A stretch of 64,000 nucleotides of DNA from Bacillota bacterium. GTDB taxonomy: Bacteria; Bacillota; Sulfobacillia; JAJZYS01; JAJYTV01. This document shows positions 1 through 64,000 of the stretch, one piece after another (position 1 is the first letter of the stretch; each line of letters starts with the position of its first letter). The stretch lies in NCBI GenBank assembly GCA_021793215.1, contig JAJYTE010000001.1:144329-208328 (forward strand), in the 5' to 3' direction. A program made the position numbers and the translations under genes. Below the pieces are notes generated by a model. That model was not told the DNA's origin, made no database searches, and saw only the letters and a list, made by a program, of their open reading frames with translations.

Positions 1-177
1 CCCGAGGAGCGTCCGGAACATCAGCGCGAGCGGCAGGCCGACGAGTTCGCGGACAGCCTGCGCCGCGGGTGCTTCGAAGCCGTTTTCGAGCGCGGCCGCA
101 GCTACGGCGGCGAGGATGTCGTCGTGCGAGTCGATCAAGGTGCCGTCGAGGTCGAACAGCACGGCGCGCAGGGACAA
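1..177 (-). CDS. HAD-superfamily hydrolase (phosphoglycolate phosphatase-like), cut by window edge
   Basis: Reverse strand reads (TTG)SLRAVLFDLDGTLIDSHDDILAAVAAAALENGFEAPAAQAVRELVGLPLALMFRTLLG; DxDGT HAD motif I; RBS-like ATAGGAG upstream. Confidence 0.8.
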   Translation of the reverse strand, partial: MSLRAVLFDLDGTLIDSHDDILAAVAAAALENGFEAPAAQAVRELVGLPLALMFRTLLG

Positions 178-188
178 GGGATCCACTC

Positions 189-1001
189 CTATCGGGGCTG
201 CGGGAAACCCGCGCAGAGCATGCCGAAGTAGGTCGGTCGCGCGTAGGCGACGTGGCGCGGGGATTGCGTTGCGCCTAGCGCTCCCTCGAGGATCGAGAGC
301 TGCCATGGGGCGTCCGCCTTGGCCGCTAGGGCGACGTCGTCCCCGAGCGCGGCAAGGCGCCCGATGTCGCCGGTGCGGACGGCGTTCAACGCCGCCTTGT
401 CGTAGACGGCGGAGGCCGGGTCGTACCCGTAGGGACCGCTGGCCTCGTGGGCGTGCCCAAGGTCCGCGCTCGCCACGAGCGCAAAGTGCGTAGGCTCCAG
501 CGCTTCGCGCAGGGCTGCTCCGAAGCGCCGAAGCGTGGAGAGGCCGAGATCTCGTGGCGGCCCGATCACCGCGATCGGCACCGTAGGGCCGTCCGGCGCG
601 ATGAACGAGAGCGGAACGATGCTTCCCCAGTCGAGCGGAAGGCAGGAGAGGTCACTTTGCTCGGCCGTCGCGTAGCCGCAGACCGCCGGAGGGAGCGATA
701 CCGCGGACGCCGCAGCCGCGATCGCACGGTTCGCCGCGCGGTCTGTGCGTGCGCGCATGCGGATCGCGCCGAGCGGCCCCTCCAGGGAACCCTCTAGGTA
801 GGCGCTGTCTGCGATCGCGAGATGGCCGGGCACGCGCAGGTGATGCGGGGAGCACACGACGACGAGGTCAGGCGCCGCGTCGCGGATGTCTTGTCCGACG
901 GACCGAAGGCACGCGCGTAGTTCCTCCAGCGCAGGCTGCGGCGGATGGATTTCCAGAAGCTCGTCGCCGTGCGGCATGATGGCGGCGTACGTGAGCGGCA
1001 T
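189..1001 (-). CDS. Class III extradiol dioxygenase (LigB)/MEMO-like family protein
   Basis: MPLTYAAIMPHGDELLEI..VVVCSPHHLRVPG..FALVASADLGHAHEASGPYGYDPAS; ORF annotated to 1118 but the ATG at 1001 is the likely start. Confidence 0.7.
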   Translation of the reverse strand: MPLTYAAIMPHGDELLEIHPPQPALEELRACLRSVGQDIRDAAPDLVVVCSPHHLRVPGHLAIADSAYLEGSLEGPLGAIRMRARTDRAANRAIAAAASAVSLPPAVCGYATAEQSDLSCLPLDWGSIVPLSFIAPDGPTVPIAVIGPPRDLGLSTLRRFGAALREALEPTHFALVASADLGHAHEASGPYGYDPASAVYDKAALNAVRTGDIGRLAALGDDVALAAKADAPWQLSILEGALGATQSPRHVAYARPTYFGMLCAGFPQPR

Positions 1002-1146
1002 GACATCACCTTCGCCCGGAGTTCCACCCTGCGGGCGCCGCTCCCTCCTCGCGGCTTGACTCGCGACCTGCGCGGTGCCTAGCATACAGTCGAGGGTATG
1101 TAAGTCCGCGCACAGCACGGATCATACAAGGCAAAGGGGTGCCGCC

Positions 1147-1542
1147 ATGGAGTTCGTGTACGCGAAGGCGACGGAGAAGAGTCCGGAGGGAGCGATCGCA
1201 GCGCTGGAAGCGGCGCTGTCGGAGAGAAAGTTCAGCGTCCTATGGCACCTCGACATGTCGGGGACCCTTGCGGGGAAAGGCTTCCCTGGCCATGGCGAGA
1301 CGCACATCCTCGAGGTATGCAACGCGGCGCGGGCCGACGAGGCGCTGCGCGCCGTGCCGGACATCGCCTACGTGCTGCCGTGCAAGATGCTCGTCCGCAG
1401 CCGGGGTGCCGGCAGCGAGGTGGGTCTCTTGCTGCCGTCGGCGCTCATCACGATGGCCGGTGAGGCAGGCCGCGAACTCAGGACGTTCGCCGATGAGGTA
1501 GAGGAGGATCTTCGTGCCGTCGTCGACGACGCCACCCGCTGA
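1147..1542 (+). CDS. DUF302 family protein
   Basis: MEFVYAKATEKSPEGAIAALEAALSERKFSVLWHLDMSGTL.. typical DUF302 pattern; co-directional with the CsoR-like gene. Confidence 0.75.
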   Translation: MEFVYAKATEKSPEGAIAALEAALSERKFSVLWHLDMSGTLAGKGFPGHGETHILEVCNAARADEALRAVPDIAYVLPCKMLVRSRGAGSEVGLLLPSALITMAGEAGRELRTFADEVEEDLRAVVDDATR

Positions 1543-1804
1543 AGGGCGCCTCGATCCTACGCAGCGCAGGGCGCTCATCGCGCGCATGCGTCGCATCCAG
1601 GGCCAGGCGCGCGCCGTCGAGCGGATGATCTCGGAAGAGGACACGTGCGAGCGCGTCTTGCACCAGATCGCCGCGATGCGCGGCGCCTTGAGCCACGCGG
1701 CGGCGGAACTCGTCGCATGCCAGGTGGCGCAGCAGATCAGCGGGATGACGGAGAAGGACGCCCGCCAGACGCTCTCCTACTGGATGACGCGCGTGGGACT
1801 GTGA
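1514..1804 (+). CDS. CsoR/FrmR/RcnR-family metal- or sulfur-responsive regulator, atypical sensor residues
   Basis: RALIARMRRIQGQARAVERMISEEDTCERVLHQIAAMRGALSHAAAELVAC; overlaps the DUF302 gene. Confidence 0.85.
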   Translation: MPSSTTPPAEGRLDPTQRRALIARMRRIQGQARAVERMISEEDTCERVLHQIAAMRGALSHAAAELVACQVAQQISGMTEKDARQTLSYWMTRVGL

Positions 1805-1832
1805 GGGCGGGGCGCCGCAGCGCCCCGCCCTC
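1803..1832 (+). terminator. GC-rich hairpin at the end of the DUF302-csoR operon
   Basis: gagggcggggcgc-cgca-gcgccccgccctc, 13-bp perfect stem starting at the stop codon, followed by ttcat. Confidence 0.7.
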
Positions 1833-1847
1833 TTCATCGGACGAATG

Positions 1848-3095
1848 CTAGACTACCGCGTCCTCGCGGGACTCGCGGCCCTCGGCGAAGCGCCGCAGTT
1901 CGAGCCCAGACGCGTCGATCGTGCGGTAGGAACCGAGGGCGATGCGCTCCGCGAGTGCAAGGCCGGCCGCCGGGCCCTGCATCATCCCGTGGCCCGAGAA
2001 CCCCGCGATGACGTAGAACTGCTGAAGGTCCGGGTGTGGACCGATGATCGCGTTGTCGTCCGGCGTCACCTCGTAGAGGCCTGCCCAGCCGCTCTCGAGG
2101 CGCGCGTTCTCGAGGACCGGTACGCGCGCTGCAAGGTCGGGCCAGATCGCGTCGGCGAACAGGCTGCGCTTCCAGTCCCAGACGAATTCGCGCGGGTCAT
2201 CGGAGAACGACTTGCCGACGAGCATGCGCCCCCCGGTTTCCGGACGGAAGTAGAAGCCCGATGGATCGATCGTCAACGGGTAGCGGTCGAAGGCCGACGA
2301 CGGCGGGACGACCTGGTAGATCTGCCGGCTCTGCGGCACCACCGGCACCTCGACGCCGGCCATGCGCGCCACCTCGCCGGCCCAGGCGCCCGCGGCGTCG
2401 ACGACGGCGAGCCGCGCCCCAACGCGCCATCCCTGGCTGCGCACCGCGACGGCCCGCCCTGCCTCCACCTCGATCGCCTCCGCGCGCTCCGAGATGAACT
2501 GGGCGCCGAGTTCCTGCGCCTTCTGACTGAAGCCGCGCATCACCTGGTAGGGGTCTAGGAAGCCGTCGCGCAGTCCGAAGATGCCGCCGACGAGGTCGGC
2601 CGTCTCGAGTTCCGGGAAGCGCTTCTTGAGCGCCGATGCATCCAGGCGCTCCAGTGCGACGCCCTCGCGCTCCTGCAGGTCCGCGCGGCGCAGAAGGGCC
2701 TGCGCGTTCTGCGGCGTCAGCAGGAAGAGGTACCCGTTGCGACGGAACGCGACGTCGGGGCCGGGGTCCCCGTCCGTCGCCATGGCCTCGGAGAAGCCTT
2801 CGTAGAACTTCACGCTGTAGGTCGCGAGCGCGATGTTGACGGCCGACGAGAAGAGGTGGCGAATGCCTCCGGCGGAAAGACCCGTCGACGAGTGCAAGTG
2901 CACGGGGTCCTGCTCGAAGAGGGCGACGCTCTCGCAAAGCCCCTGTGACAGGAGGTGGTAGGCCACCGATGGGCCCATCACGCCTCCTCCGATGATCGCG
3001 ACATCGACGTTTCGCTGTTCCAGTGGATCTCCCTCCCAACTGCTCAATGGCGTAGCACGTCGGGGGGATAAAGTAAACCTCGCGGCCCATGGCAA
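1848..3095 (-). CDS. FAD-dependent oxidoreductase (DAO family, sarcosine oxidase beta/glycine oxidase-like)
   Basis: VDVAIIGGGVMGPSVAYHLLSQG Rossmann FAD motif; C-terminal YVIAGFSGHGMMQGPAAGLALAE; true start may be internal (about 3024-3048). Confidence 0.8.
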   Translation of the reverse strand: MPWAARFTLSPRRATPLSSWEGDPLEQRNVDVAIIGGGVMGPSVAYHLLSQGLCESVALFEQDPVHLHSSTGLSAGGIRHLFSSAVNIALATYSVKFYEGFSEAMATDGDPGPDVAFRRNGYLFLLTPQNAQALLRRADLQEREGVALERLDASALKKRFPELETADLVGGIFGLRDGFLDPYQVMRGFSQKAQELGAQFISERAEAIEVEAGRAVAVRSQGWRVGARLAVVDAAGAWAGEVARMAGVEVPVVPQSRQIYQVVPPSSAFDRYPLTIDPSGFYFRPETGGRMLVGKSFSDDPREFVWDWKRSLFADAIWPDLAARVPVLENARLESGWAGLYEVTPDDNAIIGPHPDLQQFYVIAGFSGHGMMQGPAAGLALAERIALGSYRTIDASGLELRRFAEGRESREDAVV

Positions 3096-3129
3096 TTTCT
3101 GCGGCGGTGTCCCGTGAGCGGGACGAACC

Positions 3130-4047
3130 TCAGCCGGCGGCGTGGGTCGGGCGGGAACCCTTGCCGATCCTCAGGTACGCCGTGACGGACAGGACGAGGA
3201 ACGACGCGTAGGTGAGCACCTGCAGCACGGACGGGGAGTCGGCGTAGCCGAGCAAGCTGTGCAGGATGTCACCGAGCGCGCTCGACTCCGGGAGAATACG
3301 GCCGCTGTGCCAGACCGCGGTCTGCAAGAAGCCGAGCCAGCCGATCGACTGGAACGACTCCACGGCGTCCGCGAGGAGGCCGGCGCCGAACAGCAGCAAG
3401 AGCACGCCGAGCACGTTGAAGAAGATCCCGAGCGGCGCCCGGCGGCCCAGGCGGTAGATCCAGTAGCTGACGCCGAGCCCTGCCAGAACGCCGAGGGCGG
3501 CACCCGAGAGAAGCGGCAGAGGCTGCGCGCGCAGTGAGATCGCCAGGGTGAAGAAGGCGGTCTCAAGACCCTCACGACCGACTGTGATCGCGGCCAGCAG
3601 CGCCATCGCCAGCATGGAAGAACTCGTCACGGCCGCCGCCACCCTCGCCTCCAGCTCGCGCTGGATGCCCCGGCTCTGCTCCTTCATCCAGAAGCTCATG
3701 TAGGTCAGCATCGCCGTCGCGACGAGGTAGGTCGAGCCCTCCAAGATCGCTTGGATGCGCGAACCGTCGTACTGGTGGATCACGTGGAACGACACGGCAG
3801 CGACGGCGCCGTCGACTAGGAGCGCGGAGGCCACTCCGAGCCAAACAGACGCCGCACGGTCGGCGCGCCCGATGCGGTGCAGGTACGCGAGGATGATACC
3901 GACGATGAGGCTCGCCTCTAGCGCTTCGCGGAAGAAGATGACGAACGAAGGCAGCAAGGGTGCGTCCCCCAAAACATGAGTTACACAATCAGCATTACAA
4001 ACGTAGCGAAGCCGCAGGGGGCAGTCAAGAGCAAGCTCGCGGCCCAA
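3130..4047 (-). CDS. FTR1-family iron/lead permease (EfeU-like)
   Basis: FFREALEASLIVGIILAYL and TVGREGLETAFFTLAIS, the paired REx(L)E motifs of FTR1; multiple TM segments; true start may be downstream of 4047. Confidence 0.85.
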   Translation of the reverse strand: MGRELALDCPLRLRYVCNADCVTHVLGDAPLLPSFVIFFREALEASLIVGIILAYLHRIGRADRAASVWLGVASALLVDGAVAAVSFHVIHQYDGSRIQAILEGSTYLVATAMLTYMSFWMKEQSRGIQRELEARVAAAVTSSSMLAMALLAAITVGREGLETAFFTLAISLRAQPLPLLSGAALGVLAGLGVSYWIYRLGRRAPLGIFFNVLGVLLLLFGAGLLADAVESFQSIGWLGFLQTAVWHSGRILPESSALGDILHSLLGYADSPSVLQVLTYASFLVLSVTAYLRIGKGSRPTHAAG

Positions 4048-4157
4048 TCGTGTCCCCGTTTGGGGCGCATTCGGCGGGCGGGTGAGCCCGGCGTGCCCTC
4101 TGCGATTCAGCGTAGAGGAGTTTCCCGCGGTTCGGCGAACTCCCGCAGTGGCCCACC

Positions 4158-4898
4158 ATGGTAGTCCGATTGGAGGGGACGTCGATCAAGAGGACAGTTG
4201 TGCAACCGGCCTACCGACGCGTCGCGGAGCGGTTGCAGGAGATGATCACCGAGGGTGAACTCCAGCCGGGCGATCAACTGCTGCCGGAGCGCAAGCTGGC
4301 CGAGGCGCTCTCCGCGAGTCGGACTGCGGTGCGCGAGGCGCTCGCGGCACTCTCGGGAGCGGGTGTCGTCGAGTTGACCGGCCAAGGAGCGATCGTACGC
4401 CACAGAGATCTTGCGGAAATCTCCGGCGCATTCGTCGAACTGATGCTGCAGCAGCGTTCCGACGTACTGGAACTACTGGAGGCGCGCGAGATCATCGAGT
4501 CGCAGGCAGCGGCGCTGGCCGCGGAGCGGCGCGATGTATCGGACCTGCAGCGCCTTTGGCTGTTCGGCCAGGAGATTGAGCAGGCGGTCGCTGCGCGTGC
4601 CGATGCCACGGACCCGGACACGAACTTCCACTCCACCCTCGTCGCATGCGCGCACAACCGGACGCTGTCGCAGGTGTTCGCCGTGCTCGAAGGCGCGATG
4701 CGCCACGTCTACCAGCCCACGCGGCGCATGATGCTGCTGGACGAGGGGATGGCGGACGGCTTCCTCGGGGAGCACCGGGCCATCATCGAGGCGCTGCGGG
4801 AGCAGGACGCGAGTCTGGCGCGGCAACTGGTGCGCGCCCACATCCATCGCGCGATCGAGTTCGCGCGCGAGGGGCTTGAGGAGCAGCAGGATGACTAG
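4158..4898 (+). CDS. FadR/GntR-family (FCD domain) transcriptional regulator
   Basis: RVAERLQEMITEGELQPGDQLLPERKLAEALSASRTAVREALAALSGAGVVEL wHTH plus alpha-helical FCD C-terminus. Confidence 0.9.
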   Translation: MVVRLEGTSIKRTVVQPAYRRVAERLQEMITEGELQPGDQLLPERKLAEALSASRTAVREALAALSGAGVVELTGQGAIVRHRDLAEISGAFVELMLQQRSDVLELLEAREIIESQAAALAAERRDVSDLQRLWLFGQEIEQAVAARADATDPDTNFHSTLVACAHNRTLSQVFAVLEGAMRHVYQPTRRMMLLDEGMADGFLGEHRAIIEALREQDASLARQLVRAHIHRAIEFAREGLEEQQDD

Positions 4899-4914
4899 AC
4901 GCGGAGGTGACGGC

Positions 4915-6008
<1,094 letters not shown>

Positions 6009-6012
<4 letters not shown>

Positions 6013-6983
6013 AGGCCAACATCGTCGAGGCGATCCAGGATGCGATGCGCGTCGCCCTCGCCCGCGACAAGGAAGTCGTCGTGCTCGGCGAGGACGTCGG
6101 CCGCAACGGCGGCGTCTTCCGCGCCACCGACGGCCTGCAGGCCGAGTTCGGTGAGGACAGGGTGTTCGACACTCCGCTCGCCGAGTCGAGCATCGTGGGC
6201 GTGGGCGTCGGCCTCGCCGCCTACGGTATGCACCCGATCTGCGAGATTCAGTTCGGCGGATTCCTCTACATCACCATGAACCAGATCGCGTCCCAGGCGG
6301 CGCGCCTTCGGATGCGCACGGGCGGGCAGATGCGCGCCGGCATGGTCATCCGCGCCCCCTACGGCGGCAACGTGCGCACGCCGGACCTGCACTCGGACAG
6401 CCTCGAGGCGCTGCTCGCCCACACGCCAGGCGTCAAGGTCGTCATGCCGAGCACGCCGTACAACGCGAAGGGCCTGCTGCTCGCCGCAGTCGACGACCCG
6501 GACCCCGTGGTATTCCTCGAGCCGATGCGCATCTACCGCGGGCTGCGGGCGGAGATCCCCGACGGTCACTACGAGGTGGCGCTCGGGGAGGCCCGCATCG
6601 CGCGCGAGGGCCAAGATGTCACGCTGGTCGCGTACGGCGCGGAGGTGCAGACCTCGCTCGAAGCCGCCGAGCAGCTGTCCGCGGAGGGAATCTCCTGCGA
6701 GGTTGTCGACCTGCAGACCGTTTCGCCGTACGACCGCGAGACGGTCCTCGCCTCCGTCGAGAAGACGGGACGCGCCGTCGTGGTCCACGAGGCGGTGCGG
6801 CAAGCGGGGATGGGCGCAGAGATCGCCGCGGTGATCCAGGAGCAGGCCTTCTACTCGCTGGCGGCCCCCGTGCAGCGCGTGACGGGCTGGAACACGCCCT
6901 TCCCGTTCGTCCAAGCCGAGCATCTGTACGTCCCTGGTGCAGCGCACATCGCGCAGTCGGTGCGGCGTGCGCTCCAGGACTGA
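6009..6983 (+). CDS. 2-oxo-acid dehydrogenase E1 beta
   Basis: [59 protein letters not shown]; GTG start overlaps the E1 alpha stop. Confidence 0.9.
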
Positions 6984-6995
6984 AGGAGGCGCCTG

Positions 6996-8276
6996 ATGGA
7001 ATTTCGTCTCGCCGACATCGGCGAAGGTATGCAGGAAGCGGAGATCCTGCGCTGGCTCGTGCAGGAGGGTGATGCCGTCACGGAGGATCAGCCGCTGCTC
7101 GAGATCCAGACCGACAAGGTGACGGCCGAGCTGCCGTCTCCCTGGCGCGGCAAAGTGGTCCAGCGCCTCGTGCAGGAGGGCGACATCGTGACCGTCGGCG
7201 CAGCGCTGCTCGAGATTGCTGCGGAGGGAGCGGCCGCGCCGGCGCCCGCAAAGGCAGCCGAATCGCGCGCCGCGGAGCCGCCGGCTGCGGCCTCCGCGGC
7301 GCCCAAGGCCGCTCCGGGCGCCGCGCCCAAGACCGCAGCGGCCGCGGCGCCCGCTGCGGCGGCCGGTGCCGCGACTTCCCGCAGGGTGCTCGCGGCACCG
7401 GCGACGCGGCGACGCGCGCTCGAGCTCGGGATCGACCTGCGCGAGGTGGAGGGCACCGGGCCGGCCGGCCGCGTCACGCCGCAGGACCTCGCCGCCTTCG
7501 CGGCTTCAGGACGTCCCGCTGCCAGGAAGGAGACGCCCAAGCCGTCGAGGAGCCAGGCCGTGGAGGGGCCTGAAGAGGAGATCCGTCCGCTGCGCGGCCT
7601 GCGCCGCGTGATCGCGCAGAACATGGAACTCGCCCACCGTGAGATCCCGCAGGCCGCGCACCTCGACGATTGCGACGTGACGCAGCTCGCAACGCTGCGC
7701 GCCCGCTGGAACGCACTGCTCGCGGCGCAGGGAGACGAGCGGCTCACCTACCTCCCCTTCGCCGTGAAAGCGGTCTGCGCCGCGCTGCGGCGGCATCCGC
7801 AGCTTGCGGCGCGCTTCGACGGCGAGCGCAAGGAGATCGCGATCTTGCACCGCATGCACATCGGCATCGCGACGGACGCGCCGGACGGTCTCCTGGTGCC
7901 GGTCGTGCACGACGCCGACCGACTGCCGCTGCGCGACCTGTCGCACGAGCTGCGGCGCCTCGCCGCGGCCGCCAGGGACCGCTCGCTGCAGCAGCCAGAA
8001 ACCGAGGGCGGGGCGTTCACGATCACGAACCACGGTTCGATCGGCGGCCTCTACGGCCTGCCGATCATCCGATACCCGGAGGTCGCGATCCTCGGCCTCG
8101 GCCGCATCCGCGACGAGGCGGTCGTGCGGGACGGCACGATCTGCGTGCGCACGATCCTGCACTTCAGCATCGCCTTCGACCACCGCGCGCTCGACGGCGG
8201 AGAGATCGCACGCTTCGCCGAGGACTTCCGCGCGCTGATGGAGGAACCCGACCGGCTGCTCCTGGAGATGAACTGA
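6996..8276 (+). CDS. Dihydrolipoamide acyltransferase E2 (one lipoyl domain)
   Basis: EIQTDKVTAELPSPWRGKV lipoyl site; Ala/Pro linker; E3-binding region APATRRRALELGIDLREVEGTGPAGRVTPQDL; active site FDHRALDGGE. Confidence 0.9.
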   Translation: MEFRLADIGEGMQEAEILRWLVQEGDAVTEDQPLLEIQTDKVTAELPSPWRGKVVQRLVQEGDIVTVGAALLEIAAEGAAAPAPAKAAESRAAEPPAAASAAPKAAPGAAPKTAAAAAPAAAAGAATSRRVLAAPATRRRALELGIDLREVEGTGPAGRVTPQDLAAFAASGRPAARKETPKPSRSQAVEGPEEEIRPLRGLRRVIAQNMELAHREIPQAAHLDDCDVTQLATLRARWNALLAAQGDERLTYLPFAVKAVCAALRRHPQLAARFDGERKEIAILHRMHIGIATDAPDGLLVPVVHDADRLPLRDLSHELRRLAAAARDRSLQQPETEGGAFTITNHGSIGGLYGLPIIRYPEVAILGLGRIRDEAVVRDGTICVRTILHFSIAFDHRALDGGEIARFAEDFRALMEEPDRLLLEMN

Positions 8277-9688
8277 TGGTCGTTGGAGAGATCGTGAACC
8301 AGACCGAACTCCTGGTGATCGGTGGAGGACCGGGCGGGTATGTCGCCGCGCTGCGGGCCGCGCAGCTGGGCATGGATGTGACCCTGATCGAGGAGGGCGA
8401 GCTCGGCGGCGTCTGCCTGCAGCAGGGCTGCATCCCGTCGAAGACCTGGATCGCCGCGGCCGACGACTACGAGCGGGCGAAGGGACTCACGGCGATCGGG
8501 ATCGCCGTCGAGGCGGGCCGGGTAGACCTTTCCGGCCTGCGCCAGTTCAAGGACGGCGTCGTCCAACAGCTCACCAGCGGCGTTCGCCAGCTGCTCTCCG
8601 GCCGCGGCGTGCACGTCGTAAAGGGGCGGGCGGAGTTCATCAACGCGACGACGACGGCGGTGGAGGCGTCAGACGGGCGCCAGTTCTACCACTTCGCGCA
8701 GGTGATCATCGCAACGGGCTCGCGCGCACGCCAGCTCGCGAACCTGCCCGCGGACGGCGAGCGCATCCTCCTGCCGAAGCACTTCCTCGCGCTCGGGGCC
8801 CTGCCCCATCGCCTCTGCGTCGTAGGCGGCGGCTACATCGGCATCGAGCTCGGCACCGCTGCGGCGAAGCTCGGCAGCGAGGTGACGATCCTCGAGTACA
8901 CCGATCGGCTGCTGCCCCAGACCGACCCGGACCTCGTCCGGGTGGTGGAGCGCCGGCTGCGTGAACTGGGCGTCGTCGTGCGCAAGGGCGTCCAGGTGGA
9001 GTCCGCCTCGGTGGGCGAGGAGGGCGTCGCCCTGCAGACAACGCCTGCAGGCGGCGGGGCCGCGGAGACACTTGCGGCGGATCGCGTACTCGTCGCCGTC
9101 GGACGCGACGCGAACCTCGAAGGACTCGGGGTTGAGAAAGCGGGCCTCGCGGCGGGGCCGGTCCTGACCGTAGACGACCGGATGCGGACGGCCGCGCCCA
9201 ACGTCTTCGCCGTTGGCGACGTCACCGGAGGGCCGATGCTGGCCCACCGTGCGAGTCACCAGGGTTACGTTGCGGCGGAAGTGGCGGCGGGACGGACCGC
9301 CGCGTTCCTCGCCCAGGCGATCCCCGCCGTCGTCTTCTCGGATCCCGAGCTCGCGACGGTCGGCCTCTCGGAGGCCGATGCGGTCGCGCAGGGCTACGCG
9401 GTGCGCACGGTCCAGTTCCCGATGCGCGCGCTCGGACGGTCGCTCGCCGGCCGCAGCGCGAGCGGCGTCGCGAAACTCGTCGCGGACCAGGAGACGGGCG
9501 TGTTGCTCGGCGCGGGCATCTGCGCCGCGCACGCCTCAGACCTCATCGCCGAGATGACGCTGGCGCTGGAGATGGGCGCGACGCTGGAGGATGTCGCGGG
9601 GACGATCCACGCGCATCCGACCTATAGCGAGGCTTGGCATGAGTCGGCCCTGCTGGGGCTCGGTCAGCCGCTCCATGTTCTGAAGTAG
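8276..9688 (+). CDS. lpdA: Dihydrolipoyl dehydrogenase E3
   Basis: LVIGGGPGGYVAALRAAQLG..GGVCLQQGCIPSK redox-active motif; NAD motif VVGGGYIGIELG; C-terminal HAHPTYSEAWHE. Confidence 0.92.
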   Translation: MVVGEIVNQTELLVIGGGPGGYVAALRAAQLGMDVTLIEEGELGGVCLQQGCIPSKTWIAAADDYERAKGLTAIGIAVEAGRVDLSGLRQFKDGVVQQLTSGVRQLLSGRGVHVVKGRAEFINATTTAVEASDGRQFYHFAQVIIATGSRARQLANLPADGERILLPKHFLALGALPHRLCVVGGGYIGIELGTAAAKLGSEVTILEYTDRLLPQTDPDLVRVVERRLRELGVVVRKGVQVESASVGEEGVALQTTPAGGGAAETLAADRVLVAVGRDANLEGLGVEKAGLAAGPVLTVDDRMRTAAPNVFAVGDVTGGPMLAHRASHQGYVAAEVAAGRTAAFLAQAIPAVVFSDPELATVGLSEADAVAQGYAVRTVQFPMRALGRSLAGRSASGVAKLVADQETGVLLGAGICAAHASDLIAEMTLALEMGATLEDVAGTIHAHPTYSEAWHESALLGLGQPLHVLK

Positions 9689-9699
9689 GAGGTCGTCAC

Positions 9700-11136
9700 G
9701 TGGGACTGAGGACGCCAGAGGAGTACCGCGAGAGCCTTCGCGACGGGCGGCGGGTGATGTTCCGCGGCGAGTGGGTCGAAGACGTCACCCGCCATCCCGT
9801 CCTGGGCCATGCCGTCGACCACGCGGCGATCGACTACGCGATCGCCGAGGATCCCCGCTACCGGGATCTTTGCACGGCCGAGCAGGATGGAGAGGCCGTC
9901 AGCCGCTTCTACAAGCTGCCCAAGACGGCGGACGACCTCCTGTTGCGCATGCGCGCCATCGAGGCCGCCACGACCGAGGGGCGCACCGTCGTCACCCTGA
10001 TCCACGAGATCGGCACGGACGCGCTCTTCGCCCTCCTGCGCGTGGCGCACGCCTGCGACGCGGCGCGCGGCACGTCGTACCTGCCGCGGGTGCGCGCGCT
10101 CTACGCGCGCGCCAGCAAAGAGGACTGGGCGCTCGCCGTCGCCCAGACCGACACGAAGGGGGACCGCGGCAAGTCTCCCGCGGACCAGCCGGATCCCGAC
10201 CAGTACGTGCGGATCGTCGCGCGCCGCGAGGACGGGATCGTCGTGCGCGGCGTCAAGGTGCACACGTCGGTCTCGGTCAACGCGAACGCGCTGATCGTGC
10301 TGCCGACGCGGGCCATGCGCCCCGGTGAGGAGGACTACGCAGTCAGCTTCTGGCTTCCGATCGACACCGAGGGACTGCGCCTCGTCGCGAGCCCGTACCT
10401 CTCCTCGCCGCGCAGCGACGTCGAGCACCCGCTCAGCGCGGGCCACAAGATGGTCGAGACGTTCACATGGTTCGACGACGTGTTCGTGCCGTGGGAGCAG
10501 GTGTTCCAGGCCGGCGAGGTGGAGTTCGCCGGACCGCTCGCGCTAGGATTCGTGGACTTCCACCGCTTCACCGCCGTCTCGTACAAGTTGCCGCTGATCG
10601 ACCTCCTGGTGGGGTCCGCGAGTCTGATCGCGCAGCTGAACGGGATCGCGCGGGCGGGACACGTGCGCGACAAACTGGCCCGGCTCGCGATGTACGCCGC
10701 GACGGTTCGCAAGCTGCTCGAGGCGTCGGCGCTCACCGGCCAGCTCGCGGAGCCCGGCGTCTTCGTACCGGACACCCTGACGGTCAACACCGCGAAGTAC
10801 CACTTCGCGCACGGCTTCCATGAAGCGCTGCGCGACGTGCAGGACCTCGCCGGCGGGCTGCTCGTCACGGCACCCGCGTGGGGCGACTTCCGCGACGAGA
10901 CGATCGGGCCGGCGCTCCAGAAGTACCTGCGTGCGGCTGAGGGCAGCGCCGAGGACCGCATGCGCGTCCTCTACATGATCGCCGACCTGACGGTTTCGGA
11001 CCTTGCCGGGTACCACGCGGTGCTGGCGGTCCATGCCGAAGGCTCCCTGGAGGCGGAGAAGCTGGCCGCCTCCCGTCACTTCGACTTCCGCGCCGCGCAG
11101 GCGTTGGCGCGGCGCATGGCGGGCATCGACGGCTGA
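9700..11136 (+). CDS. 4-hydroxyphenylacetate 3-hydroxylase (HpaB)/4-hydroxybutyryl-CoA dehydratase (AbfD)-fold protein without the Fe-S cysteines
   Basis: TDTKGDRGKSPADQPDPDQYVRIVARREDGIVVRGVKVHTSVSVNANALIVLPTRAM; full-length family architecture. Confidence 0.8.
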   Translation: MGLRTPEEYRESLRDGRRVMFRGEWVEDVTRHPVLGHAVDHAAIDYAIAEDPRYRDLCTAEQDGEAVSRFYKLPKTADDLLLRMRAIEAATTEGRTVVTLIHEIGTDALFALLRVAHACDAARGTSYLPRVRALYARASKEDWALAVAQTDTKGDRGKSPADQPDPDQYVRIVARREDGIVVRGVKVHTSVSVNANALIVLPTRAMRPGEEDYAVSFWLPIDTEGLRLVASPYLSSPRSDVEHPLSAGHKMVETFTWFDDVFVPWEQVFQAGEVEFAGPLALGFVDFHRFTAVSYKLPLIDLLVGSASLIAQLNGIARAGHVRDKLARLAMYAATVRKLLEASALTGQLAEPGVFVPDTLTVNTAKYHFAHGFHEALRDVQDLAGGLLVTAPAWGDFRDETIGPALQKYLRAAEGSAEDRMRVLYMIADLTVSDLAGYHAVLAVHAEGSLEAEKLAASRHFDFRAAQALARRMAGIDG

Positions 11137-11150
11137 GGCTTCGAATCTTC

Positions 11151-12266
11151 GTGGGGGGAATCGCGTTGCAGAGCACCATCTTCGAGTACATGGGGAAGTA
11201 CGATTACGAGAACGTGTTCCTTTGCCAGGACAAGAGCGTCGGCCTGCGCGCGGTGATCGCGATCCACGACACAACCCTCGGCCCCGCGACCGGCGGCTGC
11301 CGGATGTGGACCTACGAGCACGAGGGCGCCGCGATCGAGGACGCGATGCGGCTCGCCCGCGGCATGACCTACAAGTACGCGGCAGCCGGCGTCAACCTCG
11401 GCGGCGGAAAGGTCGTCGTGATCGGCGACCCGCGCAAGGAGAAGACAGAAGCGCTCTTCCGCAGCCTGGGGCGCTTCATCAACCGGCTGGGCGGTCTCTA
11501 CATCACCGGCGAAGATGTGGGGACGACCCTGCGCGAGATGGAGTACATGCGCATGGAAACGCCCTACGTGATCACGCTGCCCGCGTCGTGGGGCGGCGCA
11601 GGGCCGATCTCCGGGGCGACCGCGCTGGGCGTCGTCGAGGCGATGCGCGCCGCGCTCGAGCAGGCGTTCGGCAGCGAGTCGCTCTCCGGACGCAAGGTCG
11701 CGGTGCAGGGCCTCGGCATGGTCGGCTACGAGGCGGTCCGCATCCTGCGCGAAGCGGGCGCCACCGTCTACGCGGGGGACATCGACCCGCAGAAGGTGAC
11801 CCGCGTCACGGTGGAGTTCGGCGCGATCCCGGTCGACGACCCGAACGCGATGCACGCGCTCGACGTCGACGTCTACTGCCCGTGCGCGCTCGGCGCGACG
11901 ATCAACGACCAGACGATCGGGGATCTGAGGTGCAAGGTGGTCGCCGGTTCGGCGAACAACCAGCTGCACGAGGAGCGGCACGGCGACATGCTGCAGGAGA
12001 AGGGGATCGTCTACGCGCCGGACTACGTCGCGAACGCGGGCGGGACGATCTACGACACTGATCGCCTTCTGCCGGGTGGCATGAACCACGACCGCGCGAT
12101 GGAGAACGTTCGGCGCATCCGCGAGACGACGCGCGAGGTGCTGCGCATCGCCCGCGAGGAGGGTATCCCGACCTACCGGGCGGCCGACCGCTACGCCGAA
12201 CGCCGCATCGCCGAGGTGGCCAAGTCCAAGGCCCTGCGCGCGTCGTCCGACGTGCGGATGGGCTGA
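11151..12266 (+). CDS. Glu/Leu/Phe/Val dehydrogenase (leucine dehydrogenase-like)
   Basis: IAIHDTTLGPATGGCRMWTYEHEGAAIEDAMRLARGMTYKYAAAGVNLGGGKVVV; NAD-binding VQGLGMVGYE. Confidence 0.9.
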   Translation: MGGIALQSTIFEYMGKYDYENVFLCQDKSVGLRAVIAIHDTTLGPATGGCRMWTYEHEGAAIEDAMRLARGMTYKYAAAGVNLGGGKVVVIGDPRKEKTEALFRSLGRFINRLGGLYITGEDVGTTLREMEYMRMETPYVITLPASWGGAGPISGATALGVVEAMRAALEQAFGSESLSGRKVAVQGLGMVGYEAVRILREAGATVYAGDIDPQKVTRVTVEFGAIPVDDPNAMHALDVDVYCPCALGATINDQTIGDLRCKVVAGSANNQLHEERHGDMLQEKGIVYAPDYVANAGGTIYDTDRLLPGGMNHDRAMENVRRIRETTREVLRIAREEGIPTYRAADRYAERRIAEVAKSKALRASSDVRMG

Positions 12267-12284
12267 GAGAACAGGGGGGCTTAG

Positions 12285-13049
12285 ATGCAGCGACTCAAGG
12301 ATCGCGTGGCCGTGGTGACCGGGTCGAGCACCGGAATCGGCAGGGCGATCGCCGAGCGCTTCGGTGCGGAGGGCGCGAAGGTCGTCGTGAACTCGCGCCA
12401 CGAGCAGCGGGCGGAGGAGGCCGCCGCCGCGCTGCGCGCGGCGGGCGTAAAGGCCGTCGGCGTCGCGGCGGACGTCTCGCGTCCAGAGGACGCGCAGCGC
12501 CTCGCCGAGACGGCGGTCAGGGAGTTCGGCGGACTCGACATCTGGGTGAACAACGCGGGGATCAACGCGATCGGCCCGTCGCTGGAACTCGAGTTCCGCG
12601 ACTTCCTTCGGGTGCTTGAGGTGAACCTCGCCGGATGCTTCGCGGGATCGCAGGCCGCGGGCCGCGTGATGGTTCCGAACGGCCACGGCGTCATCCTGCA
12701 GATCGGATCCATCTTCGGCGAGGTCGGCATGCCGATGCGGGCGGCCTACTGCTCCGCGAAGCACGGACTTCTGGGCCTGACGAAGGTGCTCTCGAACGAG
12801 TGGGCGCGCAGCGGCGTGCGCGTCGTCTGCCTGGACCCCGCCTACATCCGCACTGACCTCGACGTGCAGGACCAGGCGGCCGGCAGCTACGACGACGCCG
12901 ACATCATGCGACGCACGCCGATGGGCAGGTACGGCACAGTGGAAGAGGTCGCCGCCGTTGCGCTCTTCCTCTGCTCCGACGACGCGGCGTACGTGAGCGG
13001 AAGCCGCGTCACAGTGGACGGAGGATGGATGGGGTACGGCGGCTGGTAG
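12285..13049 (+). CDS. SDR-family oxidoreductase
   Basis: VAVVTGSSTGIGRAIAERFGAEGAKVVVNSR; YCSAKHGLLGLTK; NNAG. Confidence 0.9.
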   Translation: MQRLKDRVAVVTGSSTGIGRAIAERFGAEGAKVVVNSRHEQRAEEAAAALRAAGVKAVGVAADVSRPEDAQRLAETAVREFGGLDIWVNNAGINAIGPSLELEFRDFLRVLEVNLAGCFAGSQAAGRVMVPNGHGVILQIGSIFGEVGMPMRAAYCSAKHGLLGLTKVLSNEWARSGVRVVCLDPAYIRTDLDVQDQAAGSYDDADIMRRTPMGRYGTVEEVAAVALFLCSDDAAYVSGSRVTVDGGWMGYGGW

Positions 13050-13298
13050 GCGTCGACAATGTACCACCGTACATCTAGGAGGAGAAAGCGCTCGCGTCGA
13101 GAATCAGGTAAAGCGCCTTAAGTAGACCATGGTAGGCCAACGCGCGGCAGCCTGGGACGCTCGTCCCTTTCGCGTTGGCATTCGGTCCAAGGGAGGTGGC
13201 GGGCGCGGCAGCCGGCGGCGGCTGCGTGTGCGGTGGATTCGTTCACATCATCATCATTCCGGCATCATGCTCCAGGAAGCGAAGGGGGTTGGATACGC

Positions 13299-14480
13299 TT
13301 GCAGACGAAACGCCTCGCGGCTCTGGTCGCCACCGCGGCGACAGCGTCCCTGCTGCTGGCCGCGTGCGGTGGCTCTACCTCGACATCGTCGAGCGCCAGC
13401 CAGCCGATCGCAATCGGCGTGCCTGTTCCGCTGTCTGGGCCCTACGCCAGCGCGGGTCAGGACATCGTGAACGGCGCGAAGCTCGCTGCCGCGAAGATCA
13501 ACAAGGCCGGCGGTGTGCTCGGTCGCAAGATCGAGATCGTTCCGGCCGACGACCAGTGCGACCCGCAGGTCGGTGCCCAGGCCGCGCAGAAGCTCGTCTC
13601 GCAGAACGTCGTCGGAATCGCCGGCGGCTACTGCTCGGGCGCCTCGCTACCTGAGTCGACCGTCTTCCACTCCCAGGGCGACCTGCCATTCGTGATGGAC
13701 GCGTCGACGAACCCCCAGCTCACCGAGCAGGGCTTCAACGACATCTTCCGGACGATTGGCCGTGACGACGAGCAGGGTCCCTTCGCGGCGAACTTCATCG
13801 CGAACTACCTGCACGCCAAGAAGGTCGTCGTGATGGACGACAACACGACCTATGCCGCAGGGCTCGCGGCCAACACCATCAGCGCACTGAAGTCGCAGTA
13901 CGGTATCACGGCGGACCACGAGGTGATCACCGCCGGGCAGAGCGACTACTCCTCGGTGCTGACGAAGATCGGGCAGATGCACCCTGACGTGCTCTACTAC
14001 ACCGGCTACTTCACCGAAGCGGGCCTCCTGTTGAAGCAAGCCCGCGCGCAGGGCCTCAAGTTCACGATGATGGGCGGAGACGCGACGAACGACCCGACGG
14101 TCCTCTCAACCGCCGGAGCCGCGGCAAACGGCTTCATCATCACGACGTCGCCGCTCGCGCAGTTCCTCGGCACCGCGAGCAACTACGTCTCGCAGTACCA
14201 GGCGGCCTACAACAAGGCGCCGGGCCCCTACTCGGTCTACGAGTACGACGCCGTCTCGGTCCTCGCGAGCGCGATCAAGAGCGCCGGCTCGACGAACGCG
14301 AAGAAGATCGACGCCGCGCTGCACCAGGTCAAGGACTACAAGGGGCTCACGGGTACCTTCAGCTTCAACAAGATCGGTGACCGCGTGCCGGCCGCCTACA
14401 TCACGATCATCGTGAAGAATGGCCAGTTCACGGCCTACCAGGAACTCAACAGCTCGGGCCAGTGGGTGCCGGTTCCCTAG
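13299..14480 (+). CDS. Branched-chain amino acid-type ABC transporter substrate-binding lipoprotein (LivJ-like)
   Basis: Lipobox LLLAACGGS; PIAIGVPVPLSGPYASAGQDIVNGAKLAAAKIN; TTG start after a gaaggggg-type RBS. Confidence 0.88.
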   Translation: MQTKRLAALVATAATASLLLAACGGSTSTSSSASQPIAIGVPVPLSGPYASAGQDIVNGAKLAAAKINKAGGVLGRKIEIVPADDQCDPQVGAQAAQKLVSQNVVGIAGGYCSGASLPESTVFHSQGDLPFVMDASTNPQLTEQGFNDIFRTIGRDDEQGPFAANFIANYLHAKKVVVMDDNTTYAAGLAANTISALKSQYGITADHEVITAGQSDYSSVLTKIGQMHPDVLYYTGYFTEAGLLLKQARAQGLKFTMMGGDATNDPTVLSTAGAAANGFIITTSPLAQFLGTASNYVSQYQAAYNKAPGPYSVYEYDAVSVLASAIKSAGSTNAKKIDAALHQVKDYKGLTGTFSFNKIGDRVPAAYITIIVKNGQFTAYQELNSSGQWVPVP

Positions 14481-14597
14481 GAACGCACCGCTCGCCTTCG
14501 CATGCGCCGCGCGGCGGCGGCAGAGTGCCGCCGCCGCCTGCGTTCCTCAGCGCCACCTGCAGTGCCGGAGGGGGGGACGAAGCCTACGAGCGTATTT

Positions 14598-15488
14598 TTG
14601 CAGTACTTGATCAACGGGCTGACGATTGGATCGTTCTACGCGCTGGTCGCGTTGGGCTACACGATGATCTACGGCATCATCCGGCTGATCAACTTCGCCC
14701 ACGGAGATCTCTTCATGGTCGGCGCGTTCATGGGCTGGACCGTGCTCGGTGTGTTCTCCGCAACCCACGCACCGGTGGCGGTCGTGTTGATGATCTCGCT
14801 GCTGGTCGCGATGGCGGTCGTGGGTCTTCTGGCGGTCGGCATGGACCGGATCGCGTACCAGCCGCTGCTTCGCGCATCGCGCCTCTCGATCCTGATCACC
14901 GCGCTGGGCGTCTCGCTCGCGCTCGAGAATGGAGCCCTGATCCTGTTCGGCGCCGGCTTCGACACCTACCCTACCAACCTTCTACCGACCACCACCTTCC
15001 TGCTCGGCGGCGCCACGGTGAGCTGGGTCCAGGTCGGCATGTTCACCCTGAGCCTCCTGCTGATGCTCCTCCTCTACCTTTTCGTTCAGCACACGGCCGT
15101 CGGCACGGCGATGCGCGCGCTCTCGTTCGACCAGGACGCGGCGCGGCTGATGGGCGTGAATGTCGAGGGCGTGATCATGATCACGTTCCTGCTCGGCGGC
15201 GTCCTCGCCGCCGCATCGGGCGTGATGATGGGTCTCTACTACACGCAGATCAACTTCCTGATGGGCTTCCTGATGGGCCTGAGGGCATTCACCGCGGCCG
15301 TGCTCGGAGGGATCGGCAACATCCCGGGCGCGATGGTCGGCGGCCTCCTGATCGGAGTGCTGCAGTCGTTCGCCGCGGGCTACATCTCCTCGCAGTGGCA
15401 GGATGTGATCGTGTTCGCCGTATTGATCCTGGTGCTGGTCGTGAAGCCGACAGGCATCTTCGGCGAGCGCGTCGTCGAGAGGATGTGA
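14598..15488 (+). CDS. livH: LivH-family ABC transporter permease
   Basis: LQYLINGLTIGSFYALVALGYTMIYGIIRLINFAHGDLFMVGAF; start uncertain (ORF opens at 14502). Confidence 0.88.
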   Translation: MQYLINGLTIGSFYALVALGYTMIYGIIRLINFAHGDLFMVGAFMGWTVLGVFSATHAPVAVVLMISLLVAMAVVGLLAVGMDRIAYQPLLRASRLSILITALGVSLALENGALILFGAGFDTYPTNLLPTTTFLLGGATVSWVQVGMFTLSLLLMLLLYLFVQHTAVGTAMRALSFDQDAARLMGVNVEGVIMITFLLGGVLAAASGVMMGLYYTQINFLMGFLMGLRAFTAAVLGGIGNIPGAMVGGLLIGVLQSFAAGYISSQWQDVIVFAVLILVLVVKPTGIFGERVVERM

Positions 15489-15492
15489 TGGC

Positions 15493-17300
15493 ATGACGTC
15501 ACACCTCTCCGCGTCCCGCCCCCTGCTCCTTCGCTGGGGCCCACTGCTCGCGCTCGTCATCGCCCTCGGGTTTCCGCTCGGCGCACCGAACGCCTACTGG
15601 GTAGACGTCGGCATCGGCATCCTGACGTTCGGCATGCTGGGCCTCGGGCTCAACCTCGTCGTGGGGTACGCGGGACTCCTCGACCTTGGCTACGCAGCCT
15701 TCTACGCGATCGGCGCGTACACGACGGCGATCCTCTCCACCGCGGCGCACCTCTCCTTCTGGGAGACGCTGCCGTTCGCGATCGCCTTCTCCGCGATTGC
15801 CGGCGTGATCGTCGGCTACCCGACCCTGCGGCTGCGCAGCGACTACCTCGCGATCGTCACCCTCGGCTTCGGAGAGATCGTGCGGATCACCGCGACCAAC
15901 CTCGGCTTCACCGGAGGTCCGAACGGCATCTACGGCATCCCACCCGCGAGCATCTTCGGTTACCAGTTCGTCACCGAGAACTCCCAGTACTACCTCGCGC
16001 TCGCGTTCCTGCTGGTGGTGCTGTTCTTCACGCGCCACCTGGCCCGCTCTCGCCTCGGCCGCGCCTGGCTGAGCCTGCGCGAGGACGAGTCGGCGTCGGA
16101 GGCCGTGGGCGTGCCATCCGTGCGCGTGAAACTCTGGGCGTACGTCTTCGGCGCCATCTTCGGCGGCTTCGCCGGCGCGTTCTTCGCGGCGCGCCTCTCC
16201 GCGATCTCGCCGGACAGCTTCACCTACACGCAGTCGGTGAACATCCTGATCGTCGTCGTGCTCGGCGGCATGGCCAGCTTCCCGGGCGTCCTGCTCGGGG
16301 CGGGCGTCGTCGTGGGTCTGCCGGAGATCCTGCGCTTCATCTCCAACTGGCGCCTCTTCGTCTTCGCGCTCGGCCTGATCGCGCTGATGCTCCTGCGCCC
16401 GCAGGGCCTCTGGCCCGCGGCCTCGCGCGCCCACGATCCCTTCCGGAACCTCGGGCCGCCCGGTGATGACGAGGACGGCCTCGCGCGCACGCGCGCGCCA
16501 GCCGACCCGAACGCGCCTGCCCTCGAGGTGGAGGGGCTGCGGCGGCGCTTCGGCGGCGTCCTGGCCGTCGACGACGTGTCGTTCCGGGTGGACAGGGGCC
16601 AGATCGTCAGCATCATCGGCCCGAACGGCGCCGGCAAGACGACGGTCTTCAACTGCATCACGGGCGTTACGCGTCCCGACGCCGGCAAGGTGGAGCTCGG
16701 TGGGCGGTCGGTGCGCGGCATGCAGCCGCACGACATCGTCGGCGCGGGCCTCGCGCGCACCTTCCAGGGCATCCGGCTGTTCAAGGCGCTGCCGGCGTTC
16801 GAGAACGTCCTCGTGGGCATGTACACGCGCCAGCGCGCAGGCATCCTGGGCTCGTTGCTGCATACGCGCAGCGAGCGGCGCGAGGAGCGCGAGAGCCTTC
16901 GCCGCACGCGCGCATGGCTGAGCTTCGTCGGGCTCGAGGAGATCGCCGGCGTGAAGGCGTCCGAGCTCGCGTACGGCGACCAGCGCCGCCTGGAGATCGC
17001 GCGGGCGCTCGCGTCCGAACCGGACGTGCTGCTGCTCGACGAGCCCGCCGCCGGCATGAACCCGAGCGAGAAGCGGGACCTGATGGGGCTGGTGCGTCGC
17101 ATCCGGGGGCTCGGCGTCACGGTCGTGCTGATCGACCACGACATGAACCTCGTGATGGGCGTTTCCGACCGCGTCGTGGTGATCGACCGCGGACGCAAGA
17201 TCGCTGAGGGCACCCCGGAGGAGATCCAGCACAACCAGCAAGTGGTCGACGCCTACCTCGGGAGCGACGGCGGCGACGTGGACGACGAGGCGGTGAACAC

Positions 17301-17313
<13 letters not shown>
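15493..17313 (+). CDS. LivM permease - LivG ATPase fusion protein
   Basis: One 606-aa ORF: LivM-like membrane domain (GLNLVVGYAGLLDLGYAAFYAIGAY) followed by an ABC ATPase (IIGPNGAGKTTVFNCITG..ELAYGDQRRLEIARALASEPDVLLLDEPAAGMNPSE). Confidence 0.9.
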
Positions 17314-18056
<743 letters not shown>

Positions 18057-18071
18057 GAGAGAGCGATACGC

Positions 18072-19043
18072 ATGGGAAACTTCAAGTCCGAGGCCGCGGC
18101 GCTGCCTGTTCTGTACGGAGACACCCCGACCCTGTTCGGCAAGCCCTTCGTGCGCGCGCAGGACCTTCTCGGCCAGGCGGACGTCGCAGTCTCCGGCGTC
18201 CCCTGGGAGGGGACGATCACTTGGGGTTCTTGGTCTGGATGCGAACTCGCGCCGCGGACGATCCGCCAGGCGTCCGCCCGCTACACCGGCTTCCTGCCGG
18301 AGTACGGCGTCGACGCCTTCGACCACCTGCGGCTCGTCGACACCGGCGATGTCGCCTTGGACATGCAGGACCGCGAGCAGAGCTTCGCCGCGATCGAGGA
18401 GCGCATCACGCGGATCGCCGAGGCGGGTGTGTTCCCGGCGACCTACGGCGGTGACCATTCTATCTCCTACCCGATCATCAAGGCGCTCAGCGAGCAGCGG
18501 CAGGGGAAGCTCGGCGTCGTGCACTTCGACGCCCACTACGACAACAAGGACGAGTACGACGGGGACCGCTACGCGCGCTGCTGCCCCTTCCGGCGGGTGG
18601 CCGAGCTGCCGAAGGTGAGGACCCGCAGCATGGTCCACCTCGGCATCCGCGGACCGCGCAACATGAAGGAGCAGCAGGAGTACGCCGAGTCGATCGGCGC
18701 CACGACGCTGAGCATCAACGACGTGCGCCAGCGCGGCATCGACGCCGTGACCGAGGAGGCGCACCGCATCGCGAGCGAGGGTACGACCGGCGTCTACGTG
18801 ACGGTCTGCAGCGACGTGCTGGAGGCCGCCTTCAACCCCGGCGGCCCGGCGGACCCCAATGGGCTGACGTCCTACGAGCTGTACCGCGGCCTCCACTACC
18901 TTGGCCAGCAGCCCAACGTGGTCGGCTTCGACCTCGTCGAGGTCTACCCGCCGAACGACCCGAACGGCGTCTCGTCCCACACGGCCGTCTGGGCGCTCCT
19001 GCACCTGCTCGTCGGGATGGCGCAGCGCAAGGGCACGCGGTGA
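18072..19043 (+). CDS. Ureohydrolase (arginase/agmatinase) superfamily protein with substituted metal site
   Basis: YGGDHSISYPII and VVHFDAHYDNKDEYDGDRYARCCPFRR conserved framework; VTVCSDVLEAAFNPG replaces the usual (S)xDxDxxDPAxxPG. Confidence 0.85.
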   Translation: MGNFKSEAAALPVLYGDTPTLFGKPFVRAQDLLGQADVAVSGVPWEGTITWGSWSGCELAPRTIRQASARYTGFLPEYGVDAFDHLRLVDTGDVALDMQDREQSFAAIEERITRIAEAGVFPATYGGDHSISYPIIKALSEQRQGKLGVVHFDAHYDNKDEYDGDRYARCCPFRRVAELPKVRTRSMVHLGIRGPRNMKEQQEYAESIGATTLSINDVRQRGIDAVTEEAHRIASEGTTGVYVTVCSDVLEAAFNPGGPADPNGLTSYELYRGLHYLGQQPNVVGFDLVEVYPPNDPNGVSSHTAVWALLHLLVGMAQRKGTR

Positions 19044-19975
19044 ACTACCTCGGCGCGGCGGAGTTGAGACATGCTCTGCCGCCGCGCCGCGCGCGCGACG
19101 CGATCGCCCGGGCCTTCGCGGAGATCGCGAACGGCAGCCTCGAGGGACCGGTACGCAGCTCCTTCGACATCGCGGAGGGGGCGTCGCTCCTAATGCCCGC
19201 CGCCTCTCGCGAGCACCTCGGGCTGAAGGTGCTGCACCTGCGCGCGCAAAACCCGGCGCGGGATTTGCCCGCGGTCATCGGTGACTTCCTGCTCTACGAT
19301 CGCGGTACCGGGGAACTTCTCGCGGTACTCGACGGCGTGGAGCTGACAGGCATCCGCACGGCGGCGCTCGCGGGCCATGCGAGCGCCCTGCTCGCGCCCG
19401 CGCCGACGGAGGTCGGCGCCATCCTCGGCGCGGGGTTTCAAGGCTACTACCAGGCGCTCGCCCTGTGCGAGGCGGTTCCCGTCCGGCTGCTGCGCGTCTG
19501 GAACCGCACGCGCGCTCGGGCAGAGCAGCTCGCCGCGCGGCTGCGGGAGGAACTGCAAGGCGTTGCGATCGAAGTCTCCGACAGCCCGCGCCACGCCGTG
19601 GAAGGCGCCCAGGCGGCGACCCTCGCGACCGCAGCGGCAGGCCCGCTGCTGCGGGCCACGGACGTCCAGGCGCCGATCCACCTGAACGCGATGGGCGCCT
19701 ACCGCCCGGACATGGCGGAACTCGCGCCAGACCTCCTCTCCCGCGCGACGCAGGTCGTGGTCGACGATCTCTCCGCGGCGCTCGCGGAGGCCGGAGACAT
19801 CCTGCAGGCGGCGGCGGCAGGGGTCATTCGCCTGGACGGCATCCAGACGCTCGCGCAGGCACGGCGCAGGCGCAGCGGCATCACCGTGTTCAAGAGCGTC
19901 GGCGCGGCAGTCTTCGACCTTGCCGTCGCGGAGGCTGCGCTCGAGGCGCAGGGACAGAGCGGGCAGCGGAGGTGA
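19040..19975 (+). CDS. Ornithine cyclodeaminase/mu-crystallin family (ketimine reductase or amino acid dehydrogenase type)
   Basis: LGLKVLHLRAQNP; ILGAGFQGYYQALAL; INAMGSYRPDM-like LNAMGAYRPDMAEL. Confidence 0.85.
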   Translation: MNYLGAAELRHALPPRRARDAIARAFAEIANGSLEGPVRSSFDIAEGASLLMPAASREHLGLKVLHLRAQNPARDLPAVIGDFLLYDRGTGELLAVLDGVELTGIRTAALAGHASALLAPAPTEVGAILGAGFQGYYQALALCEAVPVRLLRVWNRTRARAEQLAARLREELQGVAIEVSDSPRHAVEGAQAATLATAAAGPLLRATDVQAPIHLNAMGAYRPDMAELAPDLLSRATQVVVDDLSAALAEAGDILQAAAAGVIRLDGIQTLAQARRRRSGITVFKSVGAAVFDLAVAEAALEAQGQSGQRR

Positions 19976-19980
19976 CGCGG

Positions 19981-20994
19981 GTGCCACTCGAGCGGAAACC
20001 GTACTGGCGGGAGGTTCCGCAGGAACTGAAGGACCAGATCGCGAGCACCGTCGGCGCGCCGGTGCGGCGCGCCGTCCGCGTCTTCGGCGGCTACGGGCCG
20101 AGCGCCACCTTCCGGCTCTTCCTCGCGGACGGACGCACCGCCTTCGCGAAGGGCGCCGGGCTGCGCGCGACGGAGCATCACTGGGCGGTACTGCCGCGAG
20201 AGGAGCGCGCCTACCGCGAGGTGGCAGCGATCCGGCGCTGGGCGCCGAAGTTCTACGGCGCAGTGCGCTGCGAAGGATGGCACCTCCTGCTGCTCGAGGA
20301 TCTCCACGGCGCCACCTGGGTTCCGCCGTGGACCGAGGCGCTCGCTGCGCGGGCCGTGGAGGAGATCGCCGCCCTGCACATCGCATGCGCCTCTTTCTCC
20401 GAGACGCTGGAACTGCACCGCTTCTTAGCCGACGACTTCGCCGGCTGCTGGGCGAGTCTCGCGCCGGAGGCGCCCGATCGCGAAGGCTTCCTGCAGCTAT
20501 TCGGGCCCCGGAGGGAGGAGGCGAGCCGGTGGCTCGACGTGGCGCTGCCCACGCTGGCCGCGCACGCGGCGCTGCTCGCGCGTGGGGACCAGCCGATGGG
20601 CGCCATCCACGCCGACATCCGTTCGGACAACCTGGCCTTCCGCGGTGAAGACCTGGTGCTGTTCGACTGGGCGGACCTGAGCTACGGCCCCCTCGCGGCC
20701 GACATCGCCGGGTTCCTTCCGAGCCTTGCGGCCGAGGGCGGCCCTGCGACAGCGGATATGGCAGAGCGCTACTGCGCCGCGCTCGCGCGCGGGGGCGTCG
20801 AGATGCCGCTGTGGGCGCTGCATGGGGCCGCTTCCGCAATCGCAGGCTACTTCGCGTCGCGCGCCGGCCGTCCTCCGGCCGCTGGCCTTCCCCGGTTGCG
20901 CGCAGTGCAGCGCCAGCAGCTCTCGGCCGCGTTGCCCTGGATCGCGGGTGCAGCGAAACTGCCGCCCCCGCCGGCCGTTCCCCGCTACGGCTGA
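19981..20994 (+). CDS. APH/choline-kinase-family phosphotransferase
   Basis: GAIHADIRSDNLAF (Brenner-type HxDxxxxN) and LVLFDWADLSYGP; GTG start. Confidence 0.75.
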   Translation: MPLERKPYWREVPQELKDQIASTVGAPVRRAVRVFGGYGPSATFRLFLADGRTAFAKGAGLRATEHHWAVLPREERAYREVAAIRRWAPKFYGAVRCEGWHLLLLEDLHGATWVPPWTEALAARAVEEIAALHIACASFSETLELHRFLADDFAGCWASLAPEAPDREGFLQLFGPRREEASRWLDVALPTLAAHAALLARGDQPMGAIHADIRSDNLAFRGEDLVLFDWADLSYGPLAADIAGFLPSLAAEGGPATADMAERYCAALARGGVEMPLWALHGAASAIAGYFASRAGRPPAAGLPRLRAVQRQQLSAALPWIAGAAKLPPPPAVPRYG

Positions 20995-21007
20995 GCGGCC
21001 TGCGTCG

Positions 21008-21277
21008 CTAGGAGTGGGCGTGGGACGGGACGAACACGAAGCCGATCAGTACCACCAGCAGTAGGAACACCCCGACGCCGATGTAGAGGGCGCCGCCGCC
21101 GCGGTTCTCACCATTGCGGTTCACGCCAACGGAGATGAATAATGCCGCCAGTGACAGCTCCACCCATCCTGTGAAGTGGAAGCGACTCTGCGGCGGTACG
21201 AAGACCACCTCTGCGATGATGAGTGCGATCGTCGTCAGGGCGAACACGCGGGTCCCGAGCTTGGCGAACTGGTTCAC
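21008..21277 (-). CDS. Small membrane protein of unknown function
   Basis: 89 aa with three hydrophobic segments (FALTTIALIIAEVVFV, WVELSLAALFISVGV, LYIGVGVFLLLVVLIGFVFV). Confidence 0.55.
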   Translation of the reverse strand: MNQFAKLGTRVFALTTIALIIAEVVFVPPQSRFHFTGWVELSLAALFISVGVNRNGENRGGGALYIGVGVFLLLVVLIGFVFVPSHAHS

Positions 21278-21377
21278 ACCATCACTTCCTGCTTAGGGAC
21301 ATCGGGTTCAGTGAGACTGTAGTTCCTGCGCAAGCGCTCATCTCCTGCGCAGGGAAGAAGAAGATGGCAGCAACCGA

Positions 21378-21410
21378 CACGGAGCGCCCCGCAACGCGGG
21401 GCGCTCCGTG
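21378..21410 (-). terminator. Hairpin terminator downstream of the anti-sigma gene
   Basis: cacggagcgccccgc-aac-gcggggcgctccgtg, 15-bp perfect stem immediately after the anti-sigma stop. Confidence 0.7.
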
Positions 21411-21420
21411 CGAAGGATTC

Positions 21421-21993
21421 TCAGGGCGCGATCGACTGGATCGAGGCTGCCTCGATGTTGCCGTTCGCCTGTGCGATCCCCCGGACGATCACGGCGGAGC
21501 CAACGGGGAAGTCCTTTGCCGGCACGCCGCTCGGAAGGTCGATGCGCACCTTGCCCACGCCGACGCGCAGCGTCAGCTGGCCGGTTCCCTCCGCCACGAC
21601 GAACCCCTGAAGGGCGGTGTAGACCGGGGCGACTTGCCCGGTCTGCTGCGGCAGTCCGGCGGCGAACGCGTTGACGCCGGCGGACGGTTGGATCGGCGAG
21701 GGGGTATCTCCCACGAGGCGGGGGGAAGCGACGACCCCCAGGATGACCGCTGCCGCTGCGAGTGCGGCGTAGCGCAGCGGACGGCGCGCCGGGCGCACCG
21801 GGGCAGCGGCGATGCTCGGTGCGACCGCCGCGAAGTGGCTGCGCAACTCGGCGCCGAGCGAAAGATCTTCGTGCAACCGTCCACGGCATGCCGCGCAGTC
21901 GACGAGGTGCGCTTCCAGGCGCTCTGCGAGCGCCGGCGCGAGTTCGCCGTCCGCGTATCGGGAGATCAACAGCCCGCCGACGTGCCTTGCCAT
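21421..21993 (-). CDS. Zinc-type (ZAS) anti-sigma factor
   Basis: LEAHLVDCAACRGRLHEDL (HxxxCxxC), TM segment YAALAAAAVILGVVAS; 1-nt overlap with the sigma gene stop. Confidence 0.85.
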   Translation of the reverse strand: MARHVGGLLISRYADGELAPALAERLEAHLVDCAACRGRLHEDLSLGAELRSHFAAVAPSIAAAPVRPARRPLRYAALAAAAVILGVVASPRLVGDTPSPIQPSAGVNAFAAGLPQQTGQVAPVYTALQGFVVAEGTGQLTLRVGVGKVRIDLPSGVPAKDFPVGSAVIVRGIAQANGNIEAASIQSIAP

Positions 21994-22562
21994 CAGACTT
22001 GCCTGCCCTTCCCTTCGTCGAGCGCCTGGCGCAACCTCTCTTTGGCCCGGTAGAGCCACGTTGCGACGGTTCCCTCGGTAGTGCCCAGTTCCTGCGCGAT
22101 CTCGCGGTAGGAAAGCTCCTGCGCGAAGCGCAGCGCCAGCATGCGTCGGTCGTGCTCGGACAGAGTCCGCAGCGCCCGGGAGATCTCCGCCTGCCGCTCG
22201 CCGCGCAGTACGCTCCCCTCTGGGGTAGGCGACTCGTCCGGACTGTCGTGCAGCGCTTCATCGAACTGCACCTGCGCGAGGCGCCGGCGTTTGAAGCCGT
22301 CGCGCAACTGGTTGACTGCGATCTGGCGCAGCCAGCCGAAGAAGCGCTCACCCTCCCGCAGGTGGCCGATCGCCTCGAACGCCTTCGCCCAAGTGGTCTG
22401 GGCGAGTTCCTGCGCTGCCTCGGGGTCGGACGTCAACGCCGTGCACAGCCGCAACAGCTGCAGCTCGTAACGCTCGACGAGTGCGCCAAAGGCGGGCGCG
22501 TCCTGACGCTGGGCGCGGCCCACGAGTTCCTTGTCGCTCAGGTTGGCTAGGTTTTGGATCAA
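21993..22562 (-). CDS. ECF-type sigma-70 family sigma factor
   Basis: LSDKELVGRAQRQDAPAFGALVERYELQLLRLCTALTSDPEAAQELAQTTWAKAF..ALRFAQELSYREIAQELGTTEGTVATWLYRAKERLRQAL; probable TTG start at 22562. Confidence 0.9.
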   Translation of the reverse strand: MIQNLANLSDKELVGRAQRQDAPAFGALVERYELQLLRLCTALTSDPEAAQELAQTTWAKAFEAIGHLREGERFFGWLRQIAVNQLRDGFKRRRLAQVQFDEALHDSPDESPTPEGSVLRGERQAEISRALRTLSEHDRRMLALRFAQELSYREIAQELGTTEGTVATWLYRAKERLRQALDEGKGRQV

Positions 22563-22597
22563 ACCCGCCTGTCCCTCCAAAGAACCGCTGCAACAAC

Positions 22598-22626
22598 TAA
22601 GACGAATGGAACGCCAAGTTGTTTCA
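22598..22626 (-). promoter_or_regulatory. ECF-type promoter (TGAAAC-N16-CGTC) upstream of the sigma gene
   Basis: Reverse strand tgaaac-aacttggcgttccatt-cgtctta. Confidence 0.65.
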
Positions 22627-22869
22627 GGGGGATGTGGCAACGCGCGCGAAAGTCCTGCGCGAGGCCCGACGAGGTAGTTCCCTCCGCGGCGGATCGATCC
22701 CTGCCCGGGGCCGTGCGGGGCCCTCGCTGCCAGATGTTCGCCTGGGATTGCAGATTTCGACAAGGAGCTCGTCACAGGGACATGGAACCGGTGTACGGTG
22801 AGGTGCCGGGCTCACGCCGCTGGCGGACAAGGCGCGGGGGGAACTCTCAAGGAAGAGGAGATCGATCCG

Positions 22870-23622
22870 ATGCGCGACTGGAACTGGCCGTCGTCCGTTG
22901 CCGCACTGATTCTCGGCGCCGCCCTCGTCGTCGGGACACTGATCACCGCGCAGACCATCAACTACGTGAAGACTTTCAACACATCCCTACTGAACGTGAC
23001 CGGCACCGCCCAGGAGATCGTCACGTCCGACGAGGTGGAGTGGGACGGGAGCTTCACCACGACGGCAGCGCTCGCAGACATGCAGGCCGGCTACGCCCAG
23101 ATGGCCAAGGACCAGGCCGCCGTCCTCGGCTACCTGCGAAAGAGCGGCGTGCCCGCGACGGCCGTCACCTTCTCGCCCGTCACTCAGTCGTTGAACTACG
23201 TCGACTGCAAGGCCAGTCCCGCCGCCTGCAACACGTACGGGCCGGACGTCTACCAGCTCACCGAGAACGTCCGGGTGCAGTCGCCGGACGTGCAGAAGAT
23301 CACCGGACTCGCGCAGAGCACCGCCGCGCTGGTGCAGCTCGGAGTGCCGTTCTCCACGCAGGCGCTGAACTACTACTACACCAAGCTGCAGCAGCTTCGG
23401 CCGAAGCTGCTCGCGTCGGCGACGCGCGACGCCCAGAACCGGGCGAAGCGCATCACGGCCAGCGTGGGCGGCAGCGTCGGGCAGCTCGTCTCCATGACGG
23501 AGGAACCGTTCGAGGTGACTCCCGTCGACTCGGCCCAGGTCTCGAACGGCGGGCTTTACGACACGAGCACGATTCGAAAGCAGGTTACGGCCATCGTGCA
23601 GGCCACGTTCCGGCTGCCCTAG
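22870..23622 (+). CDS. SIMPL (DUF541) domain protein
   Basis: N-terminal TM, then LLNVTGTAQEIVTSDEVEWDGSFTTTAALADMQAGYAQMAKDQAAVLGYLRKSGVPATAVTFSPV. Confidence 0.85.
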   Translation: MRDWNWPSSVAALILGAALVVGTLITAQTINYVKTFNTSLLNVTGTAQEIVTSDEVEWDGSFTTTAALADMQAGYAQMAKDQAAVLGYLRKSGVPATAVTFSPVTQSLNYVDCKASPAACNTYGPDVYQLTENVRVQSPDVQKITGLAQSTAALVQLGVPFSTQALNYYYTKLQQLRPKLLASATRDAQNRAKRITASVGGSVGQLVSMTEEPFEVTPVDSAQVSNGGLYDTSTIRKQVTAIVQATFRLP

Positions 23623-23627
23623 GTTCG

Positions 23628-23694
23628 GCCGAAGGCGCCGAGGGCAGGGCGCCAGCCGCTTGGCATTGCGTCCTGCCCTCGATGGCTCTTCGGC
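23628..23694. terminator. Bidirectional hairpin between convergent SIMPL and SASP-like genes
   Basis: Imperfect inverted repeat gccgaag..cgagggcagg / cctgccctcg..cttcggc. Confidence 0.55.
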
Positions 23695-23719
23695 GACGAT
23701 TCGAGGCGTGCTGCGTGCC

Positions 23720-23947
23720 CTAGTCCGCGGTGCCGTCCTGCTGCGCGTCCTCGGCGAGTGCCTGCTCGCCACGCTCGACCAGACGCTTCACCATGTTGCC
23801 GCCGACCTTGCCGAGTTGTCGCGCCGTGAGGTCGCCGTTGTCGCCGTCCTCCTCGAGCGGCACGTCGACGTCGTCCGCCACCTCGAACTTGAGGTCCTCC
23901 ATCGCTTCTTCTCGGTCCTCGCGATCCTTGTCGTCCGGCATCTGCAT
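23720..23947 (-). CDS. Alpha/beta-type small acid-soluble spore protein (SASP)-like
   Basis: EAMEDLKFEVADDVDVPLEEDGDNGDLTARQLGKVGGNMVKRLVERGEQALAE matches the SASP pattern LKxEIA..(L)TSRxxGxVGGxxxKRLV. Confidence 0.75.
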   Translation of the reverse strand: MQMPDDKDREDREEAMEDLKFEVADDVDVPLEEDGDNGDLTARQLGKVGGNMVKRLVERGEQALAEDAQQDGTAD

Positions 23948-24049
23948 CGCCCCCTTCAAGGGGAGTCTTCCCGTTCGGACACGGAGATCCGCGCGCTTCC
24001 CGGCGTGGGAGTCGCCAACGCGCCCCGCAGGGCGTATACTGCATTTGTT

Positions 24050-24125
24050 GGCCCCATGGTCTAGAGGCCTAGGACACCACTCTTTCAAGGTGGGAACACG
24101 GGTTCGAATCCCGTTGGGGCCACCA
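24050..24125 (+). tRNA. tRNA-Glu (anticodon TTC), CCA encoded
   Basis: ggccccatggtctagaggcctaggacaccactctttcaaggtgggaacacgggttcgaatcccgttggggccacca; 7-bp acceptor stem, TTC anticodon, ggTTCGAAtcc T-arm. Confidence 0.97.
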
Positions 24126-24261
24126 GGATTTCCCGGCGCGGGCGAGATGCCCGCGCCGTTTGCATTGCCCTGTCGAAACCCGCCATTGACTTGGCAGATC
24201 TTCTAAGACGATTCTTAACTACCTACGTTACTATCTAAACGATCGCAAGGAGGACCATCAT

Positions 24262-24720
24262 TTGGCAGCCCACCAGACCGACGACATCCTCTCCGATCTC
24301 TTCCGCCTGTTCGGCTTGATGCGCAGGGCGATGCGGGACGGGGGCGTCGAAGGGCTCGGTCCGAGCCACCACATGGTCCTGATGCGGCTTCGGGAGAATC
24401 CCGGCAAGGACAGCCTGCATCAGCACGGCCCGAGTCGCATCACCGAACTCGCGCAGTTTCTTCACCTCACGCCTGCCGCGATCACGCAGATCGTGACGGA
24501 GCTCGAGGCCAGGGGGCTCGTCGCGCGCCAACGCAGCGAGAAGGACCGCCGAGCCGTCGTCGTCCAGCTGACGCAGTCAGGAAGGGAGCGCATGGAGGCG
24601 CAGCGCGCGCGCCGGCGCGAGGTGGTTGAGCAGATCCTCGGCAACCTCCCGGAGGAGGACCGGCGCGAACTCGCCCGTATCCTGCGCGACATCGCGGAGT
24701 CCCATCCGATGGCGGAGTAG
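24262..24720 (+). CDS. MarR-family transcriptional regulator
   Basis: ITELAQFLHLTPAAITQIVTELEARGLVARQRSEKDRRAVVVQLTQSGRERME; TTG start after aaggagga. Confidence 0.9.
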   Translation: MAAHQTDDILSDLFRLFGLMRRAMRDGGVEGLGPSHHMVLMRLRENPGKDSLHQHGPSRITELAQFLHLTPAAITQIVTELEARGLVARQRSEKDRRAVVVQLTQSGRERMEAQRARRREVVEQILGNLPEEDRRELARILRDIAESHPMAE

Positions 24721-24742
24721 CGAGTTTGAAAGGAAGTGCGCT

Positions 24743-26551
24743 GTGCGTCGATTCGGCACGGTAGTCGTCATCGTCTTGGTCATCGCCCTGGTTGGATTCT
24801 TCGGGTTGCGCCTCGCGCGCGGGAGCGGCAAGGCGGCTGCTCCCCAGGTGGCCTACGCGGCGGCGCACTACGGCAACCTGTTCGTGAATGTCACCGGAAA
24901 CGGCACGGTCCAGGCGGCGACCTCGCTGAACGTTTCGGCCCAGCAGAACGGCACGATCACCTCGGTGCCTGTGCACCTCGGTGAGCAGGTGAGCAATGGC
25001 CAACTGCTCGCGACCGTCAGCGACAACGGATCGCTGCAGACGCAGCTCCTGCAGGCGCAGGCTCAGCTCACGTCGGACGAGGCCTCACTGACCTCGCTCG
25101 TCTCGCCAACGCCCCCGACGGCGGCGCAGATCTCGGCCCAGCAGGAGAAGGTGCAGGCCGACACCCAGCGCATCGCGTCGGACCAGCAGGCCATCCAGAA
25201 CCTGACGGTCACCGCGCCGTTCTCCGGCGTCATCGCCACGATGAACGTCTCGCAGGGGCAATCGGTTGGTGCGGGCACGTCGCTCTTTGAGATCGTCAAC
25301 CCGTCGGACGTTGAGATCGACGCGAGCTTCCCCTCGATCAACCTTCAAAACGCCTTCGTCGGCGAGGGAGCCCAGGCCACGGTGGCGGGCATCGGTACGC
25401 TGAACACGACGGTGAAGAGCATCGGGCTGATCTCGGACGGTAGCGGCAAAACGGGTCCACTGTACCCGGTGACCCTGAGCGTGCAGAGTCCACCGGGCGG
25501 ATTGCGCGCGGGGATGCCGGTCACGGTCAGCATCCCGAACGCCTACACCTACGCGCAGGGCACCATCGCGTTCCCGCAAACGGAGAACATCACGGCCCAG
25601 ACCTCCGGCACGGTCGCGTCGATCGACCAGGCGCTTGGCAGCTCTGTGAGCAACGGGGCAACGGTCCTTACGATCTCCGCGCCCTCGCTCACGACGCAGC
25701 TCACATCGGACGAGTCGGCGCTGTCGAGCGACGAGAATACCCTCAGTCAGCTGCAGCACCCGACGCCTCCCTCCCAGAGTCAGGTGACGTCTGACAAGGC
25801 GCGCATCGCGGTGGATCGCCAGAGCGTTGCGAACGCGCAGCAGGCACTGTCGCAGCTCAACGTCACGAGTCCCATCTCCGGCATCCTCACGGCGGTGAAC
25901 GCCCAGGTTGGTGAGAGCACTAGCAGCGCTGGCTCCTCCTCCTCGTCGTCCTCGACGTCGGTTTCCTCGGCGCTGTTCGCGGTGGAGAACCCGAACACGC
26001 TGCAGGTCGCGGTTCCGATCGACGAGCTCTCGATCGCCCAGGTAAAGGTCGGGCAGCGGGCCATCGTGACGGCGAACGCGCTGCCTGGACAGGAGTTCCC
26101 GGGCACGGTCGCCGTGATCGCGCCGGCCGGCGTGAACAGTTCCGGTGTCGCGAACTTCAGCGTGACGATCTCGGTCGCGAACCCCGGGAAGCTGCTTGCC
26201 GGCATGTCGGCCAACGTGTCGATCCAGGTCGCGCAGGTGCAGCACGCCCTGCTGATCCCGGTCGAGGCCGTCACCGGAAGCGGGACGCACGCGATCGTCC
26301 GCGTGCACACGAGCAAGGGAGATCGGTTGCAGCAGGTGTCGGTCGGCCTCTCGAACGACGTGAGCGCGCAAGTGCTCTCTGGCCTCAGCGCGGGGCAGCA
26401 GGTCGTGACGGCGACTGTCTCCTCCAGCACATCGGGCGGGCTCGGGTTCGGCGGCGGTGGCGGCGGCTTCCAGCGGAAGGTCGGCGGCGCTGGCGGTGGT
26501 GGCACTGGCGGCAGTGGCACGGGTGGCGGTGGCGGCGCGGGTGGGAACTGA
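24743..26551 (+). CDS. Efflux periplasmic-adaptor/membrane fusion protein (HlyD/MacA type) with two tandem modules
   Basis: GTG start; N-terminal TM anchor; two copies of lipoyl/hairpin/barrel motifs; Gly-rich C-terminus. Confidence 0.88.
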   Translation: MRRFGTVVVIVLVIALVGFFGLRLARGSGKAAAPQVAYAAAHYGNLFVNVTGNGTVQAATSLNVSAQQNGTITSVPVHLGEQVSNGQLLATVSDNGSLQTQLLQAQAQLTSDEASLTSLVSPTPPTAAQISAQQEKVQADTQRIASDQQAIQNLTVTAPFSGVIATMNVSQGQSVGAGTSLFEIVNPSDVEIDASFPSINLQNAFVGEGAQATVAGIGTLNTTVKSIGLISDGSGKTGPLYPVTLSVQSPPGGLRAGMPVTVSIPNAYTYAQGTIAFPQTENITAQTSGTVASIDQALGSSVSNGATVLTISAPSLTTQLTSDESALSSDENTLSQLQHPTPPSQSQVTSDKARIAVDRQSVANAQQALSQLNVTSPISGILTAVNAQVGESTSSAGSSSSSSSTSVSSALFAVENPNTLQVAVPIDELSIAQVKVGQRAIVTANALPGQEFPGTVAVIAPAGVNSSGVANFSVTISVANPGKLLAGMSANVSIQVAQVQHALLIPVEAVTGSGTHAIVRVHTSKGDRLQQVSVGLSNDVSAQVLSGLSAGQQVVTATVSSSTSGGLGFGGGGGGFQRKVGGAGGGGTGGSGTGGGGGAGGN

Positions 26552-26552
26552 C

Positions 26553-27281
26553 ATGTCGGACGTCATCCGCGTAGAGCATCTGCAGCGCGTCTACCACCTG
26601 GGGACGGTCGATGTCCCCGCCCTGCGCGACATCGACTTCGCCATCCCCGAGGGACAGATGGTCGCGATCATGGGCCCGTCGGGGTCGGGCAAGTCCACTC
26701 TCCTGAACCTGCTCGGGTGCCTGGACCGGCCCTCCGGTGGACGGTACCTGCTCGCAGGGGAGGACGTAGGGCGCAAGAACGATGACGAACTCGCCACAGT
26801 GCGTAACGCGCGCATCGGCTTCGTCTTCCAGAACTACAACTTGCTGCCGCAGCTGACGGCGCTCGAGAACGTCGAACTCCCGCTCGTCTACCGTGGATTG
26901 CCCGCCACGAAGCGGCGGCGCATGGCGGAAGCGGCACTGGCGTCTGTCGGCTTGACGGACCGCAAGGGACACAGGCCCTTGGAACTCTCCGGCGGCCAGC
27001 AACAGCGCGTCGGAGTCGCCAGGGCGCTCGCGGGCGAGCCCGACGTGATCCTGGCCGACGAGCCGACGGGCAACCTCGACTCGGTGTCGGGGCAGGAGGT
27101 GCTGCGCCTCTTCCTGGAGCTGCACCGCTCCGGCAGGACGATCATCATCGTCACGCACGACGATGACGTCGCGACCTACACCGAACGCACGATCCACCTG
27201 CGCGACGGGGTCGTCGTGTCGGATGGAGAGGTTCCGCCGGAGCAGCGCCGCGGTCTGGACGACGAGAGGGGGGCTTCCTGA
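26553..27281 (+). CDS. MacB/LolD-type ABC transporter ATPase
   Basis: [58 protein letters not shown]. Confidence 0.93.
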
Positions 27282-28447
27282 TGCTGCGCGAGAGTCTGCG
27301 CATGGCCTGGCGAAGCCTCGTCGCGAGCAAGATGCGGGCGTTCCTGACGATGCTGGGCATCATCATCGGAGTCGGTGCGGTCATCGCGCTGATCTCGATC
27401 GGCCAGGCGGCCACCGGTTCCGTCACGTCTCAGGTGCAGGCGCTCGGATCGAACCTGATCACCGTGACGCCCAGCCGCGGCGCTGGCGTGACACTGCAGC
27501 CGAACGACGTGACGTGGCTGCAAAGGGTCGTACCGCAGATCTCCCAGGCCGCCCCACTGCTCACGGGCAGCGTGACGGCGCTGTACGGCAGCAAGTCGTA
27601 CAGCACGACGATCATGGGCACGACGCCGCCGTCGCTGAAGATCCAAGGTCGTACGCTCACGGAGGGACGCTACCTCATCCCGTCCGACGTCACCTACCGC
27701 AGAGGTGTCGCCGTGCTCGGCCCGACGGTCGTACAGAACCTCTTCGCGGGCCAGAACCCGCTAGGACAGACGATCGAGGTGAACGGCACGCCGCTCGTCG
27801 TCGTCGGCGTCCTGAAGTCGGCTGGCGGCGGGTTCGGCGCGAACCAGGACGACGTGATCCTCACCCCGGTGACGACCGCCGAGGAGATCACCGGCACGAC
27901 CCAGGTCTCCGCGATCATCGCGGAGGCACGGTCCTCTCAGATTGCGCCGCTCGCCGTCGCGCAGATCGAGGCCGTGATGAACCATCGCTTCCAGAACCAG
28001 AACGCCGCGAACGTCCTCTCACAGGACCAGATCCTCTCGACCCTGTCGACAATCACCGGCACGCTCACCCTGATGCTCGGCGGCATCTCCGGAATCTCGC
28101 TGCTCGTCGGAGGCATCGGGATCATGAACATCATGCTCGTGACGGTGACCGAGCGGACGCGCGAGATTGGGCTGCGCAAGGCGATCGGCGCGAAGCGCGG
28201 TGCGATCCTGCTGCAGTTCCTCGTCGAGTCGAGCATCCTCAGCCTGATCGGCGGGGCGATCGGTGCGGCGCTGGGCGCTGGAGGTGCGTCGCTGATGAGC
28301 CGGGCGCTCGGTTGGGCTAGCGGTGTCAACACCGGGGCGATCGTGCTGGCGCTCGTCTTCTCGCTCGCGGTGGGGATGGTGTTCGGCATCTGGCCCGCGA
28401 TGCGGGCGAGCCGGCTCGACCCGATCGAGGCGCTGCGCCAGACCTAG
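27281..28447 (+). CDS. MacB-type ABC transporter permease (FtsX-like)
   Basis: MAWRSLVASKMRAFLTMLGIIIGVGAVIALISIGQ; LLVGGIGIMNIMLVTVTERTREIGLRKAIGAKR. Confidence 0.93.
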   Translation: MLRESLRMAWRSLVASKMRAFLTMLGIIIGVGAVIALISIGQAATGSVTSQVQALGSNLITVTPSRGAGVTLQPNDVTWLQRVVPQISQAAPLLTGSVTALYGSKSYSTTIMGTTPPSLKIQGRTLTEGRYLIPSDVTYRRGVAVLGPTVVQNLFAGQNPLGQTIEVNGTPLVVVGVLKSAGGGFGANQDDVILTPVTTAEEITGTTQVSAIIAEARSSQIAPLAVAQIEAVMNHRFQNQNAANVLSQDQILSTLSTITGTLTLMLGGISGISLLVGGIGIMNIMLVTVTERTREIGLRKAIGAKRGAILLQFLVESSILSLIGGAIGAALGAGGASLMSRALGWASGVNTGAIVLALVFSLAVGMVFGIWPAMRASRLDPIEALRQT

Positions 28448-29571
28448 GAGAAGCGGTCGAGTCGGAAGAGCGAGAGGTCGAAGGCGCTCTTGCCGTTCAG
28501 GACGAGTTCCGCAAGCACCTCGCCCATCACCGACGCGAACTTGTAGCCATGGCCCGAGAATCCCCCCGCGATCGCCAGGTGCGGCGTCGCGGGATGCAGC
28601 CCGAGCAGGAAGTGGCCGTCCGGCGTGTTGGTGAAGAGGCACGTGCGCAGCGACATCGTCGGCCCGTCCGCCTCCGGGAAGTAGCGCCGGATGGCGGCGC
28701 GCAGAACCTCCTCGTCGCGGGGGTGGATCTCTCGGTCGACGCGGTCCGGATCCTGCTCCTCGTCTAGATGATGGTAGCGCCCGAACTTGAAGCCTGGGAC
28801 GCCGAACACCGGGAATCCGTAGAAGCGGCCGTCGTCCCCTTCCATATTGAACACGGGGAAGCGCCCGAGCGCGTACAGCTCAGGGCGCTTCGGCTGTGCC
28901 CAGAGCAGCACCTGTCGCTCCGGTACCGCGAAGGGGGCGAGTTCGGGCGCGAGCTTCGCGAGCCACGGCCCCGCCGTCAGCACGAGGCGCTTCGCGCGGT
29001 AGGTCTCGCGCTCGGTTTCCACGAGGAACCCATCCGCGTCGTGGCGGATGCCGCGCACGCCCTCGCGCGCGTGCACCCGTGCACCGAGCGACTGCGCCGC
29101 CGCCACATGCGCGCAGATCGCCTGCTCCGAGAGGACGAAGCCGCCGTCCGGCTGGTAGACGGCCTGCATCTCGTCCGGCAGCCTGTAGGCCGGGAAGCGT
29201 TCCGCGAGCGCCGCGGCCGATAGGAGCTCGTGCGGCAGCCCATGCAGTCGCGAGGACCGCAGCGCGCCGTCGAGCGTCGCACTGCCCGGCGGGCCGGCAT
29301 CGACGGAGCCGGTGATGTAGAGTAGGCGCTCGCCCCGCTCGAGCTCGAGCGCGCGCCACAGTTCGTACGCGCGGCGCAGGAGCGGGACGTAGGCGGGATC
29401 CTCCCAGTACGCGAGGCGGATGATCCGGTTCACGCCGTGCGAGGATCCCTCCGCGTTGGGGATGTCGAAGCGCTCGAGGCCCAGCACGTCGACGCCGCGC
29501 CGCGCCAGGTGGTAGACGGCCGCGCTGCCCATGCCTCCGACACCGACGACGATCGCGTCCGCGCACTGCAT
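28444..29571 (-). CDS. Monomeric sarcosine oxidase/N-methyl-tryptophan oxidase-like flavoprotein
   Basis: DAIVVGVGGMGSAAVYHLARRGVDVLGLERFDIPNAEGSSHGVNRIIRLAYWEDPAYVPLLRRAYELWRALE; FSGHGYKFASVMGEVLAEL. Confidence 0.88.
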   Translation of the reverse strand: MQCADAIVVGVGGMGSAAVYHLARRGVDVLGLERFDIPNAEGSSHGVNRIIRLAYWEDPAYVPLLRRAYELWRALELERGERLLYITGSVDAGPPGSATLDGALRSSRLHGLPHELLSAAALAERFPAYRLPDEMQAVYQPDGGFVLSEQAICAHVAAAQSLGARVHAREGVRGIRHDADGFLVETERETYRAKRLVLTAGPWLAKLAPELAPFAVPERQVLLWAQPKRPELYALGRFPVFNMEGDDGRFYGFPVFGVPGFKFGRYHHLDEEQDPDRVDREIHPRDEEVLRAAIRRYFPEADGPTMSLRTCLFTNTPDGHFLLGLHPATPHLAIAGGFSGHGYKFASVMGEVLAELVLNGKSAFDLSLFRLDRFS

Positions 29572-29698
29572 CGCAGTCCCCTCCTTGCCATCTGGGCAAG
29601 GGTTTGGCGCGCGGCGCGCGCTTACCTGCCCCGTGCGAGACCTCTTTTGGCGCGTGCCAGTGGTATACTGGCCCAGTCACTTCTTTAGGGGGGACAAG

Positions 29699-30163
29699 AT
29701 GGCGAGGCTTCGCGAGGCGGTCGAGGAGATGCTCGGGGCCGACGGCTGGGTGTTCGCGCCCGTCGAGGGGCAGACCACCCTGGCGATGGGCTACAAGGGC
29801 GAGCACGGCACGTGGTCCTGCTACGCGCACGTCGACGAGGATCGCGGCACGTTCGTCTTCTACTCGGTCACCGACCGCCCGGTGCCCGCGCAACGTCGCC
29901 AGGACGTCGCGGACTTCCTCACACGGGCGAACTTCGGTCTCGTGCTGGGCAACTTCGAACTGGATTTCGCCGACGGCGAGACGCGCTTCAAGACGAGCCT
30001 CGAGCTCGGCGAGGCCGAGCCTTCGACGCAGCTCTTGCGTCCCGTCGTCTACGCGAACATCGCAGCGATGGATCGCTACCTGCCAGGGATCGACGGCGTC
30101 TCGCGCGGCAGCATGTCGCCCGAGGAGGGCATCGCGCTCTGCGAGCAGGGACTCATCCACTAG
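29699..30163 (+). CDS. YbjN-like domain protein
   Basis: MARLREAVEEMLGADGWVFAPVEGQTTLAMGYKGEHGTWSCYAHVDEDRGTFVFYSV..FLTRANFGLVLGNFELDFADGETRFKTSLEL. Confidence 0.7.
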   Translation: MARLREAVEEMLGADGWVFAPVEGQTTLAMGYKGEHGTWSCYAHVDEDRGTFVFYSVTDRPVPAQRRQDVADFLTRANFGLVLGNFELDFADGETRFKTSLELGEAEPSTQLLRPVVYANIAAMDRYLPGIDGVSRGSMSPEEGIALCEQGLIH

Positions 30164-30177
30164 TTCGGGCGCGTCCC

Positions 30178-30210
30178 GAAGGCGCCGGACGACTGCCGTC
30201 CGGCGCCTTC
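30178..30210 (+). terminator. Hairpin terminator after the YbjN-like gene
   Basis: gaaggcgccggacg-actgc-cgtccggcgccttc. Confidence 0.7.
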
Positions 30211-30380
30211 CCCATGCTTCGCTTCGCGCACCGCGTCGCCCGGCGCCAGGCGGTGGGCGCTCGTGTCGTACGCCGGTCGAGCAGTAGCGCCAGGATTCGC
30301 GGCGGAGTGCTGCCTATACTTGGCGGGACGGAAAGCGGACAAGCCCGGACGCCCGGGCGCGCCCTGCAGGAGGCGGTCGA

Positions 30381-32477
30381 TTGGCGCAAGGGCGGAGCAT
30401 GGCGCGCCGCTTCGCCGGTCGCTGGCCGGAGGCGTCGGCCACGCTGGCTTTGGCCGCCCTCTTGGCACACGCGGACGTTCGGGCCCTGGGGCTGCCGCTC
30501 GCGCTGGCGGTTGCCGGAGGCGCGGCCGAGCTGCCCCTCGGCGCCCTCGGCGCGCTCGGCGCCGCCGTGGGGGCGGTCTGGATCGGCGACCCCCTTGCGG
30601 GCCTCCTGTGCCTGCTCGCGCCGATCGGTGGGGCGCTGGGCCGTCGTCGGCTCGGGCTGCGCAGGGGGCTTTCGGGCGCGGTCTGGGCGGGCGTGCTCTC
30701 GGCGGTCGCGGCCTACTTCGCATCCGGTGGCGCCGCCCGCTTCCTTCTCGTGCCGGCGACCGTCGCGCTCGCCTGCGCCGTGGCCGCAGCCGGCAGCGCG
30801 CTGCTTCACGGGCCGTCCCCGGAGCGGCGGCGGCTCGGGGCCGCCGCGCTGGCCATCTGGCTCGTGCTGGGACTCGGGGGCATCACCGCCTTCGGCGCAG
30901 CGCTGGCTCCGCTTGCCGCCCTCCTGTTGACGCTCGCGGCCGTGCGCCTGCGCACGTCCGCCGTGCCGTTCGCAGTCATCCTGGGCGCCGCACTGGCCGT
31001 GACCGGCCTCGCGACGCCGGATTTCGCGCTGGGGATCGCGACGGGCGCAGCCCTCGCGACCTACGCGCGCAGGTACGGTGGGTTCCAGGCCTGGCTCGGA
31101 CTCGCCGCCGGCGTCCTGCTGCCGCTCGCCAACGCGCAAGGAAGCTTCCTCGAATCGGTCGTCGCAACGCTCCTCCTGCTCCTCGGGGTGAGCCTCTCAC
31201 TCCCCGAGCCTTCCTACCGCGCGCTGCGCGCCTTCTTCGCCCGGCCCGCGGAGTCCGGCAAGGAGGCGCCGTCCCCGCCGGACCGACTCACGGAGGCGCT
31301 CCTCCAGGTCGACACGCTGGTGCGTGAACTGAGCCGGGAGCAGGCGCCTGTCATCGCGGAGGAGGCGGACGTGGCGCATTTCCTCAGCGGTGTGCGCGAC
31401 CGGGTCTGCTCCGGCTGCCCGCACGAGTCGATCTGCTGGGAGTCTGGGTTCTACACGACCTACACCGGCGTCAAGGAACTGATGCTGCGGACCGACGGTC
31501 CGCCGCCGGCCGCCCGCGACCTGCCTGCGGACCTTCGCAAGCGCTGTCCCAGGCCGGACCAGGTCGCGACGGCCGTGGTGCTCGCCGGCGACCAACTGCG
31601 CGCCGAGGCGAACGTACGCCGGCTGCTGCACGCGGAGCGCACCCTGACGCGCGACACGTTGATGGGGGTGCGCCAGATGCTCGGATGGGCCCTCAGCGAA
31701 CCCGCCCCGTCGACCGTCCGCAGGCTGAGCTTCAGCTCTGGGCTCGCGCGGGTGGCGAAGCAGAGCGGCTACGTCTCGGGTGACAGCTACGTTGTACGAG
31801 AACTCGCGGACGGGCGCCTGCTTCTGGGGCTCAGCGACGGCATGGGGGCGGGCGCCGACGCGGCGGAGCAGAGCGCGTCGGCGCTCGACGTGGTCGAAGG
31901 CTTCCTCGCCGCGGGCATGGACCCCGTCGTCGCGCTGCGCGCCGCGAATGCAGCGCGCAGGGGGGCGGGGGGCGAGACGTTCGCCACGCTCGACCTCGCG
32001 CTCGCCGACCTCACCGCATCCGAGTTCGTCTCGCTGAAGATCGGCGCGCCGGAAACCTACCTGCTGCGGGACGGCGCGGTGCAGGTGCTGCGCGGCGACG
32101 CCCTGCCGCTGGGGATCGTCCCGCAGGCGCAGGCCGCGGTGCAGAACCTGCCCCTGTCGCCGGGCGACGTGCTGGTGCAGGTCTCGGACGGCGTGCTCGA
32201 GGGTCCACCCGGCCCGCGCGGGCAGTGGCTCGTCGCACTGCTCGAGGCACTGCAGGGGGCGGATCCGCAGTACCTCGCCGAGGCGATCCTCGATGCATCG
32301 CTCGGTCGGCGCCGCCACGCGCGCGACGACGTGACCGTACTGGTCACGTCGTTCCACCTCGCGGCGCGGGAACCGGAGATCCGCGCATGGGTCCGGAGAG
32401 GCCATCCGGAATTGGGTATCGTTGGTGGAAGGCCCGGGCAGACTGCGCAGGGAAGGAGGCGACGCTCGCGTGGGTGA
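30381..32477 (+). CDS. spoIIE: Stage II sporulation protein E (SpoIIE) phosphatase
   Basis: About 10 N-terminal TM helices, Cys-rich linker VCSGCPHESICW, PP2C domain SGDSYVVRELADGRLLLGLSDGMGAGADAAEQS; followed by kinase-like gene and tilS. Confidence 0.9.
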   Translation: MAQGRSMARRFAGRWPEASATLALAALLAHADVRALGLPLALAVAGGAAELPLGALGALGAAVGAVWIGDPLAGLLCLLAPIGGALGRRRLGLRRGLSGAVWAGVLSAVAAYFASGGAARFLLVPATVALACAVAAAGSALLHGPSPERRRLGAAALAIWLVLGLGGITAFGAALAPLAALLLTLAAVRLRTSAVPFAVILGAALAVTGLATPDFALGIATGAALATYARRYGGFQAWLGLAAGVLLPLANAQGSFLESVVATLLLLLGVSLSLPEPSYRALRAFFARPAESGKEAPSPPDRLTEALLQVDTLVRELSREQAPVIAEEADVAHFLSGVRDRVCSGCPHESICWESGFYTTYTGVKELMLRTDGPPPAARDLPADLRKRCPRPDQVATAVVLAGDQLRAEANVRRLLHAERTLTRDTLMGVRQMLGWALSEPAPSTVRRLSFSSGLARVAKQSGYVSGDSYVVRELADGRLLLGLSDGMGAGADAAEQSASALDVVEGFLAAGMDPVVALRAANAARRGAGGETFATLDLALADLTASEFVSLKIGAPETYLLRDGAVQVLRGDALPLGIVPQAQAAVQNLPLSPGDVLVQVSDGVLEGPPGPRGQWLVALLEALQGADPQYLAEAILDASLGRRRHARDDVTVLVTSFHLAAREPEIRAWVRRGHPELGIVGGRPGQTAQGRRRRSRG

Positions 32478-33153
32478 GGCTGTCGACCGGCCGGTGATCT
32501 GGGGTCAGTCGCATCGCTACCAACTCGGCCCGGCCGTTGGTGAGAGGACCTTCTGGGCCAGCGACGAGACGGGACGAGCCTGGGCGGTGGAGATCGGACG
32601 CGCGGAGCTGTTGCACGCCCGTGAGGAGCTCCTGCGGCAACTGCCGCAGGGGACGTTGCCGCGGATGCGGGAGATCGGGGACATGCCAGGCGGTCGGCTG
32701 GCGTACGTCGTCTCGGAGTGGGTGTCCGGCTACACGCTCGGGAACCTCCTGCACGAGGGGCGCCGCATGGCGCCCGCGGAAATCCGACGGCTCGGCTACG
32801 ACATCTCGCAGCAGCTCGAGTTGGCGCTCGGGCACGGCGCGGAGGTCGTTGCGGTGCGGCCCACCGACATCCTCTACGCGACGGCGGAGCGCCGCTGGCG
32901 TCTGCTGAGCCCGGGCGAGTGGCGCCGATACGAGGGCGGACCCGTCGACCTCGCGTGGCTCGCGACCGCGATGCTCGGCGCAGGTGGGAGCGTACCCGGT
33001 GAGGAGCCGCCGTGGGCGCCGGAGGACCCCAAGCTCTGGCAGTTGCTGCAGGAGACGATGCGCAGCAAGTGGCAGGTGCGGCCCTGGGGTCGGCGGTTGC
33101 GCCCGCTGCACGGGATCATGCGCGCACTGGGCGGCGGCATGCAGCAGCCGTGA
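32470..33153 (+). CDS. Ser/Thr kinase-fold protein, predicted pseudokinase (yabT position)
   Basis: GTG start overlapping the spoIIE stop; YQLGPAVGERTFWASDETGRAWAVEIG N-lobe; SEWVSGYTLGNLL hinge; degenerate catalytic loop VVAVRPTDILY and LLSPGEW. Confidence 0.65.
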   Translation: MGEAVDRPVIWGQSHRYQLGPAVGERTFWASDETGRAWAVEIGRAELLHAREELLRQLPQGTLPRMREIGDMPGGRLAYVVSEWVSGYTLGNLLHEGRRMAPAEIRRLGYDISQQLELALGHGAEVVAVRPTDILYATAERRWRLLSPGEWRRYEGGPVDLAWLATAMLGAGGSVPGEEPPWAPEDPKLWQLLQETMRSKWQVRPWGRRLRPLHGIMRALGGGMQQP

Positions 33154-33196
33154 GCCAGGCAGGACCTAGGTCACAACCGTCGAAGCCGGGCGGCAT

Positions 33197-34495
33197 ATGG
33201 ACGAGCTTCTCTCCGACCTCCAGGTTGCGGCGGATCGCATCGGACTTCGAGGCGCCGTCTGCGTCGTGGCCGTCTCGGGCGGTCCGGACTCAGTCGCGCT
33301 CTGGCATCTCCTGTGCCAAGTGGCACCGAGCCTGCGCATGAGACTGCACATGTGTCACGTCGACCATGGCTGGCGTCCCTCGGACGCCGCGCGGGAGGCC
33401 GCGATCTGCCAGAAACTCGCGGACGCCGCGGGCGCGGGCCTGAGCGTTGTGCACCTGCCTGCGCCCGTGCGGCACAGCGAGGACGCGGCGCGCGCGCGGC
33501 GCCTCTCGGTCTTGGAGCGCGTCGCGCGCGGCGTCGGCGCGAGTGCTGTCGCGCTTGCGCACCATCAGGACGACCAGGCCGAGACCGTCTTGATGCAGCT
33601 CGTGCGCGGCTCGGCGCGGGCTGCGGGCATGCCGACCTGGCGGGAGCCCTACTGGCGGCCGCTGCTATCGGTGGGGAAACAGCGTCTGCTGGAGGTCTGC
33701 AGCGCGGCGGAACTCGACTACAGCCTAGACCCCACGAACTTCGGCGACGGGAACCTCCGCGCGCGGCTGCGCGCTGGAGTGCTCCCTCTGCTGCGCCGGG
33801 AGAACCCCCGCGTCGCGGCCGCGCTCTCACGCAACGCCGCGCTGCGGGCGGAAGACGACGAGTTCCTGCGGGATGGGGCCGAGGCGCTGCTCGCGGCTCT
33901 TCCCCGCCTGCCCCGGGGCGTTGACGTTCGGCCGCTGCGCGCAGCGCCTGGACCGCTCGCGCGACGCTGCCTGCGGGAGCTTCTGGCTTCACGCGGCGGG
34001 GAGCTGCCGCTCGAGCGGACCGCGGAGGCTCTCGCTGCGCTGCGCGAGGATCGGCGGATGAGCCCAGCGCGCGGCCTCTACCTCGAGGACGGCGCGCTCT
34101 GGTGGGACGGGCCGCGCCCGACCGCCCTTTCGCTCGTCGACGGCATGCGAGGGCGCTTTGGCGACCTCTGGGTCGGCATCGGCGACCCGCCGCCGGGCGC
34201 GGTCGTGGCACCAATCCCACAGGGAAGGGCGGCGGTGCGCGGGCGGCGCGCGGGCGACCGACTCGCGACAGCTGCCGGTACGCGCAAACTGCAGGATCTT
34301 TTGGTCGACGCGAAGGTGCCCCGCCGTGTGCGCGATCTTATTCCCATCCTCATCATCGAAGGCGTACCATTCTGGGTGCCGGGGCAGCCTTGGCAGCCCC
34401 GGGCAACCGTCCGGCACGGGGCTGCGGACGAGTCCAGGACCGCTTGGGCGGCACCTCGTGAAGTTGTTGCCTCTCTTTGGAGTGTGCTAAAATGA
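33197..34495 (+). CDS. tilS: tRNA(Ile)-lysidine synthetase
   Basis: VCVVAVSGGPDSVALWHLL P-loop; HVDHGWR; ALAHHQDDQAETVLMQLVRGS. Confidence 0.93.
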   Translation: MDELLSDLQVAADRIGLRGAVCVVAVSGGPDSVALWHLLCQVAPSLRMRLHMCHVDHGWRPSDAAREAAICQKLADAAGAGLSVVHLPAPVRHSEDAARARRLSVLERVARGVGASAVALAHHQDDQAETVLMQLVRGSARAAGMPTWREPYWRPLLSVGKQRLLEVCSAAELDYSLDPTNFGDGNLRARLRAGVLPLLRRENPRVAAALSRNAALRAEDDEFLRDGAEALLAALPRLPRGVDVRPLRAAPGPLARRCLRELLASRGGELPLERTAEALAALREDRRMSPARGLYLEDGALWWDGPRPTALSLVDGMRGRFGDLWVGIGDPPPGAVVAPIPQGRAAVRGRRAGDRLATAAGTRKLQDLLVDAKVPRRVRDLIPILIIEGVPFWVPGQPWQPRATVRHGAADESRTAWAAPREVVASLWSVLK

Positions 34496-34546
34496 ACCGA
34501 TTTGCACGGCTCCGCTCGTGCGCCCGCGAAAGGAGGCCGGACCGCG

Positions 34547-36355
<1,809 letters not shown>

Positions 36356-36370
36356 ATCGAGTCCGACACG

Positions 36371-36400
36371 AGGGGCGCGACCGCAGGGTCGCGCCCCTTC
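36371..36400 (+). terminator. ftsH terminator hairpin
   Basis: aggggcgcgacc-gcag-ggtcgcgcccct followed by tctgcg; 12-bp perfect stem. Confidence 0.75.
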
Positions 36401-36477
36401 TGCGTGCCGGAGGCCGCGGCACCGGAGGTGGCGGCAGGCTCCGCAAGGGGCAAAGCGCTGACCCCTCCCTTTCTCGC

Positions 36478-36505
36478 TTGAAAAACGGCACAAAAGGGGT
36501 AAAAT
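36478..36505 (+). promoter_or_regulatory. Putative sigma-A-type promoter for the DUF2089-DUF4097 operon
   Basis: TTGAAA (36478-36483), 16-nt spacer, TAAAAT (36500-36505) in a locally AT-rich stretch. Confidence 0.6.
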
Positions 36506-36528
36506 ATTGTCCGAAAGGGGACCGAGAA

Positions 36529-36912
36529 GTGGTGGTTGGACTTCCGGCCTGCCCGGGCTGCGGCGGGCCGATGGTCGCGGTGCGGTTGCGTTGCGCACGC
36601 TGCGAGACCGAGGTGCATGGCAGCTTCGAGCCGCCGCTCTCCCGCCTCAGCGTCGCGCAGCAGGTGTTCGCGGTCCGCTTCCTGCTCGCGCGAGGCAACC
36701 TCAAGGAACTCGAGCGCGTGGAGGGAGTCGCCTACCAGACGCTGCGCGGTCAGCTCGACGAGATCGTTGCGCAGCTCCTGGCGCAGTCCCGCCCGCAGAG
36801 TGGAGTGTTCGCCGGGCTTCGGCGCGGCGAGCTGAACGCGGAGGAGGCGCTGCGCCTTCTGGAGTCCGCGGCGTCCAGGGAGGACGACAAGGGAGGCAAC
36901 CGGGATGGGTGA
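36529..36912 (+). CDS. DUF2089-family protein (zinc ribbon plus HTH)
   Basis: PACPGCGGPMVAVRLRCARCETEVHGSFEPPLSRLSVAQQVFAVRFLLARGNLKELERVEGVAYQTLRGQLDEIV. Confidence 0.8.
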   Translation: MVVGLPACPGCGGPMVAVRLRCARCETEVHGSFEPPLSRLSVAQQVFAVRFLLARGNLKELERVEGVAYQTLRGQLDEIVAQLLAQSRPQSGVFAGLRRGELNAEEALRLLESAASREDDKGGNRDG

Positions 36913-37900
36913 GTTCGAGCGGCGTGTGCTCCGACTGGTGTCCGACGGCAAGTTGACGGCGGAGGAGGCCGAGGAGCTCCTCCAAGCGCAGCGCGAGCAC
37001 CGACCGCTGCGCGACCTGCGCGAGATGATCGAGGGTGGCCTGAGCGACGTGCGCACGCGCGTGCGCGACGTCACCGAGGAGCGTGAGGAGGAGATCGCCG
37101 CGGGGGAACTCGAGGGGGAGGGCCCCGTCGAGCTCGACTTCCAGGGCGCGATGGGGTTCACCGTACAGTCCGGTGAGAGCGGTCGCTACCGCGTGGTGTG
37201 GCGCACGGGGCGGACGTTCTTCGGCGACGGGCCCGACCGCCCTACCGTCCACGTGGAAGGTCGCCGGATCCGGATCGAGGCGCCAGTGCGCGGCAGCGGG
37301 CCGATCGCGTTCCCGTTCACGGGCGCCTCGGTGAACCTCTACCTTCCGGCGGACAGCGTACTCAGGGGCGAGGTGGCGGAGCAGAACGGAAGGGTCGAGA
37401 CGGTCGGCCTCGCGATCGACAAGCTTTTGCTCGAGACCCAGAACGCCCGCATCCGGGTCGATGCGCCCCGCCTGGGGCAGCTCTCCGTCGTCTCGCGCAA
37501 CGGGTCGATCGATGTGGCTGCGGAGGTGGGGGAGAGCGTTCGCGTCGATGCGTGGAACGGGCGCGTCTCCGTGCGCGGCGCGGTGCGCGATGTCTTTGCG
37601 ATGACTCGCAACGGGCGCATCGAGGCGCAGATCGGTCCGGTGAAGGGTGGGCACTGCCAGCTGCGCACGCTGAACGGGGCAGTGGAGCTCCGCCTGCCGG
37701 CCGGTGTCGCGGCCAGCATCAGCGCCGAGACGGTGCACGGAGCGATCATGGCCGACGTCCCCGGTCTGCGCCTCGCGGAGGACGTTCGGGACCTCGCGCG
37801 ACGCAGGCTGCGCGGCAACGTCGACGGCGCGCAGGGGGATATTGCGGCCGAGCTCGAGACGACGAACGGAGCGGTGCGCATCGTGCAGGCTTCACGCTGA
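36905..37900 (+). CDS. DUF4097/adhesin-like beta-solenoid protein with N-terminal SHOCT-like segment
   Basis: FERRVLRLVSDGKLTAEEAEELLQA; repeated NGRxxxxxxxxxxVxxxxxNGxI pattern; overlaps the DUF2089 gene. Confidence 0.75.
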   Translation: MGEFERRVLRLVSDGKLTAEEAEELLQAQREHRPLRDLREMIEGGLSDVRTRVRDVTEEREEEIAAGELEGEGPVELDFQGAMGFTVQSGESGRYRVVWRTGRTFFGDGPDRPTVHVEGRRIRIEAPVRGSGPIAFPFTGASVNLYLPADSVLRGEVAEQNGRVETVGLAIDKLLLETQNARIRVDAPRLGQLSVVSRNGSIDVAAEVGESVRVDAWNGRVSVRGAVRDVFAMTRNGRIEAQIGPVKGGHCQLRTLNGAVELRLPAGVAASISAETVHGAIMADVPGLRLAEDVRDLARRRLRGNVDGAQGDIAAELETTNGAVRIVQASR

Positions 37901-37991
37901 CGCGAGAGGAGAAGGTTTCGGCCGGAAAGAATAGCAGGGATATCGTACCTCTACGAAAGGGGGGAGGCCGGGCGCATGCCCGGCCGAACCA

Positions 37992-39263
37992 TTGGGCTTC
38001 GCACAGACCCGCCTCTCCGACGGTGCACATCTGTTCTTCTGGCCGACGCAAAAGTTCAAGACGACAACGGTGCGCGTGCTTCTGCGCGAGCCGCTGGCTG
38101 CGGGAGCCGCAGCGGGGGCCATCCTGCCGATGGTGCTGCGGCGCGGCACGCGACGGTTGCCCGAGCCCATCGAGCTCGCGCGCGCGCTGGATTCGCTCTA
38201 CGGGACGGACCTGCGCGGCGACGTGATCAAGCTCGCCGAGGACCAGGTCCTGATCTTCCACGTCGAGGCGGCGAACGCCGCGTACCTCGGCGGGGAGGAC
38301 CCGTTGCCTGGCGCGATCGAGATGTTGGGCGATGTGCTGCTCGATCCGCTCGTCGAGCACGGCGGACTCAAGCAGAGCTTCGTCGCGCAGGAGAAGGAGA
38401 ACCTCCTGCGGCGCGTGCAGGGGATCTACAGTGACAAGGCGCACTACGCGCAGATGCGCCTGATCGAGTCGATGTGCGCCGGCGAGGACTACGCGATCCC
38501 GCGGCTCGGCCGGCTGGAGGAGATCGAGGCGATCACCCCTGCGGCGCTCTACGAGCGCTGGAAGGAGGTGCTCACGCGGGCGCCGATCGACGTGTACATG
38601 GTCGGGGATCTGACGCGCGAACGGGCGGAGGAGGAGGCGACGCGGCTGCTCTCGCGCCTCGGGCGGCGCGCGCCGCAGGCACCCCGCAGCCCTTCGCGGC
38701 ATCCAGCGCCCGGCGCGCCGCGGCGGGTCACGGACCACCAGGCGGTGGCGCAGGGCAAGCTCGCCTTCGGCTTCACCACGGACCGGCGCGCGGGCGCAAG
38801 CGACTACCCGGCGCTGGTCATGATGAACGGGATCTACGGCGGCTTCAGTCACTCGAAGCTCTTCCAGGAGGTACGCGAGCGGCACTCGCTCGCCTACTAC
38901 GCCTACTCGCAGATCGACGGTCTGAAGGGCCTGATGTTCGTCCAGAGCGGGATCGAGTTCCAGGACCGCGGCCAGGCGGAGGAGATCATCCTCGCGCAGC
39001 TCGAGGCGATGCGCAGAGGAGAGTTCCGCGAGCAGGAGATGCGCGACACGCTCGCGGCGATCGAGAGCCAGATCCTGCAGTCGTCGGACGCGCCGAGCGA
39101 ATCGATCATGACGGACTTCGAACTGAGGGCGGCGTCGCGGCCGACCGATCCCTCCGAGCGGATCGCCGCGCTCAGAGCGGTCACGGCCGACGAGATCGCG
39201 AAGGCGGCGCAGGGCGTCGCGCTCGATACGGTCTACTTCCTCGACGGACAGGAGGGCGCCTGA
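37992..39263 (+). CDS. yfmF: M16-family peptidase-like protein YfmF type (inactive-subunit type, no HxxEH)
   Basis: LSDGAHLFFWPTQKFKTTTVRVLLREPL..ALDSLYGTDLRGDVIKLAEDQVLIF; next to the YfmH homologue; TTG start. Confidence 0.8.
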   Translation: MGFAQTRLSDGAHLFFWPTQKFKTTTVRVLLREPLAAGAAAGAILPMVLRRGTRRLPEPIELARALDSLYGTDLRGDVIKLAEDQVLIFHVEAANAAYLGGEDPLPGAIEMLGDVLLDPLVEHGGLKQSFVAQEKENLLRRVQGIYSDKAHYAQMRLIESMCAGEDYAIPRLGRLEEIEAITPAALYERWKEVLTRAPIDVYMVGDLTRERAEEEATRLLSRLGRRAPQAPRSPSRHPAPGAPRRVTDHQAVAQGKLAFGFTTDRRAGASDYPALVMMNGIYGGFSHSKLFQEVRERHSLAYYAYSQIDGLKGLMFVQSGIEFQDRGQAEEIILAQLEAMRRGEFREQEMRDTLAAIESQILQSSDAPSESIMTDFELRAASRPTDPSERIAALRAVTADEIAKAAQGVALDTVYFLDGQEGA

Positions 39264-40537
39264 TGGCTAGCGAGCTCGTAGAGCAGCGTCGGCTGCGGGA
39301 GACGATCCACCGCGAGGTACTGCCGAGCGGACTGCGCGCCTTCGTCCTGCCCAAACCCGGCTTTCAGACGCGCTACGCCACGTTCGCGACCCGCTACGGC
39401 TCGAACGACCAGAACTTCGTCGACGCCGACGGGCGGCGCCACGACACACCGGCGGGCATCGCGCACTTCCTCGAACACAAACTGTTCGAGGAGGAGGGCG
39501 GCAACGTCTCCGAGCGCTTCTCCGCGCTGGGAGCGATGGCGAACGCCTACACGAACTACACGGCGACGACGTACCTCTTCTCGACCGCGACCGAGTTCCC
39601 CCAAGCGTTGGAGCTGCTCCTGCGCTTCGTGCAGCATCCCTACTTCACGCCCGAGAGCGTGGCGAAGGAGCAGGGAATCATCGGGCAGGAGCTTCGGATG
39701 TACCTTGACGACCCGCGCGTCGCCGTGTTCCAGAACTTGATGGAAGCCCTCTACCACGAGCATCCGGTACGCGTGGAGATCGGCGGGACAGTGGAGTCGA
39801 TCGAGCGGATCACCGTGGACGACCTCTACCTCTGCCACCGCACCTTCTACAGTCCGAGCAACATGGTCTTCTTCGCGACCGGGGACGTCGATCCGGCCGG
39901 CGTGTTCGACGCCGTGCACCGGCTGGTGCCCTCGGAGCGCAGTGCCCCCGTCGAGCGTCTGCGCCCGAAGGAGCCCGAAGCCGTTCGCAGCGAACTGGTT
40001 CGGAGGGCCATGCCGGTAGGGGTGCCGCTGATCGACATCGGCTTCAAGGACGATCCCGCGCGCGAGAACCCGCTAGAGCGCGAGATCGAGATGGAGATCC
40101 TGCTCGACTGCCTCTTTGGCACCTCGTCGGACATCTACCAGACGCTCTACGAGGAGGGCCTCGTCAGCGAGCACTTCGCGGCCAGCTACTTCGCCGGAGA
40201 CGACTTCGCCGCGAGCGTCCTCGGGGGGCCGACGCCCGACCCCGACCGCCTGCTCGCGCGCCTGCTCGCGCTTTTGGGGGAGCGTTGCCGCGCGGGCCTC
40301 GCGCGCGAAGCCGTCGAGCGCTCGCGCCGCAAGTCGGTCGGGGAGTTCGTCGCGCTCTTCAACTCACCGGAAGCCGTGGCGCACAGTTTCACCGAGTACG
40401 CGCTGCGCGGCCTCGACCTGTTCGACGCCCTCGACGTCCTTGACGCGCTTCGGCCCGAGGACATCGAGCGCCGGCTGCAAGAGCACTTCTCCTCTCCCCG
40501 GACCTCGGCCTCGATCGTCGACCGCGAGGGTTCGTAA
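39263..40537 (+). CDS. yfmH: M16-family zinc peptidase YfmH type
   Basis: GIAHFLEHKLFEEEGGNVSERFSALGAMANAYTNYTATTYLF (HxxEH motif); overlaps the yfmF stop. Confidence 0.88.
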   Translation: MASELVEQRRLRETIHREVLPSGLRAFVLPKPGFQTRYATFATRYGSNDQNFVDADGRRHDTPAGIAHFLEHKLFEEEGGNVSERFSALGAMANAYTNYTATTYLFSTATEFPQALELLLRFVQHPYFTPESVAKEQGIIGQELRMYLDDPRVAVFQNLMEALYHEHPVRVEIGGTVESIERITVDDLYLCHRTFYSPSNMVFFATGDVDPAGVFDAVHRLVPSERSAPVERLRPKEPEAVRSELVRRAMPVGVPLIDIGFKDDPARENPLEREIEMEILLDCLFGTSSDIYQTLYEEGLVSEHFAASYFAGDDFAASVLGGPTPDPDRLLARLLALLGERCRAGLAREAVERSRRKSVGEFVALFNSPEAVAHSFTEYALRGLDLFDALDVLDALRPEDIERRLQEHFSSPRTSASIVDREGS

Positions 40538-40557
40538 CAGTTGCCGATTTTCACGCA

Positions 40558-41160
40558 CATTCATAGAGGTGGACTTTCGCACTTTTCGACCGGGCGGGCG
40601 AGGTGCATAGGCGCATAACCAAGTAAGCCCGTACTTTCCCAGCAAGGACTTTGGGGTACTCATATAAGACCTTTCTCGACGGCCCGCGTGCCACTTGGTA
40701 GGGCAACCAGGCCGAGGAGAAAGGCAGGTTGAGCGTACCGAAGCGAAGCAGTCTTCGCGACTGGTTGCCCCGGGTCAGCGAAGCTTGGCGGGAACTGTTC
40801 GAGTGGATGGCGCCGACCTTCACAGCACCGTCGTTTGCGCTGTTCACGCAGCTCATCACGGCTTGGGTGCCGCTCCCGGGTCCTCACGCGATCACCCGCA
40901 TCTGGCGGGTCATGGAACCTGAGACGAGGCGTGCGCACGACGCCTACCACCGCTTCGTACGCTGCGGTCGCTGGGGCCTGCCCGGGTTCTGGCACCTGCT
41001 TGCCCTGCTGGTGGTGCAGGCTGCCTGCCCCGTGGGCGTCATCCCGCTGGTGGTGGACGACACGGTGGCCAAGAAGACGGGCCGGAAGATCTCGGGCGCC
41101 GGCATCTTCCGCGATGCCGTGCGCTCCACACTGCCACGCACCCACGTCAGCATATGAATG
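40558..41160 (+). mobile_element. Decayed insertion-sequence fragment with candidate short terminal inverted repeats
   Basis: Truncated DDE transposase ORF plus cattcata (40558-40565) / tatgaatg (41153-41160). Confidence 0.5.
40729..41157 (+). pseudogene. 5' remnant of a DDE (IS701/IS4-like) transposase
   Basis: ELFEWMAPTFTAPSFALFTQLITAWV..PLVVDDTVAKKTGRKISGAGIFRDAVRSTLPRTHVSI; only ~142 aa, ends after the first catalytic-Asp region. Confidence 0.75.
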
Positions 41161-41248
41161 TCTGCGTTTCTAGGAACGGTCCTCAGTAGGTTCTTAGGTG
41201 GAGTGTCGATACTAACTGCGGAAAGTTCTACCGCAGGAGGCATCCACG

Positions 41249-42391
41249 ATGAGGAACCTTCGCAGGGCGCTCTTCGCCATCCTTGGCGCGTTCGTCCTGG
41301 GCGCGGCTTTCGCGGGTGGCGACTGGGCCGTAAGCGACGCGCTGCAGGCGTACTCGCCGCCGCCGAACTTCACCTCGAAGCCGCTCGTGCTCACCGGCGG
41401 CCTGAGCGCAGGCACCGTCCCGAAGATCGTCAGCCTGGCGAGCCCGGCCGTCGTCAAGGTCACCACGCTGGTGCCCCAGCAGCAGCAGACGACGTTCCCG
41501 GGCTGGCCGTTCCCCCTCTACCAGCCCCAGACGCCACAGTACGCCCAGGGGATCGGGTCCGGCTTCATCTTCGACAAGACGGGCTACATCCTCACGAATG
41601 ACCACGTCATCCAGGACGCGGTGCAGATCAAGGTTCAGGTCACGGGGTACACGAGGCCGTTCACCGCGAAGGTCGTCGGTGCGGACTACGCCACCGACCT
41701 CGCAGTTCTCCGCATCTCGGCGCCCAAACCGCTGCCGATCCTGCCGCTTGCACCGAACAAGCCGCCGGCGATCGGCAGCTTCGCTCTGGCCATCGGCAAC
41801 CCCTACGGCCTCTCCCACACCGTTACGCTCGGGGTCGTATCGGCCGAGGGGAGACCGCTGTCGATCGGCAGCCGCAGCTACAAGAACCTCCTCCAGACCG
41901 ATACGGCCATCAACCCCGGCAACTCGGGGGGGCCCCTGATCAACCTGAACGGACAGGTGATCGGCATCAACACCGCCGTGGCGTCGCAGGCCCAAGGCAT
42001 CGGCTTCGCCATCCCGGTCTCGACGGTGCGCACCATCGTGCCGCAGCTCCTGAAGTCGGGCTACGTCATCCGGCCATGGCTGGGGATTGCGGACGTCGAC
42101 CTCACACCGTCCTTGCAGCAGCAACTCGGGGTCTCGGCGGCGAAGGGCGCCGTCGTCTACTACGTGTACCCCGGTACGCCAGCGGCCAAGGCGGGCATCC
42201 GGTCGGGAGACGTGATCACCCGGCTGGCCGGACGCAGTGTGACGGGCGCCGCCTCTCTCGGCGGCATCCTGCAGTCGCTGAAGGTGGGACAGCGGGTCAC
42301 AGCCCAGTTCGACCGCGCAAGCAGCGCGAAGTCCTCCGAGATGGTCCTCGTCGCGCAGCCGAAGTCCGTCCCGCCCGCGCCGCAGCCGTAG
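41249..42391 (+). CDS. HtrA/DegP-family trypsin-like serine protease with PDZ domain
   Basis: GSGFIFDKTGYILTNDHVIQDA; TDLAVLRI; TAINPGNSGGPLINLNGQVIGIN; C-terminal PDZ GTPAAKAGIRSGDVITRLAG. Confidence 0.93.
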   Translation: MRNLRRALFAILGAFVLGAAFAGGDWAVSDALQAYSPPPNFTSKPLVLTGGLSAGTVPKIVSLASPAVVKVTTLVPQQQQTTFPGWPFPLYQPQTPQYAQGIGSGFIFDKTGYILTNDHVIQDAVQIKVQVTGYTRPFTAKVVGADYATDLAVLRISAPKPLPILPLAPNKPPAIGSFALAIGNPYGLSHTVTLGVVSAEGRPLSIGSRSYKNLLQTDTAINPGNSGGPLINLNGQVIGINTAVASQAQGIGFAIPVSTVRTIVPQLLKSGYVIRPWLGIADVDLTPSLQQQLGVSAAKGAVVYYVYPGTPAAKAGIRSGDVITRLAGRSVTGAASLGGILQSLKVGQRVTAQFDRASSAKSSEMVLVAQPKSVPPAPQP

Positions 42392-42509
42392 GGCCTGTCG
42401 CGATGGTCCGTTCGGGCGGGTCGTATGTGCAGCCGAAGCGGTATACTGAACGCGCTGGAAGTACTGATGCGCACTGCGTAGCCGCAGTGGACCATGGAGG
42501 GACTCGCAC

Positions 42510-44177
42510 GTGAGAAGCGACATCGAAATCGCGGAGGCTGCAACCCTGGAGCCGATCTGGGAGATCGGACGCAAGCTCGACCTCAACCCGGACGACATCG
42601 AGCCGTACGGCAAGTACAAGGGAAAACTTCCCCTAGAGCTGCTTGACCGCCTGAAGGACCGGCCGGACGGCCGCCTGGTGCTCGTCACCTCGATCAACCC
42701 CACGACGGCTGGCGAGGGCAAGACGACGACAGTCGTCGGCCTCGGTCAGGCGCTCGGCCGGATCGGCAAGCGGTCGATCATCGCGTTGCGCGAGCCCTCG
42801 CTCGGACCGTGCATGGGCCTCAAGGGCGGCGCCGCCGGCGGTGGGTACTCGCAGGTCGTGCCGATGGAGGACATCAACCTGCACTTCACCGGCGACTTCC
42901 ACGCGATCACGTCGGCGCACAACCTGCTAGCGGCCATGCTGGACAACCACCTGCAGCAGGGCAACGCGCTCCAGATCGACCCGCGCACGATCACCTGGCC
43001 GCGGGTCCTCGACATGAACGACAGGGCCCTGCGCAACGTGGTCATCGGGCTCGGCGGCAAGGCGAACGGCGTGCCGCGCGAGTCCCACTTCATGATCACG
43101 GTCGCCTCCGAAGTCATGGCGATCCTCTGCCTTGCGACCGGCATCGCAGACCTCAGGGAACGCCTAGGACGGATCGTCGTCGCGAACACCTACGAAGGAA
43201 CGCCGGTGCGCGCCAAAGACCTCAGGGCCGACGGCGCGATGGCCGCCCTGCTGAAGGATGCGATCAAGCCGAACCTCGTCCAGACCCTCGAGCACACCCC
43301 GGCGATCATCCACGGCGGGCCGTTCGCGAACATCGCCCACGGCAACAACTCGATCCTCGCGACGAAGCTCGCGCTCAAGCTGGCCGACATCGTCGTCACA
43401 GAGTCCGGCTTCGGCTCCGATCTCGGTGCGGAGAAGTTCATGGACATCGTCGCGCCCAACGCCGGCATCCGACCGGACGCGGTCGTCGTCGTCGCGACCA
43501 TCCGGGCGCTGAAGCTGCAGGGCGGCGCGGGGGCGAAGGAGCTCGGCACGCAGGACCTCGCGGCGCTGGAGAGGGGCTTTGGGAACCTCGAGCAGCACAT
43601 CGCGATCGTCCGCAAGTTCGGACTGAACCCGATCGTCTCGATCAATCGCTTCCCTACCGACACCGCCGAGGAGATCGAGCTGCTGCACAACCGCAGCCAC
43701 GCGCTCGGCGTGGAGATCGTGCTCTCCGACGTGTTCGCCCAAGGCGGCGCGGGTGGGGAAGACCTGGCGCAGGCGGTGATCCGCGCGACGCAGCAGCCCG
43801 GCGACTACCACCCGCTCTACGAGCGCTCCCTGCCGCTGCGCGAGAAGATCGAGACGGTGGCGAAAGAGATCTACGGCGCCGACGGCGTGGACTTCAGCCC
43901 CGTGGCGCGGAAGAGCCTGGAGCGCTTCCAGGAGCTCGGCTACGCGGATCTGCCCGTCTGCATGGCCAAGACCCAGTACTCCCTTTCAGATGACCCGACG
44001 AAGCTCGGACGTCCGACGGGGTTCCGCGTGACCGTGCGCGACGCGGTGCTCTCGGCCGGAGCGGGGTTCGTCGTCGCGATGCTGGGAGACGTGATGACGA
44101 TGCCGGGACTGCCGAAGGTGCCCGCAGCCGAGAAGATCGAACTGACGCCGGAAGGGCACATCCGGGGGCTGTTCTAA
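42510..44177 (+). CDS. fhs: Formate--tetrahydrofolate ligase
   Basis: [63 protein letters not shown]. Confidence 0.97.
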
Positions 44178-45241
44178 TGCCGAAGGCCTGGCTGCTGCCT
44201 GTCCCGCCGTGGCCGCTGCGCAGCGACGTCCTGGCGGAGTTGGGGTACGAGGGCGCTGGCCCGGCCTGCATGTTCCTCGAGGGGTACGAGGGGCCGGCGC
44301 AGCCGGGCCTCGCGCCGCTTGCAGGGGGAGCGCTGCTCTGCGCGCCGCGGGATGAACTCGCGGAGGCTGCGCAGGCGCTACCCGCGGCGTGGCGCGACGC
44401 GGTGGAGCAGGCGCTCGCGCCAAAGACCCAGGCCCTCAGACTGCGCCGCGGGCTCCTGCCGCTCGGTGCCCGCACCTACGTCATGGGCATCTTGAACGTC
44501 ACCCCGGACTCCTTCTCGGACGGCGGCAGCCATCCGGGCGTGGAGGGCGCCGTGCAGGCAGCCGAGGCGATGGTCGCGCAGGGCGCGGACATCCTGGACG
44601 TCGGCGGCGAGTCGACCCGCCCGGGTTCACGGCCCGTGCCGCTCGACGAGGAGATGATGCGCGTCGTGCCCGTGCTGGAGGCGCTGCGCGGCAGAGTGGA
44701 CGTGCCCATCTCGATCGACACGCGCAAGTGGCCCGTGGCGCGCGAGGCGCTGCGCCTGGGAGCGGAGATCGTCAATGACGTGTCGGCGGGGCTCGACGAT
44801 CCCGAGATGCTCGGGGGCTGCGCCCGCTCCGGCGCTGCCGTCGTGCTGATGCACAGCCAGGCTGAGGCGCGCTACGCCCGGGTCGGAGACGAGGTGCGCC
44901 ACCACCTGGCGGAGAGGGCAGAGGCCGCCCGCGCCGCCGGCGTCGCGCCGGACGCGATCGTCCTCGATCCCGGGATCGGCTTCGGCAAGGAGCCCGAGCA
45001 TAGCTACGCCGTGCTGCGCCAGCTGCCCGCGCTGCGGGCGCTCGGTTACCCGGTGCTGATGGGGCCATCGCGCAAGCGCTTCCTCGGGACAGCGACGGGC
45101 AAGGCCACGGGGGAGCGCCTGAGCGCCACCGTGGCGGCCGTCGCGCTCTCGGCGGCACTGGGCGCCGACATCGTGCGAGTGCACGACGTCGGTCCGGCCG
45201 TCGATGCGGTGCGCGTCGCGGATTGGACGGCCCGGGCATGA
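44177..45241 (+). CDS. folP: Dihydropteroate synthase
   Basis: VMGILNVTPDSFSDGG; DILDVGGESTRPGS; GPSRKRFLG. Confidence 0.95.
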   Translation: MPKAWLLPVPPWPLRSDVLAELGYEGAGPACMFLEGYEGPAQPGLAPLAGGALLCAPRDELAEAAQALPAAWRDAVEQALAPKTQALRLRRGLLPLGARTYVMGILNVTPDSFSDGGSHPGVEGAVQAAEAMVAQGADILDVGGESTRPGSRPVPLDEEMMRVVPVLEALRGRVDVPISIDTRKWPVAREALRLGAEIVNDVSAGLDDPEMLGGCARSGAAVVLMHSQAEARYARVGDEVRHHLAERAEAARAAGVAPDAIVLDPGIGFGKEPEHSYAVLRQLPALRALGYPVLMGPSRKRFLGTATGKATGERLSATVAAVALSAALGADIVRVHDVGPAVDAVRVADWTARA

Positions 45242-45603
45242 GGAAGATCGCGCTGCGCGACCTGGTGTTCTACGGTCGCCACGGCGCCTACCGACATGAG
45301 CGGGGACTCGGTCAGCCGTTCCACGTCGACATCGAGATCTGGTACGACTTCCGCGGTGCGGCCGTGACGGACGCCGTGGAGGACGCGGTGGACTACCGAT
45401 ACGTCTACCGCACCGCGCGGGAGATCTTCGAGGGACCGAGCCTGCGCCTCCTGGAGACCCTCGCGGAGCGCACAGCGCAGGCGATCCTCGCCCGCTTCCC
45501 GGAGGCGACCCGGGCGATGGTGCATGTGCGAAAGCCCCACGCGCCGCTCGGCGGTCCGGCCGAAGGGGTCGAAGCCCTGGTGGAGATCGGACGCGATGAC
45601 TGA
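45238..45603 (+). CDS. folB: Dihydroneopterin aldolase
   Basis: RKIALRDLVFYGRHGAYRHERGLGQPFHVDIEIWYDF; AVDYRYVYRTAREI. Confidence 0.92.
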   Translation: MRKIALRDLVFYGRHGAYRHERGLGQPFHVDIEIWYDFRGAAVTDAVEDAVDYRYVYRTAREIFEGPSLRLLETLAERTAQAILARFPEATRAMVHVRKPHAPLGGPAEGVEALVEIGRDD

Positions 45604-46102
45604 AGCGGCGATCGGGCTCGGCGCGAACCTGGGAGACCGGCGGCGCAGCCTGCGCGCCGGTCTCCTCGGCGTTGGGCTGCCGATCGCTGCGGTCTCGTCG
45701 CTCTACGAGAGCGCGCCCGTGGAGACGGATGCCGCGCAGCCGCGCTACCTGAACGCGGTGGCGATCCTCGAATGTCCATCCCAGATGGCGCCCGAGGAGC
45801 TCTTGGCGGCTCTCCTCCGCGTCGAGGCCGTCCACGGCCGGGTGCGCGGACCAGGCAAGGCGCCGCGCACCCTCGACCTCGACCTTCTGCTGTTCGGTGC
45901 CGAGGTACGGAGTGATCCAGAGCTCCTCCTGCCGCATCCTGGCCTCGTCCGGCGCCGATTCGTGCTGCAGCCGCTGCTGGAGGTGCGGCATGCGCTCCGC
46001 GCCCCGGACGGTTCCCCGCTCTCGGAGCGGCTTTCGGAGTGCGCGGGACAGGATGTCGCGCGCGTCGAGGGGAGGTGCTGGTGGTGGCGCATCAGCAGCT
46101 GA
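45596..46102 (+). CDS. folK: 2-amino-4-hydroxy-6-hydroxymethyldihydropteridine pyrophosphokinase
   Basis: AAIGLGANLGDRRRSL; VRGPGKAPRTLDLDLLLFG; LPHPGLVRRRFVLQPLLEV. Confidence 0.93.
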   Translation: MTEAAIGLGANLGDRRRSLRAGLLGVGLPIAAVSSLYESAPVETDAAQPRYLNAVAILECPSQMAPEELLAALLRVEAVHGRVRGPGKAPRTLDLDLLLFGAEVRSDPELLLPHPGLVRRRFVLQPLLEVRHALRAPDGSPLSERLSECAGQDVARVEGRCWWWRISS

Positions 46103-47055
46103 TCCTGCGTGCACTCCTGCAGGGCGAGGTCGTCTCCGGCGAGGATCTCGCGCGCCGCCTCGGGGTCTCGCGGGCACAGGTCAACAAGGAACTCTCCGGG
46201 ATGCGCGCCGACGGCCTGCGCGTCGTGGCGCGGCCGCGGCGCGGGTACCGGCTCGCCGCGCTGCCCGACCGCCCGCTGCCTTGGGCTGTCGCTGCCTTCT
46301 ACCCACCGGGCGCGGGCTACCCCGTCCGCTTCCTCGCGGAGACGCAGTCCACGATGGAGGCGGCCGCAGCGTGGGCGCGCGACGGCGCGCCTGAGGGCGC
46401 CGTGGTGACGACGGACCACCAGCTGCGCGGCCGCGGCCGCCGCGGGCGTACCTGGAGCGATCCGCCCGGCATGTCCTTGCTCTCGTCGATCGTCGTGCGG
46501 CCGCGCATCTCGCCCCAGGAGGCCGGCTGGCTGCCGCTCGCCGCGGCGGTCGGCGCGTGCGCGGCGATCGAGCGGGTGTGCGGGCTTCGCCCGGAGATCA
46601 AGTGGCCGAACGACCTCCTGGTGGGTGGGCGCAAGCTCGCGGGCATCCTTGTGGAGCTGACGCTCGAGGAGCAGGAGATCCGCCACGCCGTGATCGGCTG
46701 CGGCATCAACGTGCACCAGCCGCGATTCCCCGGTGAGCTCGCGGACCGCGCCGTCTCGCTGCGGCAGGCTTCGGGCTACCAGGGCAGCCGCGCCCCGCTG
46801 CTCGCGGCGCTCGTGGAGGAGATCCTCGCCGCAGCCGGGCAGCTGGCCGACGATCCGGCAGCCCTGCGTGCGCGGTGGCTCGAGCGGAACTGCACGCTGG
46901 GGCGCGAGGTGCTCGCCCACGCCGCGCAGGGCACCGTCGAGGGCATCGCTGCCGATGTCGACGACATCGGCCGGCTCATCCTACGCCTCCCTGACGGCTC
47001 GACGCTGGCGATGTCGGCGGGCGACGTGACGATCCGAGGGCACCTCGGCGGCTGA
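46081..47055 (+). CDS. birA: Bifunctional biotin--protein ligase/repressor BirA
   Basis: N-terminal wHTH LRALLQGEVVSGEDLARRLGVSRAQVNKEL; TTDHQLRGRGRRGRTWSDPPGMSLLSSIVVRP; KWPNDLLVGGRKLAGILVE. Confidence 0.93.
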   Translation: MVAHQQLILRALLQGEVVSGEDLARRLGVSRAQVNKELSGMRADGLRVVARPRRGYRLAALPDRPLPWAVAAFYPPGAGYPVRFLAETQSTMEAAAAWARDGAPEGAVVTTDHQLRGRGRRGRTWSDPPGMSLLSSIVVRPRISPQEAGWLPLAAAVGACAAIERVCGLRPEIKWPNDLLVGGRKLAGILVELTLEEQEIRHAVIGCGINVHQPRFPGELADRAVSLRQASGYQGSRAPLLAALVEEILAAAGQLADDPAALRARWLERNCTLGREVLAHAAQGTVEGIAADVDDIGRLILRLPDGSTLAMSAGDVTIRGHLGG

Positions 47056-47140
47056 TTAGGCAGAGCGAGACAGAATTGGACAAACGAGGAAGCCGGATGC
47101 GCCGTGTCGAATCCGCCCAGCACGAGGGGAGGCGGGACGC

Positions 47141-48580
47141 GTGGCGGCCCATAAGAACCTTCAGAAGATCGATCACGTGATCGTCCTGATGCTGGAGAAC
47201 CGATCGTTCGACGAGATGCTCGGGTGGCTCTACGACGCGGAGAACGCGCCGCCCTTCGACCGCGCTGCGCGCGGGCAGCCGTACGATGGGCTCTCCGGGC
47301 GCGGGCTGACGAACCCGATCCCGGCTGGCGTTCCGGGCGCGCAGCGGGGCGTCGTACCTGCTGGCAAGGCATCGCGCCTCGACCGCCCGAACCCGGATCC
47401 CGGCGAGGAGTACCAGCGGGTCAACGTGCAGATCTACGGGACCGCGGAGGTCGGGAGCCGGCCTTCCACCCCCGGCGCGATGATGGGTTTCGTAGAGGAT
47501 TACATCGCCCAGCTTCGCGAGAAGGGCGTCCCGCTGACCTACGAGAGCTACGCGCAGATCATGGACGGGTACGCCCCGGCGCAGATCCCAACCCTCGCCG
47601 GACTTGCGCATGCGTACGCGGTGTGCGACCAGTGGCACAGCTCGGTTCCGACGATGACGATGCCCAACCGGTCCTTCTTCCACGCCGCGACGTCGGGGGG
47701 ACGCGTGCTCAACACGCCCTACGTGAGCTGGGTACGAAACGACGGCAACACGGTGTTCAACCTCCTGGAGGCGGCCCACCAGCCGTGGAAGGTGTACTTC
47801 GATGCGGACACCGTCGCCCCGCTGACGATGATCATCCACCTGCCGCGGCTGATCGAGTACGCGCTGACCCACTTCCACCACATGGACACCTTCTTCCAGG
47901 ACTGCAAGGCCGGGACGTTGCCGACCTACTCGTTCATCGAACCCCGCTTCTTCGTCGATCCGAACGACCAGCACCCGCCGCACGGCGTCGCGGCCGGGGA
48001 CGAACTGATCCGAAGCGTCTACGAGTCCGTCCGATGGAGTCCAGCCTGGGAGAAGACGCTTCTTTGCATCACGTACGACGAGCACGGTGGGTGCTACGAC
48101 CACGTCCTCCCGCCGCAGGCCGTCGCGCCGGGCGACGGCGCGCACTGCCCGCAGGGCTTTGGGTTCGACCGCTTGGGCGTGCGGGTGCCGATGGTTCTGG
48201 TGTCGCCGTGGATCGAGGCGGGTACGGTGTTCCGCGGATCGAGACCCTTCGACCACACGAGCATGATCAAGACGATCTGTGAGCGGTGGGGTCTCCCGTC
48301 CCTTACGCAGCGCGACGCGGCGGCGGAAGGGGTCGGCGCCGTGCTGACGCGCGAGCTGCCAAGGACGGACTTCCCGGACATCGGCCCGGCGGCGGCAACG
48401 CTCGCGGCGGAGAGGGTTCCTAAGGGCCGTCCGGAAGACGAGGAGACGTCCGCGCTGCACCGGGCGATGGTGGGCGTCGCCGCCGCGCACGCCGGCGTGT
48501 CGGTGGCGGAGCCGGCGACGGTGGGTGAGGCCAGGCGGATGCTGCAGGGGCTGTATCCGCGCATGCTGAGCGGGCGCTGA
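47141..48580 (+). CDS. Phosphoesterase family protein (phospholipase C/acid phosphatase AcpA type)
   Basis: IDHVIVLMLENRSFDEMLGWL; YSFIEPRFFVDPNDQHPPHGVAAGDELIRSVYESVRWSPAWEKTLLCITYDEHGGCYDHV. Confidence 0.88.
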   Translation: MAAHKNLQKIDHVIVLMLENRSFDEMLGWLYDAENAPPFDRAARGQPYDGLSGRGLTNPIPAGVPGAQRGVVPAGKASRLDRPNPDPGEEYQRVNVQIYGTAEVGSRPSTPGAMMGFVEDYIAQLREKGVPLTYESYAQIMDGYAPAQIPTLAGLAHAYAVCDQWHSSVPTMTMPNRSFFHAATSGGRVLNTPYVSWVRNDGNTVFNLLEAAHQPWKVYFDADTVAPLTMIIHLPRLIEYALTHFHHMDTFFQDCKAGTLPTYSFIEPRFFVDPNDQHPPHGVAAGDELIRSVYESVRWSPAWEKTLLCITYDEHGGCYDHVLPPQAVAPGDGAHCPQGFGFDRLGVRVPMVLVSPWIEAGTVFRGSRPFDHTSMIKTICERWGLPSLTQRDAAAEGVGAVLTRELPRTDFPDIGPAAATLAAERVPKGRPEDEETSALHRAMVGVAAAHAGVSVAEPATVGEARRMLQGLYPRMLSGR

Positions 48581-48722
48581 CGACCGGGCGCGGCATCGCC
48601 GGACATTGCAAAGGTCACTCCTTCGAGTGACCCGCGTGCCCGCTTGTGCTATCATCTGAATTCCCGCTGCCGTCCGACGCGGACGGCGGCCGTTTCGGCG
48701 TGCGAACACGGGAGGGAAGCTG

Positions 48723-50783
48723 ATGCCGGAGGAGCTGCGCGGACGCTTCATGAGCCGCGCCGAGGAGCAGGGCGTGCTCGACGCGACGGTCGAGGGACTG
48801 CACTACCTCCTTGAGCTGACGGAGCAGGACCGCACGGCGCGCGAGGCCGAGTTCCGCCGCACCCAGGATGCCGTCGCGTGGAACCTCGCGCGGTTCCGGC
48901 GCGATCGCATCGGAGACCTGCAGCACGTCTGCGTCTGGCGCCACCGTCCCTACTACGCCCGCATGGACGTGCTGGGCGACGGCGAGGAGGCGGCCGAGAG
49001 CTACTACCTCTCGGAGGTGCTCGACGACTCGACCGATCTCTCCGGCGCCGGCGGTGCGCGCATGATCCATTGGACGGTGCCGATGGCCCGCGCGTTCGCG
49101 GAGCAGCCGGACCGCATCCGAGTCGGCGCCTTCCGGGCCCAGGTGCTCCTGAAGCGCCGCTTCGAGATCGAGGACCTCCGGATCGTCGACATGGGCGACG
49201 CGCTCTCCGGCTACGACGGCAGCGAGGCGATGGGCGGGGACCCCTTCCTCGGCCGGGTGCTGAGGATGGCCGGCGAGAAGGCCGGAAACATCATCCGCAC
49301 CGTCGGGCAGCAGCAGAGCGCCGCCATCTTCACGAAGGCGCCGCTGCTCGTCGTGCACGGCGTGCCGGGCTCCGGCAAGACCCAGATCGGCCAGATGCGC
49401 GTGGCCTACCTCGTGACCGACGCCACGCTGGACCCGAGCCGTCGCCTCGCGGCGGAGAGTTGCCTGATCCTCTCGCCGTCGCGCGCGCTCGTCGAGTACA
49501 TGGAGCAGGTCCTGCCGAGCTTCGGTGTGCGCGGCGTGCTGCAGGAGTCGGTCGACGGATGGCTCGCCGCGTACGCCGGCGTCGCGCTCATGGAGAGGCA
49601 CACAGAGCTACGGCGCGGCGCACGCCCATTCGCAAACGCCATGGAGGCGTGGCTGCGGGAGCGCATCGCCCAGGGCGTGGCCGCCGTCGCGCACCGCGAC
49701 CTCCCGGCTGGCAGCGGCTGGCGGCTGGAGCCCGAGGATGTCGCCGCGGCCGTCAAGGACATCCCCGAGGAGTCGTACGAACTCGTGCGCCGGACGATTG
49801 CGCAGCGCATCGCCCGCGGCGCGAAGGAGCGCCTGCTGCAGCGCATGGGCGTCGGATGGGACGAGGGGACCGAGAAGGAGTACCGCGCGCGGGAAGCTGA
49901 GATCGAGCGGGCGGCCGAGCGCCTCGTCGCGAACGCGCTCGGGAACCTCGAGACGACCGCGGCCTACCGGCAGTTCCTGCGCGCGCAGGAACTGCCTGAG
50001 GCCATCGGCGTCGAGGACCTCGGGGCGATGGCGCTCCTGCACCTCCTCTTGACCGGCGAGCGTCGCCGCGGGCTCTACCACGTGGTCATCGACGAGGGGC
50101 AGAACGTCTCCGAGGTCGCCTACCTCGCAATGCGCCGCATCCTGAGCGGCGCGAACTTCACGGTGCTCGGAGACCTGGCGCAGCGCGATCCCGAGCTTCC
50201 GGGACTCGGATCATGGGAGGGCCTCAAGGACCTCGGCTACCCGTCACCGGAGGTGCGCTACCTCGGCGTCAACTATCGCTCGACGCCGGCGATCGTGGCC
50301 GCGCTGAACGCCGTCGGGCCGAAGCTCGGGCTGCCGTTCGTGCCGATCGAGGCGGTCGAGCGCCCGGCGCCCCCCCTCATGTCGCTCGCCGTGCCCGAGG
50401 GCGTGCCGATGGCGGAGGCGGCGGCCGCCCTGCTCTCCGGCATCGCGCACACGACGGCGGCCGTACTCTGCCGCGACGAGCGGCGCGCGGCCTCGCTGCG
50501 CGCCGCCTGCCTCGAGGCGCTCGGGGAGGATGCGGCGCCTCCCTTCATCGGCGGACGTGCGGAGGCCGCGGGGCTCGAGTTCGACCTCGTGATCCTGGTG
50601 GACGCCGACGAGGCGACCTTCCCCGACGACCCGCGCGCCGCGTCGGACCTTTTTGTGCTGATGAGCCGCGCCCAGAACCGCCTACTGCTCCTGCACCATG
50701 GCGCGTTGACAAGCGCGCTCCGGGACGCGGCGATCGACCCTCGCCAGTTCGTGGGCTCCTGGGAGCCGAAGGGCGGCGCCTGA
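48723..50783 (+). CDS. UvrD/HelD-like superfamily 1 helicase/ATPase
   Basis: LLVVHGVPGSGKTQIGQMRVAYL; HVVIDEGQNVSEVAYLAMRRIL; VRYLGVNYRSTPAIVAALN; N-terminal coiled-coil region as in HelD. Confidence 0.85.
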   Translation: MPEELRGRFMSRAEEQGVLDATVEGLHYLLELTEQDRTAREAEFRRTQDAVAWNLARFRRDRIGDLQHVCVWRHRPYYARMDVLGDGEEAAESYYLSEVLDDSTDLSGAGGARMIHWTVPMARAFAEQPDRIRVGAFRAQVLLKRRFEIEDLRIVDMGDALSGYDGSEAMGGDPFLGRVLRMAGEKAGNIIRTVGQQQSAAIFTKAPLLVVHGVPGSGKTQIGQMRVAYLVTDATLDPSRRLAAESCLILSPSRALVEYMEQVLPSFGVRGVLQESVDGWLAAYAGVALMERHTELRRGARPFANAMEAWLRERIAQGVAAVAHRDLPAGSGWRLEPEDVAAAVKDIPEESYELVRRTIAQRIARGAKERLLQRMGVGWDEGTEKEYRAREAEIERAAERLVANALGNLETTAAYRQFLRAQELPEAIGVEDLGAMALLHLLLTGERRRGLYHVVIDEGQNVSEVAYLAMRRILSGANFTVLGDLAQRDPELPGLGSWEGLKDLGYPSPEVRYLGVNYRSTPAIVAALNAVGPKLGLPFVPIEAVERPAPPLMSLAVPEGVPMAEAAAALLSGIAHTTAAVLCRDERRAASLRAACLEALGEDAAPPFIGGRAEAAGLEFDLVILVDADEATFPDDPRAASDLFVLMSRAQNRLLLLHHGALTSALRDAAIDPRQFVGSWEPKGGA

Positions 50784-50805
50784 GGCTTTGCTCCGGCGCC
50801 TTCGG

Positions 50806-51003
50806 TCAGGCACCGGGAATGGCGATGACGTCGACGATCTCCTCCGGCTCGAGCAGTGTCCACTGACCGAAGTCCGACACCGCGTTTGAGCACTGCAGCA
50901 TGCCTTCGCGCAGCTCGTGCTCCATCTTGGTGTACTCCTGCCCGCCCTGGCGAAGACGGGTCCCGATCGGCAGATCACCGAAGCGCATCTCGGCCACCCG
51001 CAT
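50806..51003 (-). CDS. Small conserved-looking hypothetical protein
   Basis: MRVAEMRFGDLPIGTRLRQGGQEYTKMEHELREGMLQCSNAVSDFGQWTLLEPEEIVDVIAIPGA; convergent with the HelD-like gene. Confidence 0.5.
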   Translation of the reverse strand: MRVAEMRFGDLPIGTRLRQGGQEYTKMEHELREGMLQCSNAVSDFGQWTLLEPEEIVDVIAIPGA

Positions 51004-51138
51004 CCCTCCGACGCCCTGCTTCGTCGCCCAGTCGCCCGCACCTCCCGCTCGCCGACGCGGGATGGAATGCACCCCGGCGGTTCGTTCCCGCAGGTACCTT
51101 GGCGCGCAATGCGAGACGGCTTCTCGGAGCGGATCTTC

Positions 51139-51197
51139 TTGACAGGCCCACGGTGCGCCCATAATGTAAACCAAAGAGTCGTAAAGCGTTTACATTA
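51139..51197 (+). promoter_or_regulatory. bioY promoter with overlapping BirA-type operator
   Basis: TTGACA (51139-51144), 17-nt spacer, TAATGT (51162-51167); inverted repeat taatgtaaac-N16-gtttacatta (51162-51197). Confidence 0.85.
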
Positions 51198-51209
51198 GGG
51201 GGTGACTCT

Positions 51210-51749
51210 ATGACGGAGGAGTACCGCAGGGCCCGGCGCATCGCCTATGCCGCTGCGTTCGCCGCGCTCCTCGCCGTCGCTTCCTACGTGAGTTTCGCCA
51301 TCCCGCTCACCGACGTCCCGTTCACGCTGCAGGTGCTCGTTGTCCTGCTGGCCGGATTCGTGCTGGGCCCGGGACTCGGGGCGCTCTCGGTCGTCCTGTA
51401 CATCGTGCTGGGTGCGATCGGCGTGCCGGTCTTCGCGGGCGGCGCGGCTGGCATCGGGGTCGTGGTGGGGCCGCTTGGCGGCTACATCGTCAGCTGGGTC
51501 CTCGCGGCTGCGCTCGCGGGCTGGCTCGGCCAGCGCGGACTGTTGCTGCGGCTCGTCGCGGTGGTGCTCGGCGTGGCGGTGATCTACCTGGGCGGCGTCA
51601 CGGGCCTGCACATCGCGCAGGGCGTCTCCTGGCGCAACGGCGTCCTGGTGGGCGCGTTGCCGTTCCTCCCGTTCGACCTGCTGAAAGGTGTCGTGGCCGC
51701 GCTGATCGCGCCCGCGCTGCGTCGTTTGGCGCTGCAGCAGGAGGCCTAG
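51210..51749 (+). CDS. bioY: Biotin transporter BioY
   Basis: PLTDVPFTLQVLVVLLAGFVLGPGLGALSVVLYIVLGAIGVPVFAGGAAGIGVVVGPLGGYIVSW. Confidence 0.95.
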   Translation: MTEEYRRARRIAYAAAFAALLAVASYVSFAIPLTDVPFTLQVLVVLLAGFVLGPGLGALSVVLYIVLGAIGVPVFAGGAAGIGVVVGPLGGYIVSWVLAAALAGWLGQRGLLLRLVAVVLGVAVIYLGGVTGLHIAQGVSWRNGVLVGALPFLPFDLLKGVVAALIAPALRRLALQQEA

Positions 51750-51799
51750 GAGCGAACCGGAATACCTTCCCCCAGGGACCTGCCGGGGGGGGGAGATTC

Positions 51800-53350
51800 G
51801 TGTACGAGGCGATCGGCTACCGCCACGCCGCCGCGACCGGGCACCCGCTGGCGACCCAGGCCGCGATCGGCGCATTGCGCCAGGGCGGCAGCGCGGTGGA
51901 TGCCGCGATCGCGGCGAACGCCATGCTGGCTGTCGCGCAGCCGGACTCCTGCGGGCTCGGCGGCGACCTCTTTGCGCTCGTCTACCGCGCCGAGGACCAA
52001 AGCGTGAGGGCCTACAGCGCGGCAGGACCGGTGGGCAGCGCGCTGCGCCGAGACCTGCTTCCTGCGTCGGGCGCGATGCCGCAGCGCGGTCCCCTGACGG
52101 TCACGCTGCCGGGCGCTGTCGCGGGCTGGGACCTGCTGCACAGCCGCTACGGCAGGCTCACATGGCCGCAGCTGCTCGAAGGGGCGGCGCGGGTGGCGGA
52201 GCAGGGCTTCCCCCTGTCGCGCAAGGTGGCGCGGGCGCTCGCGGCCGCCGTGGACTTCGCCGACGCGGCCTTTCTCGCAGCCTTCGCGCCGAACGGAGCA
52301 CCGAAGCCCGGCGACCTCCAGCGCAGCCCGGACCTCGCCCGCACGCTCCGCGCGCTGGCTGCCGATGGTCCCTCCTGGTTCTACCTCGGACGGTTCGCCG
52401 AGACCCTGGAGCGTACGCTCAGCGCAGGCGGCGGCGCCGTCGTGCGGGCCGACATGGCGGCATTCAGGGCGGAGGAGGCGACTCCCCTCGAGGCAACGTA
52501 CCGCGGCCGCAGGATCATCGTTACGCCGCCGCCGAGCCAGGGCGTCACGCTGCTCGTGGCGCTCTCGATCCTCGAGGGACTGTCGGCGGCAGGGGCGGCA
52601 GAGGATCCGGCCACCGCGCACGTCACCGCGGAGGTGCTGCGCTGCGCGCTCGCGCTGCGTGACGAGTTGCTCGCGGATCCCCGCTTCGCACCTGCCGACT
52701 GGGACGACGTCCTCGCCGGACCTCGTGTCGCGGCGGCGAGCTCCGCGATCGCGGCAGGTGCGCCTTGGCTTCCTTCGCCGCCGCTGCGCGAGGGAGGAAC
52801 GACCTTCCTTTGCACCGTCGATGACGCGGGCGACGCCTGCGCCCTCATCCAGAGCAACTACATGGGCGTCGGCAGCGGCGTGATGGTGCCCGGCTTCGGA
52901 GTGCACTTGCAAAATCGCGGCGCCTACTTCAGCCTTGACGAAGGGCATCCCAACGCGATCGCGCCGGGCAAGCGCACGGCCCATACCCTGATGGCCACCA
53001 TGGTCCTCGGCGAGGAGGGCTTAGAGACGGTGATGGGTGCGATGGGCGGCGACGGCCAGGCGCAGACGAACCTTCAGATCCTTCGGCGCCTGATCGACTG
53101 GGGCGAGGGGTTGGAGGAGGCGATCGGGGCGCCGCGCCTGCGCGTGGGCTTCGGCGATCCGCCCGGGCTGCAGCTCGAGGCAGGCCTCGCGGGACTCGCG
53201 CAGGCGCTCGAAGGCCTTGGGCATACGGTGCGCGTCGGCGCCGCGAGGATGGACGAGATGGGGCATGCCCAGGCGATCTGCCGAAGCGCCCAGGGCCTCC
53301 TGCGCGCCGCCGCCGACCCGCGCGGCGACGGCATCGCCTGGGCAGAGTGA
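51800..53350 (+). CDS. Gamma-glutamyltransferase family protein
   Basis: GHPLATQAAIGALRQGGSAVDAAIAANAMLAVAQPDSCGLGGDLFAL; REGGTTFLCTVDDAGDACALIQSNYMGVGSGVMVPGFGVHLQNRG. Confidence 0.92.
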   Translation: MYEAIGYRHAAATGHPLATQAAIGALRQGGSAVDAAIAANAMLAVAQPDSCGLGGDLFALVYRAEDQSVRAYSAAGPVGSALRRDLLPASGAMPQRGPLTVTLPGAVAGWDLLHSRYGRLTWPQLLEGAARVAEQGFPLSRKVARALAAAVDFADAAFLAAFAPNGAPKPGDLQRSPDLARTLRALAADGPSWFYLGRFAETLERTLSAGGGAVVRADMAAFRAEEATPLEATYRGRRIIVTPPPSQGVTLLVALSILEGLSAAGAAEDPATAHVTAEVLRCALALRDELLADPRFAPADWDDVLAGPRVAAASSAIAAGAPWLPSPPLREGGTTFLCTVDDAGDACALIQSNYMGVGSGVMVPGFGVHLQNRGAYFSLDEGHPNAIAPGKRTAHTLMATMVLGEEGLETVMGAMGGDGQAQTNLQILRRLIDWGEGLEEAIGAPRLRVGFGDPPGLQLEAGLAGLAQALEGLGHTVRVGAARMDEMGHAQAICRSAQGLLRAAADPRGDGIAWAE

Positions 53351-53407
53351 CGGGCCGCGCCGCGGACTGCGGCGCAGCGAGACGAGAGCGGGACGGAGAG
53401 TGGAACG

Positions 53408-54610
53408 ATGGATGAGCGGCTGAGGGCCGACCTTCGGCAACGCTGCGCGCGCCTCGGGGAACGGCTCACCGAGGCGGGGGTCGATGTGGCGCTGGTGCAG
53501 CAGGCGGCCGACAAGTACTACTTCGCGGGCACTGTGCAGCAGGGATTCCTGGCGGTCGCGCCAGGACGCGACCCCGTCTTCCTCTGCCGCAAGGCGGTCG
53601 AGCGGACGCTGCGCGAGACGCCGTGGCAGGTGGAGGTGCTCGCGTCGCCCAAGGATCTGCCGCACCTCCTTGAGTCCGCGGGCCTGCGCGCAGAGAGCGT
53701 GGGAATCGAGGGCGACGTGCTGTCGCTGCAGCTCTACCGGCAGATGGAGCGCATGTTCCCCGACGCCCGACTGGTGGACGTGAGCGACGAGATCCGCGCG
53801 CTGCGCCAGGTGAAGTCGGACTACGAGATCTCGGAGATCGTAGCGGCCGGCGCCGTCTGGAGCGAGATGATGCAGGAGACGAGCCGCCTCCTGCGGGTCG
53901 GAGCGATCGACCACGAGGTCTCGATCCGCGTCGACGCCCATGGGCGCCTGCATGGCGGGCAGGGACTGATGCGCACCCGAGGCTTCAACTTCGAGTACTT
54001 CGCGCCCCACGTGCTCTGGGGACCTCCCGGCGCCGTGCCGGCCCAGTTCGACGGCCCGACCGGCGGAAGCGGGCCGCACCCCAGCATTGGCCAGGGGTCC
54101 AGCGCCCAGCCGATCCGGCCCGACAGCCCGATCCTCTGCGACTACGCGGTCGCGGTGCGCGGGTACGTCGCCGACGGAACGCGCAGCTTCGTGCTGGGCG
54201 GGCTTCCGAAGGAGCTGCAGTACGCCGCCGAGCTCGCGGTGGAGATCCTCGCGGAGGCAGAGGAGTCGGTGCGCGAGGGCGTCGAGATCTCCCTGCTGTT
54301 CCAGCAGGCGCAGCGGCGCGCCGAGCAGCATGGCCTGTCGGAGAACTTTCTCGGCTATGGGCCCGATCGCGTCCGCTTCCTCGGCCACGGGATCGGGCTC
54401 GAGCTCGACGAGCTGCCCGTGCTAACCGGCCGTGCACCGGGCGCGCTCGCGCCCGGAATGGTCATCGCGATCGAACCGAAGTTCGTCTTCCCCGGCGTCG
54501 GGGCGGTGGGGGTGGAGGACTCCTTCTGCGTCCGCTCCAGGCAGGCGGCGCAGGTTCTGACCCACTTCCCCCGCGGCCCCTTGCAGTTGCCGCTGGGCGA
54601 GGGCGCTTAG
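53408..54610 (+). CDS. M24-family Xaa-Pro aminopeptidase-like protein
   Basis: DYAVAVRGYVADGTRSFVLG; GPDRVRFLGHGIGLELDELPVLTGRAPGALAPGMVIAIEPKFVFPGVGAVGVEDSF. Confidence 0.9.
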   Translation: MDERLRADLRQRCARLGERLTEAGVDVALVQQAADKYYFAGTVQQGFLAVAPGRDPVFLCRKAVERTLRETPWQVEVLASPKDLPHLLESAGLRAESVGIEGDVLSLQLYRQMERMFPDARLVDVSDEIRALRQVKSDYEISEIVAAGAVWSEMMQETSRLLRVGAIDHEVSIRVDAHGRLHGGQGLMRTRGFNFEYFAPHVLWGPPGAVPAQFDGPTGGSGPHPSIGQGSSAQPIRPDSPILCDYAVAVRGYVADGTRSFVLGGLPKELQYAAELAVEILAEAEESVREGVEISLLFQQAQRRAEQHGLSENFLGYGPDRVRFLGHGIGLELDELPVLTGRAPGALAPGMVIAIEPKFVFPGVGAVGVEDSFCVRSRQAAQVLTHFPRGPLQLPLGEGA

Positions 54611-54611
54611 C

Positions 54612-56768
54612 GTGCCTGGGAAAAGACCGGCTCCGCAACCGGCGCAGGGTGACGCTCGGCTCTTTGCCGCGCGTGAGGTGCAGGGCGAGGTGCAGCGCGT
54701 CACCTACCGCAATGCCGAGAGCGGGTTCAGTGTGGTGCAGCTGCGCCTCGATCGCGGCGGCAGCGTCGCGCTCGTCGGCGCACTGCCCGAGCTCCAGCCC
54801 GGCGAGAGAGTGCGCGCCACAGGACAGGCGAAGCGCCACCCCACCTACGGAGCGCAGTTCGAGGTGAAGGAGTTGACGCGCCAGCTGCCCGTGAGCCGAG
54901 AAGGCATCGTTGCGTACCTCTCGTCCGGCCTGATCCCCGGCGTCGGGCCGAAGATCGCCGAGCGCCTGTACGAGCGGTTCGGAGACCAAACGCTTGAGGT
55001 GCTGCGCAACCAGCCCGAGCGTCTGCAGGAGGTCCCCGGCATCGGGCGCCGGCGGGTCGGCGAGGCGCAGCGGGCGGCGAAGGAGCAGGTGCGTCTCGAA
55101 CGCCTGGTCGTGGCGCTGCGCCCCTACGAGGTTCCGCTGCACGTCGCGCGCAAGATTGAGGTGTACTACGGCGACCGCGCGGAGGCTGTCGTGCAGCGCG
55201 AGCCCTTCCGCCTGTGGCGCGAGGTCGGGGGGATCGGCTTCCTGACGGCGGATCGCGTCGCGCGGGCCATGGGGATCGGCGAGGATGCGCCGGAGCGCAT
55301 GGAGGCGCTCGTGCTCTACCTGCTGCAGAGCGCGGCCGACGAGGGGCACGTCGCCCTGCCGGCGGCGACGGTCCCTGACCGGGGCGAGCGCTTCTCCGCG
55401 ACGGCCCAGGGGCTCGAAGCCGCGGTGCAGCGCCTCGCGCAGGGCGGCGCCGTTGTACTGGACGGGGAGCTTCTCTACCTGACGCGGGCGTTCCAGATGG
55501 AGTCGCGCGTCGCGCGGGCCGTCGCCCAGCGCCTGCGCGCAAAGGTGGCTCCCGTCGCGCTGCGGCAGGTGGGGACGCTCACGCCGGAGCAGGCGAAGGC
55601 GGCGCAGAGCGCGCTCTCGAGCCCCCTCTTCCTCCTGACGGGCGGGCCGGGAACCGGCAAGACGACCACCGTGCGGGCTATCGCGCAGGGGGCGAGATCT
55701 CGCGGGCTCAGGGTCGCGCTCGCTGCGCCGACCGGGCGCGCCGCGAAGCGCGTGCAGGAGGCGAGCGGCATCTCCGCCCAGACCCTGCACCGGCTGCTCG
55801 GGCTGCGCGGCCCGCAGACCGAGACTCGCCAGGTCGAGGCCGACCTCCTGATCGTCGACGAGTCCTCGATGGTCGACCTTTGGCTGCTGGATCGGCTGCT
55901 CGGGGCGCTTTCGCCGACGACGCGGCTGGTACTGGTCGGCGACGCGGACCAGCTTCCTCCGGTGGGGGCGGGGGAGCCGCTCACCGCGCTTCTCGCGCTG
56001 CCGTTCGTGCCGAGGGCGGAGCTGCGCGAGATCTTCCGTCAGGCGGCCCAGAGCGGCATCGTTCAGGCGGCGCACCGGATCCGGCAGGGACAGTTGCCCC
56101 AGACCGCGCGGGACTTCGTCTGGCTGCGCGCCGAGACGCCGGCCGATGTGCAGGCACAGGCGGTGCGCGTCGCGACGCAGGAACTGCCGGGTCGCGGCAT
56201 CGAGCCCGACGAGATCCAGGTGCTCTCGGCGGGCCACCGCAACGAGACGGGCGTCCAAGCGCTGAACGCCGCGCTGCAGGCGCAGCTGAACCCGGGTCGG
56301 GGGCAGCCGGAGGCGAGGTTGGGCGATCGGGTCTTCCGCCTGGGAGATCGCGTGGTGCAGCTGCGCAACGACTACCAGCGCGGCGCGCTGAACGGCGAAG
56401 TGGGCCGCATCGTCGCGCTCTCCGCGCGCGACCGCGCGGCGACTGTGGCGTTCCCCGACCCCAGCGGGGAGCGGGAGGTCGCGTACAGTCAGGACGAGCT
56501 GCGCCAGCTGCAGCTCGGCTACGCGACGACGGTGCACAAGGCGCAGGGAAGTGAGTACCGCGCCGTCGTGCTGGTGCTCTCGGCGCAGCACTGGATGCTG
56601 CTCGGCCGCAATCTCTTCTACACAGCCGTGACCCGGGCGCGCGAGGTTCTGGTGCTGATCGCGCCGCAGCGGGCGGTCTGGCAGGCGCTGCGCAACGCCG
56701 GGCGCGGTGTGCGCCACGGCCGGCTGGCCGAGCGGATCGCCGCGCTTTACGGCGGCGGCGACAAGTAG
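54612..56768 (+). CDS. recD2: RecD2-like SF1 DNA helicase
   Basis: FLLTGGPGTGKTTTVRAIAQGARSRGLRVALAAPTGRAAKRVQEASG; LLIVDESSMVDLWLLDRLL; QLGYATTVHKAQGSEYRAVVLVL; N-terminal HhH region. Confidence 0.94.
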   Translation: MPGKRPAPQPAQGDARLFAAREVQGEVQRVTYRNAESGFSVVQLRLDRGGSVALVGALPELQPGERVRATGQAKRHPTYGAQFEVKELTRQLPVSREGIVAYLSSGLIPGVGPKIAERLYERFGDQTLEVLRNQPERLQEVPGIGRRRVGEAQRAAKEQVRLERLVVALRPYEVPLHVARKIEVYYGDRAEAVVQREPFRLWREVGGIGFLTADRVARAMGIGEDAPERMEALVLYLLQSAADEGHVALPAATVPDRGERFSATAQGLEAAVQRLAQGGAVVLDGELLYLTRAFQMESRVARAVAQRLRAKVAPVALRQVGTLTPEQAKAAQSALSSPLFLLTGGPGTGKTTTVRAIAQGARSRGLRVALAAPTGRAAKRVQEASGISAQTLHRLLGLRGPQTETRQVEADLLIVDESSMVDLWLLDRLLGALSPTTRLVLVGDADQLPPVGAGEPLTALLALPFVPRAELREIFRQAAQSGIVQAAHRIRQGQLPQTARDFVWLRAETPADVQAQAVRVATQELPGRGIEPDEIQVLSAGHRNETGVQALNAALQAQLNPGRGQPEARLGDRVFRLGDRVVQLRNDYQRGALNGEVGRIVALSARDRAATVAFPDPSGEREVAYSQDELRQLQLGYATTVHKAQGSEYRAVVLVLSAQHWMLLGRNLFYTAVTRAREVLVLIAPQRAVWQALRNAGRGVRHGRLAERIAALYGGGDK

Positions 56769-58846
56769 ACGACGACGGTCTTGCCCTTGGCGAGCGACGT
56801 GCCCGCCGCGGGCGATTGCTGCACGGAGACGCCGGAGCCCTTGAGTTCGACGGCGTACCCAAAGTGAGCTGCGCTCTGGTAGACCTGCTGCGACGTCAGC
56901 CCGAGGAGGTCCGGGACGCCCTGCTGCGATGCGCCGGCAAGCTTCACCGTGAGCGTGGCACCCGGAAGGATCTGCTGGCCTGGCGCAGGGGACTGCGAGA
57001 CGATGCGCGAGCCTGAGCCGCTCGGCGAGAGGAGAAGCCCGGCTTTCTCGACGCGCAGGGACGCGTCGGCCAAGCTGAGGCCCAAGAGTTTCGGCGTCTG
57101 GACGGTCGTCTGGTGCAGCGTCGCGCCGCTCGGGGGGATGCCGAGGTAGGTGAAGATCTGACCCATCAGCTGGGAGAAGACCGGTGCCGCGACGTCGCCG
57201 CCGTAGAACTGACCGATTGGGTCGTCGATCTGCACGAGCGTGAGCACCTTCGGGTTCGGCACGGGCCCGTAGCCGATGAACGAGGCGAGGAAGTCGCCCG
57301 ACTTGAAGCCGCCCGTGTTGCTCACGACGTTCGCAGTACCCGTCTTGCCGGCGATCGTGTACCCCTTTACGGCTGCCAGGTTGCCGGTGCCATGGGCTAC
57401 GACGTCGAGCATCGCCGTCTGGACCTCGCGCGAGACCTTGGTGGTCTCGACGCGCTGCGACGGGAACGTGAGCCGCTGCGTCGCTCCGTTCGGCAGGAGG
57501 AGCGCGGCGCCGACGTGCGGCGTGTGCCAGATTCCGCCGTCTGCTGCGGTGGTGACGGCGGCCACCAGCTGCAGCGGCGTGACGGCGATCGTCTGGCCGA
57601 AGCCCATCTCCGCCATGTCGAGCTGCGTCGCTTGGGCCTTGGGCGGAGCGATGCCGCTCGCCTCACCCGGAAGGTCCACGCCGGTCGGGCGGTCCATGTG
57701 GAAGAGGTGCAGGGCGGCGTAGTAGCGATTGACCCCCAAGTCCATCGCGAGCTGCCCGAAGGCCACGTCCGACGACTCCGCAAGCGCGGTATCGAAGTTG
57801 ATCACCCCGAAGCCCGCCTTGATCCAGTCGTAGATGCGGATGCCGTCGACGACGATCGAGCCCGTGTCGTCGATCTTCCACTGCGGTGTTGCGACACCCG
57901 CCGCCAGCACGGCCGATGCGGTGAACGGCTTGATCGTCGAGCCGGGCTCGAACGCGTACTCGACGGGTTGGTCGACCCACGCGTTCATCGAGAAGTGCTG
58001 CCAGTTTCCGGGCGAGGGCTCGGGGTACTGCGCGATCGCGAGGATCGCACCGGTGCTGGGGTCGAGCACGAGGATGCGCCCGCCCTTCGCGTGGTGCGCT
58101 TTCACCGCCGCGGCGAGGTCCTGCTGCGCGAACGTCTGGATGGCGCTGTCGAGCGTCGTGCGCAGGCCGTCACCCGGGGTCGCGGGCTGGAAGTGCATGC
58201 CGAACTGCGGCAGCTGGTTGCCGAGCGCGTCGACTCTGATGATCTCGGCGCCGGGACGCCCCGCCAGTTGCTTGTTGTAGCTCTCCTCGATGCCGGCGAG
58301 GCCCTGCTGGTCCACGCCCACGAAGCCGATCGCGGCGCCCGCCAGATTGCCGTCGGGGTACGTGCGCCAGGAGTCCGGCTCCAGTCCCAGGCCGTCGTAC
58401 GCCCCGAGCGCCTCGATCTTGGCCGCCTGCGCCGCGGTGATGCGGTAGGAGAGCCAGAGGAAGGCCTGCTTCGAGGAGAGTTCTGTCTGCAGATTGCCTT
58501 CCGGCACGCCGATGATCGGCGCCAGCGCCTTCGCCAAGGTGGCCGGGTCCTTGATGCTGTGCGGCATCGCGTAGAGCGCGTCCCCCGACTGCTCGAGCGC
58601 GAGCAGATTCCCGTTGCGGTCGGTGATCACGCCCCGCTCCGGCGGCAGCGTGATATGGGCGAACTGTTCGGCGAGGGCTGCGCGCGAGAGGTTGCCGCCG
58701 TCGAGGAGCTGCCAGTAGACCAGCCGGACGATCAGCGCTGCTGCGATCACCCCGACGATCAGGATGACCGCCATCGATCGCGCGCCGAGCTGCTTGCGGA
58801 ATGACCGGTTCACGCTCCACCTCCCGGTGCACCGCAGGCGACCCAA
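56747..58846 (-). CDS. Class B penicillin-binding protein with two C-terminal PASTA domains (SpoVD/PBP2 type)
   Basis: FEPGSTIKPFTASAVL (SxxK), AESSDVAFGQ (SxD), IAGKTGTAN (KTG), two PASTA repeats (TPKLLGLSLADASLRVEKAGL.., VPDLLGLTSQQVYQSAAHFGY..). Confidence 0.93.
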   Translation of the reverse strand: MGRLRCTGRWSVNRSFRKQLGARSMAVILIVGVIAAALIVRLVYWQLLDGGNLSRAALAEQFAHITLPPERGVITDRNGNLLALEQSGDALYAMPHSIKDPATLAKALAPIIGVPEGNLQTELSSKQAFLWLSYRITAAQAAKIEALGAYDGLGLEPDSWRTYPDGNLAGAAIGFVGVDQQGLAGIEESYNKQLAGRPGAEIIRVDALGNQLPQFGMHFQPATPGDGLRTTLDSAIQTFAQQDLAAAVKAHHAKGGRILVLDPSTGAILAIAQYPEPSPGNWQHFSMNAWVDQPVEYAFEPGSTIKPFTASAVLAAGVATPQWKIDDTGSIVVDGIRIYDWIKAGFGVINFDTALAESSDVAFGQLAMDLGVNRYYAALHLFHMDRPTGVDLPGEASGIAPPKAQATQLDMAEMGFGQTIAVTPLQLVAAVTTAADGGIWHTPHVGAALLLPNGATQRLTFPSQRVETTKVSREVQTAMLDVVAHGTGNLAAVKGYTIAGKTGTANVVSNTGGFKSGDFLASFIGYGPVPNPKVLTLVQIDDPIGQFYGGDVAAPVFSQLMGQIFTYLGIPPSGATLHQTTVQTPKLLGLSLADASLRVEKAGLLLSPSGSGSRIVSQSPAPGQQILPGATLTVKLAGASQQGVPDLLGLTSQQVYQSAAHFGYAVELKGSGVSVQQSPAAGTSLAKGKTVVVYLSPPP

Positions 58847-58855
58847 GTCGTCTTC

Positions 58856-59161
58856 CTAAAGGTACCGCTCGCCATACTCCCGAAGGCTGCTCACCACCGG
58901 CTGCAGCCCTCTGCCGCGGGTGGTGAGGCTGTAGGCGACCGCTCCAGGAACGCCGCGCCGCTCCGCGCGTTCCACGACCCCGTTGCGCTCGAGGAAGCGA
59001 AGACGCTCCGCGAGGGTCTTCGGCGAGATGCCCTCGAGCGATCGCGCGAGCTCGCTGAAGCGTCGCTCCCCAGCGCACAGATCGCGCAGGATCAGGAGCG
59101 TCCACTTGCCGCCGACGATCTCGGCGGCGCGCGCCACGGGACAGAGCAAGCCATCGGCCAT
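58856..59161 (-). CDS. HxlR-family transcriptional regulator
   Basis: CPVARAAEIVGGKWTLLILRDLCAGERRFSELARSLEGISPKTLAERLRFLERNGVVER. Confidence 0.9.
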   Translation of the reverse strand: MADGLLCPVARAAEIVGGKWTLLILRDLCAGERRFSELARSLEGISPKTLAERLRFLERNGVVERAERRGVPGAVAYSLTTRGRGLQPVVSSLREYGERYL

Positions 59162-59271
59162 TCTTGGCCACCTCTCTATGGTGGCGACGCTAGCACATGG
59201 TCGGGGGGGTGTAAAGGCGTCGCCGCCCCCCTCTGAGGCGCCGAATGCTATGCTGGAGCCGGAGGTGCGGG

Positions 59272-60762
59272 ATGGACCGGACGATCGTGTACGCGGGGGC
59301 GCTCGGGGCCGGTGCGCACGCCGTGGCGGTGCGCGCCGGGCGCATCGTCGGGCTCGGCGACCCTTCGACGCTTTGCCGGCGCTTCGAGGGAAAGGTCGTG
59401 CGCCACGTGCGCGGCAGGTTCCTTCCGGCGGCGCTCGACGGGCATCTGCACCTCGTGGATTTCGGGCTCGCCCTCGGCGAGACCGACCTGCGCGGGCTGG
59501 ATGCCGAGAAGACCCTCGAGCGGCTGCGTGCGGCTCGCGCGCAGGGGGAGGGGGTGCGCGGCGAGTTCCTGCTTGGGCGTGGCGCGAGGCCCGGCGTCCT
59601 ACGCCAGTTGTCGGAGCGCAGGGATGCCCTGGCGGAGCTCGCACCCCTACGAATCTGGGCGCAGGACCTGCACACCGCCCTCACCGATCCCGGGACCGCT
59701 CGCCGGCTTGGATTGCACCGCGCCGAGACGCCGGGCGGGGAGGTGGTGCGTGACCTCTCGGGCGAGGTGACAGGCCTCCTGCGGGAGAGTGCGACGGCGC
59801 CGCTGGCCGAGGCGGCGCAGCCGGATCAGGCATCACGGGAGCGCGCGGCGCGAAGGGCGATCGAGGCGCTCTGGCAACGCGGGATCGTGGGTGCCGTGAC
59901 GTTCGAGCGCGCGGACGGGGAGTCCGCCGTCGCGAGGGCGACGGAGGAGATGCCGTTTCACGCCTACGTCTACCGCTACGCGGAGAGCCTTCAAGCGGGC
60001 GCGCGCCCCCAGGTCCTCTCGCGGCGCAGTGTCCGCGTGGGGGCCAAGTATTTCCTCGACGGTACGCTCGGTTCGCGTACGGCCTGGATGCTCGTGCCCT
60101 ACGCCGACCATCCGGCGACGGGTATGCCGCGCCTCGATCCGGACGAGGCTCGCGAAGGCATGCGCGAGTTGGCAGGGAACGGCTTCTCCCTCGCGCTGCA
60201 TGCGATCGGCGACCGCGCTGCCCAGGAGGCGCTGCGGCTTCTTGAGGGGATGCCGCTCGCGGCGGCTCCGCACCGCATCGAGCACCTGCAGGTCGTGGCG
60301 GAGGGGTTCGCGCAGCGGCTCGCGCAGGCGGGTGTGACCGCGTCCGTCCAGCCATGCCACCTCGAGCAGGATCTCGCGGAGGCCAGGGCCGCCTGGGCTG
60401 ACCGACTGGAGAGGGCCTACCCATACTCCGAACTGCTGTCTGCGGGGGCGAACCTCTGCTTCGGGTCGGACGCCCCGGTGGAGGACCCCTCCTTGCAGCT
60501 CGGGCTGCGCTGGGCAGTCGGAGCCGATGCCGTCGGAGGGGGCGTGCGCCACGGGGTGTCCGTGGAGGAGGGACTGGCCGCCTACACACAGGGCGTTCTG
60601 CGCAGTGTTGGCGCCCAAGGTGGTCGGGTTGCGGTCGGTGAGCCTGCCAATCTGGCCCTCTACGAGAACGGGCCGATGCAGGACGCGATGCCGATGCTGC
60701 TACTCAGTGAAGGCGAACCGGTGCACGAGGTGGCTGGCGCCTACCGCGAGGAAACGCTGTAG
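59272..60762 (+). CDS. Amidohydrolase family protein (YtcJ-like)
   Basis: LPAALDGHLHLVDFGLALGETDLRG; KYFLDGTLGSRTAWML; LALHAIGDRAAQEAL; NLCFGSDAPVEDPSLQLGLRWAV. Confidence 0.88.
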   Translation: MDRTIVYAGALGAGAHAVAVRAGRIVGLGDPSTLCRRFEGKVVRHVRGRFLPAALDGHLHLVDFGLALGETDLRGLDAEKTLERLRAARAQGEGVRGEFLLGRGARPGVLRQLSERRDALAELAPLRIWAQDLHTALTDPGTARRLGLHRAETPGGEVVRDLSGEVTGLLRESATAPLAEAAQPDQASRERAARRAIEALWQRGIVGAVTFERADGESAVARATEEMPFHAYVYRYAESLQAGARPQVLSRRSVRVGAKYFLDGTLGSRTAWMLVPYADHPATGMPRLDPDEAREGMRELAGNGFSLALHAIGDRAAQEALRLLEGMPLAAAPHRIEHLQVVAEGFAQRLAQAGVTASVQPCHLEQDLAEARAAWADRLERAYPYSELLSAGANLCFGSDAPVEDPSLQLGLRWAVGADAVGGGVRHGVSVEEGLAAYTQGVLRSVGAQGGRVAVGEPANLALYENGPMQDAMPMLLLSEGEPVHEVAGAYREETL

Positions 60763-60764
60763 CT

Positions 60765-61940
60765 ATGGGGGAGGGAAGCGGCGCCGCGCGCCGCGAAGGA
60801 TTGCACGTTCACCCGAGTGAGGACCACGAAGAGCTGCGGCGGCTCGCGCGCCGCGTCGCCGACCGCGAGATCCGTCCCGTGGCTGCGCAGTACGACCAAA
60901 GCCGTGAGTTTCCATGGCCTGTTCTGGAGCGCATCCACACGGCGGGCCTCTTCGACCTGCAGATCCCCGCACCGATCGGTGGCGCCGGGCTCACGGCGGT
61001 GGAGGAGTGCATCGTGCAGGAGGAGCTCGCGGCCGGCTGCGCGGGCATCTCGCTCGCCCTCGTGGCGAACACGCTCGCGCTCACCCCGATCCTGATCGCA
61101 GGGACGCCCGAGCAGCAGAGTGCGCTGCTTGGGCCATTCACCCGGCAGTTGCGCCTCGCCGCCTTCGGACTCACCGAGGCGCAGGCCGGTTCTGACGCCG
61201 GGGCGCTCAAGACGCGCGCGCGCCGCGAGGGGGACGCGTACATCCTCGACGGGCGCAAGCGCTTCATCACGAACGGCGGCGTCGCCGACCTCTACACGAT
61301 CTTCGCGACGCTCGACGGCACGCCGCAGGGGATCACCTGTTTCGCCGTGGAGCGAGGCACGGACGGCCTCTCGGCAGGACGCGAGGAGCGAAAGCTCGGG
61401 ATCCGCGCCTCGAATACGAGCGAGGTGGTGCTCGACGGCGTGCGCGTCCCGGCCGCGATGCGCATCGGCGGTGAGGGCGAGGGGTATCGCATCGCCCTGC
61501 GCACGCTCGGTCGCTCGCGCGCGACGATCGCGGCCGCGGCGCTCGGGATCGCGCGCGAAGCGCTCGGCTGCGCAGTGCGCTACGCGCGCGAGCGCCAGCA
61601 GTTCTCGCGCCCGATCGCCCAGCTCGGCGCGATCGAGCAGATGCTCGGGGAGATGGCGATGCGCGTCGAGGCATCGCGGCTTCTGGTCTACCAGGCGGCG
61701 GAGCACATCGCCGCGGGCGAGACCTCGCCGCTCTACTCCTCGATGGCCAAGGCCTTCGCCGCCGACACGGCGATGTTCGTCGCGGGCGAGGCGGTGCAGA
61801 TCTTCGGAGGGTATGGCTACATGGAGGACTACCCGGTGGAGAAACTGTTCCGGGATGCGAAGATCTACCAGATCTTCGAGGGGACCAACCAGGTGCAGCG
61901 CATGGTGATCGCCAGGACGCTGGTGCGCGGCGATGAGTAA
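60765..61940 (+). CDS. Acyl-CoA dehydrogenase
   Basis: AAFGLTEAQAGSDAGALKTRARREGDAYILDGRKRFITNGGVADLYTIFA; QIFGGYGYMEDYPVEKLFRDAKIYQIFEGTNQVQRMVIAR. Confidence 0.95.
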   Translation: MGEGSGAARREGLHVHPSEDHEELRRLARRVADREIRPVAAQYDQSREFPWPVLERIHTAGLFDLQIPAPIGGAGLTAVEECIVQEELAAGCAGISLALVANTLALTPILIAGTPEQQSALLGPFTRQLRLAAFGLTEAQAGSDAGALKTRARREGDAYILDGRKRFITNGGVADLYTIFATLDGTPQGITCFAVERGTDGLSAGREERKLGIRASNTSEVVLDGVRVPAAMRIGGEGEGYRIALRTLGRSRATIAAAALGIAREALGCAVRYARERQQFSRPIAQLGAIEQMLGEMAMRVEASRLLVYQAAEHIAAGETSPLYSSMAKAFAADTAMFVAGEAVQIFGGYGYMEDYPVEKLFRDAKIYQIFEGTNQVQRMVIARTLVRGDE

Positions 61941-62643
61941 AGTGGCGGTCGAGCGCCAGGGTGCGGTTTGGACGCTGCGCCTCTGCCGCCCAGAGGTGCG
62001 CAACGCCGTCGACGTGGAGCTTTCGCGTCAGTTGCGTGCAGCCGTCGTGGAGGCGCTGGAAGAGGCATCCGCCATCTGCGTGCGGGGGGAGGGACCCGTG
62101 TTCTGCTCCGGCGGAGACCTCTCATCACTGCGCGACGACGACACCGCGATCGCCGTGATGGACGAGATGCGCGGCACGCTTGACCTGCTGCGCAAAGCGC
62201 CGGTGCCTGTGATCGCCTACGTCGAGGGGCTGGCCGTCGGGGGCGGCGCCGAGCTTGCGGCGAGTGCCCACCTCCTCTGCTGCACGCCTGGCGCTGCGTT
62301 CGAATTCGTGCAGGCGAAGCTGCACTTGAGTCCTGGCTGGGGCGGTGGACCTTCTCTGTTGCGACGGGTCGGTCCGGGTCGAGCGCTCGACCTCCTGCTC
62401 AGCGCGCGGCGGGTCGGCGCGGCTGGGGCCGAGGCGATCGGCCTCGTCGACCGCATCCTGACGCCGGCGCAGTTCACCGCCTTCCTCGGCGCAGCGGCGC
62501 TGCAGGACCGCGAACTCGGGGCGGCGGTCGTCTCCGCGCTGCGGACGGACGAGGGAGGACCGGCGCGGGCGGCGGAGCAGTTCTCTGCGCTCTGGCGCTC
62601 GCAGAGCCACCATGAGGCGATGCGCCGCTTGCGGAAGGAGTAG
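61933..62643 (+). CDS. Enoyl-CoA hydratase/isomerase family protein
   Basis: LCRPEVRNAVDVELSRQL; GPVFCSGGDLSSL; YVEGLAVGGGAELAASAHLLCC; overlaps the acyl-CoA dehydrogenase. Confidence 0.88.
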   Translation: MSKVAVERQGAVWTLRLCRPEVRNAVDVELSRQLRAAVVEALEEASAICVRGEGPVFCSGGDLSSLRDDDTAIAVMDEMRGTLDLLRKAPVPVIAYVEGLAVGGGAELAASAHLLCCTPGAAFEFVQAKLHLSPGWGGGPSLLRRVGPGRALDLLLSARRVGAAGAEAIGLVDRILTPAQFTAFLGAAALQDRELGAAVVSALRTDEGGPARAAEQFSALWRSQSHHEAMRRLRKE

Positions 62644-62664
62644 TTCACCCAAGCAACAAGCACC

Positions 62665-63405
62665 GTGGAAGGAGGCGAGGAGTTGCGCCTGGAAGTGGAG
62701 GGAGAGGAGATCGCGGCGTACGGCGATGTCGGCGGCAGGTGCCTACTGCTGCACGGCGCCGGCGAGGACGCATCGCTCTTCGCAGCGCAGCTAGCGGACG
62801 TGCCGGGGACCTGGGCGATCGACCTGCCGGGCCATGGACGCTCGGGAGGAGAAGCGCGCGAGCGGATCGAGGAGTACGCGGAGCTCGTGCTAGGGGTGCT
62901 GCGCCGATCGGCCAAGAGGTCGACGCTGCTCGGGGGTCACTCGATGGGCGGCGCGATCGCGCTGACGTGCGCACTTACGGGACCGCAGCACCTTGCCGGG
63001 CTCGTGCTCGTGTCAACCGGCGGCCGGCTGCGGGTGCACAAAGACCTCCTGGGGGCGCTCGAGGAGTCGGACGAGATGCCAGAGGCGTTCCGACGCTTGC
63101 TCGTCGCGCCGGGCGCGGACGGGGCGCTTCTTGGGAGCATGGCGCCAGCGCGGCCGGGAGCACTGCGCCGGGACTTCCTCGCGTGCGACCGGTTCGACGT
63201 CCTCTCGCGGCTCCGGGAGATCCGGCTGCGTACATTGGTCCTGGTGGGCAGCCGCGACGTCTTCACGCCGGAGAAGTACGCACGCTCCTTGGCCGATGCG
63301 CTCGGCGGGGAGCTGGTGGTCGTCGACGGCGCCGGTCACACGCTGCCGCTCGAGGCGCCACAGGCGGTCAGCGGCACGCTGTCGAGATTCCTGTCCGAGG
63401 GGTGA
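62665..63405 (+). CDS. Alpha/beta-hydrolase fold protein
   Basis: CLLLHGAGEDASLFAAQL; LLGGHSMGGAIALTCALTGP nucleophile elbow; VDGAGHTLPLEAP. Confidence 0.9.
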   Translation: MEGGEELRLEVEGEEIAAYGDVGGRCLLLHGAGEDASLFAAQLADVPGTWAIDLPGHGRSGGEARERIEEYAELVLGVLRRSAKRSTLLGGHSMGGAIALTCALTGPQHLAGLVLVSTGGRLRVHKDLLGALEESDEMPEAFRRLLVAPGADGALLGSMAPARPGALRRDFLACDRFDVLSRLREIRLRTLVLVGSRDVFTPEKYARSLADALGGELVVVDGAGHTLPLEAPQAVSGTLSRFLSEG

Positions 63406-63409
63406 ACGT

Positions 63410-64000
63410 TTGGCGATCTGGGGGATTGTTGCCGTCGACCTGGACGGCACCGTGGTACGGCGTGGACTCGAGATCCGTCGCGCGGACCGCGAAGCGCTGC
63501 ATCGTGCGCTGGAGGCGGGCCTGCTGCCTGTCGTCGCGACCGGCAGGCGCCCTGCGACCGCGCGGCGCTTCGCGAACGACCTCGGCCTTTCCGAGTCACC
63601 GCTGATCTGCTGTGACGGGGCCCTGGTGATTGGCCCGGACGGTGAGGATTGGCTGGCGCAGCCCGTACCCCGCGAGGTCGTGCGCAAGGCGGCGGCCCTG
63701 TGCCAGGAGCACGGGGTCGCCGCAGGCTTCTCGACGCGGGAGCGTCTGTACGTCCAGCCGGGCAACGTCCGGCTGCATCCCTGGCGCCACCTCCTGCGGC
63801 GCGGCGCGCTGCGCTCGCCGGGCAAGCTGCGTCGCGCGCTCTGGGACATCGCCGAGCGGACGGTAGTGCGTGAGCGGTTCGATGCGGACGACGCCCCGCC
63901 CGTCTACAAGATCGATCTGTTCGGCCCGGGGTCGGCGGAGGCGAGGCCCTGGCTGATGTCCGAGGTCGAGGGCGTCACGGAGACGATGCCGAAGGGTCCC
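63410..64000 (+). CDS. Cof-type HAD hydrolase, cut by window edge
   Basis: TTG start; [73 protein letters not shown]; not listed as one ORF because it runs off the window. Confidence 0.88.
   Translation, partial: MAIWGIVAVDLDGTVVRRGLEIRRADREALHRALEAGLLPVVATGRRPATARRFANDLGLSESPLICCDGALVIGPDGEDWLAQPVPREVVRKAAALCQEHGVAAGFSTRERLYVQPGNVRLHPWRHLLRRGALRSPGKLRRALWDIAERTVVRERFDADDAPPVYKIDLFGPGSAEARPWLMSEVEGVTETMPKGP

Follow-up and report, generated by a model that had tools for sequence, protein, structure and literature searches.

The phosphatase SpoIIE turns on the first sigma factor that is specific to the forespore, and in the window (the whole stretch of 64,000 nucleotides analysed here) one further gene separates its coding sequence from tilS, in the slot that holds the kinase gene yabT in Bacillus. 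What does this slot encode, and what could its product do beside SpoIIE? The preliminary description read it as a pseudokinase, translationally coupled to spoIIE, that might be a scaffold or regulator acting with SpoIIE. The gene order, on one strand, is spoIIE (30381–32477, +; Pfam PF07228 at 5e-31 and PF19732 at 1.1e-13), the slot gene of 227 amino acids (32470–33153, +; assigned from sequence, orthologues, fold and selection), tilS (33197–34495, +; PF01171 at 5.4e-38 and PF11734) and, 3' of tilS, an ftsH-like gene (34502–36355, +). The coordinates given for the slot ORF proved correct: its GTG start (32470–32472) lies 10 bases past the Shine–Dalgarno sequence AAGGAGG (32453–32459, +; seen in the sequence and in aligned start regions), which is located within the 3' end of spoIIE, and the two genes overlap by 8 nt (32470–32477). 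The overlap falls within the codons for the N-terminal 12 residues MGEAVDRPVIWG (32470–32505, +), which are identical in 9/9 orthologues. In the sister genus the start codon is ATG and the overlap with spoIIE is about 28 nt, with an identical AGGAGG, a motif kept in all nine genomes of the family. The conserved overlap and Shine–Dalgarno sequence thus support translational coupling to spoIIE. The orthologues are 88–92% identical within the genus, where pS is about 0.5 and pN 0.05–0.07, and about 61% identical to those of the sister genus; judged by this conservation, the slot ORF is a real gene rather than a frame open by chance in DNA of high GC content.

Fifteen genomes of the order were examined, nine of which, in two genera, make up the family of the window's genome (family f1); all nine contain the pseudokinase between spoIIE and tilS. 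In another family of the order, one genome (G014) carries a diverged version there, and another genome of the order (G001) has tilS directly after spoIIE with no gene between. The slot pseudokinase is absent from those genomes of the order that lack spoIIE, namely three members of family f3 and G010, which is incomplete. For the rest of the class, regions from about 70 genera were inspected and both spoIIE and tilS were found in 64; in 63 of these 64 genera the gap between the two genes is at most 693 nt and contains no kinase-like ORF, and in one (L087) spoIIE and tilS are not adjacent. Small, putatively coding ORFs of about 117–145 codons with a C-terminal hydrophobic helix and no Pfam match occur between spoIIE and tilS in other genera of the class (L100:2245-2595, L101:1882-2313 on the minus strand, L104:1129-1542 and L073:1293-1646). 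Of 40 loci sampled across the phylum, 10 place a kinase-like gene in the slot; these are the six Bacilli-like genomes without exception, which also have yabS, and four others. The sampled Bacilli show the order spoIIE–yabS–yabT–tilS, and a few Clostridia also have yabT in the slot. This survey, together with the side of the kinase tree on which the protein falls (see below; the tree is not decisive), supports the designation as a yabT slot, with the refinement that yabS is absent from the locus in family f1. In one further genome (L231, G483) a YabT-like gene beside yabS and tilS is apparently split in two frames by an internal stop; one piece matches at E 3e-26, and the break could reflect a pseudogene or a mistake in the assembly.

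A single-sequence Pfam search with the slot protein gave no match, and phmmer found PknB at E 0.008. A profile built from ten relatives (A1) reached PknB at 2e-5 in a search of the PDB, and its non-self matches in 399 genomes of the phylum lay nearly all in long ORFs about as large as PrkC-type kinases; the matches to these kinases span residues 14–138, with E values down to 8e-11. AlphaFold with only close relatives in the alignment gave a confident N-lobe alone. With YabT, PrkC and actinomycete relatives added, it returned a complete bilobal kinase (pLDDT 83.9, pTM 0.80), a model that rests on an alignment containing real kinases. Foldseek matches to this model were kinases throughout, with PknB first (E 4e-11) and TM scores up to 0.72, and included the pseudokinases TRIB1 and TRIB2. 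Profiles and predicted structure thus support a Hanks-type kinase fold for the slot protein. The N-lobe (residues 16–83; 32515–32718, +) comprises beta1–beta3, alphaC and beta4–beta5 with a shortened glycine loop, according to DSSP on the model and the alignments.

The motifs quoted in the preliminary description (WAVEIG with E41, VVAVRPTDILY with A128 and D133, and LLSPGEW with S147) do occupy the catalytic positions, which we assigned by alignment to 28 YabT kinases. The VAIK lysine position is Glu41 (32590–32592, +), the catalytic loop corresponds to A128–D133 (32851–32868, +), with HRD Asp replaced by Ala and the catalytic Asn by Asp, and the DFG position, placed by model and alignments, is S147-P148-G149 (32908–32916, +). 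None of the nine orthologues has any of the four catalytic residues: the VAIK Lys is Glu, HRD Asp is Ala, Ser or Gly, Asn is Asp or Glu, and DFG Asp is Ser or Ala. In the YabT kinases used for comparison the VAIK Lys, HRD Asp and DFG Asp are present in 28/28 and the catalytic Asn in 27/28. The diverged protein of G014 has Arg, Arg, Ser and Gly at the four positions. In addition, the glycine loop is shortened in family f1 and, in both the model and a global profile alignment, little of the activation segment remains from the DFG position to alphaF (residues 162–171). A change of the VAIK Lys (K55D) served to make a kinase-negative form of B. subtilis YabT (PMC3708118), and, as read from its residues, the slot protein is catalytically dead. 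A swapped Lys–Glu salt bridge between E41 and R51 was considered and dropped, because R51 lies one residue off the alphaC Glu in the ungapped alignment; the equivalent of E52 is kept in the window's genus and is Ala in the other genus of the family. With the fold predicted, the profiles matching real kinases and the catalytic positions lost in every orthologue, the term pseudokinase is well founded.

Selection on the gene is strong. Within the window's genus, dN/dS (Nei–Gojobori) is 0.06–0.09 for the slot pseudokinase, compared to 0.14–0.26 for spoIIE and 0.26–0.32 for tilS, at similar dS. Across the nine copies of the family, invariant positions amount to 12/12 in the N-terminus and 44/71 (62%) in the N-lobe, and to only 9/34 (26%) in the catalytic-loop region, the least conserved part of the protein. 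A working kinase would show the opposite pattern, which argues that the gene is functional and that its function is not catalysis. The slot pseudokinase probably acts by binding other proteins rather than by phosphorylating them.

Taken together, we give a probability of roughly 0.6 to the reading that the slot encodes a catalytically inactive Hanks-type Ser/Thr kinase domain from the YabT lineage, whose translation is coupled to that of SpoIIE and which purifying selection preserves for a task other than catalysis. As such it would be an adaptor that binds SpoIIE or the clients of SpoIIE; both the adaptor role and the partnership with SpoIIE are inferred. In B. subtilis, YabT and SpoIIE are encoded in one operon and treated as a cognate kinase/phosphatase pair: about half of the 32 partners of YabT are common to SpoIIE, and SpoIIE removes the phosphates that YabT adds to RecA, RacA and YabT itself (PMC4205851). 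The site of YabT action is the asymmetric septum, and DNA activates the kinase (PMC3708118, PMC6333020). A scaffold or regulator working with SpoIIE, as proposed in the preliminary description, fits both the purifying selection and this published partnership (PMC4205851), and it is a good hypothesis. A partner that is devoid of catalysis, yet under tighter constraint than SpoIIE, speaks for a role other than catalysis at the sporulation switch. RecA Ser2 is a target of YabT in B. subtilis. In this order RecA (L264 and relatives) appears to start with MDR (MDRER...), without Ser2, at a TTG start inferred from the ribosome-binding site; the missing serine was not taken as evidence, because it is also missing in relatives without the slot pseudokinase.

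The partner of a functional pseudokinase could also be a protein other than SpoIIE, for instance a septal, DNA-segregation or PrkC-pathway protein, with the position beside spoIIE serving only the timing of expression. Operon position yields co-expression without contact, the shared half of the YabT partners leaves the remainder to YabT without SpoIIE (PMC4205851), and the genome encodes a PASTA-type kinase with intact motifs (L001) that could phosphorylate the slot pseudokinase, as PknB does MviN. However, the overlap and the coupling with spoIIE are conserved in both genera of the family, and the genomes of the order that lack spoIIE do not carry the pseudokinase either. We regard a partner other than SpoIIE as rather unlikely.

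The descent of the gene was addressed with a tree of 45 kinase domains from PrkC, actinomycete pseudokinases, YabT, family f1, G014 and G209. It split at 100/100 into PrkC with the actinomycete pseudokinases on one side and YabT with family f1, G014 and G209 on the other, and family f1 grouped with G014 at 94/97. When family f1 is moved out of the YabT side, the tree loses 9.5 log units (AU p 0.07); uniting it with the actinomycete set loses 13.2 (AU p 0.08), and the AU test rejects neither placement. With G014 left out, the position of family f1 is without support. G014 itself scores 30 bits against a YabT profile versus 8.9 against PrkC and, like YabT, it carries a membrane helix at its C-terminus and has a G-to-Y spacing of 6 residues. 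The highest 19-residue hydropathy is 1.95 in G014, its membrane helix, versus 1.04 in the family f1 protein. The YabT family model NF058632 (cut-off 280 bits) gave no match to the family f1 protein at E up to 10, versus 490 bits for a B. subtilis-like protein (L134). Descent of the slot pseudokinase from YabT is supported but not proven. Alternatively, a copy of a PrkC-type kinase or an MviN-like pseudokinase might have entered the same slot. The protein of family f1 on its own scores about 6–17 bits against YabT, slightly better against PrkC (12–20 bits) and best against actinomycete MviN-like pseudokinases (40 bits), the AU values of 0.07–0.08 are consistent with such an origin, and the slot is empty in most genera of the class. 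The kinship suggested by the 40-bit match was not accepted, as the actinomycete set had been retrieved with the slot pseudokinase as query and its score is hence biased; the branch of family f1 and G014 lies in the YabT half of the tree (100/100), and the G014 protein prefers YabT to PrkC by a wide margin. An origin outside YabT seems rather improbable.

At least two other YabT lineages lack the catalytic Asp. In G209 (L143:4553-5407), the protein encoded between spoIIE and tilS has Asn for HRD Asp and Ser for the catalytic Asn, and retains the VAIK Lys, DFG Asp and C-terminal membrane helix. The protein of G195 (L232:1495-2385) lacks both HRD Asp and DFG Asp; its gene is directly upstream of tilS and downstream of an apparent carB-like ORF, and spoIIE is on another contig. 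A single shared loss of catalysis for family f1, G014 and G209 was weakly rejected (p 0.04). Within the YabT lineage there may have been at least three losses of catalysis (in this order, G209 and G195), with the gene retained next to spoIIE and/or tilS. We suggest only tentatively that the ancestral and indispensable role of the slot could be non-catalytic and coupled to SpoIIE, with phosphorylation optional.

Enzymes of other chemistry on a kinase fold, such as SelO or SidJ, are known among bacterial pseudokinases (PMC12599244), but these retain nucleotide- and metal-binding residues, whereas in family f1 the catalytic-loop region is the least conserved, the HRD Asp position drifts among Ala, Ser and Gly, and both the glycine loop and the activation segment are shortened; an activity of this kind is very unlikely for the slot protein. 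That the gene is a decaying yabT remnant, as the loss of every catalytic motif and of the membrane tail might suggest, can practically be dismissed in view of a dN/dS lower than that of both neighbours, a frame open in nine genomes and a conserved start and Shine–Dalgarno sequence.

Compared with known systems, the family f1 protein resembles YabT/PrkT of Bacillus (NCBIfam NF058632; PDB 6G4J) in its place between spoIIE and tilS, in a Hanks-type fold without extracellular domain and in the side of the tree to which the best tree assigns it. It differs from YabT/PrkT in lacking all four catalytic residues and the greater part of the activation segment, in having neither a C-terminal membrane helix nor the long basic juxtamembrane DNA-binding segment, and in a locus without yabS; its diverged relative in G014 has the membrane helix and N-terminal spacing of YabT. 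YabT is not mentioned in a review of pseudokinases (PMC12599244), and none of the listed papers that name both YabT and pseudokinases appears to describe a YabT pseudokinase. The MviN/MurJ-linked actinobacterial pseudokinases (ActPs3, PDB 3UQC) are, like the family f1 protein, dead in all three motifs, and actinobacterial loci, MviN/ActPs3-like by sequence appearance, have the best single-sequence similarity to it outside the order (tblastn 3e-7). However, MviN/ActPs3 pseudokinases have a fused membrane segment and extracellular domain and group with PrkC in the tree, whereas the slot protein is a kinase domain alone, in which sequence, model and hydropathy indicate neither a transmembrane segment nor an extracellular domain. 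In the actinomycete proteins L007–L029 a dead kinase domain at the N-terminus is combined with a membrane helix and an extracellular domain at the C-terminus; they resemble MviN-type (ActPs3) pseudokinases encoded by a gene of their own. Lastly, EssB/YukC shares with family f1 the degraded three motifs and glycine loop and the cut activation loop (PMC12599244), but it is a monotopic membrane protein of type VII secretion, a context and a membrane segment that the slot protein does not have. The role of EssB/YukC is that of a scaffold, as is also known for MviN (PMC12599244).
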